Shown here piece by piece: positions 1-35,866 of a stretch of DNA of 35,866 nt; within the stretch, counting starts at the first letter, position 1; each line of letters opens with the position of its first letter. The stretch is from Bacteroidota bacterium (GTDB lineage: Bacteria > Bacteroidota > Bacteroidia > UKL13-3): assembly GCA_947449515.1 (NCBI GenBank), contig CANFSD010000003.1, forward strand, positions 1 to 35,866, read 5' to 3'. A model generated the notes under the pieces. It ran no database searches. It was given only the letters and a program-made list of their open reading frames with translations, and was not told the DNA's origin. Position numbers and translations under genes: made by a program.

Positions 1-122
1 TGAACTATGATTTGCCATTTTCTAAATACTTATCTGTTTAATAATTCCTCTTATTGTCCTTAAAAGGGAGGGCAAATATAGGCATTTGTGGATAAAATCA
101 AAAGTTCCATAAAAAATTATCC

Positions 123-449
123 TCAAACTGAGAAACTTTCACCGCAACTACAAGTACGTGAGGCATTTGGATTGTTGAAAGTGAATCCTTTTCCATTTAG
201 CCCATCTGTGAAATCTAACTCGGTTCCGAATAGATAAAGAACTGAACGCTTGTCTGTTACAACCCTTACTCCGTTATTATTGAAAATTTCGTCGCCTTGC
301 TTTTCTTGGTTGTCAAAATCCAATTTATAAGATAATCCAGAGCAACCTCCACTTTCTACACCAACTCTTAAAAAATAGCTTTGATCGTAATTTTGCTCTT
401 CAATTAATTGTCCTATTCTGGTTTTGGCTTTATCGCTAACAGTAATCAT
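123..449 (-). CDS. HesB/IscA/SufA/ErpA-type iron-sulfur cluster assembly protein
   Basis: 108 aa; VGVESGGCSGLSYKLDF and C-terminal SRTCSCGESF, the A-type Fe-S carrier cysteine pattern (C...CxC). Confidence 0.93.
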   Translation of the reverse strand: MITVSDKAKTRIGQLIEEQNYDQSYFLRVGVESGGCSGLSYKLDFDNQEKQGDEIFNNNGVRVVTDKRSVLYLFGTELDFTDGLNGKGFTFNNPNASRTCSCGESFSV

Positions 450-548
450 GGTTCTTTGTAATTGGACACAAATTTAACTTATAATTTTAAAAGCCATGCA
501 AAGCACTTCGTACTTTTTAAGTAAATTTGACAAGATTAATCTTTTTAT

Positions 549-1400
549 ATGTTAGAAATACAAACGATTGCCATTGCAGGCGCTGGAACAATGGGAAGTG
601 GAATAGCCCAAGTTTGTGCCAATTCAGGTTATCAAACTATTTTGTTCGACATTAACCCAGCAGTTTTGGATCGGGCAAAAAGTGCTATTGAAAAATCATT
701 GAATTTTCTAGTAGAGAAACAAAAAATTACTGAAAAGGCTAAGCTCGAAACTATAGCTAGGATCAAATTCACTACCCAAATAAACGACTTGATTGCAGAT
801 TTAATCATTGAGGCGGTGATAGAGCGACTAGAAGTTAAACATGAATTTTTTCAAGCGGTTGCTGCATTAAACAATAATAAATGTCTGCTGGCAAGCAATA
901 CTTCTTCCATACCTATCACCCAAATAGCAGCTAAAATTCCCTATCCAGAGCGGGTTTTGGGAATTCATTTTTTTAACCCTGCTCCGCAAATGAAGTTGGT
1001 TGAAATAATTAGTGGCGTTCAAACACATCCTGAAAATGCGCAAAAGTGCAAACAACTCATTGAAGGAATGGGAAAAACTTGTGTAATGGCTAACGATGCT
1101 CCTGGTTTTATTGTAAACAGGGTAGCACGTCATTACTACGTTGAAGGTTTAAAAGTATTAGAAGAAAAGGTAGGTAGCCATGAAACTATTGACGCTTTGA
1201 TGGAAAGTAGCGGCTTTAAAATGGGACCTTTTAAATTGATGGATTTAATTGGTGTTGACACCAATTTTTCAGTAACTAGCAGTATCTATCAACTTTTTCA
1301 CCAAGACGGCAAATTTAGACCTAGTAGAATTCAACAACAAAAAGTAGATGCGGGCCATTTTGGTCGTAAATCAGGTAAAGGTTTTTATTCCTATGAATAG
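549..1400 (+). CDS. 3-hydroxybutyryl-CoA / 3-hydroxyacyl-CoA dehydrogenase
   Basis: 283 aa; N-terminal GAGTMGSGIAQ Rossmann motif, ASNTSSIPIT, GIHFFNPAPQMKLVEII, C-terminal GPFKLMDLIGVD and GRKSGKGFYSY. Confidence 0.95.
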   Translation: MLEIQTIAIAGAGTMGSGIAQVCANSGYQTILFDINPAVLDRAKSAIEKSLNFLVEKQKITEKAKLETIARIKFTTQINDLIADLIIEAVIERLEVKHEFFQAVAALNNNKCLLASNTSSIPITQIAAKIPYPERVLGIHFFNPAPQMKLVEIISGVQTHPENAQKCKQLIEGMGKTCVMANDAPGFIVNRVARHYYVEGLKVLEEKVGSHETIDALMESSGFKMGPFKLMDLIGVDTNFSVTSSIYQLFHQDGKFRPSRIQQQKVDAGHFGRKSGKGFYSYE

Positions 1401-1899
1401 AGAAGAATTTTATATTAGAGATGCGAGCTTGGTTGATATTGTTGCCATTACCGATATATACAATGAATCCATTCTCACAGATGTGGCTACTTTTGATACA
1501 GAACCTAAAAGCATTGAAGACAGGGTAAATTGGTTCAATGCCCACGACGAAAAACATCCAATTATTGTAGCTTGTGTGGAAGACAAAGTGGTTGGTTGGG
1601 CAAGTTTAAGTATTTGGAGTGATAGGCCTGCCTATAATGGCACAGCCGAGGTTTCTGTATACGTGGATGCAAAATATAGAAATATGGGTATGGGCGGCCA
1701 ACTTATTGAAGAGTTGGTTTATCAGGCCAATTCAAACGGTTTACATTATTTGCTTTCACGCATTACCATGGGCAATGAAACCAGCATTCGTTTACATAAA
1801 CGTTATGGCTTTGAAACTATTGGGGTAATGCATGAGGTGGGCCATAAATTTGGAATTTATTTGGACGTAACACTCATGGAAAAAGTTTTAGAAAACTAG
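1393..1899 (+). CDS. GNAT-family N-acetyltransferase (phosphinothricin acetyltransferase-like)
   Basis: IRDASLVDIVAITDIYNESI, AEVSVYVDAKYRNMGMGGQLIEEL, GFETIGVMHEVGHKFG; start ATG at 1393 overlaps the upstream stop (ATGAATAG). Confidence 0.9.
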   Translation: MNREEFYIRDASLVDIVAITDIYNESILTDVATFDTEPKSIEDRVNWFNAHDEKHPIIVACVEDKVVGWASLSIWSDRPAYNGTAEVSVYVDAKYRNMGMGGQLIEELVYQANSNGLHYLLSRITMGNETSIRLHKRYGFETIGVMHEVGHKFGIYLDVTLMEKVLEN

Positions 1900-1922
1900 T
1901 ATAGTTTGTAAATTATCATCAA

Positions 1923-2423
1923 ATGAAAAAGTCGTTTCAACTTATATTTTTACTGGTATTAGTTATGCTATTTTCTACTTGTAAAAAGGCAGCAAAAAAT
2001 ATAACGAACCAAGATTTCTTTCCCAGTGTTTTGGTAGATTTTTATATCAATTTAGATTTACCCCTCTATGCAGATTTGAACTTTCCCAATGGGTATGTTT
2101 ATGAAAGAAATTATGGGTACAAAACGCGTGGTGTAATTGTATATAATACAGGTTATACAGGACCCGACCAATATGTGGCTTTTGATCGTTCCTGTCCTTA
2201 TAATGTTGACAGTTCTTGCAGTGTTGTTAGTGTAGACAGTTCTACACTTTATTATCGATGCGGTCAATATACTGGAGTTGGAGGTAGATTTGTACCTTGT
2301 TGCAATTCAAAATTTGTTGCCAGCAATGGAGGCCAAATGGAAGGACCCGCCAACAGGCCCTTGCGCCAATATTATGTGAGTATTTTAGGCAGGCAACTAC
2401 ACATTACCAATACCTTACAATAA
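1923..2423 (+). CDS. Predicted lipoprotein with a Rieske-like fold lacking the histidine ligands
   Basis: Lipobox-like MLFSTCKK; VAFDRSCPYN...CCNSKFVASNGGQMEGPANRPLRQYYV resembles Rieske spacing but has no CxH. Confidence 0.6.
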   Translation: MKKSFQLIFLLVLVMLFSTCKKAAKNITNQDFFPSVLVDFYINLDLPLYADLNFPNGYVYERNYGYKTRGVIVYNTGYTGPDQYVAFDRSCPYNVDSSCSVVSVDSSTLYYRCGQYTGVGGRFVPCCNSKFVASNGGQMEGPANRPLRQYYVSILGRQLHITNTLQ

Positions 2424-2436
2424 TTTTATTATATTC

Positions 2437-2679
2437 GTGTGTATGACAAGTTTATCAAAATACACTCGCTTTGTTTTTTGTGCACTCTTGCTTAGCACTA
2501 AGGTCTATTCAAGTGGGATAACTGGTTCTGCAGGAAATGAACTTTTGTATATCTATTTACTATTACTTTCCTTTTTTTTATTAATGCTCGGAATTGATTA
2601 CGGCATCAAATTTTCAATTAGAAAATTTCAAGAGTGGAAAAGAAATCGACAAACACAAGCTTTGGGTGATTTAAGCTAA
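2437..2679 (+). CDS. Small predicted membrane protein
   Basis: 80 aa; one strong hydrophobic segment LLYIYLLLLSFFLLMLGI followed by a basic tail. Confidence 0.5.
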   Translation: MCMTSLSKYTRFVFCALLLSTKVYSSGITGSAGNELLYIYLLLLSFFLLMLGIDYGIKFSIRKFQEWKRNRQTQALGDLS

Positions 2680-3270
2680 ATAAGCATGCATCCAATTCAT
2701 TTTTGGCGACCCATCCAATTGTTGTTGAGGAAAATCAAATCTGTATAATTGGTGCTTTCTAATGGCGCTTGAAATTTTGTTTACCCAAATCATTCCAGCA
2801 GAAGAATAATAAGATTTATTCATACAGGTAAGCCATACCAAATAATCTTTGTTCTCTTTTAAAAATGGGTAATAGCTTTTGCGTTTTATAATGGTACAAA
2901 AATGGCCATAAGATGCTTCATCAGATAAATAACTTCTGTAAGCAGATTTATAGGGTATTCCCTGTTCTGGCAGGTGATTCTTGCCTTTAATGCCAAAATG
3001 GTTGCGTAGCATTTTACAGTTTTCTCCAGAACCATGTCCAGATTCTATCAATGCTACCCCCAATATAATACTTGCTGGTATACCCGTTTTTGCAGATAAA
3101 CTTTGTGCCAATGGGGCATAGGTGATTATGTAGCTATTGGCAGTTAAATTTTGTGCTGCTAGTTGATTCATAAAAAACAAGCTCAACACAAACACAAGAA
3201 AGTTGTGTTGTATGTTTCCTGATTTTTTTGCTATTAGCATAGGGCGATATTTTAGGTGTGCGATTTTCAA
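2671..3270 (-). CDS. Glucosaminidase-domain (FlgJ/LytG-like) peptidoglycan hydrolase
   Basis: Signal-peptide-like N-terminus; TGIPASIILGVALIESGHGSG, NHFGIKGK, YRSYLSDEASYGHFCTII. Confidence 0.85.
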   Translation of the reverse strand: MKIAHLKYRPMLIAKKSGNIQHNFLVFVLSLFFMNQLAAQNLTANSYIITYAPLAQSLSAKTGIPASIILGVALIESGHGSGENCKMLRNHFGIKGKNHLPEQGIPYKSAYRSYLSDEASYGHFCTIIKRKSYYPFLKENKDYLVWLTCMNKSYYSSAGMIWVNKISSAIRKHQLYRFDFPQQQLDGSPKMNWMHAYLA

Positions 3271-3366
3271 TTCCTAGGGAAATGAAGTTCTATTAACACC
3301 CACAAAGATCCCCTATATTGAAGCTATAAAATGCACAGCAATTGCCCGTGTGTCTTATAATAGGCT

Positions 3367-3395
3367 CAAAATTAAAAAATTATTAAATGTCGCAA
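3367..3395 (-). promoter_or_regulatory. Bacteroidota-type promoter for the glucosaminidase gene
   Basis: Minus strand TTG-N18-TAATTTTG (+ strand CAAAATTA 3367-3374, CAA 3393-3395). Confidence 0.5.
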
Positions 3396-3464
3396 TTGGT
3401 CTTATATCGTTGCAGTAAGTAATAGCTGTTTAATGAGACAGGTCAAATTATTTCATTTTGGGAG

Positions 3465-3491
3465 TTCGGTTCGAACCGAATTATTTTTTTT
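3465..3491 (+). terminator. Palindrome followed by T-run; terminator-like on + strand
   Basis: TTCGGTTCGAACCGAA (perfect 16-bp palindrome) then TTATTTTTTTT. Confidence 0.45.
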
Positions 3492-3520
3492 GAAGCAATG
3501 GAAACAGGCTTATCCACCAA

Positions 3521-3561
3521 AAAAATAGCCCCATAAACTTAAATGTTACGGGGCTATTTTT
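3521..3561 (-). terminator. Rho-independent terminator downstream of paaC
   Basis: AAAAATAGCCCC ... GGGGCTATTTTT, 12-bp perfect inverted repeat, 17-nt loop. Confidence 0.85.
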
Positions 3562-3579
3562 ATCTTAAGGCTTTACTTT

Positions 3580-4344
3580 TCACCATTCTGCCGTTGGGTC
3601 GTACCTAAATACTTCGCTCATTTCTTCAACCAATGGCGACAATTCTGCGGTGTGTTGACCAATTCTTCCACCAAAAACTGGTTTCCAGTTGGAAGAAGCG
3701 GGTATTTCTATTCCTGCTTTAATTAAATATGGAGTAATATTTGCCAACCATTTTTCTTGCAAAATATCTTCACCTTCAAAAATACCTTCAGCAATTAATT
3801 GGTCTTCAAAAGCACTTTTTTCAAACATACCTAAAGCATAATTCCAGGCATCATTGAAAGCGGTTTGCATGCGGCTATGACTTTCTTCATTGGCCGAACC
3901 TAATTTTACTAACCAAGTATTTGCATGAAACACGTGGTATTTAAGTTCCCCTTTTACCTTGCGTGCAACTTTTGCTAATGGCTCATAGCTCGAATTTGCT
4001 AAAGCTTCAAAGCGCAATTGGTCGGCATGGTCATACAAAAAGTGACGCACCAAACTAAAATCATATTCGCCATTTGGCAATTCTACCAATTGTGAATTGT
4101 GAAACTGATTTGCATTTCTAGTAAAGGCAACTGTATCGGGCTCTTGCTCGCCTAAATCATGTAACAATTGATAAATTGCTTGCGCCTGTCCAATTTTATC
4201 TTGCGCCATACTACTAAAAGAAATATCTTCTTCCAAAATTGGTCCAAGTCCTGTCCATTCGCTATTTCTATGGCCAATAATTAATAGGTCGTCTGCCATT
4301 TTATAGAGCAATTCTTTGATTGCTTCGGTGCTATTTTGATTCAT
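3580..4344 (-). CDS. paaC: 1,2-phenylacetyl-CoA epoxidase subunit PaaC
   Basis: DDLLIIGHRNSEWTGLGPILEEDISFSSMAQDKIGQAQAIYQLL; ends WMxxxxVFRYDPTAEW-like as in PaaC; adjacent to paaB/paaA. Confidence 0.94.
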   Translation of the reverse strand: MNQNSTEAIKELLYKMADDLLIIGHRNSEWTGLGPILEEDISFSSMAQDKIGQAQAIYQLLHDLGEQEPDTVAFTRNANQFHNSQLVELPNGEYDFSLVRHFLYDHADQLRFEALANSSYEPLAKVARKVKGELKYHVFHANTWLVKLGSANEESHSRMQTAFNDAWNYALGMFEKSAFEDQLIAEGIFEGEDILQEKWLANITPYLIKAGIEIPASSNWKPVFGGRIGQHTAELSPLVEEMSEVFRYDPTAEW

Positions 4345-4352
4345 GTAATTAT

Positions 4353-4718
4353 CTAAACTCCCTTTTTGTATTTATTAATTTTCTCCATCACTTTATAGCC
4401 ACCAGCTTCGCGGTATTGCTTCTCTGGAACAGTGTCAAAAATGTCGGAATCATCATATTCAGATGCAAACACATCGCGTGTTTTCACCACCCAAATATTT
4501 ACACTAAAACCTCTTCTTCCATATTGTTCTTTGCCAAAGAGAAAAGCCATTTCTGCATTTGGTGCATGAACAATGCCCACATGCATGTGTTGGTCGCCTC
4601 TTTTCTTTTGGTGAAAAACTTCATAGGTTTCCCATTGGTCCAATTCGTTTAAAGGTGCAATTGGATTTTCAATTTCTATTTCTGCTCGTGTAACACGAGG
4701 GTCGAGTGATTTAATCAT
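4353..4718 (-). CDS. paaB: 1,2-phenylacetyl-CoA epoxidase subunit PaaB
   Basis: WETYEVFHQKKRGDQHMHVGIVHAPNAEMAFLFGKEQYGRR; ATG at 4718 (ORF track uses an upstream TTG at 4724). Confidence 0.95.
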   Translation of the reverse strand: MIKSLDPRVTRAEIEIENPIAPLNELDQWETYEVFHQKKRGDQHMHVGIVHAPNAEMAFLFGKEQYGRRGFSVNIWVVKTRDVFASEYDDSDIFDTVPEKQYREAGGYKVMEKINKYKKGV

Positions 4719-4724
4719 GGTCAA

Positions 4725-5711
4725 TTATGCTAAAGGTACAATGTATTTTGATTCCGTTGTGTTTAATGCTTCACGAACCCATCTTCCGCGTTCTTCAGCA
4801 TTTCTGCGAACGGCTAAACGCTCTGCATTACAAGGACCGCCACCATTTATTACTTTTTTAAATTCGTCCCAATCTGGCTCAGTATATTCCCAAACACCTT
4901 CTTCGTTTTTCTTTAAATTAGGATCAGGAATAACCAAACCTAAATCCCAAATTTTTGGCACATACATGTTTAAGAATTGTTGGCGCATATCATCGTTACT
5001 TGCCATTTTCACTTTCCATCGCATTAAGATTTCTGTATGGTTAGAAATTTTATCGGAAGGACCAAAGAAGTGCATGATTGGTGGCCACCAACGGGTTAAA
5101 GCTCCTTGCACCATTTCTCTTTGTTTTTGGGTTCCTGTAGCCAAGGTAACTACATTGTCGTGACCATATTTTAAGTGGAAAGACTCTTCAGTACAAATTC
5201 TATCTAATGCGCGGCAATAAGGTCCGTAGCTACCTTTGGCATTGGCAACTTGGTTGATGATAGCACCCGCATCAATAAGCCACGCTATAATACATGCATC
5301 TGCCCAAGTAAAGGCAGGATAATTAAATACATTCGAATATTTTGATTTGCCAATAATCAAATCGTTGATCATAGCTTCTCTGCTTTTACCAAGTGTTTCG
5401 GCAGCGCTGTATAACAATTGCGCGTGGCCGACTTCGTCTTGCACTTTTGCCATTAAGGCAAGTTTTCTTCTAAAACCAGGTGCACGAGTAATCCACGTTC
5501 CTTCGGGAAGCGCACCAATAATTTCACTATGTGCATGTTGTTCAATCATCCTAATTAATTGTTTGCGGTACTCTTTTGGCATCCAATCTTTAGGTTCAAT
5601 TTTTTCACCCGCTGCAATTCGTTTTTCAAAAGCTTCTAATTTTTGCGGATCTTCATTCGCAATCATTGCTGCAGCCTTGTCGTTAGGGTCGATGTAAGCA
5701 TTTCCGTACAT
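4725..5711 (-). CDS. paaA: 1,2-phenylacetyl-CoA epoxidase subunit PaaA
   Basis: MYGNAYIDPNDKAAA start at 5711; HSEIIGALPEGTWITRAPGFRRKLALMAKVQDEVGHAQLLYSAAETLG, MRWKVKMASNDDMRQQFLNMYVPKIWDLGL. Confidence 0.97.
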   Translation of the reverse strand: MYGNAYIDPNDKAAAMIANEDPQKLEAFEKRIAAGEKIEPKDWMPKEYRKQLIRMIEQHAHSEIIGALPEGTWITRAPGFRRKLALMAKVQDEVGHAQLLYSAAETLGKSREAMINDLIIGKSKYSNVFNYPAFTWADACIIAWLIDAGAIINQVANAKGSYGPYCRALDRICTEESFHLKYGHDNVVTLATGTQKQREMVQGALTRWWPPIMHFFGPSDKISNHTEILMRWKVKMASNDDMRQQFLNMYVPKIWDLGLVIPDPNLKKNEEGVWEYTEPDWDEFKKVINGGGPCNAERLAVRRNAEERGRWVREALNTTESKYIVPLA

Positions 5712-5727
5712 AATGTTTCTATAAATT

Positions 5728-6342
5728 TTAAGGTTTGTAATTAATATCAGTGATAAGTTTTTTTCTGAGACCACCCATAACAAAATCACTTATGTGATTG
5801 GCAATTTCCTTTGCCTGCATTTTGCCATCAGGATGGTACCATTCGTTGATCCAATTCACGCTACTAAGAATACTTAGTACAGCAAATTTTTTGTCTACAT
5901 GCTCAAAAATATCTTCTTGAATACCATTTTCAACAATGGCAGTAAATTCATGTTCGTAGCTGTTTCGTAAGCGCATAAATTCTTGCAAAGATGCCGCAGG
6001 TAAGCTGCGCCATTCTTTTAAAAAAACAGCACTTTTATCCATGTCGTCTGTAATAATTTTAACATGCTGGTAAATTGCCTCACGAAGTTTTTCCTCCGCA
6101 TTGAAATAAATGTCATTTACCTCTGCAATGGCCAGAATAAATTTCTGCGCCATACCAAAACAAATCAATTCTAAAATTTCGTCCTTTGATTTAATGTGGT
6201 GGTACAAACTAGCGGCTTCAATACGCATGGCGCTGGCAATGTCTCTCATGGAGCTTGCCTCGTATCCTTTTTGCCTAAATAGCTGAGCAGCAACTACTAC
6301 TATCTGTTCCTTTCTGCTCAAACCTTCAAAATTTGTACTCAT
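5728..6342 (-). CDS. TetR/AcrR-family transcriptional regulator, first gene of the paaABC operon
   Basis: KEQIVVVAAQLFRQKGYEASSMRDIASAMRIEAASLYHHIKSKDEIL helix-turn-helix; 16-nt gap to paaA on the same strand. Confidence 0.93.
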   Translation of the reverse strand: MSTNFEGLSRKEQIVVVAAQLFRQKGYEASSMRDIASAMRIEAASLYHHIKSKDEILELICFGMAQKFILAIAEVNDIYFNAEEKLREAIYQHVKIITDDMDKSAVFLKEWRSLPAASLQEFMRLRNSYEHEFTAIVENGIQEDIFEHVDKKFAVLSILSSVNWINEWYHPDGKMQAKEIANHISDFVMGGLRKKLITDINYKP

Positions 6343-6344
6343 AA

Positions 6345-6358
6345 CTAACGTTTGTTAG
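6345..6358. promoter_or_regulatory. Putative TetR operator
   Basis: CTAAC GTTT GTTAG perfect inverted repeat immediately upstream of the tetR start. Confidence 0.7.
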
Positions 6359-6359
6359 A

Positions 6360-6389
6360 CAAAAATATCAAATGAGCATAGTTTTCCAA
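6360..6389 (-). promoter_or_regulatory. Bacteroidota-type promoter of tetR-paaABC
   Basis: Minus strand TTG-N19-TATTTTTG (+ strand CAAAAATA 6360-6367, CAA 6387-6389), directly abutting the operator palindrome. Confidence 0.65.
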
Positions 6390-6421
6390 GGTAAATTTTT
6401 TTTAAGCGCAGAAAATTGACA

Positions 6422-7129
6422 TTATCCAAGCACAAATACACAAGGGATTTTATGGATTTCGGGTTTTTGGTTTTTCCATTGGGCCATGGTTTTTGTTTTC
6501 ACCCATCCTTTGTGAGAACTGATATTGCATGCTATGCACAATTTTGTTTGCGAATTACATTGGGCAATGAGTTCATCCAACAATTGTAAATTACGGTAGG
6601 GGGTTTCCATAAAAATTTGTGAAACCCCTCTGTGGGCTTGAGATTCGAGCTCCTTAATTCTTTTAATTTTTGGCGCTTTATCAATGGGTAAATAACCAGA
6701 AAAAGTAAATTGTTGGCCATTAAAGCCACTACCCATTAAGGCCATCATCATACTAGAAGCTCCTGGTAAGGGAATAACCTCTATGTTTTTTGCCTGCGCT
6801 AATGCAACCAAAGCCGAGCCTGGATCGGCAATGCAGGGTAAGCCGGCATCGCTTATTATTCCGGCATCTTGACCCTCTAATGCCTTGATTAAAGCGGGTA
6901 CTTCATTTGGGTTAGTATGCTCATTTAAAAGCCAAATTTGAAGTTCAGCTTGAGCGTTTTCTAGCTGCAACCTTTTTATCAAAGCCCTGGCTTGTTTCTC
7001 GTTCTCAACTACAAAATGTTTAAGGTGGTGCACCATTTTGCGCACCATTTCTGCAATGAAATTATCGGGATTATCCTCACTTAGGAAGTTAGGAATGAGG
7101 TATAATTTACCATAGTTAATAGTGGACAT
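6422..7129 (-). CDS. SAM-dependent methyltransferase, RsmI-like (tetrapyrrole methylase fold)
   Basis: GKLYLIPNFLSED, GQDAGIISDAGLPCIADPGSALVALAQAKNIEVIPLPGASSMMMALMGSGFNGQQFTFSGYLP. Confidence 0.9.
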   Translation of the reverse strand: MSTINYGKLYLIPNFLSEDNPDNFIAEMVRKMVHHLKHFVVENEKQARALIKRLQLENAQAELQIWLLNEHTNPNEVPALIKALEGQDAGIISDAGLPCIADPGSALVALAQAKNIEVIPLPGASSMMMALMGSGFNGQQFTFSGYLPIDKAPKIKRIKELESQAHRGVSQIFMETPYRNLQLLDELIAQCNSQTKLCIACNISSHKGWVKTKTMAQWKNQKPEIHKIPCVFVLG

Positions 7130-7226
7130 AGTGCAAGTTGTTGATTAGTTGGTAGTTAAAACAAAAAAAATAAAGGTTGATTTTTGACATTATCACGCTT
7201 ATTTTCGCCGTTCTTAAAATATTACA

Positions 7227-9347
7227 ATGGCAATATTAACAAAAATAAGAAACAGATCAGGATTAGCGATTGGTGCAGTAGGTTTAGCACTGGGTTTATT
7301 TGTGGTTTCTGACGCCCTGAATTCTAACAGGGGATGGTTTGGCGGCGGTTCTCAAACCAATAATGTAGGTGAAATTGATGGCGAAACTATCGGCATAAAA
7401 CAATTTGACGACAAATTGCAGTACAACATGGAAAATTTCCAAAAACGTACGCAACAAGAAAATTTAGATGAAGCAACACGCGGTCAGGTTCGTGATCAAA
7501 CTTGGAATCAGATGTTAAATGATTTCATGTTGATGAAAGAATACGACCAATTGGGTGTTAGCATTAGTGAAGAGGAATTAGCCGATATGATTTACGGTAA
7601 CAATATTCATTCGCAAATTAAACAATCATTTACAGACCCAAATACTGGTATGTTTGATGTAAACATTGTTAAACGTAATTTGAAACAAATTACCGAAGGA
7701 ACTGATGAAAAAGTGAAAGCACAATGGAAAGAATTTGAAGACTATTTAGTTACTGAAACTTTGCAACGCAAATATTCAACCTTGTTAAAAAAAGGTTTGT
7801 ATGCAACTTCTTTAGAGGCTAAAAATCTTTATACCAACAGAACGCAAACTGCTGATGTGAACTTTGTAGCTTTTGCTTACAATACTATTGCAGATTCAAG
7901 TATTACTGCTGATGAGAGCGATTTAAAATCGTATTTCAAAAAGAACATGGACAAATACAATGAACGCGAAAATTCTCGTAAATTGGAGTTTGTAGTTTGG
8001 GATTTTGCACCAACAAGTGAAGACAGTGCAGAAGTTCAAAAATGGGCTTTTGATCAAGTTGAGCAATTCAAAGCAGCTGAAAATGATACAGCATACGTAG
8101 ACATTAACAGTGATGCTAAATTTAATCCAACTGCTAAAAGAAGAAGCGATTTCCCTGAATCTGTTCAAGCAAGATTGTTCCATGATTCAGTTGGTACCGT
8201 TATTGGTCCAATATTTGAAAACGGAAAATATTCTATCTATAAAATATCTGGTATCAAACAAGATTCGGTATTTTCAATGCGTGCAAGCCATATCTTAATT
8301 CGCCCAGAAGGTGCCACAAACTTAGATAGTTCAAATGCCCAGAACAAAGCAAATGATGTTTTCAAGAGATTAAAAGGTGGCGAAGACTTTGCTAAATTAG
8401 CGCAAGAGTTTGGTTCAGATGGTACCAAAGACCGCGGTGGTGATTTGGGTTGGTTCCCAGAAGGACAAATGGTAAAAGAATTTAATGATGCTGTTAAAAA
8501 TGGTAAAAAAGGTGATCAGTTTGTATTGAAAACCCAATTTGGTTACCATGTAATTAAAATAACCGAAGACAAAACCAAGAAAATGGTTTGTGCAGGTATT
8601 TTGGAGCGTTCTGTTGAGGCAAGTGAAAAAACAAGCACAACGGCTTACAATGAAGCAAGTCAATTTGCTGCTAGCAGCAGAGACGCTGAAAGCTTTAACA
8701 AAAACATGGACGAAAAGAAAATGGTAAAACGTATTGCTGAATTTGTACGTGAAACTGATAATTTCTTGCCAGGTTACAACGAAGCACGCGAAGCTGTTCG
8801 TTGGGCATTTAATGCTAAAGTTGGTGATGTGAGTGAAGTAATGACAGTTGGTGGCGATAAATATGTAATTGCTACCCTTACCATGATTCGCGAAAAAGGA
8901 AAAGCAAACTTTGATGCGTCTAAAGACCGTGTAACAAACGATTACCGTAAAGATAAAAAAGCAGAGCAATTGACTGAAAAATTGAAATTGGCTATGGAAG
9001 GTGCTGGAACTTTGGACGCACTTAGCAAGAAAATTAATCAGGCAATTACCCCAATAGCTTCACAAACTTTTGAAAACGGAAGTATTCCTTATGTAGGTTA
9101 TGATAATTCATTTGCAGGTACCATTGCAGGTACAACTGGCATAAACAAATTGTATGGTCCTGTTAAAGGTGATGCAGCAATTTATGCTTACCAAGTAAGT
9201 AAAATTACGCCTGCCGCTGTTATTACAGATTATAACCAACAAAAAACTGAATTAAATGCTGGCCTACAACAAAGAGTTGAATACAGCTACTTTGAAATAT
9301 TAAAAGAGTTGAAAAACGTTAAAGACAACAGATTCTTATTTTATTAA
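7227..9347 (+). CDS. SurA/PpiD-type periplasmic peptidylprolyl isomerase
   Basis: N-terminal membrane anchor; parvulin domain MRASHILIRPEGA...FKRLKGGEDFAKLAQEFGSDGTKDRGGDLGWFPEGQMVKEFNDAV...TQFGYHVIKI. Confidence 0.92.
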   Translation: MAILTKIRNRSGLAIGAVGLALGLFVVSDALNSNRGWFGGGSQTNNVGEIDGETIGIKQFDDKLQYNMENFQKRTQQENLDEATRGQVRDQTWNQMLNDFMLMKEYDQLGVSISEEELADMIYGNNIHSQIKQSFTDPNTGMFDVNIVKRNLKQITEGTDEKVKAQWKEFEDYLVTETLQRKYSTLLKKGLYATSLEAKNLYTNRTQTADVNFVAFAYNTIADSSITADESDLKSYFKKNMDKYNERENSRKLEFVVWDFAPTSEDSAEVQKWAFDQVEQFKAAENDTAYVDINSDAKFNPTAKRRSDFPESVQARLFHDSVGTVIGPIFENGKYSIYKISGIKQDSVFSMRASHILIRPEGATNLDSSNAQNKANDVFKRLKGGEDFAKLAQEFGSDGTKDRGGDLGWFPEGQMVKEFNDAVKNGKKGDQFVLKTQFGYHVIKITEDKTKKMVCAGILERSVEASEKTSTTAYNEASQFAASSRDAESFNKNMDEKKMVKRIAEFVRETDNFLPGYNEAREAVRWAFNAKVGDVSEVMTVGGDKYVIATLTMIREKGKANFDASKDRVTNDYRKDKKAEQLTEKLKLAMEGAGTLDALSKKINQAITPIASQTFENGSIPYVGYDNSFAGTIAGTTGINKLYGPVKGDAAIYAYQVSKITPAAVITDYNQQKTELNAGLQQRVEYSYFEILKELKNVKDNRFLFY

Positions 9348-9348
9348 G

Positions 9349-10116
9349 ATGTTATATTACGAAAGAATAGGATCGGGCAAAACTTGCCTGGTTCTACTTC
9401 ATGGATACTGCGAAAACAATACCTGCTTCAACGAGCAGGTATTGTTTTTTAAGGACCTCTGTACCATACTTACTATAGATTTGCCTGGTTTTGGGAAAAG
9501 TCAGCATTGTGATGCGGATTCAATAGTAGATATGGCAGATCAGGTGAAGGCTGTTATTGAAAAAGAAAACTTGGCACAAGTTATAATGCTTGGCCACAGC
9601 ATGGGCGGTTATGTTTGCTTGGCATTTGCTAATAAATACAAAGAATATTTAGAGGGTTATGGCATCATTGCAAGTACAGCCAATGCAGACAGCAAGGAGA
9701 GAAAAGAAAAACGGATTCAGGTTATCAATTTCATCAAAGAGCAAGGGAAGGAAGCGTATTTAAAGAATTTTATTCCTAGCTTATTTAAACCTGGTTTTAA
9801 TAGCAACATCATCAAAGAAAGAATCCAAGAGGCATGCAATGGCAGTGAGAAAGGAATGATTGGTGCGGCTATAGCAATGATGAACAGACCTGATTCAAAT
9901 GATGTATTCAAAGAATCTAATTTACCTGTGTTTTTTGCTATTGGAAAATTAGATGAATTAATTCCTGCGCAACAACTATTTGAACAGGCGGCATTGTGTA
10001 AAATTGCCCAAGTGGTTTTATTAGAGGAATCGGCACATATGCCCATGTTTGAAACACCAAGCAAATTAAATGTTGCAATTGAATCGTTTATTCAATTGGT
10101 TCGAACCAATTATTAG
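9349..10116 (+). CDS. Alpha/beta hydrolase
   Basis: LVLLHGYCENNTCF, IDLPGFGKS, MLGHSMGGYVCLAFA nucleophile elbow, C-terminal ESAHMPMFETP. Confidence 0.93.
   Translation: MLYYERIGSGKTCLVLLHGYCENNTCFNEQVLFFKDLCTILTIDLPGFGKSQHCDADSIVDMADQVKAVIEKENLAQVIMLGHSMGGYVCLAFANKYKEYLEGYGIIASTANADSKERKEKRIQVINFIKEQGKEAYLKNFIPSLFKPGFNSNIIKERIQEACNGSEKGMIGAAIAMMNRPDSNDVFKESNLPVFFAIGKLDELIPAQQLFEQAALCKIAQVVLLEESAHMPMFETPSKLNVAIESFIQLVRTNY
9413..9450 (+). terminator. Intragenic terminator-like hairpin inside the alpha/beta hydrolase CDS
   Basis: AAAACAATACCTGCT TCAACG AGCAGGTATTGTTTT + TT: perfect 15-bp stem, 6-nt loop, T6 run. Confidence 0.6.
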
Positions 10117-12074
10117 GAGCCAAGGTTTCCTGTACTCCTAATGGATTTAAGAACAATAAGGAAATCCTTTTCAATAGAATATTCCTTTGCATAAAGGAAG
10201 TTTAATTTTTGAATGGTAACTGGATTAAGCAATTTGTTTCCTTGCGCATCTAGCGGACTTACCACACCATTTTTAATGGATGGTAGCAGTTTAATATTAT
10301 CTGCTGAGGCATAACCAACCCAAGTTTTTTTAGCAGTCAAAACACTAAAAATGTTATGAAACAAATTGAGCCTTTGTCTTACAAAAATGATTAAAATTGG
10401 TGATAATGCAAACAACAATAAACTGGTTATTACATCAAATGCGCGTTTCTTTTGTTGTTCAAAAGCCTTTGCCAATTTTAAGTTAATCTCAATGGTATAA
10501 AAATCACCAGGGGTATTTTTATTATTGCTGCCAATTATAAAAAGGCTTTCTTCTGGAACAATTTTATATAAAATATCTTGTTGGCTGTTGCTGGCCATCC
10601 ATTCAATAATTTGGCTTGCGGCGAGGTCTTTACTGCAAAAAATAATTTCCTCCACGCCAAAAAATTTAACCAATTCACTTAGCTCGCTTACCTGCCCAAG
10701 GAAATGAATGTCTTTATTTGGTTCTAGTGAAACATAACCCAAATAGTCGCTTTTGGACTTTGATTTTACTAGCAAATCTTGTACACGCTCTACCTCTGAT
10801 TTATTGCCTACAATAATTGTTTTAAGGTGGCTTCCCATGCTCATGCTCCAGCGACGGTATTTAGCATAATATAACAATACCCTAATTGTATAGGGGACAA
10901 CTATTGCAGCTATTGCACCTAAAATAATAATTGCCCTAGAAAAGCGATAAGCGTCGCCAATAAATGCATAGAAAACAGCAATGCCAAGGGTGCCAAATGC
11001 AATGCCTTTGGCAACACTCAAAAAGGTTTTTCTTTTGTTATAGGCACCTGCCAAGTATAAGCCAAAAATCCACAAAAGAGAGTACACAACACTGTTGGAG
11101 TAAACAATTTCACTTGGGTAAGCCTTAGGTGTTGCATATTTAAAATTCGACCAAAAATTAACCAATAAAGTGAGGCTAATAAAGATGCTGCTAAAATCCA
11201 ATAGTGGTAAAAAAACGCGCGCTGCAAATCTACTTACTAGGGCTGCAAATGCGCGAATGTAAATGGCAATATGTATGAGTGCACTAAAATTTCTAGCATG
11301 TTTTTGCGAGTAATGTTTTTTCGCAAAAATGACCATAGCTTTATAAAATGTGAAAACAAAATTCACACTCGTTTTCTTAGTGCTTTCACCTTTGTAGTGA
11401 ATAATGGTTGTGTATGGGTAGTAATAATTCTTATAGCCACTTTTTTGGATACAATAACTCAAGTCTATATCCTCACCATACATGAAATAATCCTCGTCTA
11501 AATAGCCAACTTGCTTTAAAACATCAGCCCTTATCATCATAAAAGCGCCGGCCAATACTTCTACTTCATTGATTTCATTTTCACCTAAAAATCCTAAATG
11601 GTATTTGCCAAATTTCCTTGATTTTGGGAACAAAGCAGCAAGGCCACTTATTTTATAGAACGCTACTTCTGGGGTAGGTAAACCACGCTTAGATTCTGGT
11701 AAAAATTTTCCAGACCCGTCAATCATTTTTACGCCAACAGCGCCAGCATCTGCCGTTTGGTCCATGAATTGGAGGAGTTTGTGAAAGCAATCTTCTTCAA
11801 TAACTGTATCTGGATTGAGAAGTAACACATATTTGCCACTTGCTAGTTTGATGGCTTGGTTATTTGCCTTAGCAAAACCATAATTTTCTTTATTCTCAAT
11901 TAATTTTACCTCTGGGAACAGGCTTTGTACCATTTCGCAGCTTCCATCTAATGAATGGTTGTCGACTACAAATATTTCTGTTTGCAAGCCAATGCAGGCC
12001 CTGCGCACAGCGTGTAAAGCCTGCTCTAGGAAATACTTAACATTATAATTGACAATGACGATCGAAAGCTGCAT
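10113..12074 (-). CDS. GT2 glycosyltransferase fused to a membrane polyprenyl-glycosylphosphotransferase-like module
   Basis: N-term LSIVIVNYNVKYFLEQAL, FVVDNHSLDGS, LNPDTVIEEDCF; middle TM segments and TIIVGNKSEVERVQDLL CoA-binding-like domain; C-term RAFDVITSLLLFALSPILIIF. Confidence 0.85.
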   Translation of the reverse strand: MQLSIVIVNYNVKYFLEQALHAVRRACIGLQTEIFVVDNHSLDGSCEMVQSLFPEVKLIENKENYGFAKANNQAIKLASGKYVLLLNPDTVIEEDCFHKLLQFMDQTADAGAVGVKMIDGSGKFLPESKRGLPTPEVAFYKISGLAALFPKSRKFGKYHLGFLGENEINEVEVLAGAFMMIRADVLKQVGYLDEDYFMYGEDIDLSYCIQKSGYKNYYYPYTTIIHYKGESTKKTSVNFVFTFYKAMVIFAKKHYSQKHARNFSALIHIAIYIRAFAALVSRFAARVFLPLLDFSSIFISLTLLVNFWSNFKYATPKAYPSEIVYSNSVVYSLLWIFGLYLAGAYNKRKTFLSVAKGIAFGTLGIAVFYAFIGDAYRFSRAIIILGAIAAIVVPYTIRVLLYYAKYRRWSMSMGSHLKTIIVGNKSEVERVQDLLVKSKSKSDYLGYVSLEPNKDIHFLGQVSELSELVKFFGVEEIIFCSKDLAASQIIEWMASNSQQDILYKIVPEESLFIIGSNNKNTPGDFYTIEINLKLAKAFEQQKKRAFDVITSLLLFALSPILIIFVRQRLNLFHNIFSVLTAKKTWVGYASADNIKLLPSIKNGVVSPLDAQGNKLLNPVTIQKLNFLYAKEYSIEKDFLIVLKSIRSTGNLGS

Positions 12075-12175
12075 AAAAAATAGGTAACGAATATAAGGCT
12101 TTGCTTATTGTATTGTCAACTAGAATGCTTGAAACAATTAATGCTTGCTCACCTTTTTTTCTTAATATTGAGGCT

Positions 12176-13291
12176 ATGAAACTTCGTGCGCCTTTATTAC
12201 TTGCCTTTTTTTTAAGTGCATTTGCTGTATTTGCGCAATTGCCAAACCATTTACTTTCAGATAAAATAAGCATAAACGACCTAGATTCTGGGCGTTTTGG
12301 ATTTGGTATTACAAATACGAATTACATGCGAAATACGGAGTACTTTAATCCTATTGAGGAGGGGAGAACTTTGTTTGGCTATCAATTGCATCCGAAGTTT
12401 AGTTATCAGCCAACAAAAAATATTAAATTAGAGGCGGGTATTTGGTTGCGGCACGACTTTGGTGGAATCAACGGATTTACTGAAGCTATTCCTACATTTT
12501 CATTAAAGGCCAAAGGGAAAAAGAGCGAATTGATATTCGGAACCCTTGAGGGAGCGCTCAGTCACGGTGTATTAGAACCAATGATGGATATCAATAGCGC
12601 CATTTACAAGCGAATTGAAAATGGTTTTCAATATAAATTTCATTCAAAAATTAGTTGGTTCGATACTTGGATTAATTGGGAAAAATTTATTGAACCCAAT
12701 GAATTTGCCAAGGAAAAATTTACTGCTGGTATTCATTACAGAGGTAGAATAAATCTTACTGAAGAAACTAAAATTACGCCCTATTTTCAACTCATGGCAT
12801 CACACCAAGGTGGCCAAATTGATACCGATACCCTTGATCCTTTTATGATGCAGTTCAATGCAGCATTTGGAGCTAAATTTCAGCATAATTTAAACGAAAA
12901 GAATAGCCTTTACCTGGATTTAGCCTATTTGACTTATAATGAAACGAGCGATAGCAAGGTTTACCCCCAAAATACTGGTAGCGGCCTTATGGGAAATTTA
13001 GGCTTGAAGTTAAATCAAACAGATTTGATGATCAGTTATTGGCAAGGGTCAAATTATATTGCCCCTCGCGGAACTTCTATATACCAAAGTAGGTCAACTG
13101 TTGACCCTAAAAATTACGAAGAAACTAGACAACTTGTTTTTGTGCGATTTATTCAAAACAAAGCCTTATTTCATTCTCCCGTTATGGCTTCTATTCGGTT
13201 CGAACCGGTATATGATTTGAACCATGGAATTTTTGATTTCAGTTACTCTCTTTATTTAATTTATAGAGGTGATTGGAAGTTTGGCAAATAA
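12176..13291 (+). CDS. Predicted outer-membrane beta-barrel protein
   Basis: Signal peptide MKLRAPLLLAFFLSAFAVFAQ starting at ATG 12176; alternating amphipathic strands, terminal KFGK. Confidence 0.65.
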   Translation: MKLRAPLLLAFFLSAFAVFAQLPNHLLSDKISINDLDSGRFGFGITNTNYMRNTEYFNPIEEGRTLFGYQLHPKFSYQPTKNIKLEAGIWLRHDFGGINGFTEAIPTFSLKAKGKKSELIFGTLEGALSHGVLEPMMDINSAIYKRIENGFQYKFHSKISWFDTWINWEKFIEPNEFAKEKFTAGIHYRGRINLTEETKITPYFQLMASHQGGQIDTDTLDPFMMQFNAAFGAKFQHNLNEKNSLYLDLAYLTYNETSDSKVYPQNTGSGLMGNLGLKLNQTDLMISYWQGSNYIAPRGTSIYQSRSTVDPKNYEETRQLVFVRFIQNKALFHSPVMASIRFEPVYDLNHGIFDFSYSLYLIYRGDWKFGK

Positions 13292-13353
13292 TAAAGGGCG
13301 CTCGCCATCTTTTTTTGCCTTTGTAAAACAAAATTCCCTCTTCAAGCCTTTTT

Positions 13354-15828
13354 ATGATGAGTACCCGTGTAAAAAATACTGTTATGATAAAATATCAAAC
13401 CATTAGAATTTATTTATTATTGCTTTTTGTGCTTGTTATGAGCCACTTACAAGCCCAGAATGTTGGTCAAATTAGTGGCTCTGTAAAGGATAAAAATTCT
13501 CAAGAAATGCTTACAGGGGCCACCGTAATATTGGAGGGGACCAATTTTGGTGCCCAAACAGGTGTTGATGGTAATTTTCAGATAAAAGGAATTGCCCCTA
13601 AATCCTATAACCTTAAAATTCAATATGTAGGTTACCAGAGCAAAATCATTTACAACATTGTTGTTACAACAGGTAATATTTTAAATCTCACCATTGAGTT
13701 GGAACCTGAGTTGAAAAGTTTAAATGAATTGGTAATTAAAACCAGAACTTTTGGCAAGAAAACAGAAACTCCTTTATCTATTCAGAGCTTAACTGCAGAA
13801 GAAATAAAAAGTAATCCTGGGGGTAATTTTGATATCTCACGTGTAATTCAAGCATTGCCTGGAGTTGGCGGAAATACAGGTGGTGCAAGCTTTAGAAATG
13901 ATATTATTATTAGGGGAGGTGCACCCAATGAAAATGTATTTTATTTGGATGGAATTGAAATTCCTGTGATCAATCATTTTTCTACGCAAGGAAGTTCGGG
14001 TGGTCCACAAGGAATATTAAATGTAAGTTTTATTCAGGATGTAACTTTGGCTTCAAGTAGTTTTGGTGCTCGTGTAGACAATGCCTTAAGCTCTGTATTT
14101 ACCTTTAAACAAAAGGAAGGAAATAGCCAGCAATTGCAAGGTAATGTGCGCTTAAGTGCCTCTGAATTTGCCTTGACATTTGATGGCCCAGTTTCAAAAA
14201 ACACCACCTTTTTAGCCTCTGCAAGAAGAAGCTATTTGCAGTTTTTGTTTATGGCCATTGATTTACCCATTAGGCCTAATTACTGGGATTTCCAATATAA
14301 AACTACCACCAAATTGAATGAAAAAACTACACTGACCACATTAGGTGTAGGGGCCATTGATGTATTTAGTTTTTCTGTTCCTAAAACCTCCACACCGGAA
14401 AAAGAATATGCTATTAGAAACAGTCCAAACGTAAACCAATGGAACTACACTATTGGTGCAGTAATTAAGCGTCGTTTGCACCAAGGTTATGTGAATTATT
14501 CCCTAAGTAGAAATATGTTCGATAATGCGCTTGATAGATGGGAAGATGGCAAAGAAGGTGATGAAACCCGTAGGGCTTTGAAATATAGGTCGCAAGAAAT
14601 GGAAAATAAATTTAGGATCGATGTAAACAAATACAGCGGAAAGTGGAAATATGCTTATGGTGGGATGTTGCAATATGTGAAATACAATAACCAAACCTTT
14701 ACAAAAATAAACAATGGTATTTATGATACTGCTGGGCATATGATTGCCCCTCCACTTACCATTAATTTTAATTCGGCCATTGAGTTTTTTAAAGGTGGAT
14801 TGTTTGGTGAGGTATCACGCAGAGTTTTGAATGATAGACTAAATTTAACTTTTGGTTTGCGTACTGATTTAAATAGCTTTACAAGTGATGGTTTAAATCC
14901 TATAAAAACCTTGTCGCCGAGAATGTCTGCCAGCTATTCCTTAAATGAAAAGTGGAGTATTAATGCCACCGTTGGTCGCTACTATAAAATGCCAATTTAT
15001 ACCGTTTTAGGATATAAAGATGCAAGCGGAAATTTTGTAAACAAAGACAATAGTTATATTTCTTGTGACCATTATGTGGCAGGTATTGAATATTTGCCTG
15101 GTCCAAATTCTAGAATAACAGTAGAAGGATTTTATAAGAACTATGCGAATTATCCTGTGTCCAATAGAAATGGAATATCTTTGGCGAATCAAGGTGCAGA
15201 TTTTTCTGTTTTAGGAAATGAAAAAACCATTTCAAATGGAAAAGGTAGGGCCTATGGCTTTGAATTTTTCTTTCAACAAAAACTTAGCAAAAATCTTTAT
15301 ACAACTGTTTCTTATACTTATTTTATTAGTGAGTTCAGCGGGACTGATAAAGTGTTGAAACCATCTGCTTGGGAAAACAACCATTTAATATCGGCCATAT
15401 TTGGATATAAATTTAAAAAGGGTTGGGAGTTAGGAATGAAATTGCGTTTTGCAGGAGGAAGTCCATACACTCCATTTAACTTAGAGGCATCACAGAATAA
15501 TTACTTGAGCACAGGCGCTGGAGTTTATGATTATTCTCAACTCAACACCCTGCGATTAGGGGCGTTTAAACAATTTGATTTTAGATTAGATAAGAAAATT
15601 AATTTTAAACGCACCACTTTAGATTTATACTTAGATGTACAAAACGCCTTAGTATTTTCTAATCCTTCACAACCTAGCTATACTTTTAAGCGCAATGCAG
15701 ATAATTCCGGTTGGATGACAACGGATGGTGCACTTATTAACCAAAATGGCTCGAATGCAATTCCATTGATTTTAAATAATAGTTCAACCACAGTATTGCC
15801 TACCTTTGGCTTTATCTGGGAGTTTTAA
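13354..15828 (+). CDS. TonB-dependent receptor with N-terminal carboxypeptidase-like regulatory domain
   Basis: SGSVKDKNSQEMLTGATVILEGTNFGAQTGVDGNFQIKGI; plug domain FDISRVIQALPGVGGNTGGASFRNDIIIRGGAPNENVFYLDGIEIP. Confidence 0.95.
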   Translation: MMSTRVKNTVMIKYQTIRIYLLLLFVLVMSHLQAQNVGQISGSVKDKNSQEMLTGATVILEGTNFGAQTGVDGNFQIKGIAPKSYNLKIQYVGYQSKIIYNIVVTTGNILNLTIELEPELKSLNELVIKTRTFGKKTETPLSIQSLTAEEIKSNPGGNFDISRVIQALPGVGGNTGGASFRNDIIIRGGAPNENVFYLDGIEIPVINHFSTQGSSGGPQGILNVSFIQDVTLASSSFGARVDNALSSVFTFKQKEGNSQQLQGNVRLSASEFALTFDGPVSKNTTFLASARRSYLQFLFMAIDLPIRPNYWDFQYKTTTKLNEKTTLTTLGVGAIDVFSFSVPKTSTPEKEYAIRNSPNVNQWNYTIGAVIKRRLHQGYVNYSLSRNMFDNALDRWEDGKEGDETRRALKYRSQEMENKFRIDVNKYSGKWKYAYGGMLQYVKYNNQTFTKINNGIYDTAGHMIAPPLTINFNSAIEFFKGGLFGEVSRRVLNDRLNLTFGLRTDLNSFTSDGLNPIKTLSPRMSASYSLNEKWSINATVGRYYKMPIYTVLGYKDASGNFVNKDNSYISCDHYVAGIEYLPGPNSRITVEGFYKNYANYPVSNRNGISLANQGADFSVLGNEKTISNGKGRAYGFEFFFQQKLSKNLYTTVSYTYFISEFSGTDKVLKPSAWENNHLISAIFGYKFKKGWELGMKLRFAGGSPYTPFNLEASQNNYLSTGAGVYDYSQLNTLRLGAFKQFDFRLDKKINFKRTTLDLYLDVQNALVFSNPSQPSYTFKRNADNSGWMTTDGALINQNGSNAIPLILNNSSTTVLPTFGFIWEF

Positions 15829-15841
15829 GAAACAAATTAGT

Positions 15842-17335
15842 ATGAACATGGGCAAGAAGAAGGCGGTTGTAATTGGTGCTGGCGTAGCTGGTCTCTCTGC
15901 AGCGAGTTATTTGGCAAAGGAAGGTTTTGCGGTAACTGTTTTAGAAAAGAATCACCAAGCCGGTGGCAGGGCAAGGCAATTTAAGGCCGATGGCTTTACC
16001 TACGATATGGGCCCCAGTTGGTATTGGATGCCCGATGTTTTTGAAAAATTCTACCAAGATTTTGGCCATACTACGGCAGATTTTTATGAGCTGTTGCGTT
16101 TAGATCCAAGTTACCGTGTTATCTCTAAAAGTGGCGAAGCTGTTGATATTCCAGCCAATATGTTGGAGTTGGAAAGTTTGTTTGAGCGCTTTGAACCAGG
16201 TGCTGGTTTGCGCTTAAGAGCTTTCCTAAAAGAAGCAGCCTATAAATATGAAGTGGGAATGGAGGATTTGGTATACAAGCCAAGTTTAAGCTTAATGGAG
16301 TTTGCAGATTTACGTGTTCTAAAAGGCCTTCTTAAAATGGATGTTTTGGGAAATATGCGTAAACATATTCATTCTCAATTTTCCCATCCTTTTCTGCAAG
16401 AATTATTAGAATTTCCCGTGTTGTTTCTAGGGGCATTGCCTCAAAATACACCCGCTTTGTATAGCTTAATGAATTATGCCGATATGCAATTAGGTACCTG
16501 GTACCCGCAAGGTGGAATGCATAATATTATTGAAGCTTTTACGAAAATTGCGGAGGAGCAAGGGGTAAAAATTTTAGTAGACCAAGAAGTTATTTCTATA
16601 GCAAGTCATAATGGTAAAATTAGTCAGGTACATACCAAGCATGGAAACTTTGAGGCAGATGTGGTTATTGGTGCCGCCGATTACCAGCATTTAGATCAGG
16701 TTGTATTGAAGCCAAAAGACAGGAGTTACTCTAAAAAGTATTGGGATGCACGTAAAATGGCCCCTTCCTGTTTATTGTTTTATGTTGGCCTTAATAAAAA
16801 ATTCCCAAAACTCGAGCACCATACCTTGTTTTTTGATACCGATTTTGATCAACATTCGAAAGATATTTATACCACTCCGCAATGGCCAAAAGAGCCTTTG
16901 TTTTATTTATCAGTTCCGTCTAAAACAGATCCATCAGTTGCACCAGAAAATTGTGAGAACCTATTTTTGCTTATTCCAATTGCGCCAGGTTTAGAAGGAG
17001 ACTCAGAAGAAATAAGGGCACATTATTTTGAATTAATGATGGGCAGAATAGAAAAACAATTTGGGGAAAGCCTAATTCCGCATGTAATATATAATAAATC
17101 TTATAGTGTAAGCGACTTTAAATCAGATTACCATGCTTTCAAGGGAAATGCATATGGATTAGCCAATACCTTGGATCAAACCGCTATTTTAAAGCCTAGT
17201 TTAAAAAGTAAAAAATTAAAGAATCTATTTTTTGCAGGGCAATTAACAGTTCCAGGTCCGGGGGTTCCTCCAGGAATAATTAGTGGAAAAGTTGCTGCTT
17301 ATCAAATAGTTAAGGAGTTTAAATTAGGCAAATAA
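15842..17335 (+). CDS. crtI: Phytoene desaturase (CrtI family)
   Basis: KKAVVIGAGVAGLSAASYLAKEGFAVTVLEKNHQAGGRARQF; C-term LKNLFFAGQLTVPGPGVPPGIISGKVAAYQI; next to crtB. Confidence 0.95.
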   Translation: MNMGKKKAVVIGAGVAGLSAASYLAKEGFAVTVLEKNHQAGGRARQFKADGFTYDMGPSWYWMPDVFEKFYQDFGHTTADFYELLRLDPSYRVISKSGEAVDIPANMLELESLFERFEPGAGLRLRAFLKEAAYKYEVGMEDLVYKPSLSLMEFADLRVLKGLLKMDVLGNMRKHIHSQFSHPFLQELLEFPVLFLGALPQNTPALYSLMNYADMQLGTWYPQGGMHNIIEAFTKIAEEQGVKILVDQEVISIASHNGKISQVHTKHGNFEADVVIGAADYQHLDQVVLKPKDRSYSKKYWDARKMAPSCLLFYVGLNKKFPKLEHHTLFFDTDFDQHSKDIYTTPQWPKEPLFYLSVPSKTDPSVAPENCENLFLLIPIAPGLEGDSEEIRAHYFELMMGRIEKQFGESLIPHVIYNKSYSVSDFKSDYHAFKGNAYGLANTLDQTAILKPSLKSKKLKNLFFAGQLTVPGPGVPPGIISGKVAAYQIVKEFKLGK

Positions 17336-17429
17336 GTTTTACGAATTTTTGAAGTACAATTTTTTTTTACGCATTTTAAAACAATTTGTAGTTAAAATAC
17401 ATTTATACTCGTAGACCTTTAAGCAGTAA

Positions 17430-18266
17430 ATGAAATTATTATTCGACAAAATAGCTATTCAAAATAGCAAAATGGTTACAAAGACCTACAGTACCTCCTT
17501 TTCTTTGGGTATTGGATTTTTGGCGAAACGCTTTCAAAACCCCATTTATGCAGTTTATGGCTTTGTGAGGTTAGCTGATGAAATAGTAGATTCATTTCAT
17601 GGTTATCCAAAGAAAGAAATGTTGGCAGAGCTTCGTGCAGAAACTTTTACAGCAATTGAACGTGGCATCAGTACAAATCCTATTATTCATAGTTTTCAAG
17701 ACGTAGTTCGTAAATACAATATAGACCATTCTAGCATAGATGTTTTCTTACGCAGCATGGAAATGGATTTGGATAAAAACTCTTACGACCAGCGAGGCTA
17801 TGAAGAATACATTTTAGGTTCGGCAGAAGTGGTTGGCTTAATGTGTTTGCGTGTTTTTATGGAGGGTGATGATTCAAAATACGAAGCATTGAAACCTTAT
17901 GCCATGAAACTTGGTTCGGCATTTCAAAAAATAAATTTCTTACGTGATTTTAAAGCCGACAAAGATGGTTTAGGTAGAATGTATTTTCCGCAACTGAATT
18001 ATAAGCCTTTTGACGAGGCTACTAAAAGGGAAATTGAAGAAGATATTTTTCAAGATTTTGAATTGGGTTACCAGGGCATAAAAATGCTTCCTAAAGAGGT
18101 GCGTTTTGGCGTATATGTTGCCTATATTTATTATTCTCGCTTGTTAAATGTGATTATGCAATTACCAGCAAAATCTATAATGGAGGAGCGAATTAGAATA
18201 AGTGATAAACAAAAGTATGCTTTGTTTTTTGGTTCTTATCTCCGTCATAGCTTTAATTTGCTATAG
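17430..18266 (+). CDS. crtB: Phytoene/squalene synthase (CrtB)
   Basis: YAVYGFVRLADEIVDSFHGYP; YILGSAEVVGLMCLRVF; GSAFQKINFLRDFKADKDGLGRMYFP. Confidence 0.95.
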   Translation: MKLLFDKIAIQNSKMVTKTYSTSFSLGIGFLAKRFQNPIYAVYGFVRLADEIVDSFHGYPKKEMLAELRAETFTAIERGISTNPIIHSFQDVVRKYNIDHSSIDVFLRSMEMDLDKNSYDQRGYEEYILGSAEVVGLMCLRVFMEGDDSKYEALKPYAMKLGSAFQKINFLRDFKADKDGLGRMYFPQLNYKPFDEATKREIEEDIFQDFELGYQGIKMLPKEVRFGVYVAYIYYSRLLNVIMQLPAKSIMEERIRISDKQKYALFFGSYLRHSFNLL

Positions 18267-18275
18267 GATTTTTTT

Positions 18276-18764
18276 ATGAACCTTTTTGTCTTACTTTTCC
18301 TATTAATCTTTCCTGCTGCTCCTAGTGAAGAGTTGGTTCAAATTCGAGCAGATTTTCATCAAGCAATTAGTGAGCAAAATTTAGCCAATGAATTGAATCA
18401 AAAATTGCAAGGAATTGCTAATAAAAGCAATTTGCAGTTAGGTTATGCGGGCGCTACCCAAATGTTATTGGCAAAGTTTGCCTTTTTACCCAATCAAAAA
18501 TACCAGTTGTTTTCTGAGGGAAAATCAAAATTAGAAAATGCAATTCGCCAGGACAGAAAAAATCCTGAACTAATTTATTTGAGGTATATCATTCAAACCA
18601 AATGCCCAGCTTTTTTAGGTTATAATCAAGATTTAAGCCGTGATAAAAACTATTTATTACAAGTGGTGAAAGCAATTGAAGACAAAGATTTACAAAAACG
18701 AATATTGGTCTTTCTAATTGTAAATGCCCAATTAACAACCGATGAAAGGAGATTATTGGGATGA
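18276..18764 (+). CDS. Conserved hypothetical protein in the carotenoid operon
   Basis: 162 aa with signal-peptide-like N-terminus; lies between crtB and idi; ATGA stop/start overlap with idi. Confidence 0.7.
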   Translation: MNLFVLLFLLIFPAAPSEELVQIRADFHQAISEQNLANELNQKLQGIANKSNLQLGYAGATQMLLAKFAFLPNQKYQLFSEGKSKLENAIRQDRKNPELIYLRYIIQTKCPAFLGYNQDLSRDKNYLLQVVKAIEDKDLQKRILVFLIVNAQLTTDERRLLG

Positions 18765-19270
18765 GCCATGAATTTGTAATTCTAGTAAATGAAAAAGATG
18801 AAGAAATTGGCACAATGGAAAAACAGGAGGCACATGAAAAGGCCTTGTTACATCGTGCTTTTTCAGTAATGGTTTTCAATGAAAAAAATGAAATGCTTTT
18901 GCAGCAACGTGCGCTGAGCAAATATCACTCTGGCGGTTTATGGACAAATACCTGTTGTTCGCATCCAAGGCCAGGGGAAAATGTTGAACAAGCCGCACAT
19001 AGAAGGTTAGTTGAAGAAATGGGATTTGATTGCCCACTTAAACCTCATCAAACCTTTATTTATCAAGCTCCATTTGATAATGGTTTAAGCGAGCATGAGT
19101 TTGACCATGTTTTTGTGGGAGAATTCAACCAAGATCCTCAATTTAATGCAGATGAAGTTGCTTCTTTTCAATGGATAAGTTTGCCTGATTTAAAGGCTCA
19201 ATTGCTTGATAATCCTGAAAAGTTCACTGTTTGGTTTAGGATAATTATGGAGAATTATGTTCACTTTTAG
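18761..19270 (+). CDS. idi: Isopentenyl-diphosphate delta-isomerase, type I (Nudix)
   Basis: HRAFSVMVFNEKNEMLLQQRALSKYHSGGLWTNTCCSHPRPGENVEQAAHRRLVEEMGFDC. Confidence 0.95.
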   Translation: MSHEFVILVNEKDEEIGTMEKQEAHEKALLHRAFSVMVFNEKNEMLLQQRALSKYHSGGLWTNTCCSHPRPGENVEQAAHRRLVEEMGFDCPLKPHQTFIYQAPFDNGLSEHEFDHVFVGEFNQDPQFNADEVASFQWISLPDLKAQLLDNPEKFTVWFRIIMENYVHF

Positions 19271-19370
19271 GTCTTAAATGCTATTGCAATAATCTTCTTG
19301 TTCTGCTATTCTATTGGTATAAAGCATTTCATTGTTCTATTTTGACTCAAATTTTGTATTTTTGCATCTT

Positions 19371-19742
19371 ATGAGTGTACGTCAAGAGAAGTTTGCAGGT
19401 TTAATCCAACAACATTTGGCGGAAATTTTCCAACGTAACCCCGAATTTGTAAACCGGGAATTTGTTACCATTAGTAAAGTGGAAGTTTCCCCTGATTTGG
19501 GTTATGCCAAAGTGTTTTTGAGTTTGATAAAAATTCAAAATAGGGCGGAGCTTTTAAGAATTGTTAATTTGCAAAGTGTTCCAATTAGAAAACAATTGGC
19601 ATCCAAAATTAGAAACCAAGCGCGCATTGTTCCAGAGCTAAATTATATTATTGACGATAGCCTTGACTATGCTTTTCACATGGATGCAGTATTGAAACAT
19701 GTGAATGAGGAAGACGAAAGAAAACGAAACGAAAACCATTAA
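19371..19742 (+). CDS. rbfA: Ribosome-binding factor A
   Basis: MSVRQEKFAGLIQQHLAEIFQR...VTISKVEVSPDLGYAKVFLSLI...ELNYIIDDSLDYAFHMDAVL; TATTTTTG -7-like element at 19357-19364. Confidence 0.9.
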   Translation: MSVRQEKFAGLIQQHLAEIFQRNPEFVNREFVTISKVEVSPDLGYAKVFLSLIKIQNRAELLRIVNLQSVPIRKQLASKIRNQARIVPELNYIIDDSLDYAFHMDAVLKHVNEEDERKRNENH

Positions 19743-19759
19743 TTATTTGTGCTAAAATC

Positions 19760-20566
19760 ATGAATTACGATCCAATTAAAAAAGACCTAGGTATAGTTTT
19801 TAATCAAAATACTTTTTTGAGAAAAGTGTTTTATGCCCTGCTTGACTTATTATTATTACGCAGTTGGCATGTACACCGTGAGTTAAAATCATGGATGAAG
19901 AAAAACCCTTCTGCCCTTATTTTAGATGCAGGTTCAGGTTTTGGGCAGTATAGTTTTTATATGGCCAAACGCAGTAAACAATACACCATTGATGCGCTTG
20001 ATGTGAAAGAAGAGCAAATAGCAGATTGTAATCAATTTTTTAAAAAATGTGATTTAGACAATGCTACTTTTTCTTTTGGTGATTTAACCCAAAGCATTGC
20101 AAAAAATAAATATGATTTGGTAATGTGTGTAGATGTAATGGAGCATATTTTGGAAGATGTAACAGTCTTCAAAAATTTTAATGAGGCAATGAAGCCAGGT
20201 GCTATGTTATTAATTTCTACCCCAAGTGATCAAGGTGGAAGTGATGTGCATGAAGAAACCGGTGAAAGTTTCATAGGAGAGCATGTTCGTGATGGATATC
20301 CTGTAGCAGAAATGGCCGATAAATTAAAACAAGCTGGATTTAATAAAATGGAAATCCTTTATAGCTATGGAAATCCTGGTAAAATTGCTTGGCGCCTTAG
20401 CATGAAATATCCAATGTTAATGCTTAATTCCAGTAAAATATTCTTTGTGCTAATTCCCTTTTATTATATCCTTACCTATCCTTTTAGCTACTTGTTAAAT
20501 TGGTGGGATACTTATAGCACACATAAAACTGGTACAGGCTTAATTGTAAAAGCTTGGAAAGACTAA
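19760..20566 (+). CDS. Class I SAM-dependent methyltransferase
   Basis: LILDAGSGFGQYSFYMAKR, YDLVMCVDVMEHILEDV, MKPGAMLLISTP. Confidence 0.92.
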   Translation: MNYDPIKKDLGIVFNQNTFLRKVFYALLDLLLLRSWHVHRELKSWMKKNPSALILDAGSGFGQYSFYMAKRSKQYTIDALDVKEEQIADCNQFFKKCDLDNATFSFGDLTQSIAKNKYDLVMCVDVMEHILEDVTVFKNFNEAMKPGAMLLISTPSDQGGSDVHEETGESFIGEHVRDGYPVAEMADKLKQAGFNKMEILYSYGNPGKIAWRLSMKYPMLMLNSSKIFFVLIPFYYILTYPFSYLLNWWDTYSTHKTGTGLIVKAWKD

Positions 20567-20600
20567 TTGTCTGGGCAATGTTTTAAGGATTGCCTTCACA

Positions 20601-21830
20601 ATGAACCTACCTTTTAAAATAGCAAGTCGTTACTTCTTTTCTCCCAAAAAAAGAGGGGGCTTTAATGCTATTTCCCTTATTTCCTATATTTCTCTTTTAG
20701 GCTATGCCGTTGGTGCTGCCGCCTTGTTAATAGTTCTTTCTGTTTTCAATGGTTTTGAAGGGCTGTTCACCAAGATGTATAGTAATTTTGATGCAGATCT
20801 TCAGGTGTTACCCAAAACAGGTAAAAATATCTTAATAAGCGAAATACCCATTAATAAAATTAAGGAGTTTAATTGGTTAAAAGGGTATACTGCTGTTTGG
20901 GAAGAAAATGCCTTATTGCGCTACAATGGCAAGCAAACGATAGCAACCATAAAAGCTGTTGATCAAAACTATTTAATTACAAATCCCCTTGATAGCAATT
21001 TATTGCGTGGCTCCCTCCTTTTACAGCAAGGAGATACCTCTTTTGCAATAGTTGGACAAGGTTTGGGCTATCAATTGGGAATAGACCCAGACGATCAATT
21101 TCATTATTTGGGTATCTATTTGCCTAAAAAAGGTAAGATGGATATGCTCAATCCGGAAGGAGCTTTTGCCCATGGTATTGTGTTCCCGGTTGGGATTATT
21201 GGTGTGCAGGAAGAAGTGGACAATAAATATGTTTTATTGCCATTATCTTATGTGTTTGCGCAAACAGATGATAGTCTTCACATCAGCCATCTTGAATTAC
21301 GCTTGAAGTCTGGCGTTGATATGGAAAAAGCCAGGCAAGAATTAAACACGCTTTTTGAAAACAAATTTGAAATTAAAAACAGGTTTGAACAGCGCGAAAG
21401 TTTCTTTAAAGTGATGCGCTCCGAAAAAAGTATTTCCTATTTTATTTTGGTTTTTATTTTACTCATTGCCGCTTTCAATACCATTGGATCGCTCTATATG
21501 TTGGTAATTGAAAAAAGAAAGGATATCGCAGTATTTTCTAGTTTGGGACTAAATGCGAACCAAACAGGCCTCATCTACATTTACCAGGGTTTATTTATTG
21601 CAGTAACGGGTGGATTATTAGGCTTATTGCTTGGATATTTTGTTTGTTGGGGTCAGCAAGAATATGGTTGGATAGCTTTACAAAACAATGGAGCTGCAAT
21701 GCTTAGCGCCTATCCTGTAATGGTAAAAATCAGCGATGCATTTACCGTTTTTATTACCCTTTTAGGTATGGGAATTTTCACTTCTTTATACCCGGCTTGG
21801 AAAGCGAGGAAATTTGTTTTAGAAAAATAA
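20601..21830 (+). CDS. ABC transporter permease, LolC/LolE/FtsX-like
   Basis: PFKIASRYFFSPKKRGGFNAISLISYISLLGYAVGAAALLIVLSVFNGFE; C-terminal FtsX domain FILVFILLIAAFNTIGSLYMLVIEKRKDIAVFSSLG. Confidence 0.93.
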   Translation: MNLPFKIASRYFFSPKKRGGFNAISLISYISLLGYAVGAAALLIVLSVFNGFEGLFTKMYSNFDADLQVLPKTGKNILISEIPINKIKEFNWLKGYTAVWEENALLRYNGKQTIATIKAVDQNYLITNPLDSNLLRGSLLLQQGDTSFAIVGQGLGYQLGIDPDDQFHYLGIYLPKKGKMDMLNPEGAFAHGIVFPVGIIGVQEEVDNKYVLLPLSYVFAQTDDSLHISHLELRLKSGVDMEKARQELNTLFENKFEIKNRFEQRESFFKVMRSEKSISYFILVFILLIAAFNTIGSLYMLVIEKRKDIAVFSSLGLNANQTGLIYIYQGLFIAVTGGLLGLLLGYFVCWGQQEYGWIALQNNGAAMLSAYPVMVKISDAFTVFITLLGMGIFTSLYPAWKARKFVLEK

Positions 21831-21839
21831 TCAGTTGTT

Positions 21840-22823
21840 TTAATTTTCTTTATAAACAACTTCCATTAATGTTTGTCCAACGGCCTTCAGGGTATTTCTA
21901 TCTATTACACTAATTTTATCGTTCACTGTATGCCAATGGGCAGGGAATCTGGTATCTGTTGATTCTGTGTAATGGATGATGTCTATGGTTGGCACTCCAC
22001 CCAATTCATTGATAAATTTATGGTCGTCTGTTATAAACCCTCCTTGAAAATAAAAGAAGTAATTACTATAACCTAATTGAACTCCTTGGTCCCAAACTTT
22101 TCTTAAAACGGGCTCTGCATATTTGGTGCTAAAACCCTCCCAAATAAAACGTGCATTATAAGCACCAACCATATCGAGTAAAATGCCATAGTTGGCTTTA
22201 TAACCCGGTTTGTGTGGGTTTTTGGCCCAATATTGCGAACCTAAACAATAGGTTTCTCCACCTTTATCAGATTTGCCAAGATCTTCTGCATCCAAACAAA
22301 TAAAATCTATGCCAATACTTGGTTTATTTTGGTGCATTATTCTTGCCATTTCTAACATAATAGCAACTCCACTTGCGCCGTCATCTGCGGCATCTATTGG
22401 TGTATCGTGATTGGCGGGATTTGGATCGTTATCTGCATAAGGTCTGCTGTCCCAATGCGAACAAATTAAAACGCGCTTGCTGGCTTTTGGGTTAAACGAT
22501 GCAATGATGTTTTTGATTTGCAATTTTTTCCCATCCCAATTTGTAACAGTGGCCTTTTGCTCTATTACCTCATCTGCATATTTTTTAAATTCTTCACTCA
22601 AATAATTACCGCAATTGGTGTGGGCATCACTGTTACATACGCGTGGACCGAATGACACTTGTTTCTCAACAAATATAAAAGCAGAATCACTATTAAAATT
22701 GGGGCTTTCTATTTTGTAGGTATTGCTTGAAGTGCTTTGTTCTGTTGTGGTTTTTTTCGGTTGATCCGAACAAGAAATTGCAATGAGGGCAATTATTGGT
22801 AGCAGTTTAGCGCGTAATTTCAT
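21840..22823 (-). CDS. M28 family zinc peptidase / glutaminyl-peptide cyclotransferase-like lipoprotein
   Basis: Lipobox LIAISCSD; VLICSHWDSRPYAD, TPIDAADDGASGVAIMLEMAR, IDFICLDAEDLG. Confidence 0.9.
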   Translation of the reverse strand: MKLRAKLLPIIALIAISCSDQPKKTTTEQSTSSNTYKIESPNFNSDSAFIFVEKQVSFGPRVCNSDAHTNCGNYLSEEFKKYADEVIEQKATVTNWDGKKLQIKNIIASFNPKASKRVLICSHWDSRPYADNDPNPANHDTPIDAADDGASGVAIMLEMARIMHQNKPSIGIDFICLDAEDLGKSDKGGETYCLGSQYWAKNPHKPGYKANYGILLDMVGAYNARFIWEGFSTKYAEPVLRKVWDQGVQLGYSNYFFYFQGGFITDDHKFINELGGVPTIDIIHYTESTDTRFPAHWHTVNDKISVIDRNTLKAVGQTLMEVVYKEN

Positions 22824-22965
22824 TTGGTAAAAGTAGCAATTTAGAAAACAAAAATAAATTCAAATTTATTGCTGTAGCATTCTTCTATATTATTGATGCT
22901 GGCATTGCCCTTGTTGTCTGTTAAGATGCCAATAATTCTTTATATTTGTTTGTTAACCCTTTTAT

Positions 22966-25407
22966 ATGAAGTATAGAATTTTGCTTTTTAGTCTTTTTTG
23001 TTTTCAATTGGTTTCGGCCCAAAACACTTTTAATAGTTATTTAAAGGACGCTACCACTTCTAGGGAACATTCATTAGACATTGTTAAAATGAAAGTTACC
23101 CTTTCATTTGACACACAAAAAGGACAGGTTATTGGGAAGGTGAGCCACCAATTTAGGGTACTTCAAAAACGTGTTGATTCTGTGTTCTTTGATGCTCCCG
23201 GTATTAAGTTTTCTTCGGCCAAATTGAATGGAGAAAATTTAAAATATGCTTGTGATAAGAATGGTATTTGGGTTTTTCCTGCAATTGCCTTTACCTGGGA
23301 TCAATTGGCTGAAATTAGTTTTGAGTATACAGCTACGCCAAGAAAAGGCATATATTTTATCGGGTGGAATTTGCCCGAACCAAAAGTGAGCGATCCGTTT
23401 GCTGTGCGCAAACAAATTTGGACACAAGGACAGGGAGTTGATAATCGTTATTGGATTCCCATGTACGATGATATGAATGACAAATTTATAACTGAAACCA
23501 TAACTACTTTTGATAAGAACTACCAGGTATTGAGCAATGGTAAATTAATTAGTAAAAAAGAAAATAAAAACGGCACCATCACTTGGCATTATGCTATGAG
23601 TAAACCGCATGCAGGTTATTTACTAATGTTGGGAATAGGTAAATATGCCGTTGCTACTGCAAAAAGCAAGAGTGGCGTGCCTTTACAGTTTTGGTATTAT
23701 CCAGAATTTGAAGAAAGAATGGAGCCTACCTTTAGGTATTCTGCACAAATGATTGATTTTTTAGAAGCAAAAACAGGCATTCCTTATCCTTGGGAAAGTT
23801 ATAGTCAAATTATGGTGCAAGATTTTCTTTATGGCGCTATGGAAAATACTACCGCAACTATCTTCGGCGACTTTTTTAACGTGGATGCAAGGGCATTTTT
23901 AGATAGGAATTATATTGGGGTAAATTGCCATGAATTAACCCATCAATGGTTTGGTGATTTTATTACTGCGCGTGATAGCAGAGATGCCTGGTTGCAAGAG
24001 AGTTTTGCCACCTATTTCCCAAAACAATTATCAAAGGTTTTAGATGGTGAAGATGAATGGAATTGGCAACGAAGGGCTCACCAGAATTCGGCAATAGATG
24101 CGGGGAAAAAAGACAATTTTGCTGTCAGACATACTGCTGGGGGAACTGCCAGGGTTTATCCAAAAGGGGCTGCTGTTATTAGCATGTTGGAATATGTTTT
24201 GGGTGAAGAACAATGGTTGCGTGTATTAAATCATTATTTGAAAACACATGCCTATGCCAATGTTGAAACCAATGATTTGCAACAAGCGGTAAAAGATGTT
24301 TTGGGACTTAATTTAGATTGGTTTTTCGACGAATGGATTCTTAGAGGTGGAGAGCCAAATTTTTCTGTCCATTATGAGGTATTAACTTATTTAAATGGTT
24401 CACGCGGAATTGAAATTGCCATTGAACAAGTTCAAAAAATGGATGAAACAATTCATGCATTTAAGATGCCTGTAAAGCTTGAGGTGCATTTTACAGATGG
24501 TTCAGTTATGCAAGTGAGTGATGTTATTGACGAGCAGTTTGAGGTAATTAAAACGCCTTCTATAGGCGATAAACAGGTAGCTTTTGTTTTGTTCGATCCC
24601 AATTCAACTATTTTAAAACAGGTTTCTTTTAATAAATCCTTTAATGAACTGACTGCCCAACTAAAAGATGCTCCTTATTTGCTAGATAGGTATGATGCCT
24701 TGGTTGAAATGAGAAAGTTTCCTATTGAACAAAAACGATTGGCAGTGCTAGCAGTTTTTCATCGCGAAAAACATGAGGGAATTATCAATGAGGCAATTTC
24801 CCAGCTTGCTGCAGACAAGGAGTTAAATACTATGGAAGCGTTGAAGGCACTTAGCTTATTTCCTAAAGCTGCAGTTAGAGATCAACTTTTGAAGTGCATT
24901 GAACCAAACCTTGCCTATAAAATGATTTTCGAAAAAGGGTTAAACGATAGCAGCTACGATGTTGCAAAAACAGCCTTGGAAAAGCTGTGTAATTTTTATC
25001 CTACGGAGGTAAATGGCTTTTTGGAGGCTACCAAAAATATGCATGGGATGTTTCATACAAATAGAATGAAATGGCTAGAATTGAGCATATTTTATAAGGT
25101 AAATGAGGAAGAAGCGAGAAAAGAATTGTCAATTTTTGCATCACCTAATTTTGAATTCAGAACAAGGGGGCAAGCTTTTAACATTTTAAAATCAACCCAA
25201 ACCTTTAACCAAGATGTAATTGCTTCTCTGTTTCAAGCAATGCTCTCTACCAATAGCAGGTTGGCGGGTCCAGCTGCAGATTTAGCCAACTACTTTTCGG
25301 CAAACCTTGAATACAAGGCGGCTATGCGAAATTACTACCAAAACCAAAACTATTCTGTTCAAGACAAGGAAATATTGAGTAAAAATATATTTTTGTTGAA
25401 GAACTAA
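22966..25407 (+). CDS. M1 family aminopeptidase
   Basis: DFLYGAMENTTAT (GAMEN) and NCHELTHQWFGDFITARDSRDAWLQESFATY (HExxH-18-E). Confidence 0.96.
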   Translation: MKYRILLFSLFCFQLVSAQNTFNSYLKDATTSREHSLDIVKMKVTLSFDTQKGQVIGKVSHQFRVLQKRVDSVFFDAPGIKFSSAKLNGENLKYACDKNGIWVFPAIAFTWDQLAEISFEYTATPRKGIYFIGWNLPEPKVSDPFAVRKQIWTQGQGVDNRYWIPMYDDMNDKFITETITTFDKNYQVLSNGKLISKKENKNGTITWHYAMSKPHAGYLLMLGIGKYAVATAKSKSGVPLQFWYYPEFEERMEPTFRYSAQMIDFLEAKTGIPYPWESYSQIMVQDFLYGAMENTTATIFGDFFNVDARAFLDRNYIGVNCHELTHQWFGDFITARDSRDAWLQESFATYFPKQLSKVLDGEDEWNWQRRAHQNSAIDAGKKDNFAVRHTAGGTARVYPKGAAVISMLEYVLGEEQWLRVLNHYLKTHAYANVETNDLQQAVKDVLGLNLDWFFDEWILRGGEPNFSVHYEVLTYLNGSRGIEIAIEQVQKMDETIHAFKMPVKLEVHFTDGSVMQVSDVIDEQFEVIKTPSIGDKQVAFVLFDPNSTILKQVSFNKSFNELTAQLKDAPYLLDRYDALVEMRKFPIEQKRLAVLAVFHREKHEGIINEAISQLAADKELNTMEALKALSLFPKAAVRDQLLKCIEPNLAYKMIFEKGLNDSSYDVAKTALEKLCNFYPTEVNGFLEATKNMHGMFHTNRMKWLELSIFYKVNEEEARKELSIFASPNFEFRTRGQAFNILKSTQTFNQDVIASLFQAMLSTNSRLAGPAADLANYFSANLEYKAAMRNYYQNQNYSVQDKEILSKNIFLLKN

Positions 25408-25417
25408 TAAAAACCTA

Positions 25418-26092
25418 ATGAGAAAAATCTATACCCTACTGCTTTCTTTAGTGGCATTTATGCCCACAAAAGCGCAAGTGAGCACTTATTCCACCTCAAG
25501 TGGCGAACTTATTTTTTCCTTTGCAGATTATAAAATTAAAGGGGAACAAATAAACACACCAGTGCGATTTACATGCTTCTTTCACCTTGGCAGCTTCCAA
25601 CATTTTGATTTTAATGACAAGGTGGGCATTTACACAGGTGCTGCAATTAGAAATGTTGGATTTATTTCAACAAGAGGAGATTCTATGATTAAAAGGAGAA
25701 ACTATTATGTTGGTATTCCTTTGGCAATAAAAATTGGAAACCTAGACGAAGATACTTACTTGTATGCAGGCGTAGAAGGAGAAATAGCTTTGAATTACAA
25801 AGAAAAAATATTTGTAAATGAAGACAAAGTTCACAAGTTTAATGTTTGGTTCAGTAACCGAACCAATGCTTTTATGCCGAGTGTATTTATGGGCGTTAAC
25901 CTAAAAGGAGGCTTTAACATGAAATTTAAATATTATTTGTCTGATTTTTACAATAAAAATTTCGTGGCAAGTGGCGAAAAGATCTATGCAAACACCACCA
26001 GCCAAATGTTCTATTTTTCTGTAGCTATGAATGTTCGTAACACTTCTTATAGCAGATCAAGGTCAAATAAAACCTATAACCAAGGCTTGTAG
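25418..26092 (+). CDS. Predicted outer-membrane beta-barrel protein
   Basis: Signal peptide MRKIYTLLLSLVAFMPTKAQ; DKVGIYTGAAIRNVGF, VGIPLAIKIGNL pattern. Confidence 0.65.
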   Translation: MRKIYTLLLSLVAFMPTKAQVSTYSTSSGELIFSFADYKIKGEQINTPVRFTCFFHLGSFQHFDFNDKVGIYTGAAIRNVGFISTRGDSMIKRRNYYVGIPLAIKIGNLDEDTYLYAGVEGEIALNYKEKIFVNEDKVHKFNVWFSNRTNAFMPSVFMGVNLKGGFNMKFKYYLSDFYNKNFVASGEKIYANTTSQMFYFSVAMNVRNTSYSRSRSNKTYNQGL

Positions 26093-26112
26093 CGATTTTG
26101 GTTCAAATACTT

Positions 26113-26150
26113 AAAATAAAAAAAGCACCAAAAGGTGCTTTTTTTATTTT
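26113..26150. terminator. Rho-independent terminator
   Basis: AAAATAAAAAAAGCACC AAAA GGTGCTTTTTTTATTTT, perfect 17-bp arms. Confidence 0.9.
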
Positions 26151-26153
26151 GGC

Positions 26154-26183
26154 TTTGTTTTTTATTAAATTCCAATACTTTTG
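26154..26183 (+). promoter_or_regulatory. Bacteroidota-type promoter for the metK leader
   Basis: TTTG (26154-26157) - N18 - TACTTTTG (26176-26183), matches TTTG/TAnnTTTG. Confidence 0.7.
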
Positions 26184-26189
26184 CAGTGC

Positions 26190-26320
26190 ATTAAGAATTC
26201 TTTCACTTTATTGGGAAAGGATGCCAACCGGGAAGAACGCCACGGTGGTAAAGCAATGCGGACTTTCTTGTCAAATATAGTTCACCAATATCTGCGAAGA
26301 GTCCTCAAAGTTTGCTTAGT
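26190..26320 (+). ncRNA. Candidate structured RNA / cis-regulatory leader of metK
   Basis: P1 26197-26204/26215-26222; P2 26223-26230/26243-26249; P3 26251-26256/26312-26317 and 26260-26267/26296-26304; P1 loop TATTGG complementary to P3 loop CCAATA. Confidence 0.55.
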
Positions 26321-26356
26321 GTTAACTTGAAATATTTTTAAAAAAGAACATAAAAC

Positions 26357-27610
26357 ATGGCTTATTTATTCACGTCAGAGTCTGTAAGTGAAGGACACCC
26401 AGACAAAGTTGCCGATCAAATATCGGATGCATTAATTGATAATTTTTTGGCTTTTGATCCTGAATCAAAAGTTGCTTGCGAAACCTTGGTTACCACCGGA
26501 CAAGTTGTTTTGGCTGGAGAGGTAAAATCTAAATCTTATTTAGATGTTCAAGAAATTGCACGTGGCGTTATTCGCAAAATTGGTTATACCAAAAGCGAAT
26601 ATATGTTTGAAGCAAATTCTTGTGGTATCCTTTCTGCAATTCATGAACAATCTGCAGATATCAACCAAGGTGTTGATCGTAAGAAAAAACAAGATCAAGG
26701 TGCTGGAGACCAGGGAATGATGTTTGGTTATGCAACCAACGAAACTGCTGATTACATGCCTTTGGCTCTTGACTTAGCGCACAAAATTCTTATCGAATTG
26801 GCAGCACTTCGTCGCGAAAACAAAGCCATCAAATATTTGCGTCCAGATGCAAAAAGCCAAGTGACCTTAGAATATGATGATAACAACAATCCAGTGCGTA
26901 TTGATGCAATTGTTTTGTCTACTCAACATGATGATTTTGCAGCTGAGGCTAAAATGTTGGCTAAAATCAAAGAAGATATTATCAAGATTTTAATTCCTCG
27001 TGTTAAAGCAAAATACAAGAAGTTTGCACACCTGTTCAATGATAAAATTACTTACCACATTAACCCAACAGGTAAATTCGTAATTGGTGGTCCGCATGGC
27101 GATACTGGCCTAACTGGCCGTAAAATTATTGTAGATACTTATGGCGGTAAAGGTGCACATGGTGGTGGAGCTTTCTCTGGTAAAGATCCTTCAAAAGTTG
27201 ACCGTTCTGCAGCTTATGCTACACGTCATATTGCTAAAAACTTAGTAGCTGCTGGTGTTTGTACCGAAGTATTGGTGCAAGTATCTTATGCTATTGGTGT
27301 AAAAGATCCTATGGGTATTTTCATTGATACTTATGGTTCTTCTAAAGTAAAAATGACTGATGGAGAAATTGCCAAACAAGTTTCAAAATTGTTTGATATG
27401 ACTCCTTATGGTATTGAAACCCGTTTGAAATTGCGTAACCCAATCTACAGCGAAACTGCTGCTTATGGACATATGGGTCGTAAGAACGAAATAGTAACCA
27501 AAGAGTTTAAAGGACCAGATGGTAAAATGGCTAAATTTAAAGTTGAGCTATTTACTTGGGAAAAATTAGACATGGTAGATAAAGTTAAAAAAGCGTTTAA
27601 AATCAAATAA
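26357..27610 (+). CDS. metK: S-adenosylmethionine synthetase
   Basis: [79 protein letters not shown]. Confidence 0.99.
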
Positions 27611-27630
27611 GATTTGGTTCAAACCGAATA

Positions 27631-27664
27631 AAAAAAGCAGCTAAGTTTACTTAGCTGCTTTTTT
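27631..27664 (+). terminator. Rho-independent terminator of metK (possibly bidirectional)
   Basis: AAAAAAGCAGCTAAG TTTA CTTAGCTGCTTTTTT, perfect 15-bp arms. Confidence 0.92.
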
Positions 27665-27686
27665 GTTTTATATCTTGATGCGTTCC

Positions 27687-28364
27687 CTAAAATTCTTCGC
27701 CTTTTAAAAAGGTTGTCTTAAGGAGCGGGCAAACGCGGTAACGTTCGTCGTGCGTGTCTTGATAAAGTGCCTCAAGTGTTTCATAAACATGTTTGATTCC
27801 AATTTTATTGGCCCATTCAAAAGGACCAAATGGGTAATTGGTTCCAAGTTTCATACTAGTATCAATGTCTTCTTTGCTAGCAGTTCCCTCTTGGAGCGTG
27901 TAGCAAGCCTCATTGATAATCATAAATAAGATTCTGGGTGTAACCATACCAACACGGTCTTCCACAACTTTATAATCCCAACCCAACTCTTGCATTAATT
28001 GTTGTAGGGCTGTTATATCTTCCTTATGAAAGTGGGATACCTCTGTTAATGATCTATTGAGAAAGGTAGGCAATGCGTTTATGCCAAATAACCTGCATTC
28101 AATTTTTTGTTTACATTCAAACACAGCCTTTGCTAATTGCTGTTTTACAGCACAAACAAATACAGGAATGTTTTTTAATCCAGCATAATAGTGCAATTGT
28201 TCAGTTTTTTCATCAAATTTGAGGTCAAATATTAAATCAAACTGGTGTACATTAGCACTGGTTAAATCGCTATCATCAATGCAGGTTAATTCACATGAAA
28301 CACCTTTCAACTTTTCTTGCAATTCTTTTATTCGGTTCATTGAACCTCTCGCCAAAACTTTCAT
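27687..28364 (-). CDS. 3-hydroxyacyl-CoA dehydrogenase family protein with degenerate NAD-binding region
   Basis: C-terminal 3HCDH domain: DRVGMVTPRILFMIINEACYTLQEGTASKEDIDTSMKLGTNYPFGPFEWANKIGIKHVYETLEAL; no GxGxxG in N-terminus. Confidence 0.85.
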   Translation of the reverse strand: MKVLARGSMNRIKELQEKLKGVSCELTCIDDSDLTSANVHQFDLIFDLKFDEKTEQLHYYAGLKNIPVFVCAVKQQLAKAVFECKQKIECRLFGINALPTFLNRSLTEVSHFHKEDITALQQLMQELGWDYKVVEDRVGMVTPRILFMIINEACYTLQEGTASKEDIDTSMKLGTNYPFGPFEWANKIGIKHVYETLEALYQDTHDERYRVCPLLKTTFLKGEEF

Positions 28365-28408
28365 ATTCGCAACATCTTAACAATAACAAAGATAATAAGC
28401 CCACACAC

Positions 28409-28792
28409 ATGGAAAAGAAAATTATTACAAGCAAAAATGCTCCTGAGCCAATTGGTCCTTACAGTCATGGAGTTTTAATTAATGGCACCCTATACGTAAG
28501 TGGCCAAGTACCCAAAAATCCGCATACTGGTGAAATGGTAACTGGCGACATTAAAGCAGAAACAAAGCAAGTAATGGAAAACCTTGCTGGAATTTTGAAG
28601 GATGCTGGAATGGATTTTTCAAATGTTGTTAAAACCACCATTTTCTGCGTTGATCTTGGTGATTTTGCAGCCATCAATGAAGTATACGGAAGTTATTTTT
28701 CTGGTAATTATCCTGCACGTGAAACTGTTCAAGTGGTAAAATTGCCATTGAATTCAAACGTAGAAATAAGCGTTATAGCCGTTAAGCCATAG
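28409..28792 (+). CDS. RidA family (YjgF/YER057c/UK114) protein
   Basis: MEKKIITSKNAPEPIGPYSHGVLINGTLYVSGQVPKNPHTGEMV...VEISVIAVKP; ATG at 28409. Confidence 0.95.
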   Translation: MEKKIITSKNAPEPIGPYSHGVLINGTLYVSGQVPKNPHTGEMVTGDIKAETKQVMENLAGILKDAGMDFSNVVKTTIFCVDLGDFAAINEVYGSYFSGNYPARETVQVVKLPLNSNVEISVIAVKP

Positions 28793-28794
28793 CA

Positions 28795-29427
28795 ATGAAT
28801 AGATTCTTGGCAAAAGCACTTTCAGTGATAGCACATCCTGTTTTTATGAACTTATTGTGTTTGTACTTATTGTTTGATTTTTTTCCGCAATTAGCTGTTG
28901 GTTTGCCATTGAAGGTTCAATTATTCTATGTGGGTTTTATCTTTATTCTTTCAAGCTTGGTGCCACTTCTATTGGTTTTTGCATTGCGTTTAACAGGTAA
29001 GGTTGAATCCATTCATTTAAGAGAAAAACAGGAACGAAATTTGCCCTATTTTTTCTCCATCATCATGTACGTTTTTATCTATTATAATTTTTATAAATCT
29101 GCCTCTTCTCCACCATTTATTTTGAGTTATTTATTGGCTTGCATAGTTATTCTATTCAGTGTTTTTATCATTAATTTTTATACTAAAATTAGCATTCATT
29201 TAGCCACACTTGGTGCGGCTGCAGGATTATTGGCGAGTGCCGGCTTCTTTGGCTTTTTAGATGTTAGATACTTGTTGTTAATTTTTATCCTTTTTAGTGG
29301 TTTGGTAGCCAGTGCGCGACTTAGTTTAAATGCCCATTTACCTACACAAATCTATACAGGCTTTTGCTTAGGATTTGTATGCATGTTTGTATGCATGAAT
29401 ATGTCTTATTTATTTATTATTTTTTAG
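28795..29427 (+). CDS. Integral membrane protein, degenerate PAP2-like
   Basis: Multiple TM segments; SARLSLNAHLPTQIYTGFCLGF resembles the third PAP2 motif. Confidence 0.6.
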   Translation: MNRFLAKALSVIAHPVFMNLLCLYLLFDFFPQLAVGLPLKVQLFYVGFIFILSSLVPLLLVFALRLTGKVESIHLREKQERNLPYFFSIIMYVFIYYNFYKSASSPPFILSYLLACIVILFSVFIINFYTKISIHLATLGAAAGLLASAGFFGFLDVRYLLLIFILFSGLVASARLSLNAHLPTQIYTGFCLGFVCMFVCMNMSYLFIIF

Positions 29428-29430
29428 ATT

Positions 29431-30213
29431 ATGAGTTACGAAACAATTTTATTTGATGTTAAAGATGGCATTGCAAATCTTACACTTAATCGTCCAGATG
29501 TTTTCAATGCATTTAATGAGCAATTGAGCAATGATGTAAATGATGCATTAAAGAAAACGGCTAAAGACAAGAGCATTCGTGTATTAGTAATTACTGGAGC
29601 TGGCAAGGCATTTTGCAGCGGACAAGATTTAAAGGCTATAGCAGGCAGTCAAAATAGGAGTTTGAGTGAAAGCCTTTACAAACGCTACAATCCCATGATA
29701 AAAGCCATTAGAGGGCTTAATATTCCTGTTATTTGCAAACTTAATGGTGTTGCTGCTGGAGCAGGATGTTCATTGGCCCTGGCCTGTGACTTGATTATTG
29801 CTGCTGAAAATGCCAGTTTAATTGAAGTTTTTGTAAATGTTGGTTTGGTGTTGGATTCTGGTTCTTCTTATTTTTTGCCTCGCTTGGTAGGTTCGGCCCG
29901 AGCCTTTGAATTAGCAACCTTGGGTTCAAAAGTGAGCGCCCAGCAAGCTGCCGATTGGGGAATGGTAAATAAAGTAGTGAAGGCTGAAGAACTAGATGAG
30001 GCTGTGAATGCTTTGGCTATGCAATACGCTTTAGCGCCAACGAAGGCAATTGGCCTCATGAAAAAAATGTTAAATAAATCCTTTACGAGCGACTTAGACA
30101 CCATGTTAGAATACGAAGCCTACTGTCAGGAAATTGCGGGCAGAAGCAATGATTATAAAGAAGGTGTTAGTGCGTTTAATGAAAAACGTAAGCCGGCCTT
30201 TAAAGGCAATTAG
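29431..30213 (+). CDS. paaG: Enoyl-CoA hydratase/isomerase, PaaG-like (1,2-epoxyphenylacetyl-CoA isomerase)
   Basis: LTLNRPDVFNAFNEQL, ITGAGKAFCSGQDLKAI, LNGVAAGAGCSLALACDLIIA, VLDSGSSYFLPRLVG, EIAGRSNDYKEGVSAFNEKRKPAFKG. Confidence 0.8.
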   Translation: MSYETILFDVKDGIANLTLNRPDVFNAFNEQLSNDVNDALKKTAKDKSIRVLVITGAGKAFCSGQDLKAIAGSQNRSLSESLYKRYNPMIKAIRGLNIPVICKLNGVAAGAGCSLALACDLIIAAENASLIEVFVNVGLVLDSGSSYFLPRLVGSARAFELATLGSKVSAQQAADWGMVNKVVKAEELDEAVNALAMQYALAPTKAIGLMKKMLNKSFTSDLDTMLEYEAYCQEIAGRSNDYKEGVSAFNEKRKPAFKGN

Positions 30214-30435
30214 AAGAATTTGCGAATATTTTTTTGAATATCAATAATTTAAAGTGTTTCCTTTGTAGTGGAAATAGCAAAATTTACAAAAACTCGCTTC
30301 TATTATATTTTGTGCGTTTCTACACCTATTTTATTGAGACTTTTTTCCTGAAAAGCACTGATTATTAGTAAATAATAATCAGATAAATTGGATTTTATAA
30401 TATTATTTTAATATCTTGTATAAAATTTTTATTGT

Positions 30436-31200
30436 ATGCTTATTTCAATTTCAAATTTTTGCCTAGCAGCTGGTGAGCCAAAAACTTGTGCAGCTTCCCT
30501 CCATATTGCTGAAAAATTGCAAATTTTTTATAGGTCTAGGGCGACCATTTTTGGTTTAGGAAACAATAAAATTGGTTTTCCTGTTTCCTTTGATTTTGAG
30601 CCTATCTCCAGTAAAGGAGATTTAGCCAAACATTTTAAGGCATCCAAAAATGAGTTAATGATTGTCCCTTTGCAAGATGAGGGCAGTCAAAACGGCTTTC
30701 TTACTGCCGGGGATGCAAATAAGTTAATTGACCAAATTGCTAGAATGGTTTTAACAATTCCCAGCAATAAAAGCGAGTTTACCATTAATAAAATTGTAGT
30801 TCCATTAGACTCCTCCTTTGAAACTCGGCAAAAAGTACCTTATGCAATTGCCATGGCCCGTGCTTTTAACGCAAAAATTTGTTTACTAGGTGTTTCAAAT
30901 GGAAAGAGCAAAGATGCTGAGGTGGCAGTAAAAAATTACCTTGGTCAGGTTTCAAGACATTTAGAGGATAAGGGCTTTAGCCACCAAATGGATATTAGGA
31001 TTGGCGCAAATCCAACAGATCAAATAATTGCTTATGCTACCGAAATAGGTGCTGGCATGATTGTAATTATGACTGAACAAGAAACAAATTTCACTTCCTT
31101 GTTTTCTGGTAAATACTCGCAGCAAATGGTTAAAAAGAGTCCTGTGCCAGTATTGTCTATTCATCCTAAAGACCTTATTGTGAGCGATGCTCGCTTATAA
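30436..31200 (+). CDS. Universal stress protein family
   Basis: INKIVVPLDSSFETRQKVPYAIAMARAFNAKICLLGVS...IGAGMIVIMTEQE...KKSPVPVLSIHP. Confidence 0.85.
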   Translation: MLISISNFCLAAGEPKTCAASLHIAEKLQIFYRSRATIFGLGNNKIGFPVSFDFEPISSKGDLAKHFKASKNELMIVPLQDEGSQNGFLTAGDANKLIDQIARMVLTIPSNKSEFTINKIVVPLDSSFETRQKVPYAIAMARAFNAKICLLGVSNGKSKDAEVAVKNYLGQVSRHLEDKGFSHQMDIRIGANPTDQIIAYATEIGAGMIVIMTEQETNFTSLFSGKYSQQMVKKSPVPVLSIHPKDLIVSDARL

Positions 31201-31352
31201 GTATTAAGTAATAATCACGCATTTTTTTCGTTGATTTTCTTATTCTAATTGAATTAGTTATTTTTACCAATGTTTTTGGAAAAACTTTGTTAATCACATT
31301 TGTGTTATAAGGTTTATTCTAATTGTGAACTTCGGTAATTTATTACCCCTTT

Positions 31353-33290
31353 ATGCAAAAAATGAAAATCCACGCTGGTCCAAATCTAGATAAAATCAAA
31401 TACCCTGCAGATTTGCGAAAATTTGAGGAAGATGATTTGGTTAAAATATCCGAAGAACTCCGTCAGTATATTATTGATACCGTTTCTGTTTATGGTGGTC
31501 ATTTTGGTGCAAGTCTTGGTGTAGTTGAATTAACAGTTGCCTTACATTATGCTTTTAATACTCCAGTTGACCAACTCATATTTGATGTAGGGCACCAAGC
31601 CTATGGCCATAAAATTTTAACAGGTAGAAGAGATGTATTCCATACCAATAGACTTTATAAGGGCCTCTCAGGTTTTCCTAAAAGAAGTGAAAGTGAATAT
31701 GATGCTTTTGGTGTTGGGCACTCTTCAACTTCAATTTCTGCAGCCTTGGGAATGGCAGTTGCTTCCAAGCTTAAAGGTGAAAACGATAAACAGCATATTG
31801 CCGTAATTGGCGATGGAGCTTTAACTGGCGGAATGGCTTTTGAAGGCTTAAATCATGCAGGTGTGGCCAATGCTAATATCATTGTAGTATTAAATGATAA
31901 TTGTATGAGTATCGACCCAAATGTGGGTGCATTAAAAGAATACTTAACAGATATAACAACTTCTCCTACCTACAATAAGTTTAAGGATGATATTTGGAAA
32001 ACTTTAGATCGCTTAAGTAAAGTTGGGCAAGTTTCACAAGATATTTTATCAAAGGTTCATGATACCTTAAAGGGTGGTTTGTTGCGTCACAGTAACCTTT
32101 TTGAAGCTTTAGGCTTCCGTTATTTTGGACCAGTAGATGGCCATGATGTGAATCATTTGGTCAAGATTTTCCAGGATTTACAAAAAATCCCAGGTCCTAA
32201 ATTATTGCATTGTGTTACGGTGAAAGGTAAGGGTTTTGCTCCAGCAGAAAAGGACCAAACAAAATGGCACGCGCCTGGTTTGTTCGATAAAGTTAGTGGA
32301 GAAATTATTAAGGTTCCGGTAAACAGTCCTCAACCTCCAAAATACCAAGATGTTTTTGGTAATACACTTGTAGAATTAGCCGAATTGAATCCAAAGATTG
32401 TAGGTGTTACACCTGCTATGCCTTCAGGAAGTAGCATGAATATTATGATGAAGGCCATGCCAGACAGGGCTTTTGATGTTGGAATAGCAGAGCAACATGC
32501 AGTAACTTTTAGTGCAGGGATGGCTACGCAAGGATTAATTCCTTTCTGCAATATTTATTCTACTTTTATGCAACGAGCCTATGATCAAGTAGTACACGAT
32601 GTAGCCTTGCAAAAATTACACGTGGTATTTTGTATGGATAGGGCTGGTTTAGCTGGTGCCGATGGGCCAACACACCATGGTGGAATTGATATTCCATTTA
32701 TGCGTTGCATACCTAATATGGTAGTTTCTGCTCCAATGAATGAAGAGGAGTTACGCAATTTAATGTTTACAGCTACCCTTGATAAAAATGCGGGTCCATT
32801 TTCAATAAGGTATCCCAGGGGAAATGGTGTTTTAATTGATTGGAAACGTCCGTTTGCAGAAATTCAAATTGGTAAGGGAAGAAAATTACGTGATGGAAAT
32901 GATATTGCCATTTTGAGTTTTGGTACAGCCGGTATTATGGCACAAACTGCCCTCAATCTTTTAGATAAGGAAGGTGTTTCTGGTGCGCATTATGATATGC
33001 GTTTTGCGAAACCCCTCGATGAAGAAATGCTGCATGAGGTTTTTGGTAAATTTAAACACATTATTACAGTTGAGGATGGAACCATAGTGGGTGGTTTTGG
33101 TTCAGCCGTATTAGAATTTATGGCTGAGCACCATTACCAAGCAGATTTAACGCGTATGGGTATGCCAGATGCTACCGTAGAGCATGGTGAGCAACCTGAA
33201 CTTTATGCAGAATGTGGTTATGATGCTAAAGGAATTCAAATGAAAGTGAAATCTGTTTTAGGCATTAGAAATGCCGTAGTACAGGCATAA
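31353..33290 (+). CDS. dxs: 1-deoxy-D-xylulose-5-phosphate synthase
   Basis: GGHFGASLGVVELTVALHYAFNTP, IAVIGDGALTGGMAFEGLNHAG, DVGIAEQHAVTFSAGMA, RAGLAGADGPTHHGGIDIPFMRCIPN. Confidence 0.98.
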   Translation: MQKMKIHAGPNLDKIKYPADLRKFEEDDLVKISEELRQYIIDTVSVYGGHFGASLGVVELTVALHYAFNTPVDQLIFDVGHQAYGHKILTGRRDVFHTNRLYKGLSGFPKRSESEYDAFGVGHSSTSISAALGMAVASKLKGENDKQHIAVIGDGALTGGMAFEGLNHAGVANANIIVVLNDNCMSIDPNVGALKEYLTDITTSPTYNKFKDDIWKTLDRLSKVGQVSQDILSKVHDTLKGGLLRHSNLFEALGFRYFGPVDGHDVNHLVKIFQDLQKIPGPKLLHCVTVKGKGFAPAEKDQTKWHAPGLFDKVSGEIIKVPVNSPQPPKYQDVFGNTLVELAELNPKIVGVTPAMPSGSSMNIMMKAMPDRAFDVGIAEQHAVTFSAGMATQGLIPFCNIYSTFMQRAYDQVVHDVALQKLHVVFCMDRAGLAGADGPTHHGGIDIPFMRCIPNMVVSAPMNEEELRNLMFTATLDKNAGPFSIRYPRGNGVLIDWKRPFAEIQIGKGRKLRDGNDIAILSFGTAGIMAQTALNLLDKEGVSGAHYDMRFAKPLDEEMLHEVFGKFKHIITVEDGTIVGGFGSAVLEFMAEHHYQADLTRMGMPDATVEHGEQPELYAECGYDAKGIQMKVKSVLGIRNAVVQA

Positions 33291-33292
33291 AA

Positions 33293-33313
33293 AAAGCCAG
33301 ATAAACTGGCTTT
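33293..33313. terminator. Terminator between convergent dxs and pyrH
   Basis: AAAGCCAG ATAAA CTGGCTTT. Confidence 0.75.
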
Positions 33314-33319
33314 AATTTG

Positions 33320-34027
33320 TTAGCATACTGTTGTTCCTACGTCTTCACCTTGGCATACACGTAAGAAATTCCCAGCTTTGTTCATATCAAATACCACTAT
33401 TGGCATTTTGTTCTCTTGGCATAAAGTAATGGCCGTCATGTCCATTACATTTAAACCACGTTCATAAACTTCTTCAAAACTTATTTGGTCGAAGCGCGTT
33501 GCGCTAGGATCTTTTTCTGGATCGGCAGAATAAATACCATCCACTCTTGTTCCTTTTAATACCAAATTAGCATCAATTTCAACCGAACGCAAAGCCGCCG
33601 CTGAATCTGTTGTAAAATATGGGTTTCCAGTACCAGCACCAAAAATAACCACCCTTCCTTTTTCTAAATGTCTAATTGCTCTTCTGCGAATAAAAGGCTC
33701 GGCAATTTGCTCCATGTGGATGGCAGTTAAAAGGCGCGTTTTAATACCAATTTTTTCTAGGGCTCCTTGCAATGCCATTGAATTAATAACAGTTGCAAGC
33801 ATTCCCATATAATCACCTTGGGCGCGCTCTACCAAACCGCCAGCAACACCTTGTACGCCTCTGAAAATATTTCCACCACCGATAACAATTGCAACTTCCA
33901 CTCCAGCATCTACTACATTTTTTACATCAGAGGCATATTGGATCAAAATTTTCGGGTCGATCCCATATTGCATTTCGCCCATTAGTGATTCGCCACTAAG
34001 TTTTAAGAGTACGCGTTTGTATTTCAT
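33320..34027 (-). CDS. pyrH: UMP kinase
   Basis: [85 protein letters not shown]. Confidence 0.98.
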
Positions 34028-34165
34028 AGAAGGTTTGTTTTGGAAACTTGAAGGGATTAATTGTACTGCAATATTAATAAAATACTAGAATTGAAAGTGA
34101 TTCTATATTCCGATTTGTCTTAACAGGCACATTATTCTGGCAAACTTGCTGATTATAGGGCAAAA

Positions 34166-34194
34166 AAAATCCCCTTCGAGTGAAGAGGATTTTT
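34166..34194 (-). terminator. Terminator downstream of tsf
   Basis: AAAATCCCCTTC GAGT GAAGAGGATTTT with one mismatch; T-run on minus strand. Confidence 0.8.
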
Positions 34195-34201
34195 AAATGA
34201 A

Positions 34202-35038
34202 TTATAAAGAAATTCGTTTGAAGCTATTTACTGTTAGGCCTTTTTCAACGCCTTCAAGCATTTGAGCAATTGACTTGCTGCTATCTTTAACAAATTCTTG
34301 GTTCAATAAAGTAGAATCTTTGTAGAATTTACCCAATTTACCTTGTGCAATTTTTTCTAACATAGCTTCTGGTTTTCCTTCAGCTCTAGCTTGGTCCATA
34401 CCAATTGCGATTTCACGTTCAACGATTGTTGGATCAACGCCATCTTTATCTACTGCAACTGGGTTAAGAGCTGCAATTTGCATTGCTACGTCTTTACCTG
34501 CAATAAAATTAGCTTCGGTAGGTGCAAGGTTTAAAGAAACCAAAACACTTAATTTATTTCCAGCATGGATATAAGGAACTATATTTTCGCCTGTTACGAT
34601 TTCGTATTTAACTACGTCGATTTTTTCTCCGATTTTACCCACTTGTTCAGTGATTTTATCTGCAACAGTTAAACCGTCCATTGGAAGTGCTTTTAAAGCA
34701 TCAGCAGAAGCAGCTTTGTTTGCAAGAGCGATATCAGCTAATTTGTGAACGAAAGCTACGAAATCTTCGTTTTTAGCAACGAAATCGGTTTCACAACTTA
34801 ACTGAACGATTACACCTAATTTAGAATCGGCAGTAACTTTAGCAATAATTGCACCTTCTTTTGCATCACGGTCTGCGCGGTTAGCGCTAATTTTTGCACC
34901 TTTTTTACGCAAGAAATCTACAGCTGAATCAAAATCACCATTGGTTTCTTGTAAAGCTTTTTTGCAGTCCATCATTCCTGCGCCGGTCATTTGGCGAAGT
35001 TTATTTACGTCTGCAGCACTAATTGTATTTGTACTCAT
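34202..35038 (-). CDS. tsf: Translation elongation factor Ts
   Basis: ISAADVNKLRQMTGAGMMDCKKALQETNGDFDSAVDFLRKKG, VQLSCETDFVAKNEDF. Confidence 0.98.
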   Translation of the reverse strand: MSTNTISAADVNKLRQMTGAGMMDCKKALQETNGDFDSAVDFLRKKGAKISANRADRDAKEGAIIAKVTADSKLGVIVQLSCETDFVAKNEDFVAFVHKLADIALANKAASADALKALPMDGLTVADKITEQVGKIGEKIDVVKYEIVTGENIVPYIHAGNKLSVLVSLNLAPTEANFIAGKDVAMQIAALNPVAVDKDGVDPTIVEREIAIGMDQARAEGKPEAMLEKIAQGKLGKFYKDSTLLNQEFVKDSSKSIAQMLEGVEKGLTVNSFKRISL

Positions 35039-35076
35039 GAGTTCTGTTTTTTAAATGGATTATTTTTTTGGTAAAA

Positions 35077-35113
35077 AAAAGCCTCCGTTCTCCAGTTGGG
35101 AACGGAGGCTTTT
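35077..35113 (-). terminator. Hairpin terminator between rpsB and tsf
   Basis: AAAAGCCTCCGTTC ... GAACGGAGGCTTTT, perfect 14-bp arms, T8 run on minus strand. Confidence 0.88.
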
Positions 35114-35116
35114 AAT

Positions 35117-35860
35117 TTATGCTTCCTCTTTCTCAGCAACTGCTTCTTTGTCGGCGGTTTCTTCTTTTTCGCGTTTGCGTTCAGATAAACCTTCAACGAT
35201 AGCGTCTGTGATGTAGCGGGTAATCAAAGCGATTGATTTTGCTGCATCATCATTTGCAGGGATTGGGAAATCTACTAATGTAGGATCTGAGTTTGTATCT
35301 ACGATACCAAAGGTAGGGATATTCAATTTAGTAGCTTCAGCTACTGCAATGTGTTCCCTTTTGATATCAACGATTAACAAGGCAGCAGGTAAACGGTTCA
35401 AATCAGAGATACCACCTAATACTTTGTTCAACTTGATTTTTTCGCGATCGATCATCAAACGCTCTTTCTTGTTGATATTAGTGTAAGTACCATCTTGAGC
35501 CAGTTTCTCAAGCGTTTGCATTTTTTTGATGCTCTTTCTAACGGTACCGAAATTGGTAAGCATTCCACCTAACCAACGGTCGCATACGTAAGGCATGTTA
35601 ACGCGTTTCGCTTCAGTTTCCATAATTTCTTTTGCTTGCTTTTTAGTAGCAACATAAAGAACTTTACGTCCTGATTTTACGATGTTTTTAATGGCTTGAG
35701 CGGCCTCATCCAGCTTAACAGCTGTTTTGTGTAAATCGATGAGGTGGATTCCGTTTTTCTCCATAAAAATATATGGTGCCATTTTCGGATTCCATTTACG
35801 GGTTAAGTGACCAAAGTGCACTCCCGCTTCCAGCAACTCTTCGTGCGTGATTTTTGACAT
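35117..35860 (-). CDS. rpsB: 30S ribosomal protein S2
   Basis: EELLEAGVHFGHLTRKWNPKMAPYIFMEKNGIHLIDLHKT, DRWLGGMLTNFGTVRKSI, NSDPTLVDFPIPANDDA. Confidence 0.98.
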   Translation of the reverse strand: MSKITHEELLEAGVHFGHLTRKWNPKMAPYIFMEKNGIHLIDLHKTAVKLDEAAQAIKNIVKSGRKVLYVATKKQAKEIMETEAKRVNMPYVCDRWLGGMLTNFGTVRKSIKKMQTLEKLAQDGTYTNINKKERLMIDREKIKLNKVLGGISDLNRLPAALLIVDIKREHIAVAEATKLNIPTFGIVDTNSDPTLVDFPIPANDDAAKSIALITRYITDAIVEGLSERKREKEETADKEAVAEKEEA

Positions 35861-35866
35861 ATAAAA

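Follow-up and report, generated by a model that had tools for sequence, protein, structure and literature searches.

A SAM-I/IV riboswitch in the metK leader of a Bacteroidota bacterium and its predicted competing-strand switch

What kind of RNA lies between the promoter and the start codon of metK in this bacterium? The window analysed here, a stretch of 35,866 nucleotides, carries on its plus strand a metK gene (26357–27610) for an S-adenosylmethionine (SAM) synthetase of 417 amino acids, with matches to the Pfam N, M and C domains at E-values down to 4e-60. A first-pass annotation had described the metK leader as three hairpins with a putative loop-loop pseudoknot, and had proposed either an effector-sensing riboswitch (for SAM, SAH or methionine) or an independent small RNA, possibly of a family that it did not recognise by eye. 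Upon inspection of the sequence, each of the motifs that it named was found at its position. The intrinsic terminator of the upstream gene, which had been taken to isolate metK, was confirmed as a stem at 26111–26152 of the plus strand (0.3 expected in shuffles) and sets metK apart from that gene. The Bacteroidota-type promoter follows at 26154–26183 (plus strand), with TTTG (26154–26157) and TACTTTTG (26176–26183) separated by a spacer of 18 nt. Such boxes directly adjoin the aptamer described below in all 23 metK-linked copies from the same order, with a spacer of 18 nt (20 in L018), in agreement with the earlier claim that metK has a promoter of its own. As the promoter adjoins the aptamer in every copy, the transcript should begin at the aptamer edge, probably near 26185–26190. 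At the other end of the leader, the translation initiation region of metK (26323–26356, plus strand) is A-rich and lacks a Shine-Dalgarno sequence. It presents A at -3 and at -12 to -14, where A is favoured in Flavobacterium translation initiation regions (PMC6847099).

The cmscan search against Rfam 15 that the first-pass annotation had asked for returned a single match in the whole window, namely the SAM-I/IV riboswitch aptamer (RF01725) at 26183–26288 of the plus strand. The score was 53.1 bits, with a gathering score of 41.1, the match covers model positions 1–99 of 99, and the E-value was 4e-8 when the region was scanned and 4e-6 when the whole window was scanned. Other Rfam families at 26080–26220 (SpF01, STnc130, sraL and others) stayed below their cut-offs and were mostly driven by the terminator hairpin. 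Because the RF01725 match is full-length and above the gathering score, and because metK lies downstream, the identity of the leader is not open: it is a member of the known SAM-I/IV class. The structured leader had thus rightly been considered a candidate SAM riboswitch, and the family that had gone unrecognised by eye is a known one. By family and by gene, the ligand is most probably SAM.

The fold of this aptamer was examined in an alignment of 21 metK leaders of the same order; all coordinates that follow are on the plus strand. The closing helix P1 is formed by GCATT (26188–26192), followed by the J1/2 segment AAGA, and AATGC (26255–26259), and 99% of the alignment cells for the 5' strand are paired; the 3' strand was likewise placed by alignment pair counts. 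P2 (26197–26222; ATTCTTTC at 26197–26204 with GAAAGGAT at 26215–26222) is uninterrupted, with a loop that is enlarged in the window, and four of its seven pairs change on both sides. P3 (26223–26249; GCCAACCG at 26223–26230 with CGGTGGT at 26243–26249) has the loop L3, AAGAAC, and is 97% paired, with six of eight pairs never varying. Outside P1 lies the P4 hairpin (26261–26272; GAC at 26261–26263 with GTC at 26270–26272), which is 90.5% paired. The pseudoknot PK-2 joins GAAC of L3 (26235–26238) to GTTC (26280–26283, placed by pair counts) with 95% of cells paired, and one of its pairs occurs as GC, GU and AU among the relatives. Altogether, P1–P4 and PK-2 are paired in 96.1% of cells, and the covariation score of the aptamer is 0.235, whereas shuffles gave 0.120 and slid partners no more than 0.071. 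Single-sequence folding of the leader is unremarkable on its own (z of -1.55). The first two hairpins of the first-pass annotation thus correspond to aptamer P2 and P3, while P1, P4 and PK-2 had been missed.

The leader also presents the features by which SAM-I/IV RNAs are distinguished from their relatives, given that in this class P2 is uninterrupted, PK-1 is absent and PK-2 is present (PMC2864571, PMC6890682). Its P2 has 7–8 bp and shows covariation, and PK-2 joins L3 to the tail that follows the outside hairpin on its 3' side. The core positions, GAA of J1/2, CCAACCG and ACGGTGG, show no or almost no variation across the 21 leaders and fit the family consensus. With SAM-I/IV, the SAM-I-IV-variant of Weinberg 2010 (PMC2864571), the leader hence shares the full model match, the core motifs, the uninterrupted P2, a P4 hairpin outside P1, a PK-2 from L3 to the 3' tail and the downstream metK. 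It departs from the class in a long competing stem located downstream of PK-2 and ahead of the start codon, in the enlarged P2 loop (found in the window and two sister leaders) and in a tail without a Shine-Dalgarno sequence. SAM-I (RF00162) and SAM-IV belong to the same clan and have the same binding core. SAM-I, however, has a P2 split by a kink-turn, a PK-1 and a P4 between P3 and P1, none of which occurs in this leader, where just 5 nt (26250–26254) separate P3 from P1 and P2 is uninterrupted. SAM-IV has P2a/P2b and PK-1 (PMC6890682), whereas here P2 is uninterrupted and pairing of the P2 loop is not conserved. SAM-II long loop (RF01726), which in other Bacteroidota is the SAM riboswitch most commonly found immediately before metK, has an unrelated fold, an H-type pseudoknot; it gave no match in the window by cmscan and none in the same genome under strict filters.

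The third hairpin of the first-pass annotation is a different matter. It pairs AAGCAA with TTGCTT and GGACTTTC (26260–26267) with GAAGAGTCC (26296–26304), and thereby occupies the PK-2 tail as well as the strands of P4 and the 3' strand of P1. As a result, it cannot form together with the aptamer fold, and the three hairpins therefore do not form a single structure. Its 3' arm, GAAGAGTCCTCAAAGTTT (26296–26313), can pair with the P1 3' and P4 5' strands (26251–26266), and a second competing segment, CTTAGTGT (26315–26322), can pair with the P1 5' strand and J1/2 (GCATTAAG, 26188–26195). Both take part in the predicted minimum-energy fold of the leader, which contains the third hairpin and an outer helix of the P1 5' strand with 26315–26327. 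This free fold is calculated at -40.7 kcal/mol and the aptamer-only fold at -34.3 kcal/mol, the latter without PK-2 or SAM, which together could bridge the gap. The third hairpin thus looks like the ligand-free alternative shape of the switch rather than a part of the sensor.

To see how general this competition is, every aptamer position was scanned against the sequence between the aptamer and the start codon, with dinucleotide shuffles as reference. In the 23 metK leaders of the order, the pairing signal falls on aptamer positions 61–83 (the P1 3' strand and P4), where windows that start at positions 61–70 have a mean z between -1.9 and -2.5. A weaker signal is found at positions 4–23 (mean z of about -1.1), and most other positions are near zero. 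In a tighter test of the competitor of the P1 3' strand, 19 of the 23 leaders reached p<=0.05 against shuffles (p of 0.008–0.02 for the window itself), and two, L028 and L029, have no such competitor. The pairing is kept where the 3' arm has diverged (-21.2 kcal/mol in L018) and where it is different (-18.3 kcal/mol, p of 0.001, in L142). Pair counts on an alignment made by sequence only also speak for the competing pairing, though less strongly: the 3'-strand helix has 90% of its cells paired and the 5'-strand helix 72.6%, four pairs across both are double-changed, and the covariation score exceeds the shuffles only slightly, with 46 of 500 attaining it. The competing stem is thus conserved among the relatives. 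It should be noted that, between closely related leaders of the order, pairing with a foreign aptamer is almost as strong as pairing with the own one; these leaders are too similar for a comparison of own and foreign pairing to be informative.

Taken as a mechanism, these elements would work as follows. Transcription would start at the aptamer edge. Without SAM, 26296–26313 would capture the P1 3' strand and the P4 5' strand, and 26315–26322 could pair with the P1 5' strand and J1/2. With SAM, P1, P4 and PK-2 would form and the competing segments would be set free; metK expression would then drop, most likely as the freed segments fold onto the start-codon region, which lacks a Shine-Dalgarno sequence. 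We consider it highly probable that metK is feedback-controlled by this SAM-I/IV riboswitch through competing-strand switching, most likely with a translational output. Such an output is plausible, as local structure affects translation initiation in the phylum, which proceeds without Shine-Dalgarno sequences (PMC6847099). Within the order, occlusion of the start codon by the freed segment was not above shuffles (unpaired fraction of 0.69 falling to 0.59, mean z of -0.25), and translational output is thus, for these leaders, what we infer. The same result speaks for a transcriptional output, in which SAM, rather than blocking translation, would expose either a weak terminator or a region where Rho is loaded; CAAAGTT/AACTTG, with AAATATTTTT after it, can be taken for a poor hairpin and its U-rich tail. 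Yet the metK leader contains no terminator-like site and in most relatives no U-run follows the competing stem, and we regard this alternative as unlikely.

For the translational reading, SAM-I/IV leaders elsewhere in Bacteroidia are instructive. In 24 such leaders, the competitor targets the P1 5' strand and J1/2, with a mean z of -3.4 (88% below -2) and values near zero outside P1–J1/2. Aptamers pair with their own segment at -11.4 kcal/mol versus -6.2 kcal/mol with the segments of other leaders, a gap that is difficult to account for unless the two co-evolved. The freed segment folds over the start codon, lowering the unpaired fraction (-15 to +3) from 0.58 to 0.33; the decrease is found in 20 of 21 leaders (mean z of -1.56), a set whose effective number is slightly lower, as it includes three closely related pairs. 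In the Emticicia agri record, for example, the metK leader (L059) has a 5'-strand competitor that reaches -12.8 kcal/mol (p of 0.001). These predictions suggest that Bacteroidia SAM-I/IV leaders act as a three-strand translational switch. Tentatively, and at somewhat less than even chances, we propose a shared platform in which a downstream strand that competes for either or both of the P1 strands is freed by SAM and covers the Shine-Dalgarno-less start; in the genus of the window, the competition would have moved for the most part to P4 and the 3' strand of P1. No description of this platform was found in the literature searched, from which the SAM-I/IV crystal-structure and SAM-IV discovery papers stood apart, and it is possibly undescribed so far.

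The loop-loop pairing of the earlier proposal fares less well than the hairpins. TATTGG (26209–26214) and CCAATA (26285–26290) do form six perfect base pairs in the window, and the two further leaders whose P2 loop is enlarged, L008 and L009, could still form UUG/CAA with a G-U pair; the contact might therefore be a lineage-specific pseudoknot added to the SAM-I/IV fold. Among the 21 sequences, however, no pair changed on both sides, 18 have no letters at five of the six column pairs, and a 6-bp match arises by chance in 5–7% of shuffles. In addition, the P2-loop pseudoknot PK-1 is absent from SAM-I/IV RNAs (PMC6890682). Considering the relatives and the shuffling, we rejected the kissing interaction and take the match to be fortuitous, leaving it a small probability of being real; the pseudoknot of this leader is that between GAAC of L3 and GTTC. 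The covariation check in relatives thus supported the aptamer helices but not TATTGG/CCAATA.

As the leader belongs to a known class, neither a new effector nor an independent small RNA is needed. An effector such as SAH or methionine on a SAM-I/IV-like scaffold might be entertained since related Bacteroidia elements precede uncharacterised genes, but the near-invariant core matches the family consensus and the gene is metK, making this very improbable. An independent small RNA that lies upstream of metK by chance, as its own promoter and the upstream terminator could hint, is more improbable still and was dismissed, as there is no terminator between the element and metK, the family is a known cis-regulatory one and relatives keep the element upstream of metK.

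Within the order, SAM-I/IV elements were found in 25 of 66 genomes by filtered scan, and in one more (G007) by direct inspection; metK is downstream in 23 of the 30 elements examined. Across Bacteroidia, 34 of 389 genomes carry the class. Among the best 80 metK relatives in other Bacteroidota, SAM-II lies at metK in 52 and SAM-I/IV in one. One genome of the same order (G055; L143, 1378–1438) has SAM-II at metK instead of SAM-I/IV, and the riboswitch class at metK therefore differs within the order. The near-absence of SAM-II from the order is weak evidence, since that search used strict filters and a similar filter missed the SAM-I/IV element of G007.

Other genes also follow SAM-I/IV elements in Bacteroidia. 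Eight elements (L002, L003, L004, L007, L027, L030, L130 and L132) precede similar-looking small proteins of 119–141 aa with a motif like HxxLxTxxDL, and none of the five of these searched reached the Pfam cut-off. Three (L113, L115 and L125) precede MoxR-like AAA ATPases, which are not methionine genes (Pfam on L113), and L116 precedes a Na+/H+ antiporter family protein (Pfam). Two or three matches lie within about 0.25–1.5 kb in L137 (G328, contig C2), L138 (G167, contig C47) and L139 (G101, contig C87), with the copies of L137 sitting among uncharacterised ORFs.

In a sister of the same genus, G017 (L141, contig C127, around 1425–1503), the promoter and GCATTCCATTAAGAAT are kept and AAACTAAATATG follows directly; the aptamer is missing from its P2 on, and so is most of the other leader sequence. 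This is a natural loss of the riboswitch at metK; this genome has another metK match as well, a partial one (L146). With its promoter kept and its aptamer lost, the sister offers a ready natural control. What had been a candidate new riboswitch is thus a known class in its expected place, and the helices that had been drawn for it sort into two states. The competing-strand pattern, in turn, provides a testable model for how a riboswitch may act where translation is initiated without a Shine-Dalgarno sequence.
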